A stretch of DNA of 64,000 bases. Source: Daphnia pulex. Taxonomy: Eukaryota > Arthropoda > Branchiopoda > Diplostraca > Daphniidae. A program made the translations under genes and the position numbers. A model generated the notes under the pieces. It saw only the letters and a program-made list of their open reading frames with translations. It ran no database searches and had not been told where the DNA came from. The stretch covers positions 8,184,001-8,248,000 of the forward strand of contig NC_060025.1 of the NCBI RefSeq assembly GCF_021134715.1. Direction: 5' to 3'. Every line of letters starts with the position of its first letter. Position 1 is the first letter of the stretch. This document shows, one piece after another, positions 1 through 64,000 of this stretch.

Positions 1-48
1 ACCAGAAAAGCAAAGCAAATAGAACATCTTACGAGACTCAGCATCACG

Positions 49-733
49 ATGTCTGTTAAATTCATGGTAAAGATATTCACATCAACATTCAAATACATTA
101 AAAACAATTCTCTACTAAATGCGCTAATTCTTCTTTTAGATTTTTGCTTCTTTGACGGTCGGAGTTCTCTGCTCGCCAGACCCGAACTACAGACCACCTG
201 TTTACGGTGCTCAGCCAAAGTACGAGTACGTCGAGATTCCGCACTGCGCCAAAAACACGACCAAGTCCTGGTGCCTGGAAGACTCTGAATATCCCCAACA
301 TGAAGTGCAACAAGCCCTGGACCAACATTACCAGGCCGTCTTGGCTTTCTACAAGGACAAACTGGCCAACACTGAGAACTCTGTCGACGGACTGGACAAG
401 TTGAACGACGAATCTTACCTCTGCCCAAGTTCAACCGATTACATCCGTCCTTTCCGGGCCATCAACGTCGACGGCAAGTGGCGCACCATCGTCAACGGCG
501 TCGAGTCTTACGGCATCAAGTACACGCAAACTGCTCGAATTGAAGAATGCGACGTGGTCGTGGGTGCCACCTGCCCCTTGGTACCGTCCTGCTACGAGTC
601 AAAATGCGTCCAGAAAAATATTTTCCATCGCTTTTTGGTCTACAACCCGTACGACTACGCTTTCCCTTTCGCCATTGAAAAATTCAAGTTGCCCGGATCG
701 TGCGGTTGCGTTGTCGGAGCTTTCCATCTTTAA
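49..733 (+). CDS. Spaetzle-like secreted cystine-knot ligand, 2 exons
   Basis: Exons 49-66 and 140-733 join in phase 0 across a 73-bp GT-AG intron and encode 203 aa. The joined start reads MSVKFMIFASLTVGVLCSPD, a short hydrophobic signal peptide that exists only after splicing. The C-terminal half (from about residue 115) fits the Spaetzle neurotrophin-like knot: a first Cys (CPSSTDY), then RPFRAINVDGKWRTIVN, a Gln and IEEC, spaced cysteines (GATC, PSC, SKC), an FLVYNPYDY strand and the terminal GSCGC pair. Spaetzle proteins are secreted dimers that bind Toll-family receptors after proteolysis of the prodomain. I see no clear dibasic cleavage site before the knot. The prodomain is short (about 90 aa). 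An AATAAA lies about 130 bp past the stop. The family call is firm; the specific orthologue is not assigned. Confidence 0.85.
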
Positions 734-740
734 AAAAACG

Positions 741-3404
741 CATCAACTAAAACTGTGTCCATCGTATTGAGTAGTGGCACATGATCAAGAGCAATCAAGA
801 GCAAAGGAAAACTAACCAAATACTTACACATAATGAATTAAATTATTTTACATAACCGAAAAATAAACAGTTTTAATTAACAGTAAACGTTTGAAAATCT
901 TACTTTTAACTATTAAACTAATATTCTAAATCATGAAAGCTTAGATTAAATTTACCAAGAAACTATTCAAAAATTAAATTATACGGTGTGGAATAATTTT
1001 GTAGTACTAGTTGCTAGACGATTATATGATTTTTAAAACGTGACACGAACGGATTGCTCAAAACCCTCCAAATTCTCACTGACTCGTCCGTTTGTAATTG
1101 GAAGAAGTTCTAGTGGCTTTTATTTTGATTTGCACCGCAATGAAAGTGCGCTGTTATTTTTACTAGTAATACCAGACTAACCAGAGCCATTGGTAATACT
1201 TGCACGAAGTTAGGTCTTATAGACAATTGTAAAATTGCATACCTTAATACATTTTCCCATGTGTAGTTCATTTGTGTAGTTCATACGACTGCACTTCTAT
1301 CCTGCAAATAACATTTTGATTAGTTTACTTTATTTGGGATTTACAGTGGAAATCCACACTTTTTTTTAAATGTTTCTAGTTTCTAGAAAATTTATAAAGA
1401 AAGCATATGATATATCATAGCCAGAAGAAAGAATAGTAGGCGAAACTAGGTTACCATGCTATATCAGGAAGCTTTTCAAAGCAAGCGTTTTTAATGCAGA
1501 CATTTGGTAAGACCTGTTTCACAAAGTAGGAAATCAATAGAAGATGTACTAGAAGACACATGAGTGGGTTTAAGATAGCCTATTTCTATATTCTAAGATA
1601 TGCTAAAATGAAGATAAATGAGCAGACCAGGCTACACTCACCAACACAATTTCCGATCTTCCAATGAACATTGAGGCAGCACTCCCAGCCCAATTATATC
1701 TCACTTGAGATAACATGGGCACATTTTAATTTCAGAAAATATTTTCATACATCTACACTATTCACAGTATTTAAAATTAAATCCTTCGCCGATATCTTAT
1801 GCAATCTGGCTTTAATCTCTACTCTTTCACCATGCTGCTCTCGATTCAATAGGAGGCCCTACTCTTTAAACATTTTTGCCGTTTTCATACTCACTTAAAA
1901 AGCTTGGAAATAGCTATAACGCTCTAACATTACACTGAACTAGTTACAGCTATTTTATAATCAAACAAATTAATTACACCTGACACACCATCTCGCGCCT
2001 TTCTTTCATCACCGCCATGATGACACTCTTACTCTTTTGTTTCCTACTTTCAGCTGCTGATCAGCTGACTGAAATTGAAAACACATTTTAAAAAAATTTT
2101 GAATTTGAAAAAAAAATAATAATAATAATAAATTAATAATTAAAAAACATACCAATTCTCCAAAACTTTGCAATTGAAAAAGTCTGAAAATTTTAATTTT
2201 GAAATTTTGAATCAAGTAAGAACAGGTGACAGATCAGGTTGAAGTTTAACAGGTCGTAAACATGGAAAGAATTAAAATCGAATAACAGGATAATTTGGTT
2301 GGAGTTGGATACACTTCAACCATTTGCTTGGGCTCAGGTAAAACTACTACCTATTATTGACAGACAGAACGCTACCTTATTTTCTTCTTTAGTAGCACAC
2401 CGGTACCGCACGCACAAAGGTGGGAATAATAGAATATCTAGAATTCTAACTGTTTGCTCGCTTCACCAATACTGTTCGTCTATAGGTGACGGGAATAGCA
2501 ATACACAGTCTAGCCTATATTTCGCTGTGCTAAAATAACAACAAATACTAAAAGACCTAAAAGACGATATGGCAGTGCTTTAACTTGATGCAATAACGCA
2601 TTAACTGCACACGCCATATATTTTTTGTTTCCAAGGAAATCCCCAGACTCTCGTTTTGCTGAAAGTATTGAACATTATAGCCAGAAAAAACCCAATGTAA
2701 ATTATTAATAGTTTCTGCTTTTCTTTTTTATTTGTCGGATGTCATTTATAAGGGAAAGGAATTTTGTATCTGACAGAGTAATAGACTGTTAGGCTCATCT
2801 TTTCTCTCTCAAAAGCTATAGTTAATTCGTAAGTTATATTCTGGAAAGCAATGGGCATAATAAATTATATCCTCGCGGCTTTTGAGCGAGGTGATATAAT
2901 AAAAATGAACGCCCAAGGCAGTGGGCTATACAGGACAGGTGGATGAACCAGACTAACACACACAGGAGAAAAGAATCGTTTCACCGCTGATGGGTAAATT
3001 TGAATGGGCCAGGAAAATCCCCTGTTGGCTTTCGTCGAAAAAAGAAGAGTTTTGAATAATGTACATTAGCAGGGACTTGATTAAAAATGAATACAAGCCG
3101 AAGATATAAGAAAGGAGGAAGTGCGTGCGGGATCTCGATGTGAAGTTGATGACGCTGTGCGTGGATGACCGAGAGTGTATAGCATCTTGTGGCCACCTGC
3201 GTTCACTATAATGAGTGATATAGTTGGCTCTAATTTCTCATTTTCTTCCTCTAACATCCGATGTGATGGCAGACCTATTTTACTTTATAGTATATGGTAG
3301 TGCTGCGGTAAAGATGTTTGGTTTTCTCTTTCTTTCTATTGGAACTTCACCACCAACGCCGTCACCGCCATCACCGCAAAACCATTCGGGAGCAGCAATA
3401 TGGG
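741..3404. other. Intergenic, no gene recognised
   Basis: About 2.6 kb of AT-rich sequence. Open frames here are short, lack splice support and show no domain. It holds a simple AAT-type run near 2115-2135 and many poly-A/T stretches. The last part contains the upstream region of the next gene. Confidence 0.6.
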
Positions 3405-3412
3405 TATATAAG
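3405..3412 (+). promoter_or_regulatory. TATA box of the His/Pro-rich gene
   Basis: TATATAAG lies 61 bp upstream of the ATG at 3473, so transcription should begin near 3435-3440 with a short 5' UTR. The ATG has an arthropod-like context (CAACAATG). Confidence 0.7.
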
Positions 3413-3472
3413 AGACGAGTCGCTCTTCCAAAAGTCACATTCCACTGCCAGCAACAACTCAGTAAAGCAACA

Positions 3473-4817
3473 ATGAAACTCAATACTCAATCAGTAAGTA
3501 CAGGATTTCATTTTACCATATAGTTCAGTTATTTAATAGAAATTTTGAATTAACCTTAATTTTTTACCGATTTTATTACATCAAGGTTCTAGTGCTCTTC
3601 TGCCTTTTGCTGGCCAATGCTCTAGCTGAACCCAATCGCGAAAAACGATCACGTTAGTCAATTTTAATCTAATTCTTAATTTTAATGGTTTAACAGAAAT
3701 TTTAAATTTTCAAAACTGTAGATACTGCTATAGAAATGAGCTGTCTTTATAACTGTTATTAGTGCTCAGTAGGCTAGTATACTTGTATTTTGACACACAT
3801 ATCTCAATTGCAGCCGATGGACACGGACACGGACATCATCATGACCACAGTCACGATCATGAACACGAGCACGGACACGGTGGCGTCCCGATTCACACTC
3901 CCGATGTGAGCCCACAGTATTACGCCCAACAGTATGCTTCGCCTCCTTCTTACGATGCTCAACCTTCCGAGTACCAGGAGCAGCAACCGTATGAAGAGCA
4001 TCAAGCAGCTTCTTCTTTCGATGCCCCAAAAGGACCCCAAGAATACGATACTCCTTACTACAGCAGTCCTTCTGCTCCTGAATACAGTCCACCAGCTCCT
4101 GAATACTCTCCTCCAGCACCGGAATACAGCCCCCCTGCTCCTGAATACTCACCTCCGGCACCGGAATACAACTCTCCAGCCCCAGCATACAGTCCACCGG
4201 CTCCTGCTTATTCTCCACCAGCTCCTGCTTACTCTCCACCAGCTCCTTACTCCCCACCAGCTCCTTCTTACTCACCATCTGCTCCTCAATCCTACCAAAC
4301 TCCAGCAGCTCCTTCTTACAATCCCCCAGCTGCTTCTTACAGCGCTCCTACTGCTCAGTACAGCCCGTCTTACGAAGCCCCACAAGAAACTTACGAAGTC
4401 CCTCAGTATTCTTACGGTGCTCCCAAAGGCAAGAAGCCCAAGGGAAGTTATGGTGCCCCCAAAGCTACTAAAGCTCCTAAAGCCAAGAAACCAAAGGGCA
4501 GTTATGGCGCTCCTAAGGCCACCAAGAAGCCCAAGTCCAGCTACGGACCTCCCAAACACTCGTACAGTGCTCCATTGCAGTCGTATTCAGCTCCTGCTCC
4601 CTCTTACCAGGCCCCAACTCCTTCCTACCAAGCCCCATCTTACCAGGCCCCAGCTCCATCTTATCAAGCACCGGCTTATTCAGCTCCAGCCTATTCAGCT
4701 CCAGCTTACTCAGCTCCAGCTTACTCAGCTCCAGCCCCAGCGTACTCTGCTCCGGCTCCAGCTTACTCTGCTCGTCAACAGTCCTACCAACCCCAACAAC
4801 AAGGCTATGGTAAGTAA
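3473..4817 (+). CDS. Secreted His-rich, Pro/Tyr-rich repeat protein (cuticle-like)
   Basis: Three coding exons: 3473-3493, 3586-3652 and 3814-4817, in phases 0 then 1. The joined N-terminus has a signal peptide (VLVLFCLLLANALAEP) followed by EKRS, a possible dibasic processing site. Next comes a His/Gly/Asp cluster (DGHGHGHHHDHSHDHEHEHG) that could bind metal. The rest is low complexity: repeated PEYSPPAP and PAYSPPAP, a middle KKPKGSYGAPK block, and a tail of SYQAP and YSAPA repeats. This resembles structural matrix or cuticular proteins in which Tyr may be cross-linked; no chitin-binding Rebers-Riddiford motif is visible. The chosen end reads YGK then TAA at 4815, but GGTAAGTAA also matches a splice donor, so a short alternative terminal exon near 4970 is possible. 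Confidence 0.8.
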
Positions 4818-5320
4818 ACGTTAAACGTGAGTTCACTGGCTGATCCACACGAATTGTCGTTGAAAATTGAAATGTCTAAGATCCTGTTAAATTTTCCTTA
4901 TTGCTTTATGATAGTCAATCTTTATTTTTTCAAGCCGGTTACTTGAATGTTAACATTTACAATGCAGATGCCACAGTTTGAATTGTGTCCTATACTCATT
5001 GTATAATAGTTGCAATCAGAAATATAAACAAAACTGGTTTTGTTGCTGAAATTAATTGTCAAGTGTTGTTTATTAACATGAGCATGAAAGAGAATGAAAA
5101 TTGCGCATAAAGGTGCGAGAGTAGGTATATATGCGTATAGTATATAATGCGTCTGGACACCCTTTAAATAAAAACCGCGGTTCTTTATAAATTACCAACT
5201 AGAAATAGATACTGAACAATTAATTGGTCTTCCATTGAGCTGCTCAGAACAGAAAGAACCTAACAGTAAGAATAAAACATGTTTATAGCATTTGTTTGCT
5301 GGAAGTTTGAAAACCGACAC

Positions 5321-5393
5321 GGTCTCATGGCTTAGATGGCAAAGCGCCTGCCTAGTAAGCAGGAGATCACGAGTTCGAGTCTCGTTGGGACCT
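5321..5393 (+). tRNA. tRNA-Thr (anticodon AGT)
   Basis: A 73-nt cloverleaf. Acceptor arm GGTCTCA pairs with TGGGACC, the anticodon stem CCTGC/GCAGG encloses loop CTAGTAA with AGT at 5354-5356, and a T arm carries GTTCGAGTC. There is no intron and no encoded CCA. A poly-T tract (terminator) starts at about 5400. Confidence 0.93.
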
Positions 5394-5784
5394 AATCTGT
5401 TTTTTTCACCAATATTTTATCTCTTACGTGATAACAGTTTTTTAAATGTCACGAAAGAATTCAAAACATCTTAATTATTTTCTTTCAAATTAAAACATAG
5501 AAAATTATCATTGCGCCCCTCTGCGCGGTTCAACTAGGGCATCAAAATATTTGGAAGTCTGAGATAACCTAACGCACCCTAACGATATGCATAGGCAGTT
5601 AAATCTTATCGTGAGTTCGTGACGCTAACGACTTCTGGATGATAAGTGTATTCTATCTAAAATTAATCTTGAAGCAGACAGCAGTTCGGGAAATGGTCAC
5701 ACATTGAAAACACGTTCTTTGCCCTTACCAACATTTTATTACAGTTTGTAAATCAGATTTACTGTTAACTAAATTAAACCACAA
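5394..5784. other. Intergenic gap between tRNA-Thr and the sushi gene
   Basis: A T-run just after the tRNA fits Pol III termination. The remainder is AT-rich with no motif I can support apart from the presumed 5' UTR of the following gene. Confidence 0.5.
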
Positions 5785-8700
5785 ATGGTATTTTTGAAAA
5801 CTAGTCCTTGTTGGTTGATTTTCCTCTTCACGCTAGTGCAAAGTAAAAATCAAATGGGTGCTGTGGTGTCGTTATTATTGGAATCTTATTTTTGATTTGT
5901 TGTTTGACAAGGTTATCATGCAGCCATATCGTGTCCGCCTTCAACACCAGTGAAACTCAACACATTCTGTCATCATTCTCAAGTGTCTGTTCCATTTCCT
6001 TTTGAATGTGACGCTACCCCTGTAAACTACTGTCACAATGGTATAACCTTAATTAAATTAAATCAAGATGCGCATAAATTAATCACAAGCTCGTATTTGT
6101 CCAATCGTAGCCGAAAACTTGTTGCAGCCGAACAATTCGACTAAAGTTTACTTGGACGACAACAGATTCTTTGACGGCGATTTAATTGGCAATTGCTGGA
6201 ATGATTCGACGACGACTTATAGCCAATCTGGACATTGGCAGATTAAATTAGACACAATTCAAAATATTTATGCCGTCCTAGTCAGGACGCTCGGTCCCGC
6301 AAGTAATAACACGCTCAATCATAATTTTGTTATCAAAACATATTCCGTAATTATTATAGTTGACGTACAGGAAATCAATCAAGTTCGCTTCGGGTTAGTT
6401 TAACGAGACACGTATCAAGTAACCGGTCAGAAACCACCCGATGTCACGACTTTAATTACCGTGATGGATATCACATGTTTTATTGTTATCATCCTGACGA
6501 AGCTTTGACGACAAGTTACCGGCCAGGATTCGATGCCAAATTTGTGGATATCGTCGGAGAAATTTACATCGACGAAACATGCGATTTTACAAACATCGTC
6601 AAACTCTATTCTTATCCAGGTAAATTTAATTAATTTACTTACATGAAATTAAACATATAAATTGCCTTCCTGTATAAATTCAAGTCAGAGTTTGCGGTAT
6701 TCCGGAAGCCCATCACAATCAAACCGTAGACCCTCATGCCAACTATTACCTAATCGGTCAACAGGTAACGTACAGGTGTTCTGATGACGCACACACACTC
6801 ATCGGGCAGCCAGATCGAGTCTGTCAACATAATGGTTTGTGGAGTGGAAACACGCCCATGTGTGTTCTAGGTATAGTGACTATAGTCCGTCTAACTATTG
6901 CGCAATAAACGTTCTATTTTATTAAATAATTTTTCCTTGTCGAATAGTTCGAAAATTTCAACCACAAACTCAACTGGTCCATCGGATGGGAAACACGGAA
7001 TTGTATTGGCCGGCCGATCGTCTGTCAAATGCAACGCGTCTTGATGAGATGGAAATGATTACTTATGGATTCGAGGCTGAATATTGCATCAACCGTATTC
7101 TACTGGAATATCACTCTGGTGAACTAATTTCATTGATTTATCTTTTTTATTAAAAAAAAAATTAATTGGTGGATTAGAACTTTCTACAGGTACGAAATTG
7201 ACAGCTTATACGACGTCTGTCAACGGAACTCGGCATATTTGGACAGCAAACGGCACGTTTGGCAAATACTCGAATAAACAATACTTTGTCCCTCGAGTAC
7301 CTTTTGTGTGTTGTTCTAATGTGACAATTCAAAGACACCAGGACTTAGCGACACGCGCCATTTTCAAACGATCTGAATTCATCTATCAAATAGAAGCAGA
7401 TGGTTACCGCCGTGAGCAAATTTCATAATTTGATATGCCAATATCTGCTTGACATTTCATTAAAACTTTTAGATCGTGAGTTCTATTGTCTGCGACCTCA
7501 TCTCTTTCCAAATATGAAATTTTCCATCAAACCGAACCATACAATCGAAAACGGAGTAACTGTGACGATTGAATGTAATAAAGGTTTCCATCAGCAAAAT
7601 GCAGATCCAGCTGAAATTCAATGCGAAAATGGAATATGGAAAGGAAGATTCCCAATCTGTGAAAGTATTACCTCATTTCTGATTTAAATAATATGACATC
7701 AAATTTAGTTTGCATAAGATCTCAGCCTCAATGTTTTGGGGAAAAATCTTGCAACATTATGCAGGCGGGGGGTGCAAATAATTTTTAAAATCCATTTCCT
7801 TCGGGAAAAGGTACAAGTCTACAACACTTTAAGTCAGTATTCTCTATGGGGGGACAGGTAGATTCGGTCTGAAATTAACTATAGTTGCCTGAATATGTCG
7901 TTTGCGTGTCTGTGCTCGCAGGAAAACATTGTCCACAGCCCATCAAGCGCAGTCATTCTTCCTGGAACTATGAAAATAAAGGATTAAAATTTAATCAAGT
8001 GCGTTACAAGTGTGACCACGGGTTTGAACTACAAGGTATAACTTTTGGAATTATTTAAATTAAATATTCGTTACATAATTCGATTACGCGCAGGCCGTAA
8101 CGCTGCCACTTGTATTGATGGTAGATGGACTACCCCATCTCCAACTTGCAAAGGTAAATTTTTATTTATTTAACTTAACCTGTTGAATAATAATTAAGAC
8201 AATAACTTTTGTTTTCAGTTACGTTTTGTCCGAGTTTAATGATGCCACCCAACTTGTTTTGCATGCTGAATCGTAAAAACGAGTTTTATGATGCCACTGG
8301 CAATGGAACAGTATTTCACCATGGCATTGGCCTTGTTTGCTACTGTCAGTTTGGATTCCGGGCTATAGGTATTTCTGCTATAAAAGTTAATTGAAATCTC
8401 GTGCTCATTTTTATTTCTAGGAAATAGGACCGTTCGGTGTGATAATCAAGAATGGACGTCAGAGCTTCCGCAATGTCAAAGTAGTTCAATCCTAAAAAAA
8501 TTAGGCCACTGTATTACATGTAATTAAATAATAGCTCCTTAAATTATAGAGATATTATGTGGGAGCCCTCCATTCTTGATTCCAAGCGGTGCGAATAATT
8601 CCATCATCCAGCAACGCCATTGGGAAATTGGGTTACACAATTTTACCTGTCCAGACGAGTTGGTTATCAAAGGTAAGCCGTAGGCTATTCATTATGCACG

Positions 8701-9207
8701 TCCGAAAAAAATGACGTTGAAATTCTTTCATTTTTAACTAGGTTATAATGACCAAACGTCTCTAGAACTAATATGCCAAGAAAACGGTGAATGGGGTGAA
8801 ACGGAAGTGTTTGAATGTGTTAATCAAACCAAAGGCCTTGAGTGTTATGTAATTGCGGGTATCGTTATGGGTGTAATTTTAGGACTGGCGCTAATTACTG
8901 TCTCTGTCGTGTTTGGTAAAAGGTGAATAACATTGATATTTAATTATTTTTGACCCATCGTAACCTAAAATAAATTTTTAGGTTTATGAGGAAAGCAGAT
9001 AAAACAAAGAAGATTAACGAGAGTAGAAGAAATTTGACGATCGTTGAAGACGATTACAACCAAAGTTACATTTCCTATTCAGAAGAGATGGATGAAGGTC
9101 CTTGCATTGCCTTGATTGATGGATACATGACAAAGCCATTTTATTCGACATACGACACTAAACTAATCGAATCGAGCGAAAGTGAAATAGACGTGGAAAC
9201 TTTCTAG
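5785..9207 (+). CDS. Sushi (CCP) and fucolectin-like domain type I membrane protein, 15 exons
   Basis: Exons: 5785-5842, 5924-6040, 6111-6302, 6371-6619, 6685-6870, 6948-7118, 7190-7402, 7473-7664, 7922-8035, 8094-8153, 8219-8368, 8421-8480, 8550-8672, 8742-8922 and 8982-9207. They total 2,292 nt (763 aa). Every intron but the last is phase 1, typical of shuffled extracellular modules. A signal peptide (LIFLFTLVQ) leads into a fucolectin/discoidin-like domain at about 59-205 (RFFDGDLIGNCW, HWQIKLD). A sushi domain follows at about 206-267 (VTYRC, GLWSGNTPMC), then a second diverged fucolectin-like segment at about 268-395. Four more sushi modules run to about residue 650, with CENGIWKGRFPIC and CIDGRWTTPSPTC endings. 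One transmembrane helix (about 659-683) is followed by an 80-aa tail with KR-rich start and several Tyr. Sushi modules usually bind complement-like or adhesion partners. Ligand unknown. Confidence 0.82.
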
Positions 9208-9427
9208 ATCCGCAAAAAAATTTTATACCAGCTTTGTTGACTGTTTGATAATAAAATAAAAATAAAAGTTTTAACATTTTTTATTTGGGTTGGTACTACA
9301 AATTGTTTAACTACATTTGATTCACCTTATTTATAGCAATTGTAGAAGAAATGTATGATCTCCCAAGAACTCATCTGATATTCTTCTGAATCGATTGTAC
9401 ACATCGAATAATCCTCAGTATTTAACA

Positions 9428-9499
9428 GGCTCGATGGTCTAGGGGTATGATTCTCGCTTAGGGTGCGAGAGGTCCCGGGTTCAAATCCCGGTCGAGCCC
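9428..9499 (+). tRNA. tRNA-Pro (anticodon AGG)
   Basis: A 72-nt cloverleaf. GGCTCGA pairs with TCGAGCC, and the anticodon stem CTCGC/GCGAG encloses loop TTAGGGT. The T arm is CCCGGGTTCAAATCCCGG. First of a close pair. Confidence 0.93.
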
Positions 9500-9585
9500 A
9501 AACTTTTATAAATCCTTTTTCAAGAAAGTCCTGAGGCAACTACCTGTTCTGTTTAAAATGTGAATTTTTGTTGGTTCTTCCACTT

Positions 9586-9657
9586 GGCTCGTTGGTCTAG
9601 GGGTATGATTCTCGCTTTGGGTGCGAGAGGTCCCGGGTTCAAATCCCGGACGAGCCC
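9586..9657 (+). tRNA. tRNA-Pro (anticodon TGG)
   Basis: Nearly the same body as the tRNA-Pro 86 bp upstream, but the loop is TTTGGGT, giving anticodon TGG. The acceptor pair is GGCTCGT/ACGAGCC, so the acceptor arm changed with compensation. The flanks differ, so this is an old tandem duplication with anticodon change rather than a recent copy. Confidence 0.93.
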
Positions 9658-10187
9658 AGTAATCTTTATTTTCCTCGAAATAACAAAGTTAATTGATTCA
9701 CCATTAATCAAATAAGACATTTTTATAACCCACCGTTTTTCTTTAATCAGATCTATTATTTAAAGACATCTTGCAGCACTTAAGACTAGCGCAAACCAAT
9801 AAAAAGAAAGTTTTATGATATCATTTCGTAATGACTTTATTCGTGAACAAGAAACATGACAATGCAGAGAATAGAAGAAACACGGTTTCTTATTAATCAC
9901 GTTTGACTATGTACAAAACATTCCATTGAAAACTGAAAATACACGTTTTTTTCCGAAATTGGGTACCCTGAAAAGGGTAAAAGTTTAACAAGCAAATCGA
10001 ATTAAAAGAACCATAGATTATTGCGGCTGTAAATAAGCCCGAATGTGCTTCATCATCACCCGTAAGATGCACTCATTTTTATTTTTTTTACAATTCCATC
10101 TCTACTAGTCACGATAATACGTTTCTATAATACTAACTAGAATATAACACACACATAATCAACTAGTCATAAACAAAAGAAAAAGAA
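9658..10187. other. 3' flank of the minus-strand receptor gene
   Basis: AT-rich; probably the 3' UTR of the gene ending at 10188. No other gene is visible. Confidence 0.45.
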
Positions 10188-11806
10188 TCACTCGAACTCG
10201 CGAGGTCGTTTCACGAACAAGGCGAGACCGAAACTTAATTCGTCGGTAGCCGGACGTCTTCGAGATTGGTCAAAGAATCCCGAGTCCTGAGATCCTCTTC
10301 CGGTTTCGGTAGGAGTCGACGAAGAAATCTGGTGACCATAAAGAGATCCGGTGAATGAGAGAATCGACGTGGAGAGGTTTAAATCATTTTCGTATGAGAC
10401 ATTGGCGGACACTTGAGAATCATCAAAAACAAAAGCCTGCGGCTCGGTGGGCTCGCAGTCTTCTTGGCACTGGTCGGTTGAGCGGGATTGAGGCACATTA
10501 TGAGCTGGATCGATAAACGAATTTTGTTCGGCTATAAAAAGAACACAATTGGTTAATTTCAAGAAAATGATTCAATCCCAGGATCGATTACGACATACCA
10601 GGAGATACAACAGGTGCGGTAGGAAGGCGGTGCATGGAGAGTCTAACGTGGCGATGGGCATAAGATTCACCTCCGCTGGAACGTCTTCTCCTGGAGTCGG
10701 TCGGGAGTGTAGGATCACTCCTACTTGCGGTCAGAACGGCATGAGATTGAGGGTGGTGCGTGAGCAAATCCAGCGATTGGCTCCTGATTAGAATAGTATT
10801 CATTCGTGGTGCGCAATTCGATTCAGGTACGTCCACGTGAAGATCCAGGACGGAATTCGGTTCCCATAGGGAAGGAATAGTTTCAGTCGATCCATTTCCA
10901 TCTTCGATTGGCGGTTCAGCTCCTGGCAGATTGGCGTTATCTTCGTCCATATCAGGAGATTCTACCTTGGGATGACGGTGATAATAATTGATGGGTGTGG
11001 CTTGATTGAGAACGTCCTGTTGGACAATCACTCGAGTGTAGACGGGCTCAGATGCCACGACGCAGTTGGCTGGTTCTTCCGGATCTTCGTAAGGAGGTGG
11101 AAGGCGGTCGACAAGATTGCGACTTTCATCCTTTGAATCGTCAACAGCCGGTCGTGTCGTTTCAACTTTGCGATCTGATTATGTAATAAAAATAATGATT
11201 AAAACATCTTTATTAAAAATGAAATAATTTGAGTTGACATACGTTTAAAGTAAACAAAAAAACTGCCGGCGGCAAGTGTGGCCAGGATTGCGCAGATAAT
11301 AATCGACGTCACTGCAGAACCAATCGTGTTAACGTCACTCAAATAATCTGCTGGCGGTTCACTTTGGTTCGGATAACATTTCATTGAATGACGTTGACCC
11401 GTCAAATCTTCTGACTGATATCTGCATAAAATAAATTTTTAAAATTAGTTGATTGATTTAAAATAAAAAGAAGTTTTTTAATTAACTTACCCAGGAAGAC
11501 ACACGCCACAATCGTCTGCTGTTCTAGCACATCCGATCCGGCCGTTAACTGTAACCGGAGAACGGCGATAAAACACTTGCTCACATGGAAGGCAAGTCTC
11601 ACACATGGAAAATAAACAGTAATTTCCAACTGTGCAGTCAGCATCTCGTTTACACTAAATTTAAAAAGAATTGTTAAAAATCGACAGGTCTGGACTGGTT
11701 TTTTTAAAATCTAATAAAATACCTCCGTAGCGGGGATGTTCATGGAACTGACGGCCGATGTCAACAAAAGAAACAGGGCCATCATCCTGCAGAGTCGGAT
11801 GAACAT
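10188..11806 (-). CDS. Receptor A: single-pass receptor with small Cys-rich ectodomain (TNFR/Grindelwald-like?)
   Basis: Coding exons in transcript order: 11723-11806, 11491-11654, 11243-11421, 10599-11174 and 10188-10531 (448 aa). The signal peptide (MMALFLLLTSAVSS) is followed by a Cys-rich module of ten Cys (RDADCTVGNYC, CETCLPC, DDCGVCLPGYQ). A transmembrane helix (SIIICAILATLAAGSFFVYF) ends in basic residues. The long tail has a PPxY motif (LPPPYEDP), NGSTETIPSLWEP, RSQSLDLL (14-3-3-like), RRRRSSGGESYAHRHVRLS and a terminal GSQDSGFFDQSRRR. A splice acceptor 5' of the ATG (near 11829) and a donor at about 12258-12263 suggest a noncoding first exon. Exon sizes and phases mirror the two plus-strand paralogues. 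The small CxxC-rich ectodomain recalls insect TNF receptors, but I cannot confirm that family. Confidence 0.82.
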
Positions 11807-12128
11807 GTTGGAATGAGTTGACCTTGTCTGGAACAAAAGAGAGCAAAAATACTTTTAAGAATTTGGATTTTTAAAAACTGCTTTTAAAAAATGAAAAGGG
11901 AAACTTTTATTTTTCCTGAGAAGGTGATTGGCCCTGCTCTGACCTCAAATCAGGTAGTACAAAAACAAGTGAGTCATGGTTGAGAAATGTGAGGACAGGT
12001 TTCTACCGTCAAGATCAATTGACCATGAGCCTCCGGAGACATTCCATTCAGGTGACGTTTTTACCGAGTCATTCACATTTCTTAACAGATTTTTACAATT
12101 TTCTAATAAAAGCGAATTTTGTCTTTAC

Positions 12129-12158
12129 TGACGTCAATTGCAAATTCATTTGACGTCA
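12129..12158. promoter_or_regulatory. Paired TGACGTCA (CRE/ATF-type) sites
   Basis: Perfect palindromes TGACGTCA at 12129-12136 and 12151-12158, 22 bp apart (about two helical turns), lie 323-352 bp upstream of the Receptor A ATG and inside its presumed first-intron/promoter region. Such sites bind bZIP proteins of the CREB/ATF/XBP1 type. Function is inferred from sequence only. Confidence 0.5.
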
Positions 12159-12263
12159 ATCTCCAATAAGTTTCTTATCTCAACAATTTCAGTGGGCTAA
12201 TAGAAATGTCGTTATCACAGCCAACGACATTCCAACGCTGACAGTTTTTTTAAAAAGGCTTAC

Positions 12264-14296
12264 CGATGATGATGCAATATTTGCCGTTGTGTTATTAAAT
12301 CCTAGTGAAAATTTGCGAAAATAACTCTGGTGAAGCGATATAGCGAAGACACTTGTGAACGGCAACAGGTTGCTAGGAGAACTGACAAAATCAATCGTGT
12401 GGTAGTCTTGAGATATTCTTCAAAAAATATAAAACGGGCAAGTCCAGACACGTTAGGTTTGTCTTGTAGACCCTCTCTCTCTTCTATTGCCCTCCTTGAT
12501 TTTATGCCCCGCCCTTTCCACCCCCCCAACTCCCCATATGCACATATCAAAACGGCGCCTCTTTTTCCGAACTTGACCCACTTGTTGTTGTGCAATAACA
12601 TTCCCTTGAAAAGATATATTTAGGGGATATCCTGGACCACTAAACAACACCTGGAAGATACATACATACACACATACATACATACATACATACATACATA
12701 CATACATACAGGGGCAGGTAAAATCTCAGGTAGAAGTGAGTCAGTTGGAAGAAGAATTTCTACGGAAAGGTACAAGTGAGTCATGTTTATTTTGTTGGAA
12801 AAATAGAAAAACTTTTGTGTTTAATCCTCTTAAAAGCTAGCTCAATTCCATGGAACAAATGATTGTAAATTGATTGAGCGAGAGCCATCATGATCTTCTT
12901 TGTGAAATCAAGCGGAAAAAAAGAGAACCCGCTTTTATTTTTACATACGGGAAACGGGAAATTATTTTATCCGCATCCGTAAAGAAAACATGATTACCTT
13001 TTTTAAACAAAGGGGATGGTTGACGTAGGAGATTACCTCTGATTATCAAAATTAAAAAATAAGAAAAAAGTAGAAAAACCGAAAGTTTTCAGACGAGTCC
13101 GGACTTGTCCGAAAAAGCCTAGAGCGTCACGACGGGGTTCATTTGGGTCGGCGCACGGGGCCAAGTGAAAAACTTAACTTATATCCGACGGCCTTAACTA
13201 ATTGGTCTGGGTGGGTTAGGTTTTTTAACGCATGAACCCTTAACCCTCGATTGTTTTTCTTTTAAACAAGTTGTTGCATGTATACGGAAATCTGACGCTT
13301 TTCCTAGCTAGTCAATTGAAACTGAAATATTAGATGGCGCAAATGACACAAAAATTAAGAAAGACAATAAGAGAGAGAGTATAATGTTGGCAATAATTGC
13401 GTCATCATCTTTGCTGTCTATAAATGGACTGTGGTGTCTTTTTACGTCTTTTATTTGTTTGGGCTGTCACGAGCTGTCAAGGCCAAACTACCAGAGATAA
13501 GCACATTAAATTTAAATATATTAAAATAATTATTCAAAGATAGTTCACAGTGATAAGTTCACCTAGTGCATCCTGATAACATTTGCATGGGGTCCAAATT
13601 GATATCACCTATCTCATGAATAAAATAATCAAATGACTAATATAATCACGATGACTAATAATTTAAAATAGCTTTATAATGAATCAAATCAAAATATTCA
13701 GAATTAAAAGGACCTTGAATAATGATTAGTATAAATCCTGCTTCTATTTCTGACCCAATTGTTGAAAATTAATCGTCATGGATGAGCATAAATAGGTCAC
13801 AATATCTGGATAGTAACAAGCTCTTCATTGTGTTGTCAACAAAATTAGTTTGCGCCTGTCACTGACGTGTACGACGTGGACATAAAAAAAAAAGGCGAAA
13901 GTCAATGACCCACGGGTCATTTCGTCAAGCCAAAACAATTGCTGATGAAATACCAAAGAAGAAAGTTAGTTCCCGTTATCTTAAGGGGCGAACCAATAAA
14001 TCGTCCATTTGCCGCTTGGTGGACCACAGTCTATCACGAACCTTGTCAGCGAGTGGACGTGCTCTTGAGGCCTCCAGTTCTTAAAATTAAAAAAAGTTAA
14101 AATTATCTTTTATTGACAGTGAATTTTCATACCATTCCAAAGCATCGGCTTTATTTTCTATTCCACAAAGTGATTTAAATGAACTCAAGAGGTCAGCATC
14201 GCGCCTTAATTTACCGGCACGCTTCTTCTTCCTGATTGCGTCATCCTTAACATCTATTGCATCACCGTAACACAAGACATTTTCTATTTTTTATAG
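12264..14296. other. Divergent intergenic region between receptors A and B
   Basis: About 2 kb separating head-to-head receptor genes, so it should hold both promoters. The only clear structure is a (CATA)n microsatellite near 12660. A 62-aa minus-strand frame at 14087-14275 is charged but unsupported. Confidence 0.5.
12658..12711. repeat. (CATA)n microsatellite
   Basis: About 13 tetranucleotide units, interrupted once by CACA. Confidence 0.95.
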
Positions 14297-14338
14297 CCTC
14301 AGGTACCGCTAATCGTGAATTCCAAACGCCATCAAAAA

Positions 14339-15981
14339 ATGGTGTTCCAGCGTGCCTTCATCCTGCTTTTCTTCGTGTCCTTTTCCTATTCTGCGGAGAT
14401 CCTACTTGAGGTGAGTTTGAAAGAATGTCCGAGAGACTTTGTGTTATCTATTATCAATAATATAATCATGAGTTTATTTTTTCTCTTCGATAGTGTGATA
14501 AAGATATCGATTGCGGGGATGGTTACTTTTGTTTCCAATCCTATTGCGAACGGTGTATTCCGTGCGATGTTTTATTCCACCGCCAGCCGGCACAATCGTC
14601 GACCGGTCAACCTATTTGTGCCAAATATAAAGATGATTGCGGAATTTGCCTACCTGGGTAAGTTAACTTATTATTATTTCAAGTTAATTTTCGTTTTTAG
14701 TCTAATATCAATTTACCATTTTACAGGTATCAAGCCAACGATTTGACCGACCAACGACGTTCCATGGAATGTTTTCCATTGAACGAAACTGTTTCGACTC
14801 CCGATTTCTCGTGGACGGGAATCGTGTGGTTAGGATGTGTTCTCTTCTTGACGATAGCCTGTATCGCCTTTTTCCTTCATTGTAAGTTGATTTTATAGTA
14901 ATTAAGTTAATAATGCTTTTATTTTAAATTCTGGTTTCTTTTTTAGGTCGTCACATTCAACCGGTTTCGAGCAATAAGGAAGAAGAAGATTTAGCCGAAT
15001 ACGGAAGACGTCCATCCGCACCACCTGCATACACGATGGAAGATCCACTGGGCAGGTACCAAGTCGTTCCTCTGATCGTACATGATGAAACGGATCACGC
15101 CATTCTCGGATCGGTGCGGACTTCGGACCCCATGGTCATTGTCGAAGTGGCCGAACATCTCAGCCGGGCCGTTCCTATCAACTACGACGACCATTTTGAT
15201 GGCCGTCGCCAGTCCCGACACGAATCTGATTCAGAAGCCGATGAACAACAGGTGGTTCCTTTCATTGACATTCAAGATGTGGATTCCAACGGCAACGGAT
15301 CGACTGAAACGATCCCTTCGACGTGGGAGCCAACGCCATCAGCGTCCAGAATGTCCATGAATGTTGTCCTTGTTAGGAGCCAATCAGAGGAAATGTTGCG
15401 CCGGACGTCATCCACCAGCCAACTGGTTCGATTGGCCAGCGATCCTGAGATCCTGTCGTCTAGGAGAGCGTCTGTTGGCGGCGAAAGTTACAGCCACCGT
15501 CACGTCCGCCTTTCGCAGTATCGATCAAATTCCCAAATAATCGATCGACCAGGTAAAAAACGTGATAAAATTGACAAATTAAAATTTCATTGTGATAACA
15601 GTCACGATTGTTTACCTTACAGAATCGGTCGAGTCGTCTGATGAACTAGAATCTAATAAATTGGAAGGCGATCTAATTCGTGACTCGTGTTTGACCGAGC
15701 CCTGTGAAGATGGCCGGGAGCCAGACGCACCCGAGTCTTTCCTAATGGCCGACGCTGAGGACTCTTCACCTGCCATTCGGATTATCCAAAATGGCACAGT
15801 CTCGACCCATTATCTTGTGGCCTTTTCGAGTCAACCTCCTGATGGTCAAGGGTCGCAAGACTCTGGGTTCCAAGACCAATTTCGGAGACGTTCCAGAACA
15901 AATGACGATTTGTTAGATATGAATCAATCTTCTGCTATCAGTGCCAAAAGACGACGCAGGAACTGCTCAGAGAATGAGTGA
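14339..15981 (+). CDS. Receptor B: paralogue of receptor A
   Basis: Exons 14339-14410, 14494-14657, 14727-14881, 14947-15552 and 15623-15981 encode 451 aa with an acceptor just 5' (14295-14296), so a noncoding exon is likely. Residues 1-20 are a signal peptide. The Cys-rich module (about 25-95) has CDKDIDC, CERCIPC, DDCGICLPGYQ. The transmembrane helix is at about 110-130, and a PPxY motif lies at about 156-159 (SAPPAYTMED). Tail blocks shared with receptor A are NGSTETIPSTWEP, VLVRSQSEEML, SRRASVGGESYSHRHVRLS and GSQDSGFQDQFRRR. The tail is better conserved than the ectodomain, suggesting a common signalling partner with different ligands. The second coding exon is 164 nt in both genes. I do not recognise an exact orthologue. 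Confidence 0.84.
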
Positions 15982-16955
15982 ATTATCGCTTTGTGTAACG
16001 TTGTCCAATCTTGCCATATCATTCGACTCGTATCATCTATTCTTGACTTGATGACTTTATTTTATCTTTATTATTTTTTTTCATTCATGCATTCAATAAG
16101 GTATTTTGGAGCTTACAGATTCAATACAATCGTTTCAATTTGAATCTCTTTTTAAAATAGAGATGGAAACCGCAAATGATTTTAATAATTTTTATCGCCA
16201 TCACAAGTGTATAAATAATCCAAAAGTTAATAATTCTGTGTTGATTCAAATTTGGAATATGGAGAATATGATGAAAAATATTTGTTTCCGGAATATCTTT
16301 TTATCTTTAAAGTTAACACTATTCGATTTAAAGTAAGTCGTAATTTTTTAGACTACTGTGAAGCCGCAATATTTTATCTTCCTGTCTTACGTACTTATCA
16401 TTCCATCATGCATTTGACTATTAGTCTGATAGTCTCACACCTGAAGTAAACATTTATCAGTCAGAGGATCGAACGACATCCGGTGATGAAATAACTTGGC
16501 GTGATGTTTCGTGAGACTTTCACTTTCGTATACGAAAGAGAGGAAACAAGAAAGAAGGAAAAAATAAAGCCCTTTTGTGTGAAGCTTCTGTAATCTTTGG
16601 TCTTTTTTCACCGGGTGGCCGGCGGTGGCGTGATGTTTCGAAGACGTTCCCATTGGTCCGCGTTTAACATACAAGCGAAAGGACAGGGAGTGGGGGTTTA
16701 GAATAGAAACAAAATAATTACACGACATTTTACATGTAGATTTTCTAATTTTCACTGAACTTGAATGCTCGTTTTTCTGGTCATAAATGGGCCCAACCCA
16801 CAATTTTTGTTTAAATTCTGTCTTTTCCCTAGAAGAACATTTTATTTTTTGAGTATAAAATAATCAAAATTAAACAAGATATGGATACGAAATATGATTG
16901 ACACAAAAGATCAAGTTTGATTCGACAATTTTCAAGAAAACCAAAGAAAAAAAAT
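15982..16955. other. Intergenic between receptor B and tRNA-Ala
   Basis: AT-rich 3' flank of receptor B, then a block holding two CGTGATGTTTCG motifs (about 16500 and 16630). No supported gene. Confidence 0.45.
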
Positions 16956-17027
16956 TGGAGTTGCGGAGGATTGAACTCCGGGCTTTTCGCATGCAAAGCG
17001 AACACTCTACCACTGAGTTACAACCCC
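16956..17027 (-). tRNA. tRNA-Ala (anticodon TGC)
   Basis: Reverse complement folds as a 72-nt cloverleaf. GGGGTTG pairs with CAACTCC, and the anticodon stem TTCGC/GCGAA encloses TTTGCAT. The D arm is CTCAGTGGTAGAG and the T arm holds GTTCAATCC. A T-run follows downstream on the minus strand. Confidence 0.93.
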
Positions 17028-17831
17028 GGTATTATAGGCTAATCAGGTATTTAATACATTCTATTTTGCATCTTTGGTAGGATATCACTTGATGGAATAT
17101 TGGACTTTTTCCTAATTAGATTAACCTTTCTTCATAAGAATAACGAATTTGCCACTGGAAATTGAATTGAACTTTGCACCCGAAAAAATTTGAACCAACA
17201 CAGAACACACGTGCACATTCAGTTCATATGAAATATGAAAAAAATTTAATCGTCCATGTAGCGAAGCTATATTCTAACTCTATAATTTCCTATCTTTATG
17301 AAAAAAATGCTCTCTTAGAAGAAGTTACACTCGGTCGGGAACTCGATAAATTTCCATAAGCCCCGCCACCCCGCCACCTGCCGCCACCCGCCATGCATTT
17401 ATCCGTGGTTCGTAAACAAAACTGGCAACGGCGAAATAGCTAACTAACTTCTCGAATTTTCCTTTTATTTTTTCCTTTCATTTTCCAGCTTATACAATGC
17501 TAGGCTATCAGGCTATCTCTATAACGTTTGTAGTGTGAGCAGAGTGTAAGAGAGAGATCCTGATTCCCTAGGTGCTGTGAGCTCTGAGCTGGCTCGCTTT
17601 CAGACTCGCTTTCGTTCTTTACTTACTTCGGTTCATTTTTAATGCGCTCTAGTACGAACAGTGCGTCCCATTTTTTTAAATTTTTCTTGCGCTTAAATCA
17701 AATAGACTATTATTTGATTGACAACATATTGCCCAGCTTTACAAGGCTTACTGCTATTAATCTTTTTAAACGTCTTTTAGCAGCAGATTTTACTCAGCGC
17801 ACGCAGACAGTCTTTCTGCCTTCTCAACAAA

Positions 17832-18981
17832 ATGATCGTCCAAATTTTCTATCTTGCACTGATCTTTCTGCTAAAGATGTCGAGTTCTTCGGTGATCCTT
17901 GTAGGAAAACTTACAATAAAATTATTAATCATAGATTTAAAATAATTCCATTCCGCTCGATTGATAGTGTAACAATGACTCGGATTGCGGAAATGAATAT
18001 TACTGCTTAAGCGGCTTTTGCGAAGAATGTTTTCCTTGCAGTGAAAAATTTAATCGGCAACCACCGTCAAACAACAACGAAACTATTTGCGTTAAAACTG
18101 AAGAACATTGCAGAAATCGAACTTGCCTTCCTGGGTAGGCTATCATCTTTATTATTTCATTCTTTGAATTCATTAATTAAACATTTCTGATCAGATACGA
18201 GGCTGACGAATTGGCGAATGGGCAAAATTTTAGTACCAAATGCTATCGAGCAGAAAAAGTCGTCTCGTCTGACCTACCTACCTGGGTCTTTCCTTCTGTG
18301 GCCATAGTTTTCATGTTCACTCTGGCTCTCTTGGCTTTCTTCTCTAAAAGTTGTCAATTTTCTATTTTACTTTATACCTTTAAACATTCTCATTAATGTC
18401 GCTATTCCATTGATAGACATCAGGCTGAAAATATCGCCACCTAGGCCTGCGAACGCGGGTGACATTGGAATGGATGACATTGAACGGTCGCAACCTTCTG
18501 CACCTCTTGCGGATTCTGCCGCAGAAGAGAACACAAATAACAATGATGAGACGGGGTTTCTAATACATTCCTGTTCGAATCCAGTCGTTCAAGTTGACCG
18601 ACTCTGTCGTGCCGTACCTAATATTGGCCCGGATCACGAATATCATCCGCCAGGAACTATCGCAGAAGATCAACCGCTTGTTCCAGAAAATACTTCCAGA
18701 GACAACGAGGATTCGACTGTCGACGATGCGACCAAAGATGCTGCACCGGAGATTAGTTCAGCAACGAATACACCAGCATTGGAAATGTCAACTATTATTC
18801 AGTCGATAGATTCTTCAGGTATATTAATTAATTTGAATATGTATACTGTATGATTATGCTGAAAGTATCGTGTATTTAATTATTTTTTTCATACCAAGAA
18901 GGTACATCACAAGGTACGGATCAAGATCAGTCCCAAAACTGCCTAGAGATAGGAGCGGCTTTGACAATAAAACGTCATTAA
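17832..18981 (+). CDS. Receptor C: shortened paralogue of receptors A and B
   Basis: Exons 17832-17900, 17968-18134, 18195-18349, 18417-18818 and 18899-18981 encode 291 aa. The signal peptide (VQIFYLALIFLLKMSSSS) leads to the same Cys module (DSDCGNEYYC, CEECFPC, CLPGYEADEL). A transmembrane helix follows (FPSVAIVFMFTLALLAFF). The third exon is 155 nt as in receptor B. The tail is much shorter and acidic; it lacks the PPxY, RSQS and HRHVRLS blocks, keeping only a weak terminal SQGTDQDQ echo. The donor after 18349 is a weak GTTGTC; another donor is possible. It may be a decoy-like or diverging copy. Confidence 0.72.
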
Positions 18982-21900
18982 AATTGTCGAAAAAGAAAAA
19001 CCAAAGCCTTTAAAAGATCATGACTAATCACGAGCACTGAAAACCGAAAATCAATTACTGACTTATAACGTCATTGTTAAAACCACGTATTATGGAAAAA
19101 AAAGTTAATATTACATGAAATTTAAAATGTATTGTATTGGCGTATTGCATTGAAGAACTTGAACGCGCCTCTTACGATCAATTTAAAAATTTTGAGGAAC
19201 GCTGACTTAGAATTTCGTATAGAAACATGTATAGAAACCGCAAGAAAATCTATAGAAGAATTATTAATTCGTCTATAGAAGGTATTTTTGAAATTTCTAA
19301 TAAAATATTCGCTGAAAACACAACTTGCAAAAAATAATCCGCCAGCATTTAAAAAAAAAACTTGGTTTATGTCGAGAGTAAGTCTGTTATTTCTAGAACT
19401 CTCAAAGAGTTATGTCAGTTTTAATTTATAGAGTTACTGCAGTGCACACGAGTGCAAATAATCTCTGGTGCAAATATAAAATATTCATTAGCTGATCGGG
19501 AGTTTGTCTCACAAGTGTTTTTCATTATGCGTCGAGTTTACCAGTTTGTAATTATCAGCATCGCATATATAAGCCCCTCCATCCGGTGGGGATGACTAAC
19601 AAAGATTACATGGTTATCTTAAGAACAAACATCAGAACAACAAACTCAAATATTACATCCAAGAAAGAAATTTTAGGCGTAACTCAGGTGACCGTATTAC
19701 AACGCACCCATTGGCTCGTTAGTCATTACGACATGACAATTATAATTTCAAAATCTATTGCACCCAGTAACTAGTTACTACATCTATGGCTAGGGGGATT
19801 CATGCATACCGCTTTCCAGCATTCACTTGTTTTCTGGATGAAGTCAATCAATCAACTCGAAGTCTCGAACAACTGCAGCAAGTTTAAACATGAAAACTTG
19901 TAGCTATAAATAATTGGAGGAGTAGTTTTCAAGATGTTTTTTCCATACATTTTCTCAGGTGTTGATGCTACACTGGCCTCAATGAATGTTCTGAGCAAGA
20001 ACCTCTCAACTTTCAAGATCAGAGTGATGTAGCATTTTACCTTCTGGCCTCGTATTTTAAATATCAATGTGAAGTCGTCGATTGTCAATGTCAACTGACG
20101 TTGATTGTCAAAGAACTTTGCTACGCAGCGTCGTACAAAAGAAACATTCAGCACATTTTGTAAGTTTTATTAATTTCACATTCTGTATACCGGTTCTATT
20201 GTTTGAAGTTGATCTCGGTCATTACCAGTTTGTAAGAAAACAAACATGATTTCACGTAGGCCTACCTACCTTTTAAGTCTTAGCATAAGGGAAATCTTTA
20301 TCTTTTAGTAAGTAGGGCCTAATATTATGGAACATTGTATGATTGCATATCCCTTGTCCTTGTGTGCCCCACCACAATGTTTTCCTCTCCACCAATAACT
20401 CTTTTGTCCACAAAGACATAGTCACTAGTTGTGTAGGCTACATTTTTATGACAGGTGTTTTGTATGAAGTGAAATAGGGTAGGCATTTCTGAAAAGATTA
20501 TAAGGATAGTTCAGTTTTAATTTCAAGCCGATAAAAAGCAACATGAGTGTTTGAAAAGAAATTCTCTAGTCTTCATTTTGTGTTCGATTACAGTTTATTC
20601 GGCATAGTCTGATAGCTACAATGACTGTCATTATGTCAAACAAGTTTCCAACGAGATACAGGCAAGTAGGGTGAAAAAAAGACGTTAAGAAAGTTAAACA
20701 TTTTCTCCTCTTCTCTACCGGTGATAATCACATCTCCTTTTTAGGGAGTGAGAGCTAGAGTTCGTGATAAAAAAACTACAAGACAAACTAAATCTCGTTG
20801 GAAAGTAGACTAGTAAATCTAACGGCGATATCTTTTAGGATGTGAACGGAACTTCCCGGAAAGATCATGTCATTTTTATGTCTAATTTTGGTAAAGAAAG
20901 TATCATCCCAAATTTTTTTGTCGATTTTATTTTGACACAACTCATCGATTTTCTAAATTCCCATCTCCCCACACAAGTGGAAAACTTTCAAAACTATTTT
21001 CGATTCTCAGGCTGCTGGCTGTATATATTTTAAGATGAACCGGTTTATCTTGTCATGCTGGTTGACCAGCCCTTAAAAATATAAACAACACTAATGCTCC
21101 TCTACATTTGAAAATAGATGTAGAAAAGTATAGTTGAAAAAACCACAAAGTAACGCGGGTGGTTTCATTCTGCACCTCATTATTCTGATGTAAGCCGAAT
21201 ACAAGTTCCGCTTGATTATATGCTTATATTTTAGTTTAGCTACTTTGTGAAACAGTAGTAGAACTATCTGATAGTGAAACAGAAATGGAATTAGATAATG
21301 CTATTTTTCTGTGTGTTTATGGTTTAGTGCGGTGCAGCAGCGACATGGTACAAATGTTTGAAAACTTCCGAGTTCCTTTCCGCTGATAACTGACGAAAAT
21401 GGATGCAATCAAAGGAAAAGCAAACGGTAAAAGCCACCCAGTAAACAAAAGGTACATTATAGAGCTATATTTGTTAAGCTTATCCGTCAATTTTATCAGC
21501 AGGCTGACGGACGTTTCGTTTAGTCACCTTTTTGTCTTGAGTCAATCGAATTTGTCATTATTCGTGTAGGGCCTATAGACATGCATATAGATTTTTGGAA
21601 AAATTGCATAAGAGAACAAAATTATAATAACGAAAAGGAAATGTAGCCCCATAACTGTTTAGATAGTGTAAAAGACCACATTCCTCTGTTCATAAAAGAA
21701 CTATATAGATATCGTCACTTTCCAACAATATACTGTAGTCTCGAAACTTTCTCCGATTCATCGATGACCCCAAAAAAAGTAAAATGTCACTTGCATAAGA
21801 AAATCATTTCGATCTAAAAAATTGGTGTCTTGAATTTCTCGTGATCCCGCATATATAGTTATACTACCCGTGTCACCAGTCTGGGAAAAGCTCGTAGATC

Positions 21901-22194
21901 TTGTTGACCCCAAAGAGTTGCAGGAAACGCGACACTCTTGCGTTCTCTTTCTCCGCTATGGTGGAGAATTTTCCATTTTATTGATGTCAAATAGCTCGGT
22001 GCACGTGAAACGAGATTTTCCCTTTCTCTACTTGATCAAATGAAACCGTCGGACGGGTCTCATCGTCCACCATCGTGTGAGGAGGTCAATGCATTTCATA
22101 GGTAGTTGTCACACAACGCGATCTCTAAACTATTTCCTCCTAGCCTTTCTACAATAACCTCTTTCCGTCTGGAAATCACGCAGATGGCGCCCAG
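18982..22194. other. Intergenic, 3.2 kb
   Basis: No splice-supported reading frame. A TATA-like ATATATAAG at about 19565 has no convincing gene downstream. The right end is upstream DNA of the collagen-like gene. Confidence 0.5.
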
Positions 22195-22232
22195 TATTTA
22201 AAGGACCAGCAGATCCTCATCTTCACGTCAGT
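22195..22232 (+). promoter_or_regulatory. TATA plus initiator of the collagen-like gene
   Basis: TATTTAAAG at 22195-22203 and the arthropod initiator TCAGT at 22228-22232 are 33 bp apart. A noncoding exon should run from about 22229 to 22273 (donor GTAAGA). The next exon (22430-22462) has the ATG. Confidence 0.75.
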
Positions 22233-22450
22233 GTTGAATTGCAGACAGTGAAGGAAAGAGTCTTAACACAGTGGTAAGAGTTTCTTTTGATACCACTGAA
22301 GGATTATTCTTTTTATTTTAGTCATTCTTTTAGAAAACTAGACCATATAGAAATCTTATTGAAAATAACTTGAACACTCACAAACAAATAATGATAAATG
22401 ATTGATTTTTCTTTTACAGCAGAGATTAATTCAATAATCGGGAAGCAGCC

Positions 22451-24213
22451 ATGAAGGCTTTGGTGAGTACTAATATTAATTATGATAAAGGGGAATAACA
22501 TAAAATGATTATTATTTTATAGGCACTCGTTCCGCTTTTAGCGGCCGTCATTTCCGCAGCACCACAATATGGGCAACCCCCGCCAGAAATCCAGACTGTT
22601 CCTATTACCCAAGGACAGTGGGCCACTCTCAATCCTTACGGCGAATCTGCTACTTACGAAATTCAAAGGCAATGGGAGAAATTCTTTGAATATCTTCCGT
22701 GGTTGAAGGGACCACCTGGACCACCTGGACCTCCAGGCGATAGTTATGGAGGATCCTACGATGTAGCGCAACTCATTCCAGGCCCACCTGGACCAGCCGG
22801 AGCACCCGGCGCCACCGGAGAAAAAGGCGATGCTGGACCTCCGGGAACACCAGGTTACTCTGGTTTACCTGGGCTACAAGGGCCGCCCGGAAAAGATGGA
22901 TCACCTGGTTATCCTGGAGAAAAAGGATCACCAGGTTATAACGGAGCTCCAGGATCTCCTGGCAAGCCAGGATACAATGGTGAAAAGGGAACACCCGGCC
23001 TTCCAGGCAAAGATGGATATCCAGGTGGACCTGGCCTTCCTGGAAAAGATGGATATTCCGGAGCTCCTGGACCCAAAGGTCCAAAAGGTAATTGCATCGT
23101 TTTACTCTAAATAAAAATTCTAGAACTTAAAATTCAAATTCAAATTTCAAAAGGTGAACCTGGCCCTCCCGGATATACTATCCCATCCAAAATCCCTGGC
23201 CCTCCTGGTTTACCCGGATATCCTGGCAAGGACGGAGCACCAGGTTATACTGGCGGTCCTGGCCCTGTTGGGCCTCCAGGGCCAATTGGATTACAAGGAC
23301 CTCCCGGCAAACCTGGAACAAATGGATATCCTGGCGGACCTGGTCTTAAAGGAGACGCAGGACTTCCGGGTTACACTGGAGCTCCAGGAAAAGATGGATA
23401 TCCCGGTGCACCAAGCAAAATTCCCGGTCTGCCTGGGCCTCAAGGGCCTGTTGGAGCTCCTGGTTACAATGGCGCTCCTGGCAAGGATGGTCTCCCCGGT
23501 GGTCCTGGATATCCAGGAAAAGATGGAAAGCCAGGCCCTCCAGGATACACTGGTAACATTAAACGTCAAATAATTGAATAAAGTAACAAAGCATCAATTA
23601 ATTGCCTTTTTTTTGTCATGTTGTAGGTTTGCCTGGTAAACCAGGTAAGGATGGTTATCCCGGCCCGGTCGGAACTCCTGGTTATAACGGCGGTCCAGGC
23701 CCAATCGGTCCTCAAGGCAAAGAAGGATTTCCTGGTTACCCGGGTACACCGGGTAAACCTGGTTTACCTGGTCCATTAGGACCAATTGGACCTCAAGGAA
23801 AAACAGGAGCTCCAGGTTATCCAGGCTTCCCTGGACCTGTTGGTTCTCGTGGACTTTTGGGGCCTGTAGGGCCACAAGGAAAGCCAGGTAGTCCAGGTTA
23901 TCCGGGCCCTGCTGGTCCAACTGGGCCAGCTGGATCACCAGGAACATCATACGAAATCGCTTCAGCAGTCTACAATCCTCCAGCAGCGATCTACAATCCT
24001 CCGGAACAAATTTATATTCCCGCAGAACCGGTTTATCTGCCATCGGAACCAGTCTACCAAGCACCAGCGCCGATTTATTTGCCATCTTCTCCCATCTACA
24101 TTCCAGCCGCAGAGCCAGTCTATCAGCCGTTAGCCCCTCCCACGTTAGTGTCCCAACCTAGTTACAATTCGCCGCAGCCTACTTACAATCCGCCGCAACC
24201 TAGCTATGGTTAA
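22451..24213 (+). CDS. Secreted collagen-like protein with Tyr/Pro-rich C-terminal tail
   Basis: Coding exons 22451-22462, 22523-23087, 23154-23552 and 23627-24213 encode 520 aa. A signal peptide ([18 protein letters not shown]) precedes about 60 aa of non-collagen sequence with aromatic/charged residues ([15 protein letters not shown]). Three Gly-X-Y stretches follow, rich in GPPG, GKDGYPG and GEKG triplets. They are interrupted by imperfections such as [14 protein letters not shown] and YTIPSKIPG. There is no fibrillar C-propeptide and no type IV NC1. Instead, the last 90 aa repeat [12 protein letters not shown] and YQAPAP units resembling arthropod cuticle matrix proteins. Tyr in these repeats could be cross-linking sites. 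It is probably a cuticle or extracellular-matrix component. It converges on the minus-strand acidic repeat gene. Confidence 0.85.
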
Positions 24214-24626
24214 AAAAAAACAATAAATCCCACCCAAGTTCCCAAGAACTTAAGTCATAGATTCACGTACTCAAAAATGATCAAAAAGTTAACTTTATGT
24301 GCTTTGACGTGTTGTTTGTTATAACTCCATTTGAATTTTAGTAAAAACAGAAAATGTCGTCGATTCAATGCGATTCAATTGCCAGAGTATGTTGTATATT
24401 TTCTCGTCAGTATTCAAACACGTAACTTCAGCTAGGCAACGTCTACAATAACAAAATTTCAACAATCGTTTTAGAATGCACAAACGGTTCAAGATCGATT
24501 CCCCACCCAAACAATCGGTAGACTTTTAGTATTATACAACCATCAAGTTCTCTGTAAATGTAGTATAAAGCTATTTTAAAAAGAAATCAGTAGTATGCGT
24601 TTCATCGTAAAACTATTATCATCGAT

Positions 24627-27600
24627 TTAATGCAATTTCGCTTGGCGATAAGGTCGACCGAGTTTGGCGTCCCAATTGACTTCAAGAAGAACATTATCTC
24701 GAGTGCTGGCGACCGGAGGGAAACCCAATTTGTAAATTGTTCGAGCGAGCTTTAGCTCGCGATGAGCAATTTGGATTGTTGGGGGAATGGAGTGAAGACA
24801 TTGACTGTGTGCGACCTCTATATTTCAGCTGCTTCTCAGCAAACAAAAGAACAACAAAAACGGGGGATAGGTGAGAGATGGCGCTCAGGTGGGCGGACCT
24901 TTCCCTTAGACACATCAGAATTGGAAGCAAAAACAAACTGTGGATCTGGCTTAACGGAAAATGTGTAAGGTGATCCATGGTTCAAATGGCCTATTTGTTG
25001 TTGTTGTTCTGATCGCCTTTATTGGCGGGATTGGGTGAGCCACGGTCGAAATTGGATCTGCGGCTATCATTGTTGTATCTAGCAAAAAGATAGAAGGAAA
25101 GAGGAATTAGTGGGCCGTCAATAATCGGATGCTGCACCTAATTCAAGTTAAATAACATAATGATAACGGGAATGAAGTGGGTGGGATGGGTGGTTAGAAG
25201 ACAGTCAATGTCTTCACTCCATTCCCCCAACAATCCAAATTGCTCATCGCGAGCTAAAGCTCGCTCGAACAATTTACAAATTGTCGGTAAATTCGTTCGA
25301 CATTGACTGTGTCTTTAAAGCAAGATATAATCAGATATAATAAGATATAAGATAAGACCCCCTGATGGTCGACAGTTACCAACGCCTGAAAATTGGAGCT
25401 CGCGGGAGCCCTGCTGGGCTGTGTAACATGGATGCGCCACCAAATCGGCATTTCGTCTAAAAAGGCGTCAATACTCTTTCATACGAATAGTTGTCGGAGG
25501 GTTCCTTCCCACCGTGCTGCAGCTCTTGCTGGAATGAAAATTAACAAGGAAAAGCTAATACCTCCTTGACGCCAGACAACAGAGAGTTGTGGTTCCGTTG
25601 CTTACACCAACTGCTCCAAGCGACCTCAGCGGACTGGTATGCAGGGTGCGTATTCGATCGAATTGCTCCCAGTATGAGCTCGATAATTTCCTTCGGAAAG
25701 GTTCGTTCTTCCAGACAACTCCGGAGAACCACCGAGCGATAAAACAGATGGATTCGTTCCTGTCAATGGATGACCCACCCCCAACGGGGAGATCAGCCTA
25801 CTTGGATGGGAAGAGAAGGAGCGGAATTTCCGTTGCTAGCTCTATCAGGGACGAGAGGTCAGTGGTGTTGCTAGGGCAATCTCGGCTAGTTTCCTAGTCC
25901 TTATTCGTTTCATACTGCCCCCCTCTTCTCTTTAAAAAGGATGCATCCGATGCCCTGGACAAATCCGTCGTCGGGAAAAATGAGCGGACGGCCAGATGTA
26001 AAATCTGCCTTTGAAACCACCCAAGAAGGACTTCTACGAGCCTCTTGTAAACGTGCCGAAAGCGTAAATTGCTCTCTTGACCTGATCAGATGATCATCCG
26101 GTTTGGAATCTAAGGGGATCCGAAGAGCACGGAAGTGTGCTGGGGCACTGCTATACCCGTGCGCCCAGATTAAAATCTCATCCCAATAAAGTTCGAGGCG
26201 AAGGTCGTTCTTCCGCAGGAAGGTTACCACTCCCCTTACTAGTCTGGTGAACGCCCATCACATTGAGTTTAAAACGAAGGAGGGGGGGCACGAATTCGAA
26301 GAAAACGCCCCCATTTAAACTGAAGGAATTTCAAAAGGCCTTCAAAAATAGGAAAAAAATTGAGACCGACAAGTATGAGTCAATCAAGCTCAACTTGGTG
26401 AGCCAACCCGCTCCCAAATAATTGGACGGGATCACAAATAGAATTTAGTTGTAGATATGGGGCCACCGTTGACAAATTCCACCGATCGAAAGCCGGTCTT
26501 GACAATTTAACATAAAAACGCGCTATGCGTCCAAGAGAAAAACTCATAAAAGGAAAGGAGAATAGATTGGACATACCGAGATCCTTTAAAATTGGAATAG
26601 CGACCGCCTGAAGATGAAGGGGGGTGGCTGAAATCGCGATTCGATTGGCGTTGATCATGACCACCTTTAGATCCGGGCGCGCGAGGGGCTCCCGCGTTTT
26701 CGAGAGCGTTCAGAGTTTTCACTTGCTCGACCAGGGCCTGGGTGAACTTCGGACCGAAGAGGTGTTCTCCACCCGTTGGCAGGACAGCTTTGTCGTCTAG
26801 CAGTCCAATATTCTGCGGGTAGATTTGGGCCAGAATGTTGCGGCGTCGCGCGTTCGTGATGTCGTGGTACACCACCGCCCAGAGCTTCAGAGCTGTTTTG
26901 ACCGCCTTGGCGTCGGCTCGGGATTTCTTCTTTTTCTTGAGCCGACTTGCTAGAAACATGATGGGCTTGACTAAGTCAAGGATCTTGAAGGTTTGGTTTC
27001 TGTAGATTTTCTCGATTGGGTCGATGTTGACCTTGGCTGCCGAAGATGACTTAACTGCCTTCAGCCGGATGTAGAATGCATCATCTAGATTGGGGTTGAT
27101 CAGCAGGTCGGCGTTCTTCTTTAGTTTGGGTCTAAAGGCCTCTCTAGCACTTTTCGCTCGAGTGTCATCTAAACCCGATACGACCCAGTCGGCCAAACTA
27201 GCTGACTTTTCACTTGAGAGACGAAATTTCTTTACGCCTCCTCTTCTTGATGAGTCGGAGCCTGAACTACTAGAATTTGAGCTAGAATCGCTTGACTGTT
27301 CGGGATCCGACATGATGTTTGCACAACGAGAGCGAAAAGAGATCTGATGTGTCTAAGGGAAAGGTCCGCCCACCTGAGCGCCATCTCTCACCTATCCCCC
27401 GTTTTTGTTGTTCTTTTGTTTGCTGAGAAGCAGCTGAAATATAGAGGTCGCACACAGTCAATGTCGAACGAATTTACCGACAATTGCCTTGGTTTGGGTG
27501 AAGATCCGAACGGCCGAGTGGGGAAACTGCTTTTTTCGTATGAGGATTGCGGATTATTAGTGGTAATACGAGGGGGTCCGTATGCGATGGAAGGCGAAGT

Positions 27601-29217
27601 GGATGTGATTGGCTGGTATTTATACTGGACCTGTGGTTTGGTGGGTGAAACTGCTGGACGTGTTGTCTTGCTGTAATCTTGTTTAACAGCTTGTTGGGCC
27701 ACTTTGGGTTGAGTAGAATAAGATTTTAATGCATTTTTTACTTTAGGAAGATTCGCAGCCGCTAAAGAGTTAATGTTAACTTTCTCTGCTACGGGCGGGC
27801 TGACAGGTTGTGGAGCAACGGCAGCGATAATGGTCGGTGCAGCTGGAGAAACTGCCGAGATAAACACTGGTGATGGAGGGAGATCTACGGGATCGGATTG
27901 AACAACCGTTTCGAGTTCTGTCTCGACAGAAGCAACTTCTGGTTGATGTGCAGGTTCGATTTCGGCTGAAATAGGAGCGGATAATACCACAGGATCGACA
28001 AAAGGATTTTCGACAATTGGTGCTGCAGACTCATCTGAAATAGGAACATCGAAGACTGCAGGATTGACTGAAGGATCTTCTAGTATTTGAGCAGGTTCAA
28101 ATTCAGCTGGAATTGGGGCGGAAACGACATCGGGATCGGCAGAAGGATTTTCAGCAATTGGTGCAACAGCTTCATCTGAAAAGGGAACACCAGCAACCAA
28201 GGGATTGGTAACAGGATCCTCAAGTTTCTGAACGGGCTCTGATTCATCTGAAACGGGTGCGAAGGCGACCGCAGGATCAGCAAAAGGCTCTTCTTCAATG
28301 GGTGTAGCTTCATCGGTATTGGGAACATCAGCAACCAGGGGAATGAAAATACGAACATCCCCGACTACAGGATTGACAGAGTAATCTTCTAGTTTCTGTG
28401 CAGGTTCAACTTCATCTGAAATTGGGACGGAAACGACTACGGGCTCGACAAAAGGATTTTCGGCAATTGGTGCTGCAGACTCATCTGAAACGGGAACTTC
28501 AAAAACCGCGGGATTGATGACAGAAAGATCCTCAATTTTCTGAATCGGTTCTGATTCATCTGAAACGGGTGCGAAGACGTCTGTGAAAACTGGCGAATTT
28601 TCCGGGACAAAAACTGCAGGATCGGCAGGTGCTGCATCAAATGACAATTGCGCTTGATTCTCAGGTACTTCTGTTGGAGAATTTGCGAGATTATTGAAGA
28701 AATGTTCTTCTACTATTTGGTGATTGACGGAAGGATCCTCTTGCTTCACTGTAGGTTCCGATCCTTCCGGAATGACCCCAACGTCCATGTCAAGGAACGA
28801 CGGAGTCACGATTTCAACTGGATGCGGGATCGGTTCATCGGCAAACTGGCCATCAGACGCAACTAGAATAAAAGGATTGACATCATTTTCGATTATGGGT
28901 GATCCAGTGCTGCTGTCGACAGTTTCCTGTTCCACCGCCGTAAGGATTTCATCATTAATTGGTACGAAAGGTTCATTAGTAGTCGGTATGACATCTAAAG
29001 CTTGATTTTCAGGTTGATGATGATATTGATCGTTGCGGGTAACGCGCTGAATGTTGACGAGATTCCGCCCGGAAACCGGATGGATGATGGACAGTTGGAG
29101 AAAAAACAGAAACACGCAGAGCGCCAAACTATTTCTCAACTGCATTAAAAAAATTTGGTAAATATTAATGAATGACATTTTCAAATTTTGTTTCAAACTT
29201 ACGTTCAGAAAATTCAT
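24627..29217 (-). CDS. Secreted acidic Pro/Val/Ala repeat protein, last exon split by an inserted element
   Basis: Exon 1 is 29203-29217 (MNFLN) and exon 2 runs from 29139 down to the element edge at 27486, in phase. The joined start has a signal peptide (SLALCVFLFFLQLSIIHPVSG). The body consists of diverged units of about 40 aa with PVSDESEPVQKLEDPSVNP and ESAAPIAENPFVDPVV, strongly acidic. The C-terminal part has a TRPAVSPTKPQVQYKYQP region and YGPP motifs. The host frame resumes beyond the element, from 24725 down to a TAA at 24627-24629, with an open 30-odd-codon tail (GFPPVASTRDNVLLEVNWDA). The intact tail frame argues that the insertion is recent. In this allele translation would instead run about 30 codons into the element's terminal repeat and stop. 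Function unknown; an extracellular matrix role is suggested by composition and by the converging collagen-like neighbour. Confidence 0.75.
24797..24919 (+). repeat. Left inverted terminal repeat of the DIRS element
   Basis: Matches 27343-27465 as a reverse complement over 123 bp without a difference that I can find. Confidence 0.9.
25200..25312. repeat. Internal complementary region of the DIRS element
   Basis: Reverse complement contains the right-end outer sequence (ending ACCGACAATT) followed directly by the left-end outer sequence (TGTAAATTGTTCGAGC). This is the circle-junction template known for DIRS-1-type replication. Confidence 0.85.
25541..26230 (-). pseudogene. RT/RNase H and recombinase remnants of the DIRS element
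   Basis: Fragments include a reverse-transcriptase-like block (LRLELYWDEILIWA), an RNase H-type stretch, and a piece typical of the N-terminal part of DIRS-group tyrosine recombinases (HPAYQSAEVAWSSWCKQR). Broken, several breaks; the recombinase catalytic part is not evident. Confidence 0.6.
26507..27313 (-). pseudogene. gag-like frame of the DIRS element
   Basis: An open frame of about 268 codons, with a Ser-rich acidic start (MSDPEQSSDSSSNSSSSG), a conserved-looking middle (LADWVVSGLDD, LINPNLDDAFYIRLK) and a basic Gly-rich end. Placement at the 5' end of the element and composition fit a DIRS gag. Fossil component of the element. Confidence 0.65.
27343..27465 (-). repeat. Right inverted terminal repeat of the DIRS element
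   Basis: Partner of 24797-24919. The terminal extensions outside this core differ between the ends, as expected for DIRS. Confidence 0.9.
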
Positions 29218-29263
29218 CGTGAAATGCTTTTGGTTATTTAGTTAGTAGATGCTAGACGGGCTG

Positions 29264-29304
29264 ACTGAATGTGACTAAGGACAAAGTAGCAGCAGGTTTA
29301 TATA
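29264..29304 (-). promoter_or_regulatory. TATA plus initiator of the acidic repeat gene
   Basis: On the minus strand TATATAAA (plus 29297-29304) is followed about 33 bp later by TCAGT (plus 29264-29268), then a 5' UTR of about 47 nt to the ATG at 29217. Confidence 0.75.
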
Positions 29305-31078
29305 GTACAGGACTGGGGGTTCGTTTTCTTCTTCTATTCCCCACTTTCCCATTAGCAGAAGAGCGCCACCGCACATTTTGAGAAGCCATTAAAGAAATTT
29401 GAGATGCCAATATAGTTTCCGTTGTGTGCTCGTAACACCGTTGGACTTGTGTATAGCTCAACGACATACCGGCAACGAAAGGGAAAACCAAAAGCGCCGG
29501 CCGGAGTGATGTAATTTAAATGTTAGCCTCCAGCACGAGAAGAAGAACGGTATATACAAGCGGCAGAAGATTAGCGAACACGATTTCTTTTCTTCTGCAC
29601 AGCTGACACAATGACTCGTTTTTCCTTTTTATGACAATAACAACATATTTCCACGAGGCTTTTTTCTTTTTTAAACTTTACAACTTTACGAATTTATTTC
29701 ATTTTTGGTACTATATCATCCAAAGTTTGTGTTAGCTGTGAGAGAAGTCTTATCGACGATTTGGCCCCTTCTAAACTTTTCTCTGGGTGGATTAGAGTGT
29801 ATAGTAGTACTAGTGCATCCGATGTCTTAAAATGTTAGCGGGGGGAAAAAAAACTTCCATTTAAAAAACCTTGCAACATGGAAGTGATTTTTCTTTTTAA
29901 AATATAGAAGAGTGAAAGTCGCTGAATAAATTACGTAACGATTTCTCTCCACTGGAATGAGCGAATTTATTATTTTTAAAACTAACGGTCCGAAACCTAC
30001 TTGCGTGCTCTATTACGTTGTATTTATCTTCTTGCCAAAAAGTTGGCACATGCCATGATATTCGCTCGTTCTGCGTTTTATGACCGCGTCTACCTCATTT
30101 CGAGTTTTATTTGAGCGTCTGCCCTGGTTCGTTCAAACCCCAAATTGCAAATAGACTGCCCCGCTTCACAACGTTTATTTTTGTAAAATCACGAGCCGCT
30201 ATACAAGTGCATTTCAATCTCATTTAAATTCGATTGCTATTAGTTCTCATTTGGACGTTTCTATTCAGAAGGCTACCGGTGTTTTGTTAGTTTAGTCTAT
30301 ATACTGACGTGAACTGTTAGACGTATAATTATATAAATTATACAAGACTAGGTGACAGGTGAAAGTTTGAGTGTTTATGAGATCGTCTCATGTTGACTCC
30401 TGAAATTACAAAGAGCTATATACCCCGTTTATCACAGGCCAAACATTGTGATTAGTCAACACAAACAAAAAAGGGAAATATGGTTCGTATGGAATATGAT
30501 CTCCATTAAAGAAAAACTTTCACATGTCACATATGCAACATTATTGAAGGAGAAAGTCGCTTTACACGGCTAAATGTTCACGGGATGGTTAGAAAAAAAA
30601 GCTCAGTCATTTTAATGACTGCAATATAAAGGTATACGTTTTCAAACGGGACTCCATCTACCCAAAAGCTGTCAGTCGTTTTATCAGTGCATAAGGGAGA
30701 AAGGAGGAAGATTTTGGTATACTCTTTGAATTTTCACTCTTTTGTTTATCGTACGGCGACTCTGCTGTTGTGTGTCTGGGCCTTTCAAGAAACTACAAAA
30801 AGCTGCAACTTGAAATGGAAAGAAGCTGTTAGAGAGTAACGATGCTGAAATCTGTTTATTGTTGTGTTATATAGAAAGATCCGAGCCATTGTCGTGACTG
30901 AATGTAGATTGCGACGATGTACATAGAAAATGGATATGACGAGATATGTGTTGACTGTGGAGAAATTGCCTTGGTAAGTGGAGGAATTTGGAGCAATCAA
31001 GTTTAGTCAACAGCAGAAAAGCAGCAGCTCATTCACTGTGACGAAAATTGGAGACAGACATCCACGGAACTGAGAAAA
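29305..31078. other. Intergenic, no gene recognised
   Basis: A TATA-like GGTATATACAAG at about 29549 on the plus strand has no convincing downstream reading frame. The rest is AT-rich without recognisable features. Confidence 0.45.
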
Positions 31079-31320
31079 TGACCGCAAATAGGAAAATACC
31101 GTAGTGGTCTAGTTGTTCTTTTTACCAAACCCCACAAGAGTTGAAGAATCTGAGCATTATGTCTACGTACGTGGTAAACGAAGTATAAAATTATGAATAT
31201 TAAATAAAGCTTGTGAACAACTTTCTCATAAATTTGCGTGAAAGAACTACCAAGAAATTCATTAAGTTGTAATAGTCCTGGCTGTTCAATCTTGAATTTC
31301 AGACTGAATTGAAAATTTGA
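31079..31320 (+). repeat. Diverged direct repeat, copy 1
   Basis: Shares long stretches with 37013-37220, for example TTCTTTTTACCAAACCCC, GTGAACAACTTTCTCATAAA and GTCCTGGCTGTTC, with scattered substitutions and small gaps. The two copies flank the foldback element and the LRR gene. Confidence 0.8.
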
Positions 31321-31723
31321 AACGGAATTAATACAATAGTACCTGATCAAAATTAAATAACTAATTGTCTGTGTATTTTCTAAATTAGTTCGGAGATTAA
31401 TTATGATTTTATTAAAATAATTAAATAATAAATACCTTAAAAATTTCGTTATTGTGGCAACCGTCAACCGTGTCAAATGGGCAAATGGCCACGCTAGACA
31501 CTCGCCTAGACCAACTTGATCTCGGTCGTCGGGGCGAACCCTACCGACTTTTCACGGTACAATGTAAGGCGGTAGGGTTCGCCCCGACGACCGTAGGCAC
31601 GGTAGCGCTCGTGGTGGCGGAGGGCTACAACACACTGTCCTACAACATACTGTCAATATAAACAAAGCAGTTCAAAAGTGTCAATTCAGGTTTATTGCAG
31701 GTTTAGTGCCGTTTCTCACAGTC

Positions 31724-32390
31724 ACAGTATGTCAGGTAGATATTTGATGAAAGATTCTCTGACCAGGCATCGAGCCAGAACCAAAGCCGATAAAAGAAAA
31801 AATTATGCTTTACAACAGGAACCTAAACGTTCAGGTAACTTCTTGACCGTAATTTTGGCAGAGGCAGAGGCCGAGTTACCCAGTCTGATAAAGTTGTAGC
31901 AGTTTCTAATCAAGAAACTGCTAGTGAAATAACTCCCAGTCTAATGGTAAGTTTATCAATATTTGTGTTCAAGTTTTACGATTAAAAAATGTTCCATTGT
32001 TTACAGAAAGAAGTGGTGTACAGGATATCATTCATTTAGTCGCACTGGAAAATACATCATTGAAGCAAGCATTTCACAATTTAACAAGAAGAAAAAGGAA
32101 CCAATCAAGAAAGCGAGTGGAAAACTCGCATAGAAGACAAAGAAGATGCTTGTGATGCCAAGAGAGATGCTGTCTTTCAAAACTACATTAGCTCCCGTTC
32201 CTATTGTGCAAGTAAATGTGGTGTATGTGAAAAAGTTATTTATGTAGATTAATAATTATCTTGTATTATAGTGTCCCTTCCTGTCCAGAATGCAAAAGCC
32301 CTCATTCGTCATTCGTGTACTACGAAACCTGGTTCAAGAGACGTGACCGTAGGACCGAGGACAATGAAGAAATCAATTCATATCCATAGT
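31724..32390 (+). pseudogene. Coding remnant in left arm of the foldback element
   Basis: Pieces with codon-like character: an ATG at 31724 (MSGRYLMKDSLTRHRARTK), an RG-rich piece (FGRGRGRVTQSDK), an exon with VQDIIHLVALENTSLKQAF, then a Cys-rich part (YCASKCGVCEKVIYV) and CPSCPECKSPHSSF. GT-AG pairs near 31950-32007 and 32227-32270 look like introns. At least two frame changes are not explained by introns, so this copy is probably inactive. The CxxC pairs suggest a zinc-binding protein. I do not recognise the family; it could be the element's own protein or a captured host gene. Confidence 0.45.
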
Positions 32391-32529
32391 TTAATACGCT
32401 CACATATATTTATGCAAATCTTGTAATCACATTTGAAATACCGCTATTGTTTGAAGGGAATAAAAGTATTATTAAGAGCTTTTTGATTTGTTTCATGAAC
32501 ATTATTCGTCACCTTATAGGCATATCCGA

Positions 32530-32960
32530 GTTTGCGTGAAAATAAAATTGTTTGCAGTTAATTATCCACGCGTATGTTCATAATAGACTTAATCTGACTT
32601 TAAATTTTTATTCAGCGTAAAAAGTTGAGTTAGAGGTGTAATTTTCATTTATATTGGTGGTCAGCCGCATAGTAGCGTGCGTGAAACTAAAAAAAATCGT
32701 TCGCAGTTAATTACCCATGCGTGTGTTTATTTTAGGCTTATTTTGACCTGATATTCTGATTCAGCGTAAAAAGTTGAGTCAGAGGTGTAATTTTCATTCA
32801 TATTGGTGGTCAGCCGCATAGTAGCGTGCGTGAAACTAAAAAAATCGTTCACAGTTAATTACACATGCGTGTGTTTATTTTAGGCTTATTCTGACCTGAA
32901 ATTCCGATTCAGCGTAAAAAATTGATTTAGAGTTGTATTTTTCATTCATATTGGTGGTAG
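32530..32960 (+). repeat. ~148-bp tandem subrepeats, left arm of the foldback element
   Basis: Units recur at about 32613, 32762 and 32909, marked by CAGCGTAAAAAGTTGAGT and TTGGTGGTCAGCCGCATAG. A mirrored set occupies about 33100-33530, more diverged than the outer arms. Confidence 0.8.
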
Positions 32961-33665
32961 CCTGCGGGAGTTATTGGTTTACGACACTTTTTTTTTAAGG
33001 AAAAAAGCGCAGTAAGTCGCTTACCGTAACAGGGCGGACTTTTTTCAGAAAAAAATTTGATCGCAAAAAACTAAATCCCTCAGGCTACTACTGAAATGAA
33101 TGAAATTAACAACTCTTACTCAACTTTTGACGCTGAATCGGAATATCAGGTCAGAATAAGCCTAAAATAAACACACGCATGTGTATTGAACTGCGAACGA
33201 ATTTTTACTTTCACGCTACTCGCTAGGCGGCTGAACCACGAAAATTAACGAAAATTACAACTATAACTCAAATTGTTATGCTGAATCGGAATATCAGGTG
33301 AAAATAAGCCTAAAATAAACACACGCATGTGTAATTAACTCGGTAATTATCTGCGAACGAATTTTTGCTTTCACGCACGCTACTATGCGGCTGCCCACTA
33401 AAATGAATGAAAATTACAACTCTAATTCAAATTTTTACGCAGAATCAAAATATGAAGTCAGACTAAGTATAAAATCAACACGCGAATGTATAATTAACTG
33501 CGAAAGAATTTTATTTTCACGCAGACTCGGATATGCCTATAAGGTGACGAATAATGTTCATGAAACAAATCAAAAAGCTCGTAATAATACTTTTATTCCC
33601 TTCAAACAATAGCGGTATTTCAAATGTGATTACAAGATTTGCATAAATATATGTGAGCGTATTAA

Positions 33666-34332
33666 ACTATGGATATGAATTGATTTCTTCATTGTCCTCG
33701 GTCCTACGGTCACGTCTCTTGAACCAGGTTTCGTAGTACACGAATGACGAATGAGGGCTTTTGCATTCTGGACAGGAAGGGACACTATAATACAAGATAA
33801 TTATTAATCTACATAAATAACTTTTTCACATACACCACATTTACTTGCACAATAGGAACGGGAGCTAATGTAGTTTTGAAAGACAGCATCTCTCTTGGCA
33901 TCACAAGCATCTTCTTTGTCTTCTATGCGAGTTTTCCACTCGCTTTCTTGATTGGTTCCTTTTTCTTCTTGTTAAATTGTGAAATGCTTGCTTCAATGAT
34001 GTATTTTCCAGTGCGACTAAATGAATGATATCCTGTACACCACTTCTTTCTGTAAACAATGGAACATTTTTTAATCGTAAAACTTGAACACAAATATTGA
34101 TAAACTTACCATTAGACTGGGAGTTATTTCACTAGCAGTTTCTTGATTAGAAACTGCTACAACTTTATCAGACTGGGTAACTCGGCCTCTGCCTCTGCCA
34201 AAATTACGGTCAAGAAGTTACCTGAACGTTTAGGTTCCTGTTGTAAAGCATAATTTTTTCTTTTATCGGCTTTGGTTCTGGCTCGATGCCTGGTCAGAGA
34301 ATCTTTCATCAAATATCTACCTGACATACTGT
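33666..34332 (-). pseudogene. Mirror coding remnant in right arm of the foldback element
   Basis: The inverted twin of the left-arm remnant. The 73-codon frame overlapping its start is identical in both arms (plus 31678-31899; minus 34157-34378). Confidence 0.45.
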
Positions 34333-34838
34333 GACTGTGAGAAACGGCACTAAACCTGCAATAAACCTGAATTGACACTTTTGAACTGCTTTGTTTATAT
34401 TGACAGTATGTTGTAGGACAGTGTGTTGTAGCCCTCCGCCACCACGAGCGCTACCGTGCCTACGGTCGTCGGGGCGAACCCTACCGCCTTACATTGTACC
34501 GTGAAAAGTCGGTAGGGTTCGCCCCGACGACCGAGATCAAGTTGGCCTAGACGTTAGTGTTCTATCGAAGAAAAATTTTCTCTCATCAGGAATCTCTATC
34601 TCAATCTGGGATTAGGGAAAATAAGTGAAAGGTCATTATTTTCAATTTTGTCTTCAATCTGTAGTGAGAAGTCTTTAAAGTTCGTTCTACTCTGACGTTT
34701 ACATTATAGTTACTAACAGCAAAGGTAATAATTTTATATAATGGATATATTAACATTAGAAACTGGCTTCTAAATTCTAATCATATTGAGAAAAATTAAC
34801 AATAACTTAAAATTTGAATAGTTTCTGAAAAATCCATA

Positions 34839-36631
34839 ATGCCACGATTGATAAGAGTGAAATCACTTTCCCAAACATGTCTTGAATTTGTTATAAACAA
34901 CATGGCTGTGCTGTGTGAGAACCTAACGAGTGATCTTCCTACTACTATTAGCAACCAATCAAGCCACAGCCCTTTTGATCAATTACGTAAGTTGCCAACC
35001 ATTGAGTATTGACTGAGTGTTACAGTTCTCTTGACGATAGTTTTTTTTTTAATTTAAAATTTTTGTTTATTAGCATCAAAGTTCTTGGAGGAAATAATCA
35101 GTGCTCTTCTAACCAAAAAATGTTTGAAACAGTTTCTTGGTTTACTAGTAGCTCCACAACTACAGACCCTGGATCTGAGATATTTGTCAAAGGAAGATAA
35201 TTGTACTGATTTGGAACTTAATTTGCTGAGATGTATAGTAAGATATTATATTTTTATATTTCTGTCAAAAACCAAGATTTGACACTTTTTTTTTAGTACT
35301 TAAAAAACCTATCTCTCCGCTGGTCATCTCTTTGTAATGACAAATTCTTGTCTTCTGTCATTCCCATGTTTGTAAAATTACAAATTCTGGATATTTCTTA
35401 TTCTGCAGCAGATGACAGCAGCTTGGAAGTAATAGGAACTTGCTGCACACATTTGAGGTAAACAAGTTAGTTTATGATGCTTGATATTTTTATATAGGCT
35501 AATTTTGCTTTTTTTAGAGAACTGGAAGTTAGGAATTGCAAGAATATTACAGATATTGGAGTTAAAGGGCTGTGTGTTAGTAGTACTACGCACAATCTAG
35601 GAAGGGAAGGGAATAAATTGGGACTGCACAAATCTCTTCTTAAACTGGGTTCGTATGGTACTGAAATTACCATCGCAGGAATCCAATTGGGTTTGGAAAC
35701 TTTCCGCAGTCTTAAAGTCTGGGATATGGCTACTGTACAAATCTTGGCGGAAATTCACAAAGAATATTTCTTGAATCGACCCTCGGAGATTCCAAAGTAT
35801 TCCCTGATGAATTTGGAAATAGCTTCCCCTGAGGACACCTTTGAGGATGTAGTCTACATCCCCAAAAGTTTTGGATTGGTTTTGTCTCTGTGTCCCTTCG
35901 TGATTGATGTAGAAATCAATATCGTCCCGATCGATATCACCGATGGTGATTTTCTAAGTTTATTATCCCTTAAAAAACTCCGCAAACTGAAATTGGTTGG
36001 GGATTACGAGAATTCCAGTGTAACGTTTCATGGCGGTGTGACTCCAATTTTAAAAGCCTTTGGGAATTCTTCACTGAAGGCACTTTCTCTATCCTATTTG
36101 CCTGATGTCAATATTCTGGTAATCACACAGCTTTGCCCGAACCTTCACTCCCTTGACCTTTTCGAAAATTTGAGCTATTCCAACAAAAAACTCAACGAAG
36201 AATGGTTCAAGATTGAACCTCAAGTATTGAAGCAACTTGAAAAGCTGAGACTTTCATCTGAAGATGAACCAAGTATCACTATTCCGCGCAAACACTTGAT
36301 CTTGCTGTTGTCTGGACCTTCTCTTGTGAAGATATATATTGAGAGTTTTTGTTCGCTCAACGACGGCGTTCTCCAAGAGGTGGTTCGAGTTCAGAACTTC
36401 GATCGTCTTGAAAATTTGACAGTCCTAAAATGCCACAACGTGACCGAGAAAGGGATTGACATCTTCATGAATGCCCAAAACCCTCTTAAGAAGATCGTGT
36501 TACATGAGTGCCGTAAATTAACGAAGAAAAATTTTGAGCATTGGGAAAAGCAAGCTAAAATGAACAACTGGCAAATATTGATCGATTTCGAATCTGTAGA
36601 TGTTGAAGAGGACTATTATGAGGATTTTTAA
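34839..36631 (+). CDS. Leucine-rich-repeat protein (FBXL/Zyg11-like architecture), 4 exons
   Basis: Exons 34839-34986, 35074-35237, 35297-35457 and 35518-36631 encode 528 aa. The N-terminus (MPRLIRVKSLSQTCLEFVIN) is followed by a helical region (LPSKFLEEIISALL) that may act as an F-box-like or VHL-box-like adaptor segment. Irregular LRRs then run nearly to the end: LQTLDLRYLS, LKNLSLRWSS, LQILDISYSA, LRELEVRNCKNITD, LRKLKLVGDY, LKALSLSYLPD, LENLTVLKCHNVTEKGID. The cysteine-type LRRs (CHNVTEKG, CRKLTKKNF) are typical of substrate-recognition subunits of Cullin ligases. There is no signal peptide or TM, so it is intracellular. The acidic C-terminus is DVEEDYYEDF. The promoter region must lie in the 290 bp right of the foldback element, which may have separated it from upstream elements. 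Exact orthologue not assigned. Confidence 0.8.
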
Positions 36632-38400
36632 TTAAGAATTTCTCGCCCGAATGCAGTATGAATACGACCTGCCCTATATATTGTGAATTCGGGATGGTGT
36701 AAAGATTTACTGGCAATTGCGACCCATGGATGCGAGGATTGGAAGGACTTTTTGGATGATGAAGATGAAGATGAATTTTAGGGATAATGATGATTGCTGT
36801 GCGATTGAGCGAAGAAATTAACGTAAATTTTGTCCTTATTTGGTTTGTTATCAAGTTCAAGTATCGTCTTACTTTATGAAATTTGTTATATGTAGAAACA
36901 TACTCATTTGCTAAGTGTCTTTAATATGGTGTTTTAGTTTGTACTGTTTTGTTTTCTACCCTCAAATTTCCTAAAATAAAAATAAATCGTGAAGTTACGA
37001 TAGTTACCAATACCGCAAATAAGAAAATGCCCGTACTGGTTCTTTTTTACCAAACCCCAAAAGAGTTGAAAAATCTGAGCGTTTATGTGCTGTCTACGTG
37101 GTAAATGCTTGTGAACAACTTTCTCATAAATTTGTGTGACAGAGCCACCAAGATATTCATTAAATTGTAACAGTCCTGGCTGTTCGATCGCGAAAATTTC
37201 GTGACTGAATTGAAACTGAAATACTTATTTGAAAACTATCGTAAAGTGTGATATTAAACGAATTAACTGGCACGAATTCCGGACTGATGAAAAAAGGAAG
37301 ACTTTAACATTATTTGGTTAATAGCGTCGCGTACTATGACGCTACGTTTTTAAATTTTGTTTAAACCAGTATTTTCTATTTAGCTAACACTACAAGAGTT
37401 TATGACTTTTTCCGAATGTCTCTAAATCTTTGAATGTATGTCTGTGTGTAATAATTAAAGTAGGCAGCAAACAAATTTATACAAAAGCAAAAGGTGCTGC
37501 GGTAAGGCAGGGTACGATAAGAAAATCCCAATCCCCATTCCAAACAAATTTTTTTTTGCCCGGAAAACGATAAATTTTTTCTTTGAAGGTTACGTCAACG
37601 TGTGATCGATTCTTATTTTCAAGACAAAATAGAGGCGTTTTATTAATAATGAGAACCCTTCCCTACATTTCCTTTTGGTGAAGGTCGATTTAGAAAGACC
37701 ACATTTGGTTAAAAATGCAGCGAGTTTTTCTTATCGACACAGTTTGTCAAGCAGGCAAGTTCAACTGTATCGTGCTATTCTTATACATTTATTTCTACAT
37801 TATATTTTCATGAGTCAAGCTGTCAAAAGTGTCAAGTAGGCAAAGAATGATATTGTCAATGACTCAATAATGGTGTTGATGCAACCCTGCCTAGTGCCCA
37901 CTCCCCCTCAAACTGGTGGATTTAAGGATTTTAGAAATTTCTAGTTTTCGTCATTCGACTGCCGAGTGCCGAGCCTCGTGGCGGCAGGTAACGTTTTCTG
38001 CTTGTGATGTAACTTAGTAATCTACTGTACTTTGGTTTCGTTTTGTGAAATAAGTATAACATTCGAGATTCTTTTCTGACAATTAGTAAAACGTTTTTAA
38101 GTTAAGAAGCCGAAATTTACATTTGAGTAGTTCATGGTGGAAATCAATTTTCTTTGCCAAAGTGGACGCGAATGTGTGGCTGCCAAAAAAACATTGTGAC
38201 CACGTGATCGACTGCAGCAGTGATCGGACGTATTAGAATGCAGTTTAAGTAATTTGGATCATCTTAATATGAAACGTCTTCGTAGAATGTTTTGAACTAT
38301 TACTTTAAGATTTTATCTAGAAAGTATTTAGATATTTTAGTTATGCAGAATAGTGTATTTTAATTGATGATTCTCATCTGCTTTTGTCTCAGATAACCAC
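36632..38400. other. Intergenic, with a second copy of a direct repeat
   Basis: 3' UTR of the LRR gene (AATAAA near 36977), then the repeat at 37013-37220. The remaining 1.1 kb shows no supported gene. Confidence 0.5.
37013..37220 (+). repeat. Diverged direct repeat, copy 2
   Basis: Pairs with 31079-31320, same orientation, 5.9 kb away. It lacks about 35 bp present in copy 1. Confidence 0.8.
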
Positions 38401-38429
38401 ACATTGCATTGCCATGTTTTTCTTCTGTG

Positions 38430-41400
38430 ACAGGGAGAATGATTGAATGGAGACTGGTCAGATGAGCTCAACTGCACTGGGACGGTAACTAGATAGTAAT
38501 GGTGATCAAACCTGGTGTGCTTGTTAATTTGTGTCTTTTTTAGACGTCTGACCTAACATTGAAGCCTATCAAATACGATTCACTGTGGGGGTAAAGTGTG
38601 CATCCCTCAAGACTGGGTCTGTGATGGCTTGGTGTATTGCTCTGATGTGAAGGATGAATTACATTGTAACACAACAGTAAGATTTTAATGCTTTGAGTGT
38701 TATATAATTGTTGAAGTCATTTTTATTTTACTAGACTTGCAAGAAAGGATTTCAGTGTGGAAGAGAATGTATCTTAAACCAGTGGGTCTATGATGGTGTC
38801 AGACTGCGCAGGTGGATCTTATGAAAAAGAATGTGGTAAGCTAAACATGTTTTTTCTATTATTGGTAATTATGGATAACTTCAAACTGTGAAAAATCAGG
38901 TCATGAAGCATTCATGAGTCACAGTTGCTTACCTGAACATGGCTGGTTCAGTTGTCTCAGCAAAGGAACTCAATGTCTGCCCATTAGTCGCGCTTGTGAC
39001 GGTTTTGCAGATTGTGACGATCGGACGGATGAAGGAGGCCAGTGTAGTAAGTTTCAAGTGTTGTGCTATCACTATCTTGCTATTAATACCATTATGTCTT
39101 AGATTCGACTACAAGTTGCTCAAACAGTTGCCCAAATGATTGCCATAAAACTCCTCGTGGTCCTGTCTGCTCATGTCCCTCAGGCTATCATATCAATGGG
39201 ACGACTTGTGTTGGTAAGTCGTTTGTGCATATTTTTTACTTTTTATTATACTCATGAATTATTTGCAGATATCGATGAATGCTCGATGGATCACCCCACG
39301 TGCAGCCAACGTGTGCGAACAAACAAGTAGGATTTGAATGTTCTTGTTCTTCCGGTTATACTTTTGGCACCCGTAATAATGGAAGTTGCGTTGCTACTGG
39401 TAAGTGGATAGCTCGGAGTAAGGGTTTATAACGTATTAATTCCTTCATTTTAAATGTCTGTAGGGTCCGAACCAATGCTGCTAATTACAACTGATCGAGA
39501 TATTCACTACATCGCCTTCCAAAGAGTATGGACTCGTTCAATCGGGCATTTCCCGTGTCGCAGCCGACTATGAAGATGGGGTCGTCTACTGCAGTGAAAA
39601 GAGTAAGGACAAGGCAGGCATTTACAAATCCATGTTAGATGGATCAGTTTTTCAGTACGTTGTTTCGGTTGGTGTGGAGTTGGTTGAAGACTTTGCGATC
39701 AACTGGGTTGGAAGACATTTATTTCGCGGAGTCCGGCCGGAATCACATCGTCGTTTGCTATTTTTATGCTGTCATTTGCAGTGTTGTCATTAGTGGACAA
39801 CTAGACAAACATCGTGCCATGGCCGTCTATCCTGAAGAAAGTTTGCTTTTCCGGTCCAAATTTGGGGTTTTAGTCAACACATTGGTTTTGCTGGCATGGA
39901 TGGAAGGATCGCAGTAGACAAACGTAATCACGACAGATGTTATCTGGTCAAATGGATTGGATGAAACTATTCAACGCATATATTGGGGAGACGCTAAACT
40001 TAATCGTAATGAAAGTTTGTGGTTTGATGGATCTGATCGTAAAATCTTGCCCGTTATTAAAGTGATCTGTCCTTACACTCTCGACATCTTTCAAACAAAA
40101 TCTTTTGGTGCGATTCTCTGGAGCATGAAGTTCTTTCCGCTAGATTTGTAAAGTCAATGACGGCAAGTTAATCCCTTAAATCCAACTTTTCCAGGTACTG
40201 TTCAAAGAAGTTTTGCTAACTCCAACTGGTATCCATGTTCATCATCCTTTCAAGCAAAGCCATCTTACCAACCCCTGCCGAAACGTGATTTGCAGCCATC
40301 TGTCTTCATTTCACCAACCCTACAAGGCTACAAGTGCGCTTGCCCTGTCGGCATGACGTTGAACAAAGACGGCCGTACCTGCGACACTATTTCCGTCCAT
40401 GAGTCTTGCATCGTCATCGCAACTTTCACTGACATTTATCGCATGACTCATTCCATCCTTCGTCTGCCTACGCGTAACATGGGAAACATCGGTGCATTGG
40501 CGTACAACCTATTGGGCCCTTCAATCGTCTACATCGACATGATCCAGAGAACAATCTACTCGATGCATCTGGATACTTATCAGCAGACAGTTCTCTTCGA
40601 AAACGTCGACATGGTCTAGAGGTTGGACGTGGATCCCTTCACGGTGAACATTTACTGGACGGAAGTTACTCGGGGAACTGTCGTACTTGGTCGAAAGAAT
40701 CACGATGGTAGTTACGACCGTTTAGTATTGGCCCGAAATCTTAACAGCCCACAAGGTATTACCATTGGATCATAATCCGGTAGGATGTTCATCGTCGAGG
40801 GCCGCATCAGTCACGTCATCAGCGTCTGGCATACGGATGGAACTAACCGACAGGAGTTGGTCAAAGTTCATGGAATTGTATCGACGATGGCTTACGACGG
40901 CAAACATCTCTACTTCAGCGACTCCCTGCGAGGTACAATTGAACGGATCGAAGTCAACGGTGAAAATTGAACCATCCTTCGCTCTCATCTGGGCACTCCG
41001 GTTTCCATGGACGTCGATGCAGATTCCGTCTTTTGGCTGACTCAATCCTCCACTCGCATCAGCTGGTTGAACAAGCAAGATCCGAAAACTATGCCTGGCT
41101 TCGTTATCGACGCTTCCGAGAACATAACCGTTGATTATCGGTTGATGGTCGTTGTAGACCTTTTTAACATCGAAAGCCATAAGCATCCGTGCGTGGGATG
41201 TTCTGGAGGTTGCAGTGATATTTGCGCACCAACACCTGATGGTCACTTGCCTATGTCCGTTGATTAAGGTTTTGGTAGAAGATAAACGAGTCTGCAATCC
41301 ATCCGACTGCATTGGTGATCACTGGTTTAAAAGTAATATCGGTTGTATTCCCGCCAAGTATCGATGCGACGGAGTCAACGATTGTGCCCTAGGTGAAGAT

Positions 41401-41550
41401 GAGCTTCAGTGCCGCAATACTACAACAGAAGCAGGTTGTACCAGTTCACAGTTTCAATGCCAAAACGACGGATGTGTCTCCAACCATTTCTACTGTTATG
41501 GAGACGCCGACCGTCAAGAACGATCTGACTCTTTGCTTTGTAACTTGTAA
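38430..41550 (+). pseudogene. Decayed LDL-receptor-related (LRP-like) gene
   Basis: Pieces appear in the order of an LRP. LDLa modules come first ([16 protein letters not shown] with [29 protein letters not shown]). EGF modules follow (CPNDCHKTPRGPVCSCPSGY; DIDECSMDHPTC). YWTD-propeller blades are present (DETIQRIYWGDAKL, AYDGKHLYFSDSLRGTIERI, PVSMDVDADSVFWLTQ), an EGF piece (YKCACPVGMTLNKDGRTC), and more LDLa (YRCDGVNDCALGEDELQC). GT-AG introns survive between early modules, so it was a normal spliced gene, not a retrocopy. Several frame changes and stops inside modules (for example TGA after GENDSL-equivalent start, TAG at 40618, TGA at 40968) plus irregular module spacing show decay. There is no signal peptide, TM or NPxY tail in reach. 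Some breaks could be assembly errors. Confidence 0.75.
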
Positions 41551-43436
41551 ATTTTTATTACTGACATTTTTTTTTTCATGTTTCAAAATGTAATTGTTTT
41601 ATTAATGTTCTTTTGCTCTTTAGGATTCCATTGTCAACCTCAACCTGATGTGCATTTTCAAGTTAGAGAGGGGCACTTTGATGGAGATTGTGCAGACTTG
41701 CAACTGTATTATTTGCCTATGTTTGTGTGTCCACGCAATCTTGGCGAAATGGTCAATGTTGCCTTATGGTTTTGAGGCATATTTTATCGGCTGCAGTTTT
41801 CGATATTTCGTCTGTTGGTACTCCTGTAGCGGCGTTGAGGTTATACCTGATGTACAGTTGCAATTAATTATTATTTGTAACTGTATTTCTGTTCCCGTTA
41901 TGGTTTAATCGTTTGCCGTTGTCCACTTGATCCATTGGCGAAACAGAGGAGATAGAAAAGTGACTGAAATTTAAAACTGATGTGTTAAATTCAAAGTGCA
42001 TATTTGTGCTGCTTTCCTATCTGGTGTTTCTAAAAAAAAAAAAAAAAACTTTTCCTTGCTGAGATAACCATTAATGGAGTGTTTTCCTCTTGGTAATGTA
42101 GGAATATAGCCCTAAATTACACATTGATGAAACGTTTTTGGAATAATAAATCTTCTCTTTTCCCCTTCTTTTAACCACCTGTCAATACCAAATTCCATTC
42201 ATTTATGCAATAGATTTATATATAAAAAAATAGTCTTCCTATTTTTAAAATAAAAATTCTTGCTTACTTTTGTACTCTTACAATAATTTTTGTTTATTAT
42301 TAACACAGCATTCGATGATTTATCATCAAATATCCATCAAAAATTACAGGGCAAGGGTCAGCAGACAAATTTAATTTTGGTAGTTACATAACAGGCAAGT
42401 CACTTGAAAGAAAAGAATAAAATTCTTTAACCTTATTTAACAATTGTAGAAGTGTCTCAGAGATTCTACAGTTACCTAAACATATTCCAACCAACAGAAA
42501 CTGAATTGAATTATGTAAACCCACATTTTTGAAGTAGATGAGGAAACTTAACCACACATTACTGCAGGATCAATAAATATTCAACATGATAACACCCTTT
42601 GTTATTGCTTTTTGGTGAAGTATCCTATTTTAAAATTACACATAAACAGTTAGTCAATGACTAGATAAAAATGGAATTGACACCTACATTGGCTAATCCA
42701 CAAGGAGTTCAAGTCTCAAGACAAGTGAAAATGAAAGTAATAGAAAATGGAGAGGACTTCATTCTGCATTACCAATTCAATTAGATGCCCAGACCCTAGA
42801 GTGAGGATCAAATGAGCCAGGAACATTCTGTTGTTGTGAGACAGGGTAGTGTAGAAAGGATTTTTCATCTTCGCCATCATTGGCTGTAGTTGCCTTTTCT
42901 TGCAGTACCTATGCCACAATGAGTAGAAACACATTCTGAATAACTAGCAAGTTTACCTTACCAACTTGGTGTTTTTCCTTTCAGCAATCCACTGTCCAAG
43001 TGCTGTTGCCCGGGTTCTGAAACGCCTGGAATCATTTACAGATGCCATAGAGGAGGCACATGAACGAATATCACTGCCTTCTCATCCTTGTAGAATTTGG
43101 ATTGGCGTTCATTATCACCTTGGGGATTTCGTCTGTTGTGTATACTTGTGACGTGTGATGCTGCGTGTTGGCTTAGGTGAAATTTGGTGGGGAGAATATT
43201 ACGTGAGTATTATGAAAGTTATTTGTTACCTTTGTTTGTTACTTCTTTCAATTAAGTGTCAACGAGCTAGAGCGGACATTGTTTTCATGTTGTACTTTTA
43301 AACGCTTCTTCTTTCTGACGCTAGACGGCATAGCCTTGATCGTTTAAGTTACGTTTACTTTGCACAGTGTCTGACGAAATTTCTCGCTGCTACTATTAGG
43401 AAATTTTGGTAGACTTCTGTCAGTTTTTATTCAGCA

Positions 43437-43823
43437 ACAAAGCTCACTTGTTAGATTTTTAATCATGTGTTTTTTTTTCTACTTCCGGTTTTCTTATTTC
43501 TGTCAGTAGTTCAGTAAATATTCGTCTGACGCACAAAAGAACTACATATTCGTGATCCTCGTCAAATTTGTAGTAAAGTTCATGTTCGTTTTTGTACGTA
43601 CGCGTACTTCCGGTTTCAAGAATTTTCCTGAACTATAGTTCAGGAAAATTCTCGATTTTGACCAAATTCTGGATTTCGTTGAAATTACACCTAATCGACC
43701 CCAAATTTCACGTAGATCACGAATATTTGTTTTATTTTGACGGCAGCTCAATGGTTAAGGTGCTATGGCTTATTTCCGGTATACTTCCGGAAAATTTGCA
43801 TAAAAGTAGCAAGTGAGCTTTGT
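43437..43823 (+). mobile_element. ~387-bp short inverted-repeat element (MITE), copy 1
   Basis: Terminal ACAAAGCTCACTTG and its reverse complement. The interior has an internal palindrome at TTTTCCTGAACTATAGTTCA and two CTTCCGG motifs. Noncoding. No clear target duplication. Same family as 48271-48658, 54945-55311 and the truncated 50782-50854. Confidence 0.8.
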
Positions 43824-43979
43824 TCTTTGTACATTTCTAAGGATTGAATGCTAGGTTATAGCAAACAAATATGGACTTTTCAAGTTTTGTGATTATCTTA
43901 AGATCAGTCCTTCAAAAGTTAAAATATTGAGTTTTGAGACGTGTCAAATAGATGGCGTGTTGATTGTTTCAGTTATGGA

Positions 43980-44398
43980 ATGGCGGTTTGCTGTCAAAAG
44001 TTAAGCTACTATCCTTTCTTCGAAAATTACCAACAAATTCATACGTTAATTCGAGTGATTTCGTCTCTAACTTGTCGGTGATGTGTTCTTTTCCGTGTGC
44101 ATGTTGGATAACCTTAATGTTTCTCATCAACTTACAGGAGGAAACGTGAAAGGGACGTGGCCGTCGTGCAGCCTACCGTTTACTATTTTGTTCAAAATCA
44201 TTTTATTCTACTGAATGTGCCATCGAAAGGATACAGGTAATAATCAACACTAGCTTTATCCATTTCATGAATTGCTGAAACATATCGTCTTTTATTAGGA
44301 GTCATAATTATCAACTGTTTGTATTGGACTTGCTAGATCACCAACAGCCCAGCATAGACCAATCTTTCATTTCATCTTCTCGAGAGAAGATTAGATAA
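43980..44398 (+). CDS. Putative 98-aa spliced gene, left arm copy
   Basis: Exons 43980-44077, 44138-44236 and 44299-44398 keep one frame across introns of 60 and 62 bp, the usual size here. The product begins MAVCCQKLSYYPFFENYQQI, becomes basic at the first junction (RRKRERDVAVVQPTVYYF) and ends QSFISSSREKIR. No signal peptide, TM or domain that I recognise. Support is the frame continuity and splice sites only, so it could be a fragment of a longer gene. A mirror copy lies at 54377-54788. Confidence 0.42.
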
Positions 44399-45304
44399 CT
44401 GGTGGTTTCATGTGCAAGATCACTTATCATGTCACTGAACTTTTTCCGTTTCAGTCTAATATGTATTTAAAGTATTGATCTCCACTTATGTCTATCTAAT
44501 GTTTAAGAGACGCTTTTGAGTGTATACTGATAATTGTTTATTCTTTTAGATCATAGACGTCAAGCACATTATGACACAAATTATAAACAAGGTGACTTAT
44601 TTTTATTTTTTTATTTACAGGTTCTAAACACCAGGGTTCTAAATTTGCATGGCAGACTTTATGAGAAGTCATGTCCTTTCAAGAAAGTCAACAAGGTCCC
44701 TTGTTTACTAACCCAATGGCTGCTACCCTTGAATCTCCTTTTTTACTTTCTTAAACAGGCCATCTTTATTTGAGGTATTGCTTATTCTGTTGCTACAATC
44801 TTATTGAATATTATTGTCATCCAAATTAAATGTTCGTTCTGCTTACAGGGTAATCATTCGCTACTTATCGTGGACTTCATCCATTGCTGGAAACCAACCT
44901 TGAGAGCATGCTGTCATTCAAGACTGATAAATTGTGTAGTTAGCTAAATTACAAGTGCATATCTGGGCTCCCTTCTTTTCTGTGGCCCCGTTTCCCTAAC
45001 TAACCACTAACCAACGCCCGCCGGTGGTCACTCACCCGCTGTGAAACCAGGAGGAGGGGAGGGCTCTGGTCGAACGGGGACTTGGAAGGCGCATGATCCG
45101 ATGAAAACTTTTGGAGGGTCATGAGTCTAACCCGGAAGCCTAGTATGACTACATCTCCCCGGAAAAACTTGCCTCGTACTTCTCTCTTCTTCTCGGTCCA
45201 GATACTATCTCTGGGGGCCGTAGACAAAACCTACAACAGCATGCGCGAGTTTAAACAATGCATCCACTACCCAATGAAACAAAAAGCCATGGTTAATTTT
45301 TTGT

Positions 45305-45348
45305 GGAAATCTCCGTCAGTAAAGTTACAAAGACTGACGCAGATTTCC
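45305..45348 (+). other. Short strong hairpin in the palindrome arm
   Basis: GGAAATCTCCGTCAGT and ACTGACGCAGATTTCC form a 16-bp stem with one mismatch around a 12-nt loop. It is too short for a typical animal pre-miRNA. It is repeated in the right arm (53427-53470). It lies in a GC-richer, conserved-looking block (44990-45430) whose role I cannot assign. Confidence 0.55.
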
Positions 45349-45870
45349 GAAAAACTAAACCATCGCTGTTTGTCTCATTGCCGCAGCGGTGGTGGCGGGT
45401 TGCGTTTAAACTCGTGCAGTAGTAAACCGTCTTGAACCGGACGCTCTGTTTATTGAAATTTTTGTATATTAAAAAAATAATAATAAATAACAGTTTAATG
45501 TATTAAATGTTTTATTTATTACAGACATCATATTGTTAGGGTTTAACATTGGTTTATGTGGTTTAAGGTATAAATTCGAGAGTAGGTGTATGTGAGGTTT
45601 GAAGAATTGGAAGGTTGAAGTTAGTGGGGCTTGGAGATTAATTGGTGTGGATACATGTTGGTAGGGTTATAGATTAGATTGGTAGGGTTACTGATTTTTT
45701 ATCCAAACTTGAAATATCCCCTCTCCAAATTCCTCCACTTTCCTTTCCCAATCCCAAAATCATGTTTATTATTTGTTTGACATAAACACCCCATATTTCT
45801 TTTTTGTTTCTTCTTAACATAATAACGCTAAACTACATTGACACAATGCCAATTTAATAAAATAATAATG

Positions 45871-45955
45871 CAACTTTAACACGACACCAGCACCAAGGAA
45901 CGGCCAATTGAATTTGATGCAGAAAGATCTATCACCAGCATAGGCTGCAACAACG
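45871..45955. repeat. ~85-bp dispersed exon-like repeat, copy 1
   Basis: Shares the pattern ACACCAGCA..AAGGAAC.GCCA..TTGATGCA..TCTnTCACCAGC..GGCTGCAAC with 46249-46330 and, more loosely, 49935-50030 and 57868-57925. Mirror copies fall at 52820-52904 and 52445-52526. Nearby AACCTGnAACnGAAATGA also repeats (45985, 46625), so whole units of several hundred bp appear to have been duplicated. Noncoding; flanked by splice-like signals on the minus strand of the left arm. Confidence 0.6.
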
Positions 45956-46248
45956 TACCACAGCGGACAGCAACTACGCGAAACCTGTAACCGAAATGAA
46001 TTAATATTCAGCATCAATGGAATATGGAAATGCTGTCAATGAAAAGACAAATAAAGGTCACTTTATGTTATTTACAAGAGTTAACACAAATCATTAGCTT
46101 ACCATTACGAAAATTGTAAATGTCAAATTCAAAATGCTGACTGAAAAAAAAAAACATGTGTGAATTAGACTGGAACAAAGAAGAAGGTTAGGCTAAGACT
46201 TAAACTAGCTGAAAATCTACAGACAATGCAAATTGAACCAAATACTGC

Positions 46249-46330
46249 CTGCAACTTCTGTAACAAGACACCAGCAACAAGGAACAGCCACAGGTTAACT
46301 TGATGCACAACAATCTTTCACCAGCCAAGG
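46249..46330. repeat. ~85-bp dispersed exon-like repeat, copy 2
   Basis: See the unit at 45871; conserved core GACACCAGCAACAAGGAACA and CTTTCACCAGCC. Confidence 0.6.
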
Positions 46331-47799
46331 GGTAAACAAACAAAGAACCTTGTTGACCGTTTTGGTGGGGTTGGCCTTTTCCTTATCCTCGGATGGGCAA
46401 CAAAATGGTTCTCATTCGGTCTAAATGCAAAATCTAAAGCAAAATTTACATTAGAAATAAAAATAATTAAAACTTTGCACACAAAATGATGAATTCATTT
46501 CTCTCTCTCATCAACAACAAATAATTGGATCTGGCGAAGGCATCAATATCTTGAAGATTTACAACTTGAAAGGGAAAAGTTAATGTGAACATTATTGTCT
46601 TAAAGAACACAGTAATTCAAAATATTTTTGGTAAAATAACTAACCTGCAACAGAAATGATTTTTCTTCAGAAGACATAGGTTGTGAGCTTGCATTATTGG
46701 ATTAGACCATTTGGCTATTTCATTTCTATTGTCACAAGCTACATTGAAACGAATTATTAAATAAAGATTGTTTTATCTATTATTACTTAAAAACAGTTAA
46801 CTTGTTACCCGATCTCCGTTGTTAAAACAACTTGTTGAAAGTTACGACGTGTAATGTCATGTCATGTGTGTCTGTGACTGACTGTGCAACTAACTTAAGA
46901 TTCAAAACTCAATACTAGATGTCGCCAGTGTCGCCGATGTTATTCTTTCATGGTGAAACGAGGGCGAAATGAGCGAAACAAATAGTTGCTAATTTAAACT
47001 TATTCCTGTGATTTCAAATACCAAATTTAACTTCGTATCTTATGTAGGTTTATCTTTACTTAGTTCTCTTATTTTTATACTGTACCAACTTATTTCTTCA
47101 AATTCTAGATGCATACTGTGTTACTGTCAGTCATTCCAACAATGACTTAGTGCTCAGTCAATTTCCATCCATTAGATCCTCATGCTGTCAAAAGCCTAAA
47201 ACTCATGTTTGAAGAGCACATATAGTGGAATACAAATGTGCTGGGATAAGGTATTTCCCCATTACTGCTACCAGTTCATTTCAATTCAGATTTTCATGTA
47301 ACATAGGTATTCTTGCTTATGAACCATAGGATTTTTTCTGAATCCCGCAATTTTGGTGATGTACTCTGCAACAGCATGTTTGTTGTTATGGCTGTTTTTA
47401 CTTTGGTTCAGAAGGCAACCCAACTAAGAGATAGGTATAGTCTTATGTCTTATAGGTAAATTTGTGTAAATTTGTAAATAACATAGAGAATTTCCGTGTC
47501 CCATTTCCACTTAGAGTTTCAGTGACATGAAGAATGTGAAGTGAACCACCTATCACCACGCTACTGCAATACTTCATGACACTTTCTTAAGCATCAGGAA
47601 ATTTATCTCAACATGTGGAGTAATGCTGTTGGTTGCTGTGAATTCCATTTTTACGGTTTTGTCATCATGAACATTTCAACGTGTTTCTTAAAAAAGGTAA
47701 AGATTGATATGCTTTATTCATTTTTATATTTTCATTATTGTAAAACATTTTTTTTTTTTACAGAGCACTTCTTTGTGGAATCGTGTGGTCCTGGCACGG

Positions 47800-48900
47800 A
47801 GATTCTTGAACCAACGCTGGCTTTTGTGATTTTGTCCATGACCAACGTTCTGCTCCATCCTTATCTTCCCGACGTACGCTCATCCAGCTTCTGCTTCATC
47901 GCTTCGTACACAAAAATACAACTTGTCTTACTTCACTCACGAGTTGGAACACTACAGTGGTCGCTTCCGTGCCGCTGTTACACACCTGCAGTCACTCACC
48001 ACGGGATTATGCCCAGGTACCCGACAATTTACTTATTTTCGTAGATTATCTATTCTAATAGTATACTTACTTGTGTCTGTAATAATTCCGAAATCAGGCC
48101 CTACTTCATACGTAGTGTTACTTAGACAATTTTCTAACGCTAGATGGCTTTCCGATAGATGTCAGCTGTTAAAACAGTCAGTTTCAGTTACTTTAAAATC
48201 TCTTTAACCATGTATCGGCAGCTGTTGTGTGGAAATTTTTTAGTGAAAACTGACGATAGCTATTCCACCAACAAAGTTCACTTGTTAGATTTTTAAATAA
48301 TGTGTTTTTTTTTCTACTTCCGGTTTTCTGATTTCAGTCAGTAGTTCAGTAAATTTTCATTCCACGCACAAAAGAACCACAAATTCGTGATCCTCGTCAA
48401 ATTTGTGGTAAAGTTCATGTTTTTTTTTTGTACGTTTTCGTACTTCCGGTTTTGAGAATTTTCCTGAACTATAGTTCAGGAAAATTCTCGATTTTGGCCA
48501 AATTTTGGATTTCGTTTAAATCACACCTAATCGACCCCAAATTTCATGGAGATCACGAATATGTGGTTTATTTTGACGACAGCTCAATGGTTGCGGTGCT
48601 GTGGTTACTTCCGGTATACTTCCGGAAAATTTTCAAAAAACTAGCAAGTGAGCTTTGTTCTGTTTACTATTCTCAATATTGCAAGCTTGATTTTAAGTTT
48701 AAAAAATTGCATCTTTAAATCTTTGAGCTAAAAAACCTGATTGATCTTTATTATGTAACTTTTATTGGCATTTCACTTAATAACAACTGTTTTGTCTTTA
48801 TTCAGGTAATGCAGAGGAGACGTCGAGAAGATGGACACTAAAACATCTCTGTTATCTCCAAAATGTCAGCGCGGATCATCATTTGTTGTTGGTAATATTT
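47800..48900 (+). other. Possible coding exons running from the left arm into the spacer
   Basis: An open frame with THELEHYSGRFRAAVTHLQS ends at CCCAG followed by GTACCC (about 48015). A later acceptor at about 48806 would continue in frame with NAEETSRRWTLKHLCY until TAG near 48970. An AATAAA lies at about 49189. The donor is weak and no domain is recognised, so this is only a candidate. Most of the first exon lies in the 353-bp segment missing from the right arm. Confidence 0.25.
48271..48658 (+). mobile_element. Same MITE family, copy 2 (spans the left inner edge of the palindrome)
   Basis: About 388 bp, roughly 88-90% like copy 1 by eye. Only its first ~75 bp is mirrored in the right arm. 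Confidence 0.8.
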
Positions 48901-50498
48901 GTGTTTGTGTTAGTTAACCCGTTGTCTGCCACGCCTTTGTTCTCCCCTATCTCCTTAGCACGGGCCTCCTAGAGGCCTCCATGAGACGTGCATTCCATCT
49001 TCTCCTGTCACCCTGGACTTGTCAGCAATGGCAAGTCCCACCTTGGCCATGGATCCTTCAGACATGGCGCGTAGAGAGTAGAGAACAACCTACGGGTTGT
49101 ATGGCGTGGCAGCCAACGGGTTAACTTAAGTGTATGTATGTATGCATGTGATTGTAAAATGTGGTGGAATTGTGGGTGGAGGTGGGACAATAAAGCAATT
49201 CCTTTTCAAGTGTTTGTTTGCTGTATCTTATAACTTAAAATAAAATCATGTTTAGCACTTGATTTGTATATTCATATATTTCTTACAACTTTAAAGTTTT
49301 ACATAAGTTAAGTGGCTGATCATCTCCAGACTCTTTAAATAAAATTCTATAGGAACCTAACAGTATGTGCAACTCCTATGGCACAGCAATTTCAGGAGAA
49401 CACCAGCACAGCTACTTCAGTTCTTTTTCTTCAATCGTGTATCAGCTGCATAGTCACATCTCTCAACTGGAAGTAGGCTGCAAAACCACTGCACATTGAA
49501 CAGCATAGTTTCACCAAGTCCTATGGGGGGGAAAAGGAATATTATTTTCCATGATCAAACTTAACATGCAAAAGAAATCATGTAAAACAAATGACAGACA
49601 TTTTCCCAAGATTCCATTGGCAAATGAAATTATAAATGAAGATTAAATCCCAGGAAAAGAAAATTCTGTACACCTAATTCTTTAGTGTTAGAAAAAGTTT
49701 GCAATACAGAGTGGAAATTTGTGTTCTAGTTTGATCAGAAGAAAGTTGTTAACTCAAAGGATCGCTATCTGATATCATTCAAGGAAATTAATTGGAAGCA
49801 AGAAATAGCACCACTTATTGTCTACATCAGATCAGATTTACTTGTCAGTTGAATTAAAACAAAAAAAAAGACGCAAGACTTCCCAAGTTACAATCAATAA
49901 ATTAAATCAACTTACCATTTCAAAAAGTCTTCCTGCAATGACACTTCAGGATAACACCAGCTCGAAAAACTGCATACAGCAGCTTCAGCTCAACTTGACT
50001 CAATCACGCCTTTCACCAGCTGGCTGCAACAAAACCATGTGGCCATGGCCATGGAGCCCAGAATGTGTTGAGTTCTCACATTCTGCAACAGGAGCTCCAA
50101 CCGGAACACCAACTATTAAAATCTACAGCATTATTGCAGGGAAATTGATCAACCAAATTACTCTACTACCTCTGGTCCTCTGTAGTGTTTTTGCGTGAGA
50201 TGGGACGTACATCAGAACAGGTATTGTACAGCTAAACAACGGACATTTCGGCAAAATGGAAAGCACTAAGCAGTTTCAGTCCACGTGATCGATTATTTGG
50301 CCAAGTGGAAATTATATGAGATTGCCTATAAATTCAAACAGCAACGTCTAGGATTAATTACATTTACCAAATCCAAACTAGAATGTAGTAATTTACCCAT
50401 TAAATTTTAATACTGAAAATGTAGATCGACAACGCAATTCCATATCGGATTTGGAATACCTTTTCACTTGGCGTTTCGGAACAAAATGGCGAAAATTC
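48659..50498. other. Spacer of the large palindrome
   Basis: Unmirrored DNA between the arms. It holds an AATAAA near 49189, one or two dispersed exon-like repeat copies and no recognised gene. Confidence 0.6.
49935..50030. repeat. Dispersed exon-like repeat, spacer copy
   Basis: Contains AACACCAGCTCG, then CCTTTCACCAGCTGGCTGCAACAAA. Lies in the palindrome spacer, same orientation as the left-arm copies. Confidence 0.5.
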
Positions 50499-50781
50499 GT
50501 CCTCTCGACGACACTCGCGTCACCTGGTGGCTGGGGGACAACTTCATTTTAGCCACCTACTGACGGAGCCAAAAGATTCCTCCAACATTACTGCTTGACT
50601 GTAGATGGATTGTCGGAAATTTAAAATCGTTGGAGTTCTATTGTCGGACATTTAAATAATTAAAGAATTTATTGGAGTTCTATTGTCGCGTAGTTGAATG
50701 AATTTTAAATGTCCGACAATAAAACTCCAACGAATTAAATGTCCCCCAGCCACCAGGCGACGCGAATGTCGTCGAGAGGAC
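50499..50781. mobile_element. 283-bp MITE with ~42-bp terminal inverted repeats
   Basis: Ends GTCCTCTCGACGAC and reverse complement. The terminal repeats continue through CCTGGTGGCTGGGGGACA with two mismatches. The interior repeats TGTCGGACATTTAA and GGAGTTCTATTGTCG in both orientations. No coding. It sits exactly at the inner edge of the right palindrome arm. Confidence 0.85.
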
Positions 50782-50854
50782 TACTGACTGAAATCAGAAA
50801 ACCGGAAGTAGAAAAAAAAACACATTATTTAAAAATCTAACAAGTGAACTTTGT
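50782..50854 (-). mobile_element. Truncated MITE copy at the inner edge of the right arm
   Basis: Only the terminal ~73 bp remain, ending in CAAGTGAACTTTGT. It abuts the other short element at 50781. Confidence 0.75.
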
Positions 50855-53800
50855 TGGTGGAATAGCTATCGTCAGTTTTCACTAAAAAATTTCCATACAA
50901 CAGCTGCCGATACATGGTTAAAGAGATTTTAAAGTAACTGAAACTGACTGTTTTAACAGCTGACATCTATCGGAAAGCCATCTAGCGTTAGAAAATTGTC
51001 TGAGTAACACTACGTATGAAGTAGGGCCTGATTTCGGAATTATTACAGACGTCATGAATAAAGCATATCAATCTTTACCTTTTCTAAGAAACACGTTGAA
51101 ATGTTCATGATGACAAAACCGTAAAAATGGAATTCACAGCAACCAACAGCATTACTCCACATGTTGAGATAAATTTCCTGATGCTTAAGAAAGTGTCATG
51201 AAGTATTGCAGTAGCGTGGTGATAGGTGGTTCACTTCACATTCTTCATGTCACTGAAACTCTAAGTGGAAATGGGACACGGAAATTCTCTATGTTATTTA
51301 CAAATTTACACAAATTTACCTATAAGACATAAGACTATACCTATCTCTTAGTTGGGTTGCCTTCTGAACCAAAGTAAAAACAGCCATAACAACAAACATG
51401 CTGTTGCAGAGTACATCACCAAAATTGCGGGATTCAGAAAAAATCCTATGGTTCATAAGCAGGAATACCTATGTTACATGAAAATCTGAATTGAAATGAA
51501 CTGGTAGCAGTAATGGGGAAATACCTTATCCCAGCACATTTGTATTCCACTATATGTGCTCTTCAAACATGAGTTTTAGGCTTTTGACAGCATGAGGATC
51601 TAATGGATGGAAATTGACTGAGCACTAAGTCATTGTTGGAATGACTGACAGTAACACAGTATGCATCTAGAATTTGAAGAAATAAGTTGGTACAGTATAA
51701 AAATAAGAGAACTAAGTAAAGATAAACCTACATAAGATACGAAGTTAAATTTGGTATTTGAAATCACAGGAATAAGTATAAATTAGCAACTATTTGTTTC
51801 GCTCATTTCGCCCTCGTTTCACCATGAAAGAATAACATCGGCGACACTGGCGACATCTAGTATTGAGTTTTGAATCTTAAGTTAGTTGCACAGTCAGTCA
51901 CAGACACACATGACATGACATTACACGTCGTAACTTTCAACAAGTTGTTTTAACAACGGAGATCGGGTAACAAGTTAACTGTTTTTAAGTAATAATAGAT
52001 AAAACAATCTTTATTTAATAATTCGTTTCAATGTAGCTTGTGACAATAGAAATGAAATAGCCAAATGGTCTAATCCAATAATGCAAGCTCACAACCTATG
52101 TCTTCTGAAGAAAAATCATTTCTGTTGCAGGTTAGTTATTTTACCAAAAATATTTTGAATTACTGTGTTCTTTAAGACAATAATGTTCACATTAACTTTT
52201 CCCTTTCAAGTTGTAAATCTTCAAGATATTGATGCCTTCGCCAGATCCAATTATTTGTTGTTGATGAGAGAGAGAAATGAATTCATCATTTTGTGTGCAA
52301 AGTTTTAATTATTTTTATTTCTAATGTAAATTTTGCTTTAGATTTTGCATTTAGACCGAATGAGAACCATTTTGTTGCCCATCCGAGGATAAGGAAAAGG
52401 CCAACCCCACCAAAACGGTCAACAAGGCTCTTTGTTTGTTTACCCCTTGGCTGGTGAAAGATTGTTGTGCATCAAGTTAACCTGTGGCTGTTCCTTGTTG
52501 CTGGTGTCTTGTTACAGAAGTTGCAGGCAGTATTTGGTTCAATTTGCATTGTCTGTAGATTTTCAGCTAGTTTAAGTCTTAGCCTAACCTTCTTCTTTGT
52601 TCCAGTCTAATTCACACATGTTTTTTTTTTTCAGTCAGCATTTTGAATTTGACATTTACAATTTTCGTAATGGTAAGCTAATGATTTGTGTTAACTCTTG
52701 TAAATAACATAAAGTGACCTTTATTTGTCTTTTCATTGACAGCATTTCCATATTCCATTGATGCTGAATATTAATTCATTTCGGTTACAGGTTTCGCGTA
52801 GTTGCTGTCCGCTGTGGTACGTTGTTGCAGCCTATGCTGGTGATAGATCTTTCTGCATCAAATTCAATTGGCCGTTCCTTGGTGCTGGTGTCGTGTTAAA
52901 GTTGCATTATTATTTTATTAAATTGGCATTGTGTCAATGTAGTTTAGCGTTATTATGTTAAGAAGAAACAAAAAAGAAATATGGGGTGTTTATGTCAAAC
53001 AAATAATAAACATGATTTTGGGATTGGGAAAGGAAAGTGGAGGAATTTGGAGAGGGGATATTTCAAGTTTGGATAAAAAATCAGTAACCCTACCAATCTA
53101 ATCTATAACCCTACCAACATGTATCCACACCAATTAATCTCCAAGCCCCACTAACTTCAACCTTCCAATTCTTCAAACCTCACATACACCTACTCTCGAA
53201 TTTATACCTTAAACCACATAAACCAATGTTAAACCCTAACAATATGATGTCTGTAATAAATAAAACATTTAATACATTAAACTGTTATTTATTATTATTT
53301 TTTTAATATACAAAAATTTCAATAAACAGAGCGTCCGGTTCAAGACGGTTTACTACTGCACGAGTTTAAACGCAACCCGCCACCACCGCTGCGGCAATGA
53401 GACAAACAGCGATGGTTTAGTTTTTCGGAAATCTGCGTCAGTCTTTGTAACTTTACTGACGGAGATTTCCACAAAAAATTAACCATGGCTTTTTGTTTCA
53501 TTGGGTAGTGGATGCATTGTTTAAACTCGCGCATGCTGTTGTAGGTTTTGTCTACGGCCCCCAGAGATAGTATCTGGACCGAGAAGAAGAGAGAAGTACG
53601 AGGCAAGTTTTTCCGGGGAGATGTAGTCATACTAGGCTTCCGGGTTAGACTCATGACCCTCCAAAAGTTTTCATCGGATCATGCGCCTTCCAAGTCCCCG
53701 TTCGACCAGAGCCCTCCCCTCCTCCTGGTTTCACAGCGGGTGAGTGACCACCGGCGGGCGTTGGTTAGTGGTTAGTTAGGGAAACGGGGCCACAGAAAAG

Positions 53801-54376
53801 AAGGGAGCCCAGATATGCACTTGTAATTTAGCTAACTACACAATTTATCAGTCTTGAATGACAGCATGCTCTCAAGGTTGGTTTCCAGCAATGGATGAAG
53901 TCCACGATAAGTAGCGAATGATTACCCTGTAAGCAGAACGAACATTTAATTTGGATGACAATAATATTCAATAAGATTGTAGCAACAGAATAAGCAATAC
54001 CTCAAATAAAGATGGCCTGTTTAAGAAAGTAAAAAAGGAGATTCAAGGGTAGCAGCCATTGGGTTAGTAAACAAGGGACCTTGTTGACTTTCTTGAAAGG
54101 ACATGACTTCTCATAAAGTCTGCCATGCAAATTTAGAACCCTGGTGTTTAGAACCTGTAAATAAAAAAATAAAAATAAGTCACCTTGTTTATAATTTGTG
54201 TCATAATGTGCTTGACGTCTATGATCTAAAAGAATAAACAATTATCAGTATACACTCAAAAGCGTCTCTTAAACATTAGATAGACATAAGTGGAGATCAA
54301 TACTTTAAATACATATTAGACTGAAACGGAAAAAGTTCAGTGACATGATAAGTAATCTTGCACATGAAACCACCAG

Positions 54377-54788
54377 TTATCTAATCTTCTCTCGAGAAGA
54401 TGAAATGAAAGATTGGTCTATGCTGGGCTGTTGGTGATCTAGCAAGTCCAATACAAACAGTTGATAATTATGACTCCTAATAAAAGACGATATGTTTCAG
54501 CAATTCATGAAATGGATAAGTTGATTATTACCTGTATCCTTTCGATGGCACATTCAGTAGAATAAAATGATTTTGAACAAAATAGTAAACGGTAGGCTGC
54601 ACGACGGCCACGTCCCTTTCACGTTTCCTCCTGTAAGTTGATGAGAAACATTAAGGTTATCCAACATGCACACGGAAAAGAACACATCACCGACAAGTTA
54701 GAGACGAAATCACTCGAATTAACACATGAATTTGTTGGTAATTTTCGAAGAAAGGATAGTAGCTTAACTTTTGACAGCAAACCGCCAT
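54377..54788 (-). CDS. Putative 98-aa spliced gene, right arm copy
   Basis: Inverted twin of the gene at 43980-44398, same exon plan. It differs from the left copy at least at one codon, ACG (Thr) there and GTG (Val) here, after QQIH, without breaking the frame. If expressed the two copies face each other across the palindrome. Confidence 0.4.
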
Positions 54789-54944
54789 TCCATAACTGAA
54801 ACAATCAACACGCCATCTATTTGACACGTCTCAAAACTCAATATTTTAACTTTTGAAGGACTGATCTTAAGATAATCACAAAACTTGAAAAGTCCATATT
54901 TGTTTGCTATAACCTAGCATTCAATCCTTAGAAATGTACAAAGA

Positions 54945-55311
54945 ACAAAGCTCACTTGCTACTTTTATGCAAATTTTCCGGAAGTATACCGGAAATAAGC
55001 CATAGCACCTTAACCATTGAGCTGCCGCCAAAATAAAACAAATATTCGTGATCTACGTGAAATTTGGGGTCGATTAGGTGTAATTTCAACGAAATCCAGA
55101 ATTTGGTCAAAATCGAGAATTTTCCTGAACTAAACGGAAGTACGCGTACGTACAAAAACGAACATGAACTTTACTACAAATTTGACGAGGATCACGAATA
55201 TGTAGTTCTTCTGTGCGTCAGACGAATATTTACTGAACTACTGACAGAAATAAGAAAACCGGAAGTAGAAAAAAAAAACACATGATTAAAAATCTAACAA
55301 GTGAGCTTTGT
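54945..55311 (-). mobile_element. Same MITE family, right-arm mirror of copy 1
   Basis: Matches copy 1 except for a missing stretch of about 26 bp around the internal palindrome, as expected from hairpin-mediated deletion. Confidence 0.8.
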
Positions 55312-57867
55312 TGCTGAAATAAAAACTGACAGAAGTCTACCAAAATTTCCTAATAGTAGCAGCGAGAAATTTCGTCAGACACTGTGCAAAGTAAACGTAA
55401 CTTAAACGATCAAGGCTATGCCGTCTAGCGTCAGAAAGAAGAAGCGTTTAAAAGTACAACATGAAAACAATGTCCGCTCTAGCTCGTTGACACTTAATTG
55501 AAAGAAGTAACAAACAAAGGTAACAAATAACTTTCATAATACTCACGTAATATTCTCCCCACCAAATTTCACCTAAGCCAACACGCAGCATCACACGTCA
55601 CAAGTATACACAACAGACGAAATCCCCAAGGTGATAATGAACGCCAATCCAAATTCTACAAGGATGAGAAGGCAGTGATATTCGTTCATGTGCCTCCTCT
55701 ATGGCATCTGTAAATGATTCCAGGCGTTTCAGAACCCGGGCAACAGCACTTGGACAGTGGATTGCTGAAAGGAAAAACACCAAGTTGGTAAGGTAAACTT
55801 GCTAGTTATTCAGAATGTGTTTCTACTCATTGTGGCATAGGTACTGCAAGAAAAGGCAACTACAGCCAATGATGGCGAAGATGAAAAATCCTTTCTACAC
55901 TACCCTGTCTCACAACAACAGAATGTTCCTGGCTCATTTGATCCTCACTCTAGGGTCTGGGCATCTAATTGAATTGGTAATGCAGAATGAAGTCCTCTCC
56001 ATTTTCTATTACTTTCATTTTCACTTGTCTTGAACTCCTTGTGGATTAGCCAATGTAGGTGTCAATTCCATTTTTATCTAGTCATTGACTAACTGTTTAT
56101 GTGTAATTTTAAAATAGGATACTTCACCAAAAAGGGAATTATCTTTCAAGGAAATTTGGTGCAGAAGTAGTTGACAATTCTGGATTTGACACATAGGTAA
56201 TTTTGTTTTTATTCAGTAAGATTCCTGAACATTTAAAAGATATACTTACAGATCCATTTGTGAATTTAAAGTTGTTTGATATTATGTACTTGGCCTGTTG
56301 GCCAAGACTCAAACTGTTGTTCACGTATCCTGGCTGAAACTGTTGCCCGTTTTACCGAAATATCGTAACTTGCTTCAACTGACATCTCTTCCTGTGCAGA
56401 AAAACATGATAACAAAGGGTGTTATCATGTTGAATATTTATTGATCCTGCAGTAATGTGTGGTTAAGTTTCCTCATTTACTTCAAAAATGTGGGTTTACA
56501 TAATTCAATTCAGTTTCTGTTGGTTGGAATATCTTTAGGTAACTGTAGAATCTCTGAGACATTTCTACAATTGTTAAGGTTAAAGAATTTTATTCTTTTC
56601 TTTCAAGTGACTTGCCTGTTATGTAGCTACCAAAGTTAAATTTGTCTGTTGACCCTTGCCCTGTAATTTTTGATGGATATCTGATGTTCAATCATCGAAT
56701 GTGTATAGAAATATTGCATTAACTTTTCTTTTAATAATAAACAAAAATTATTGTAAGAGTACAAAATAAGCAAGAATTTTTATTTTAAAAATAGGACGAA
56801 TATTATTTTTATTTATAAATCTATTGCATAAATGAATGGAATTTTGTGTTGACTGGTGGTTAAAAGAAGGGGAAAAGAGAAGATATATTATTCCAAAAAC
56901 GTTTCATTAATGTGTGATTTAGGGCTATATTCCTACATTACCAAGAGGAAAACGCTCCATTATGGTTATCTCAGCAAGGAAAAGTATTTTTTTTTTTAGA
57001 AACACCAGATAGGAAAGCAGCACAAATATGCACTTTGAATTTAACACATCAGTTTTAAATTTCAGTCACTTTTCTATCTCCTCTGTTTCGCCAATGGATC
57101 AAGTGGACAACGGCAAACGATTAAACCGTAATAACGGGAACAGAAATACAGTTACAAGTTAATAATTAATTGAAACTGTACATCAGGTATAACCTCAACG
57201 CCACTACAGGGGTACCAACAGACGAAATATCGAAAAAATGCAGCCGATTTTTAAGTATTAAGGGAATTTCCGTGCTGTTACTTAGGTCAAAACAAATTTA
57301 CATAATAACATAGAACTTCCATGAATGATGTCTTGTTTGGAAGCATGAAACAGGATATCACTTGTCTTCTACATCAAGAGCAAAATGAAACCCTACTTGA
57401 TTCATTTTACAAGATATTACCATTTCAGATTTCCTGTTTTTGTCACATTTCTGTCATGCAAAGTAGTAGAAACCCCCTCAAAGACGTATCTTCATGACAT
57501 GGCAGCCACCATGTGGAGATAGGCAAGTTATTCAACATGCTGTCACATAATAAATAAAATGGATAAGAAAATGGACTATTTAAACAGTCAAAACTCCCAC
57601 AATTCACTTACTCCCTTTAGAATTCTTCACTTCCATTCCGATTCAGCTAGGTCAGATGGCTGGAAATTTCTCATCATTTTCCTATGTAAAAATGAAACAC
57701 ATTTCCAGCCACTGTCTAAAGAGCAGATGGCAAAATTTTGTATGTGATATGAATCAAAGAACTAGTCATCAAAGTAAACTTGTAACCTAACTGTAAAAAA
57801 GTTAATCAACTTAATTACTTTAGATTGATCTCAAGTGTTTCTGCATGTGAGGAAAGCTACAACTGAA

Positions 57868-57925
57868 ACAGGTGGCAAAACTGCAGAGGAACACCTTTCA
57901 CCACCTGGCTGCAACAAATCAATGT
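57868..57925. repeat. Dispersed exon-like repeat, copy outside the palindrome
   Basis: Contains ACACCTTTCACCACCTGGCTGCAACAAA. It shows that the unit predates or is independent of the palindrome. Confidence 0.5.
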
Positions 57926-58489
57926 GCACAATGGACTCCATCAAAGTAGCTCAGACTTCGTCATGTTGTTAATAGAAAAACAAAACTCAATTTCAGCTGT
58001 CAGAAACAAAGTCTTCAAAATGTGTAACTTACAGTTAACAAGTTTACCAACATTATCACCTTCACAGTTAGTAAGTATTTCTGCATGTGCTACACGTACA
58101 GCCGGAACGTGCAGCAAGACATTTTGGGAAAATGTACAGCAGGCCACGTTATCAGATGGATTTGTCAACATAAATGGTAGGCTGTTGCCTGAAAATTCAC
58201 CACACAAAAAATTTACATTTGATAACCTTAAACAACACAAGCAGCAAATACCATTTTTTTGGCGAAAAAAGTCAGAAAAGAGAATGAGCCGCACCGATTG
58301 AACCACTGAACTGTAAAAGATGTGAATCTGTGATGTCGAACAGCATTTCTCAAAACAAATGGCGCAATAGTCCCAACACATGTCTGGATCTGGAACGAAA
58401 CATATTGAATAGTTAAATCCCTAAACACACTAAAATATTTAGCCACCTAGTGACAGCCCTTAGCATCCACGGATGACTGCAGTCAGTCA

Positions 58490-58770
58490 GTGGACGGAAA
58501 TAATATAATTTTTCCGCTTTTTGTCCCGAAAAATAGACCAAATTTTGTAATCTCCGTGAAAATTTTGGATCGATTAGGTGATATTTAAAAAAAAAAAAAT
58601 TTGGTCTCACAATCTTAAATTTTCCTGAACATATAGTTTGATTATGATATATGATTTTGCTAATTTTCCAATAGTTTTCTACCGATACAAATCGACCTCA
58701 AATTTGACGACGATTACGAATGTAAAGTTCTTTTCGACGTCAATCGAATATTTTTATAAACTTATTAACG
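58490..58770. mobile_element. Old diverged relative of the 387-bp MITE
   Basis: Shares GATCGATTAGGTGAT-like, ATTTTCCTGAAC and AAATTTGACGACGATTACGAAT blocks with the MITE family but lacks recognisable termini. An older copy. Confidence 0.5.
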
Positions 58771-59337
58771 AATTTTTAGATTATTCGACAAGAAACGCTA
58801 CACAGTTTGGCTTCAGTTCCATAAAAACTACTTCTTATCCTACAGCTTTTTTACGACAAGAACGAATCTGTTCGCTCGAATGGCGTCGAAGTCGAAATGC
58901 CTATTTCGCGTGGTTGCCACAGCAGACGAGTTTTCACAGTAACAAGTGCACCCGAATTTTTTCGTTCAAATTAACGTATAACCTACTTGCCATTAATACC
59001 TAGATTTCCACCATAAAATAGCGAATAACTACCCCCATGACAGGCGAAATTGTTAAAATCATGCTGGGTTTTTGTCTAGAAATTAAATTCACCGCTACAA
59101 CTGCATTATAAACATTTTAAAAATAGAAATCACTGTTCACCGAATCGTAATATATCAAGTTAGTAGTACATTATCAAAAATTTACGTGTTTTTATTAAAA
59201 CAACAATGAAAATGAATGGATTACATTTCATTTTTATGTTATAGCAAAAGTATTTTAAAAAAAGAATGCAATAGAAAAACGAAAATGGGAAACTTTCATC
59301 TCCTTTCCGCCTCTTCGAATTATTTAGCCGACGGTGT

Positions 59338-59796
59338 TCACTTGCAGCAGGAAGTTTTGCATCCGCAGCTCATGGGACAACGGCAGTCACTTCCGCATCC
59401 ACCTCCTAACACAGAAAGAGATTCATTTAAAAAAAAAGAAAGATTTGAATAAATTATTTCGACACTTACCTCCAGTGGCGCAGATACAAGCGGAATTTTG
59501 GCACGGCGCTCCGTTCGGCCCGCACTTGCATCCGCTTCCGCACGTGCATTTACCTAAAAATTTAAACAATATTAACTGGCCGTGATTTTAAAATTGGCAG
59601 CCTTAATCTTACTTTGGCAGCAGTTGCATCCGCTTCCGCACGAGCACTTGTCTATAAATGAAATCAATGAATAATAGATAAATCAAACAATTCGAATCTA
59701 AAATAAGTCAACCTCTAAAATTGTATTGCATTAACTATAAATACGAAACAAAAAGATGTTTAAATGGAACTTACTTTGGCAGCAGGCGTTAGGCAT
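59338..59796 (-). CDS. Metallothionein, 4 exons, 70 aa
   Basis: Exons in transcript order 59775-59796, 59613-59651, 59470-59553 and 59338-59405, all phase 1. The product starts MPNACCQN, continues KCSCGSGCNCCQ, then KCTCGSGCKCGPNGAPC with ICATG, and ends GCKTSCCK. It has the C-x-C and C-C clusters and near absence of aromatics diagnostic of crustacean/arthropod metallothionein, which chelates Cd, Zn or Cu in the cytosol. Exons 2 and 3 begin with nearly the same KC.CGSGC.C unit, suggesting internal exon duplication. The short exons explain why no long open frame shows it. It has its own TATA box and MRE-like motifs upstream. Length matches the family. Confidence 0.92.
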
Positions 59797-59887
59797 TGTA
59801 GTTAATTGAATTAAGACGACTTTTTTCTCTGACTGTTTCGTTCGTTGGAATTGTTGTGGTGTGCCTTCACTACTTTTCAGTCGCTGT

Positions 59888-59896
59888 ATTTATATG
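59888..59896 (-). promoter_or_regulatory. TATA box of the metallothionein gene
   Basis: CATATAAATAC on the minus strand, about 95 bp upstream of the ATG at 59796. Confidence 0.7.
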
Positions 59897-59981
59897 GAAA
59901 CCAAAGATGTTGTCGCCCTTCCGCTGAAACGGCAGTTCCGTGCTCATCGTCGGAAACTGGAACGAGTACGTCTCGTGCACC

Positions 59982-60122
59982 GTGCGCACTGTTTACATTA
60001 CATCATCGTGTGGGCCTCAAGGAAGGGAGCGGAAGTAAACAAAAAATGGTCAGTTAAAATCTCAATGACTTTATCGCCTCAACTTTTCTTATCTTAACAC
60101 AAATGACGGAGGGTCGTGCGCA
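59982..60122 (-). promoter_or_regulatory. Metal-response-element-like motifs
   Basis: The MTF-1 core TGCRCNC appears as TGCGCAC in the palindrome GTGCGCAC (59982-59989, both strands) and again on the minus strand at 60116-60122. They lie about 90 and 225 bp upstream of the TATA box. Metal induction is inferred from motif and family knowledge. Confidence 0.6.
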
Positions 60123-60848
60123 TCGGCTTGCATCAGCTACCAACACGTCCCTCCTTCTCTTTTTCCGTACCGTGTGCAGTCGATAAATCCTTGACACGAA
60201 TTTGTATTGCCACAAAACATTATGATAATTCTTATGTCGTTTTATTTGAAAAGTCCCAATTATTATGATGATTAAATCAGGGTGAATACACTTTTCGCAA
60301 AGTCCCATTACAGCCGCAGTACCCGTATTGAAAGGAATACATTTTGTTGTTCAAAATTGCAAACGTGTTTCTATGCGTTTCTATGTCGTTCAGATTGCCA
60401 TCCCTAGTCAATTCTTTTTAACATGAATTTATATTCATGAATAATTTTGAACGATCATTTATCCATGATCGGTTGCTACAGCGCAGATGGCAAAACATCC
60501 ACGCCAACTCATTCTGGTTGCACGGCCTCCAGTCCACGAATCTTGGTTTTGTGAATACAACATTTGGCCGCATTCGGCATTATTGAAAAGTTTGTTCAGC
60601 TTTGAAACAAATCCGAATAAACAAAAGGTAGATAGCGTGCTACACGGAACTGATGACGACCGATGAGACCCAAGCAAATGTTTTGGCGATCGTAATCGAC
60701 CACTTATCAATTCAAAAACAGAGCGCATATTGAAGAGATCAAAACATTGTGTTTCGGTTGCTAAGAGTCTGCATAACAACCCGAAATATCCAGATTATAT
60801 GTACATTTTGCGCTTTAGTTTGTTTTGCGGCAACAAATTTCACGTCCG
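60123..60848. other. Shared upstream region of the metallothionein and ionotropic-receptor genes
   Basis: Divergent promoters. A plus frame at 60487-60666 (59 aa, MAKHPRQLILVARPP) and an antisense 106-aa frame show no domain or splice support. Confidence 0.45.
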
Positions 60849-60856
60849 TATATAAA
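60849..60856 (+). promoter_or_regulatory. TATA box of the ionotropic-receptor gene
   Basis: TATATAAA, 69 bp upstream of the ATG at 60925. Confidence 0.7.
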
Positions 60857-60924
60857 CAGCGTGTATTGGCTCCCATCCGCACTGCTCTTTGTCGTTTGTT
60901 ACGCTCCGTGCAAGCCAAATCCAA

Positions 60925-63842
60925 ATGAAAATTCTGGACATTTGGCCGAATATGGCGTTTTTACTAACTTGTCGAAAGCAATTGATTTCAATTCTAATAA
61001 TAATCACGTTTCTTTTAATAACAGGCTTTGATTTCGCGCCAGACTTCAGCTTAAGTGGCCGACACTTGAAATTTGTCGCTTTCGACGTAAGAATATATTT
61101 TCCGCATAATACAAACAGTTTTTCATGTAAGAATAACTCTCGTGTTCTTATGCAGAATCCACCGTTCGACTCGGTGGTCAAAGGACCAAACGGCACTTTC
61201 ATTTTTTCTGGAGCGACAACTAACGTGGTCTTTTGGATAGCACAACGACTCAGATTTACGTGCGTCTAATTATTTCATCACTAGATAATCAGTTGCACAA
61301 AGCCTATACAAATAATTTACTTTCAACAGACCTAAAATCGTTGCAGTTGATCAAACACTTTTCGACAAATTGGGCGCACACGAGGCCACATTTTACCAAC
61401 TTATGAACCAAGTGAAAAGATAAAAATTTAGTAATTAGATTTTGACATTTCAAAAATTGTTTCGTAGGATGTGGACGGGATAGTGGGGGCCTTCTACTTG
61501 ACAATGGATCGGGTAGAAAGAATGGACTATTCGTTCTTTACGTGGACCGACGGATTTAGTCTTGTGGTACCAAATCCAGGAGAAGAAAGCAGATTATTCG
61601 CTTTCGTCCGTCCATTCCAACCCTGGGTGAACTACCACTTAATTTCACATTTCCCAGGCTATTTAATTACGATTTCATTATTTCAGGTTTGGATGTCAAT
61701 TCTCCTAAGCCTTCCCCTCGTAGTAGGCACAATGACATTTTTCACGTGGTTCTACAATCGTGGTCGTCCTAAGAATAGCATTGAAGTTCTCTCTGTAGAC
61801 ACCAACAGCCAATCAAACGGTGTTTCACCAGGAAGCAACTTTACTTTCTTTGGCTCCCACATGATTTACGTAATAAATACCATGACAAATCAAGGTAAAT
61901 TATTACTATACGTACAGTGGGTACCTAAAGTATCCGTACGGCTGAGAGGAGCAGTACGGAAAACGCGTTTTTCAAAACGCTCCCATAAATTGAATTCTCG
62001 TTGGAATGCAATAAAATTTATTTGTAAGGTTAAGATTAGGGTGGGGTTTCATCTGATTTTTTTTGGGAATTTTTCAACAACGCGATATGTGGTTTTTATC
62101 GCGTTGCGAAAGTATCCGTACGGCCGAGAGGCCTAGTAGGGAAATGGGCTTACTTTGGAGGCCTCTTATTCGGTAAATAAGTAACATTAAAGGGTGGGAA
62201 AGTTCTTAAAAAAAAGAGCTGCATTAGCTCTATATGTGGTCATAAGATCACATTTTTTAAGTTTCATTTATAGTAATGAAATCAAAAATGAAAACACGAA
62301 TTATAAGTTTTCCGTTTTCTTCCCCTCGATTCCCCATCACCAGTGTTGCCATATCAAAAAATATTTACCCTTTCTCTTTCTCCCTCTTCCGTCCAAGGGA
62401 AGAAAGAGATTTTGGGATATGGCAACACTGGTGATGGGGAATCGAGGGGAAGAAAACGGAAAACTTATAATTCGTGTTTTCATTTTTGATTTCATTACTA
62501 TAAATGAAACTTAAAAAATGTGATCTTATGACCACATATAGAGCTAATGCAGCTCTTTTTTTTAAGAACTTTCCCACCCTTTAATGTTACTTATTTACCG
62601 AATAAGAGGCCTCCAAAGTAAGCCCATTTCCCTACTAGGCCTCTCGGCCGTACGGATACTTTCGCAACGCGATAAAAACCACATATCGCGTTGTTGAAAA
62701 ATTCCCAAAAAAAATCAGATGAAACCCCACCCTAATCTTAACCTTACAAAAAAATTTTATTGCATTCCAACGAGAATTCAATTTATGGGAGCGTTTTGAA
62801 AAACGCGTTTTCCGTACTGCTCCTCTCAGCCGTACGGATACTTTAGGTACCCACTGTATTATTAATCGATTTAATTTAAACGCCCCAAAATTAAAATTGA
62901 TTCCTGAATCAATAAAAGGTGGGAGAGAAGCGGTTAGCCGCTTCTCATTTCGAGTACTGGCCGGTGCCTGGGTTTTGTGCGCAATGGTCCTAGTAAATTC
63001 GTACACGGGAATAGTCACTTCGGCCCTCACGACGCCTAAAATGAAACAGCCTATCAACACCCTGGAAGAATTAGCAGCAAGTAAGGAGGTCAAGATAGTC
63101 CTCAGAAGTGACACGGCGATCGGAGTACAAATTTTGGTAAAGCCCAGCAATAAGATATCAACATGGCATGTGCGGTATGATTGAATTTTAAAGCTTTTAA
63201 AATATAGCAAGCGACTTCGGGCATCTATAAAGTTCTTGCCGATCAAGCCCGGAGTGAACCTGATGAACGTATAGTTGCCGATCCTGGCAAGTTAAACGAA
63301 AGATTGAGGACTGGTCGCTACGCTTATCCATTCGTAAGTGATATCTACTTAATCTGGGAATCAAATTCATTAAAATCTACATTTTGTTTGTTCCCTGTTT
63401 AATTAGATGCATACTTTCACGATTGCCTTTGTCGGAACTCAATACAAAAAGGAAGGAAAGTGTCGGTTCAAGGCATCTAAAATTTTGTCGAGCTCGCACG
63501 GATATTATTTTTTCGTTTTGAAAAAAGGATCTTGGTACACACAACAATTTAGTCGAGGGTGAGTAAATCTCTACATGACTTTTATCACGCGTTACTTTAT
63601 CACAATGGCACGTGTGCAGGTTCATGGACCTGTGGGAGAGTGGCCTAACACGCTTCTGGATGAAGAATCGACCCACTATACCGAGGGCGGACGAATGTTT
63701 CGACACCAAACGCAGAGTTTCTCGATTGGCTGCTATCCAATTGTCTGATTTGACTAGCGCCTTCCTGATTCTGGGCATCGGGATCGGATTGGCGACACTG
63801 GCCTTTTTGCTGGAAATGATCTACTCGAAATGGCAACGCTAA
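60925..63842 (+). CDS. Variant ionotropic receptor (iGluR-related), 9 exons
   Basis: Exons 60925-61086, 61156-61259, 61330-61411, 61468-61626, 61687-61894, 62919-63136, 63208-63333, 63407-63558 and 63620-63842 encode 477 aa. After a hydrophobic start comes ligand-binding half S1 (LKFVAFDNPPFDSVVKGPNG; VDGIVGAFYLTMDRVERMDY). M1 follows (VWMSILLSLPLVVGTMTFF), a pore region (GSHMIYVINTMTNQGG), M3 ending YTGIVTSALTTPK (the SYTANLAAF-equivalent), S2 (PINTLEELAAS) and M4 (FLILGIGIGLATLAFLLEMI). There is no amino-terminal domain, so it is IR-like rather than a classical glutamate receptor. Such receptors act as chemosensory cation channels in dendrites. The pore segment lacks a clear Q/N-site motif of AMPA type. 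A 942-bp hairpin transposon sits in the fifth intron (61895-62918), which should be spliced out. Confidence 0.88.
61915..62856. mobile_element. 942-bp hairpin MITE, Tc1/mariner-like ends, TA duplication
   Basis: Begins CAGTGGGTACCTAAAGTATC and ends with its reverse complement, flanked by TA (61913-61914, 62857-62858). Position i pairs with 124771-i almost throughout, so it is two arms of about 440 bp around a 60-bp centre. The subterminal motif AAAGTATCCGTACGG recurs near 62108 within each arm. No transposase. CAGTG termini and TA duplication fit Tc1/mariner. The near-perfect arms suggest a young insertion. Confidence 0.9.
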
Positions 63843-64000
63843 AACACAACTGGGTTTTAGCTTTTGTAGTTTACCGATTAACGCACATTATATATTTAAT
63901 CGAGATATCCGTAGTGTGTTGACTATTATATCAGCTACTATTTACTGCCACCATTTTAGCCTTTATTAAGAATTTAACCGCGATAGTTATAAATCTGCTT
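63843..64000. other. 3' flank of the ionotropic-receptor gene
   Basis: AT-rich; no other feature. Confidence 0.5.

Follow-up and report, generated by a model that had tools for sequence, protein, structure and literature searches.

Human EDAR is a receptor with an ectodomain of several repeats, and in Grindelwald, a Drosophila TNFR with a single small cysteine-rich domain, one transmembrane (TM) segment, and Veli- and Traf2-binding regions in its tail, Phe46 sits just before a cysteine. This residue is said to pack between the two modules of Grindelwald, and the C2 module has the spacing C57-x3-C61-x11-C73-x3-C77, as described in PMC8024323, in which two known TNF receptors are given for Drosophila. 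For Daphnia pulex, a survey lists just one CRD protein (PMC4979521). Nedd4 is described as binding Commissureless and PRRG4, both proteins with one TM segment, through their L/PPxY motifs (PMC5578492).

The window, by which we mean the whole 64,000-nucleotide stretch of Daphnia pulex DNA analyzed here, contains three related genes, each predicted with five exons and no internal stops. Gene A (10188 to 11806, minus strand) codes for 448 aa in coding exons 11806-11723, 11654-11491, 11421-11243, 11174-10599, and 10531-10188; gene B (14339 to 15981, plus strand) for 451 aa in coding exons 14339-14410, 14494-14657, 14727-14881, 14947-15552, and 15623-15981; and gene C (17832 to 18981, plus strand) for 291 aa in coding exons 17832-17900, 17968-18134, 18195-18349, 18417-18818, and 18899-18981. 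The coding exons of these predicted models are 84/164/179/576/344 nt long in A, 72/164/155/606/359 nt in B, and 69/167/155/402/83 nt in C, bearing out the common exon plan of an earlier sequence-only reading (exon 2 of 164, 164, and 167 nt; exon 3 of 155 nt in both B and C). All 12 introns are GT-AG introns of 60 to 83 nt, with phases 0, 2, 1, and 1 in each gene. The signal peptide and single TM segment noted in the same reading are recovered by plain hydropathy, as a hydrophobic N terminus and one TM segment in each of A, B, and C, giving a type I single-pass topology (at the hydropathy threshold of 1.6, the starts of the related genes D1, D2, D3, and E fall below the line).

The ten ectodomain cysteines of A, B, and C align in register. 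Nine of the ten are encoded by exon 2 (11491 to 11654, minus strand, in A; 14494 to 14657, plus strand, in B; 17968 to 18134, plus strand, in C) and reach as far as CLPG; the tenth follows 17 to 18 residues beyond, in exon 3 (11243 to 11421, minus strand, in A; 14727 to 14881, plus strand, in B; 18195 to 18349, plus strand, in C), which also codes for a stalk and for the single TM segment predicted by hydropathy. The module had been read as having ten cysteines and ending at CLPGY; the count is right, but the end lies further on. AlphaFold models exon 2 with intermediate confidence (pLDDT 71.8, pTM 0.43), and Foldseek searches with this model give zero matches at an E value of 0.001; the top match is Dkk4 (E value 1.6), and 8 of the 21 weak matches are entries of TNFRs or TNFR complexes. 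The best NCBIfam result on the eight ectodomains of the family is a Cys-rich repeat model, found in three of them (best E value 0.11).

The family is larger than the three members first proposed, counting at least eight across the genome (A, B, C, D1, D2, D3, E, and F); of the five or more further relatives, two are on the same contig about 100 kb away and three are on contigs 11, 7 (gene E), and 12. The five added genes share the cysteine register and, for those exons that are known, the intron phases. A search with the ectodomain exon of B retrieves relatives from other parts of the genome at E values as low as 3.4e-14, so the likeness is not due to chance. The ectodomains of A, B, and E have pS values of 0.83 to 1.00 and pN values of 0.27 to 0.32; synonymous sites are saturated and replacements are not, identifying these genes as old, constrained copies, and the placements of A, B, D3, and E are not separated in a tree. 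The proposed local duplication with one inversion agrees with the orientations, A being on the minus strand and B and C on the plus strand, but A and B are old and a third gene with the same tail is on contig 7.

In six single-ectodomain searches of PDB, human EDAR is the best match for D1 (E value 0.003), D2 (0.024), and E (0.09), and A, B, and C find no match. EDAR is also the only PDB match for a profile of the eight ectodomains (E value 0.1) and for a profile of the C-terminal half of the ectodomain (0.33), and it has in common with the family a cysteine-rich ectodomain and an ECGPCLPGY stretch. Against the several repeats of EDAR, the family has one compact module, and a further contrast is the death domain, which Pfam does not find in A, B, or C. 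The likeness presumably extends to XEDAR and TROY (the EDAR/XEDAR/TROY subgroup). At the level of sequence, a relation of the family to EDAR may be regarded as weakly shown, and it is through these EDAR matches that the earlier suggestion of TNFR-like proteins holds, weakly to moderately.

Wengen-like and p75NTR-like TNFRs of the same genome (C7:10182242; C4:3100224) are likewise cysteine rich and have the C-x2-C-x2-C core, but they are detected by the Pfam model TNFR_c6, which the family is not. TNFR_c6 picks out five exons at other sites in the genome, three of them over the cut-off, and lists no ectodomain of the eight family members at E values up to 10, although filters may drop weak matches. 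The TNFR signature (a PROSITE pattern) is present in three of five TNFR pieces of the same genome and in none of the eight family members. The family spacing, C-x2-C-x2-C ... C-x6-C, is near that of the same-genome TNFR repeats, C-x2-C-x2-C-x9-C-x7-C; when a family profile is compared with three of these repeats, shuffles do equally well in 43 of 150 cases with cysteines fixed and in 32 of 150 with full shuffling. A loosened TNFR pattern fits seven of the eight members but was discounted because it was fitted after the spacing had been seen. The genome also contains TNF-domain-like exons, two of them over the Pfam cut-off (E values 0.0025 and 0.0042) and none at an E value of 0.001.

The ectodomain could instead be a separate Dickkopf/prokineticin-like disulfide module, not a TNFR, that serves another class of ligand (e.g., Wnt-pathway or growth-factor-like) with the same WW-binding tail, which we consider rather unlikely. 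Dickkopf_N is the Pfam family matched by most ectodomains (six of eight; best E value 4.1e-4, taken as sub-threshold, the bits not being given) and is also found in whole A (E value 0.013), Prokineticin is found in whole B (0.0016), and Dkk4, besides leading the Foldseek matches, is both second and third with a profile of the N-terminal half (0.37 and 1.2). However, neither Dickkopf_N nor Prokineticin appears to reach a Pfam cut-off, with whole A scoring 16.2 bits for Dickkopf_N against a cut-off of 25. The Dickkopf N-terminal cysteine-rich domain shares its C-x5-C-x5-C start with the family but does not match the second half of the ectodomain; the N-half alignments span roughly the first three cysteines, a hairpin that a leech peptide fits better, and for the C-terminal half the match is EDAR instead of Dickkopf. 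Dickkopfs are secreted proteins and have a CC pair, which is absent from the family.

The long cytoplasmic blocks previously noted as common to A and B are present in both tails, which are encoded by exons 4 and 5. The tail of A (10188 to 11174, minus strand) contains PPPY, GSTETIPSLWEP, RSQS, GGESYAHRHVRLS, GSQDSGF, and SRRR ... KRPR, and that of B (14947 to 15981, plus strand) contains PPAY, GSTETIPSTWEP, RSQS, GGESYSHRHVRLS, GSQDSGF, and FRRR ... KRRRR. Gene E has a tail of the same type (PPxY, GSTETIPS.WEP, RSQS, HRHV.LS, GSQD, RRR, and KR.R), a piece of which matches A with an E value of 6.4e-7 and B with 1e-3, so this likeness is not due to chance either. The tail of C is shortened, with fragments only of the A/B tail and without PPxY, RSQS, and HRHV.LS. 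PPxY occurs in exactly three of the eight members, A, B, and E, all with the conserved tail, and is located 27, 27, and 30 residues past the TM window; its chance of occurring in a shuffled tail is 0.064, 0.024, and 0.042 for the three genes. In the earlier reading the tail was not recognized from any named receptor; Pfam, applied to whole A, B, and C and to the eight ectodomains, gives no family over the cut-off in A, B, or C, and the tail appears to be unnamed. TRAF-type motifs take the forms [PSAT]x[QE]E and PxExx[acidic/aromatic], and these patterns are not common to the tails of A, B, and E.

It is conceivable, but unlikely, that the family members work as transmembrane adaptors in the manner of Commissureless, Shisa, and PRRG, with a PPxY tail that brings Nedd4-type ligases to membrane proteins in cis and an ectodomain that binds cargo and not a soluble ligand. 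Commissureless, PRRG, and Shisa proteins are described as having a single TM segment and a cytoplasmic L/PPxY, as do A, B, and E, in which PPxY follows soon after the TM segment; the gene E context, PPSYSQA, resembles the LPSYEQA box shown in PMC5578492, and A, B, and C are without a signaling domain over the Pfam cut-off. However, the tails of A, B, and E are larger (262 to 322 residues) and have several more conserved blocks, the likeness being one of working mode only, and five of the eight members have no PPxY, making an adaptor role hard to fit to the whole family. That these are true Grindelwald orthologues diverged past recognition is very improbable, and was rejected because of cysteine number, spacing, and the lack of a match: the family also has a single small cysteine-rich ectodomain and one TM segment, and in all eight members an aromatic residue directly before the third cysteine that may stand for Phe46, but it has ten cysteines and not eight, lacks the X2 + C2 layout (C-x3-C ... 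C-x3-C) and the C2 spacing of Grindelwald, and finds no Grindelwald in nine PDB searches up to an E value of 10 (from which set its chain is possibly absent), leaving the Grindelwald-like part of the sequence-only reading unsupported.

Beyond the gene models, the family, the tail conservation, and the constraint, which are demonstrated, we tentatively favor, at somewhat less than an even chance, atypical EDAR-like TNFR-type receptors, of which A, B, and E signal via a putative WW-binding tail and the short-tailed members modulate. As such, A, B, and C would each be a type I single-pass receptor carrying a single compact cysteine-rich domain, an atypical one of the TNFR type, probably akin to the portion of the EDAR ectodomain closest to the membrane. 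A ligand that is secreted or at the surface, most likely TNF-like, would cluster the receptors, and the clustered tail of A, B, and E may then serve as a scaffold: PPxY is predicted to recruit proteins with WW domains, for example ubiquitin ligases of the NEDD4 type, which could control how much receptor is at the surface or how strongly it signals, and the serine-rich blocks RSQS and HRHV.LS (with RRxS in A and B) may be docking sites that depend on phosphorylation. The tails of C, D1, D2, D3, and F are short or different, and these members could bind the same ligand as decoys or modulators. A wider proposal, possible but doubtful, is that this arthropod lineage has retained an EDAR-like TNF-type receptor branch missed by domain scans, with full-length signalers having a new, WW-binding, death-domain-free tail and with short-tailed decoys, forming a small crustacean TNF-type network whose intracellular module is not known from other receptors. 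Should the eight genes prove to be TNF-type receptors, the count for this genome would be several times higher, a protostome would have an EDAR-like receptor, and the conserved tail would represent a new coupling of such receptors to the cell. Being short, the tail blocks lend themselves to direct tests with peptides.

A search of the openly available literature gave no description of the family. Exon 2 of B has five pattern stretches in viral contigs and the three exon-2 peptides have 74 in bacterial and archaeal genomes, with no relative by tblastn in either, and exon 2 of B has no match in phage records. A candidate ninth member on contig 10 (E value 0.27) was dropped, there being no cysteine module of the family's kind in its reading frames. 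Two weak matches to the tail are located on contigs 2 and 12, with E values of 0.75 and 2.98.

Genes A (window 10188-11806, minus strand, 448 aa), B (14339-15981, plus strand, 451 aa), and C (17832-18981, plus strand, 291 aa) were modeled after both strands were read and their splice sites tested, and all three are complete, with five exons each. All 12 introns are short (60-83 nt) and GT-AG, with the phase order 0,2,1,1 in every gene. In A, B, and C, respectively, the second exon measures 164, 164, and 167 nt and the third 179, 155, and 155 nt. The products share a hydrophobic N terminus, a ten-Cys ectodomain, and a single segment of transmembrane (TM) strength by plain hydropathy, and A and C are 36% and 31% identical to B over the alignment. 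The exon plan, Cys module, and TM segment described in the sequence-only reading are borne out by these models, with the correction that the tenth Cys lies after CLPGY; the anatomy of the family says that its members are cell-surface receptors.

The family is larger than the three members first proposed, with eight genes recovered by ectodomain searches of the genome (133,188,837 bases, 13 contigs). The B ectodomain matches further exons at C9:8086661, C9:8088366, C11:2829773, C7:4050813, and C12:6918455 (contig:position; E values, 3.4e-14 to 0.033), the first two ∼100 kb away from the window's genes. Gene A as query recovers the identical set of eight, and the contig-12 gene recovers seven of the eight (C is missed) together with a weak place on contig 10, which was dropped as a further member. 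The additional genes, with intron phases as far as they are known, are D1 (171 aa) and D2 (154 aa), both with phases 0,2,1, a TM segment, and a tail of ∼20-40 residues; D3 (134 aa; phases 0,2), with a weak hydrophobic stretch at its terminus; gene E on contig 7 (400 aa; phases 0,2,1,1); and F (239 aa and phases 2,1, both counted from exon 2), for which a candidate first exon is visible but left out of the model. All eight ectodomains contain ten Cys in the spacing register 5,5,4-6,2-3,2,11-17,6,2-4,16-18. Downstream of D1 and D2, an open frame with a partial exon-2-like fragment, parts of which are missing (L016:8109-8255), looks like a relic family copy. Searches of open-access literature turned up no paper on this receptor family.

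Nei-Gojobori counts for A/B, A/E, and B/E give ectodomain synonymous differences of 0.83-1.00 (saturated) and replacement differences of 0.27-0.32, with 0.74-0.81 versus 0.45-0.51 over the whole tail; the tail blocks have replacement differences of 0.17-0.28, values biased because the blocks were picked for identity. Genes A, B, and E are old copies and do not stem from a recent burst at the locus. In a tree of the eight members, the D1-D2 pair alone is supported (96/98), C-F is weak (65/80), and there is no resolved placement for A, B, D3, and gene E; long branches were flagged.

An EDAR-like, TNFR-type ectodomain is suggested by PDB sequence searches with six single ectodomains (all but D3 and F), in which human EDAR is the best match for gene E (E value, 0.09), D1 (0.003), and D2 (0.024) and the sole match for gene E and D1; A, B, and C match nothing up to an E value of 10. 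EDAR is also the sole PDB match of an eight-member profile (0.1) and of its C-terminal half (0.33), and the N-terminal half matches a leech peptide (0.04) and then Dickkopf 4. As a yardstick, a Wengen-like repeat of the same genome matches TNFRs in the PDB no better than 0.29. With six single, mutually related queries, the D1 match is suggestive and short of conclusive. Pfam TNFR_c6 is listed for none of the eight ectodomains. Two results speak against the EDAR-like reading: none of the eight fits a PROSITE TNFR pattern, and a profile comparison of the family with three TNFR repeats of the same genome does not exceed shuffled controls, of which 43/150 and 32/150 scored as high.

An alternative reading, a Dickkopf/prokineticin-like module, draws on Pfam, where nothing exceeds the cut-off in whole A, B, and C, and the best E value among the eight ectodomains (4.1e-4) is for Dickkopf_N, matched in six of them; Prokineticin in B (0.0016) is under the cut-off. 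AlphaFold prediction from unspliced exon-2 peptides gives a pLDDT of 71.8 and a pTM of 0.43, with a hairpin. Foldseek with this model returns 21 matches up to an E value of 10 and none at 0.001, with Dkk4 at the top (1.6) and eight chains from TNFR entries in the remainder (chain identity taken from entry titles).

TNFR repeats are named by modules such as A1-B2, and the family spacing, C-x2-3-C-x2-C-x11-17-C-x6-C-x2-4-C, is nearer to repeats of that kind than to the Grindelwald C2 module. The Grindelwald-like alternative raised in the sequence-only reading is not supported, the Cys spacing being unlike the eight-Cys plan of an X2 hairpin plus C2 module (C57-x3-C61-x11-C73-x3-C77) given in an excerpt of the Grindelwald work (PMC8024323).

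TNFR_c6 exons occur elsewhere at C4:3100224, C9:8692912, and C7:10182242 (pieces L001-L005). One of these genes is p75NTR-like and has several repeats, another contains pieces of repeats, and the remaining locus has one Wengen-like repeat close to a TM-like stretch. The p75NTR-like repeats lie within one open frame, as likewise described for Daphnia pulex p75NTR in an excerpt that also reports a second CRD fragment (PMC2772990). One survey, in excerpt, counts a single TNFR in Daphnia pulex (PMC4979521), and the excerpt of an arthropod immunity survey names neither Eiger nor Wengen (PMC4833078). Two TNF-domain-like exons in the genome exceed the Pfam cut-off (E values, 0.0025 and 0.0042), three are weaker, and none is found at 0.001 in a genome search; a TNF-like ligand may be available in the species.

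A piece of the gene E tail matches A (E value, 6.4e-7) and B (1e-3) in the whole genome, with two further matches at 0.75 and 2.98, and a piece of the B tail matches nothing but itself and A (4.1e-5). When A, B, and gene E are aligned over their full lengths, 91 columns are identical, including the tail blocks GSTETIPS.WEP, RSQS, HRHV.LS, GSQD, RRR, and a C-terminal KR.R; C has parts of the A/B tail only. The RSQS and RRxS blocks resemble basophilic kinase sites and perhaps 14-3-3 sites. Decoy receptors exist among TNFRs, and by analogy the short-tailed members would suit a decoy role. Three of the tails carry PPxY, as PPPY in A, PPAY in B, and PPSY in gene E, located 27, 27, and 30 residues past the best TM window; the motif is absent from C, D1, D2, D3, and F (0/5), F carrying PPPF. 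Shuffling the tails of A, B, and gene E produces a PPxY at some position with a probability of 0.064, 0.024, and 0.042, values that must not be multiplied because the three are homologous. These motifs are putative Nedd4-type binding sites, as in Commissureless and PRRG4, whose L/PPxY motifs bind Nedd4 according to an excerpt of PMC5578492.

Among the neighbors, two tRNA-Pro genes (window 9428-9499 and 9586-9657, plus strand) adjoin the 3′ end of A, a tRNA-Ala (TGC) gene (16956-17027, minus strand) lies between B and C, and a Spaetzle-domain exon (140-730, plus strand; Pfam E value, 2.2e-24) is ∼10 kb from A. Closely after gene E, from L018:5926 onward, is a start that resembles an arrestin-domain protein. 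Collagen-repeat exons occupy window 22523-24210 (plus strand; the Pfam basis covers 22523-23107 only). Two 112-residue open frames in opposite orientation (45097-45432, plus strand; 53343-53678, minus strand), with the first 110 residues apparently identical, make up an inverted duplication that may be a mobile element.
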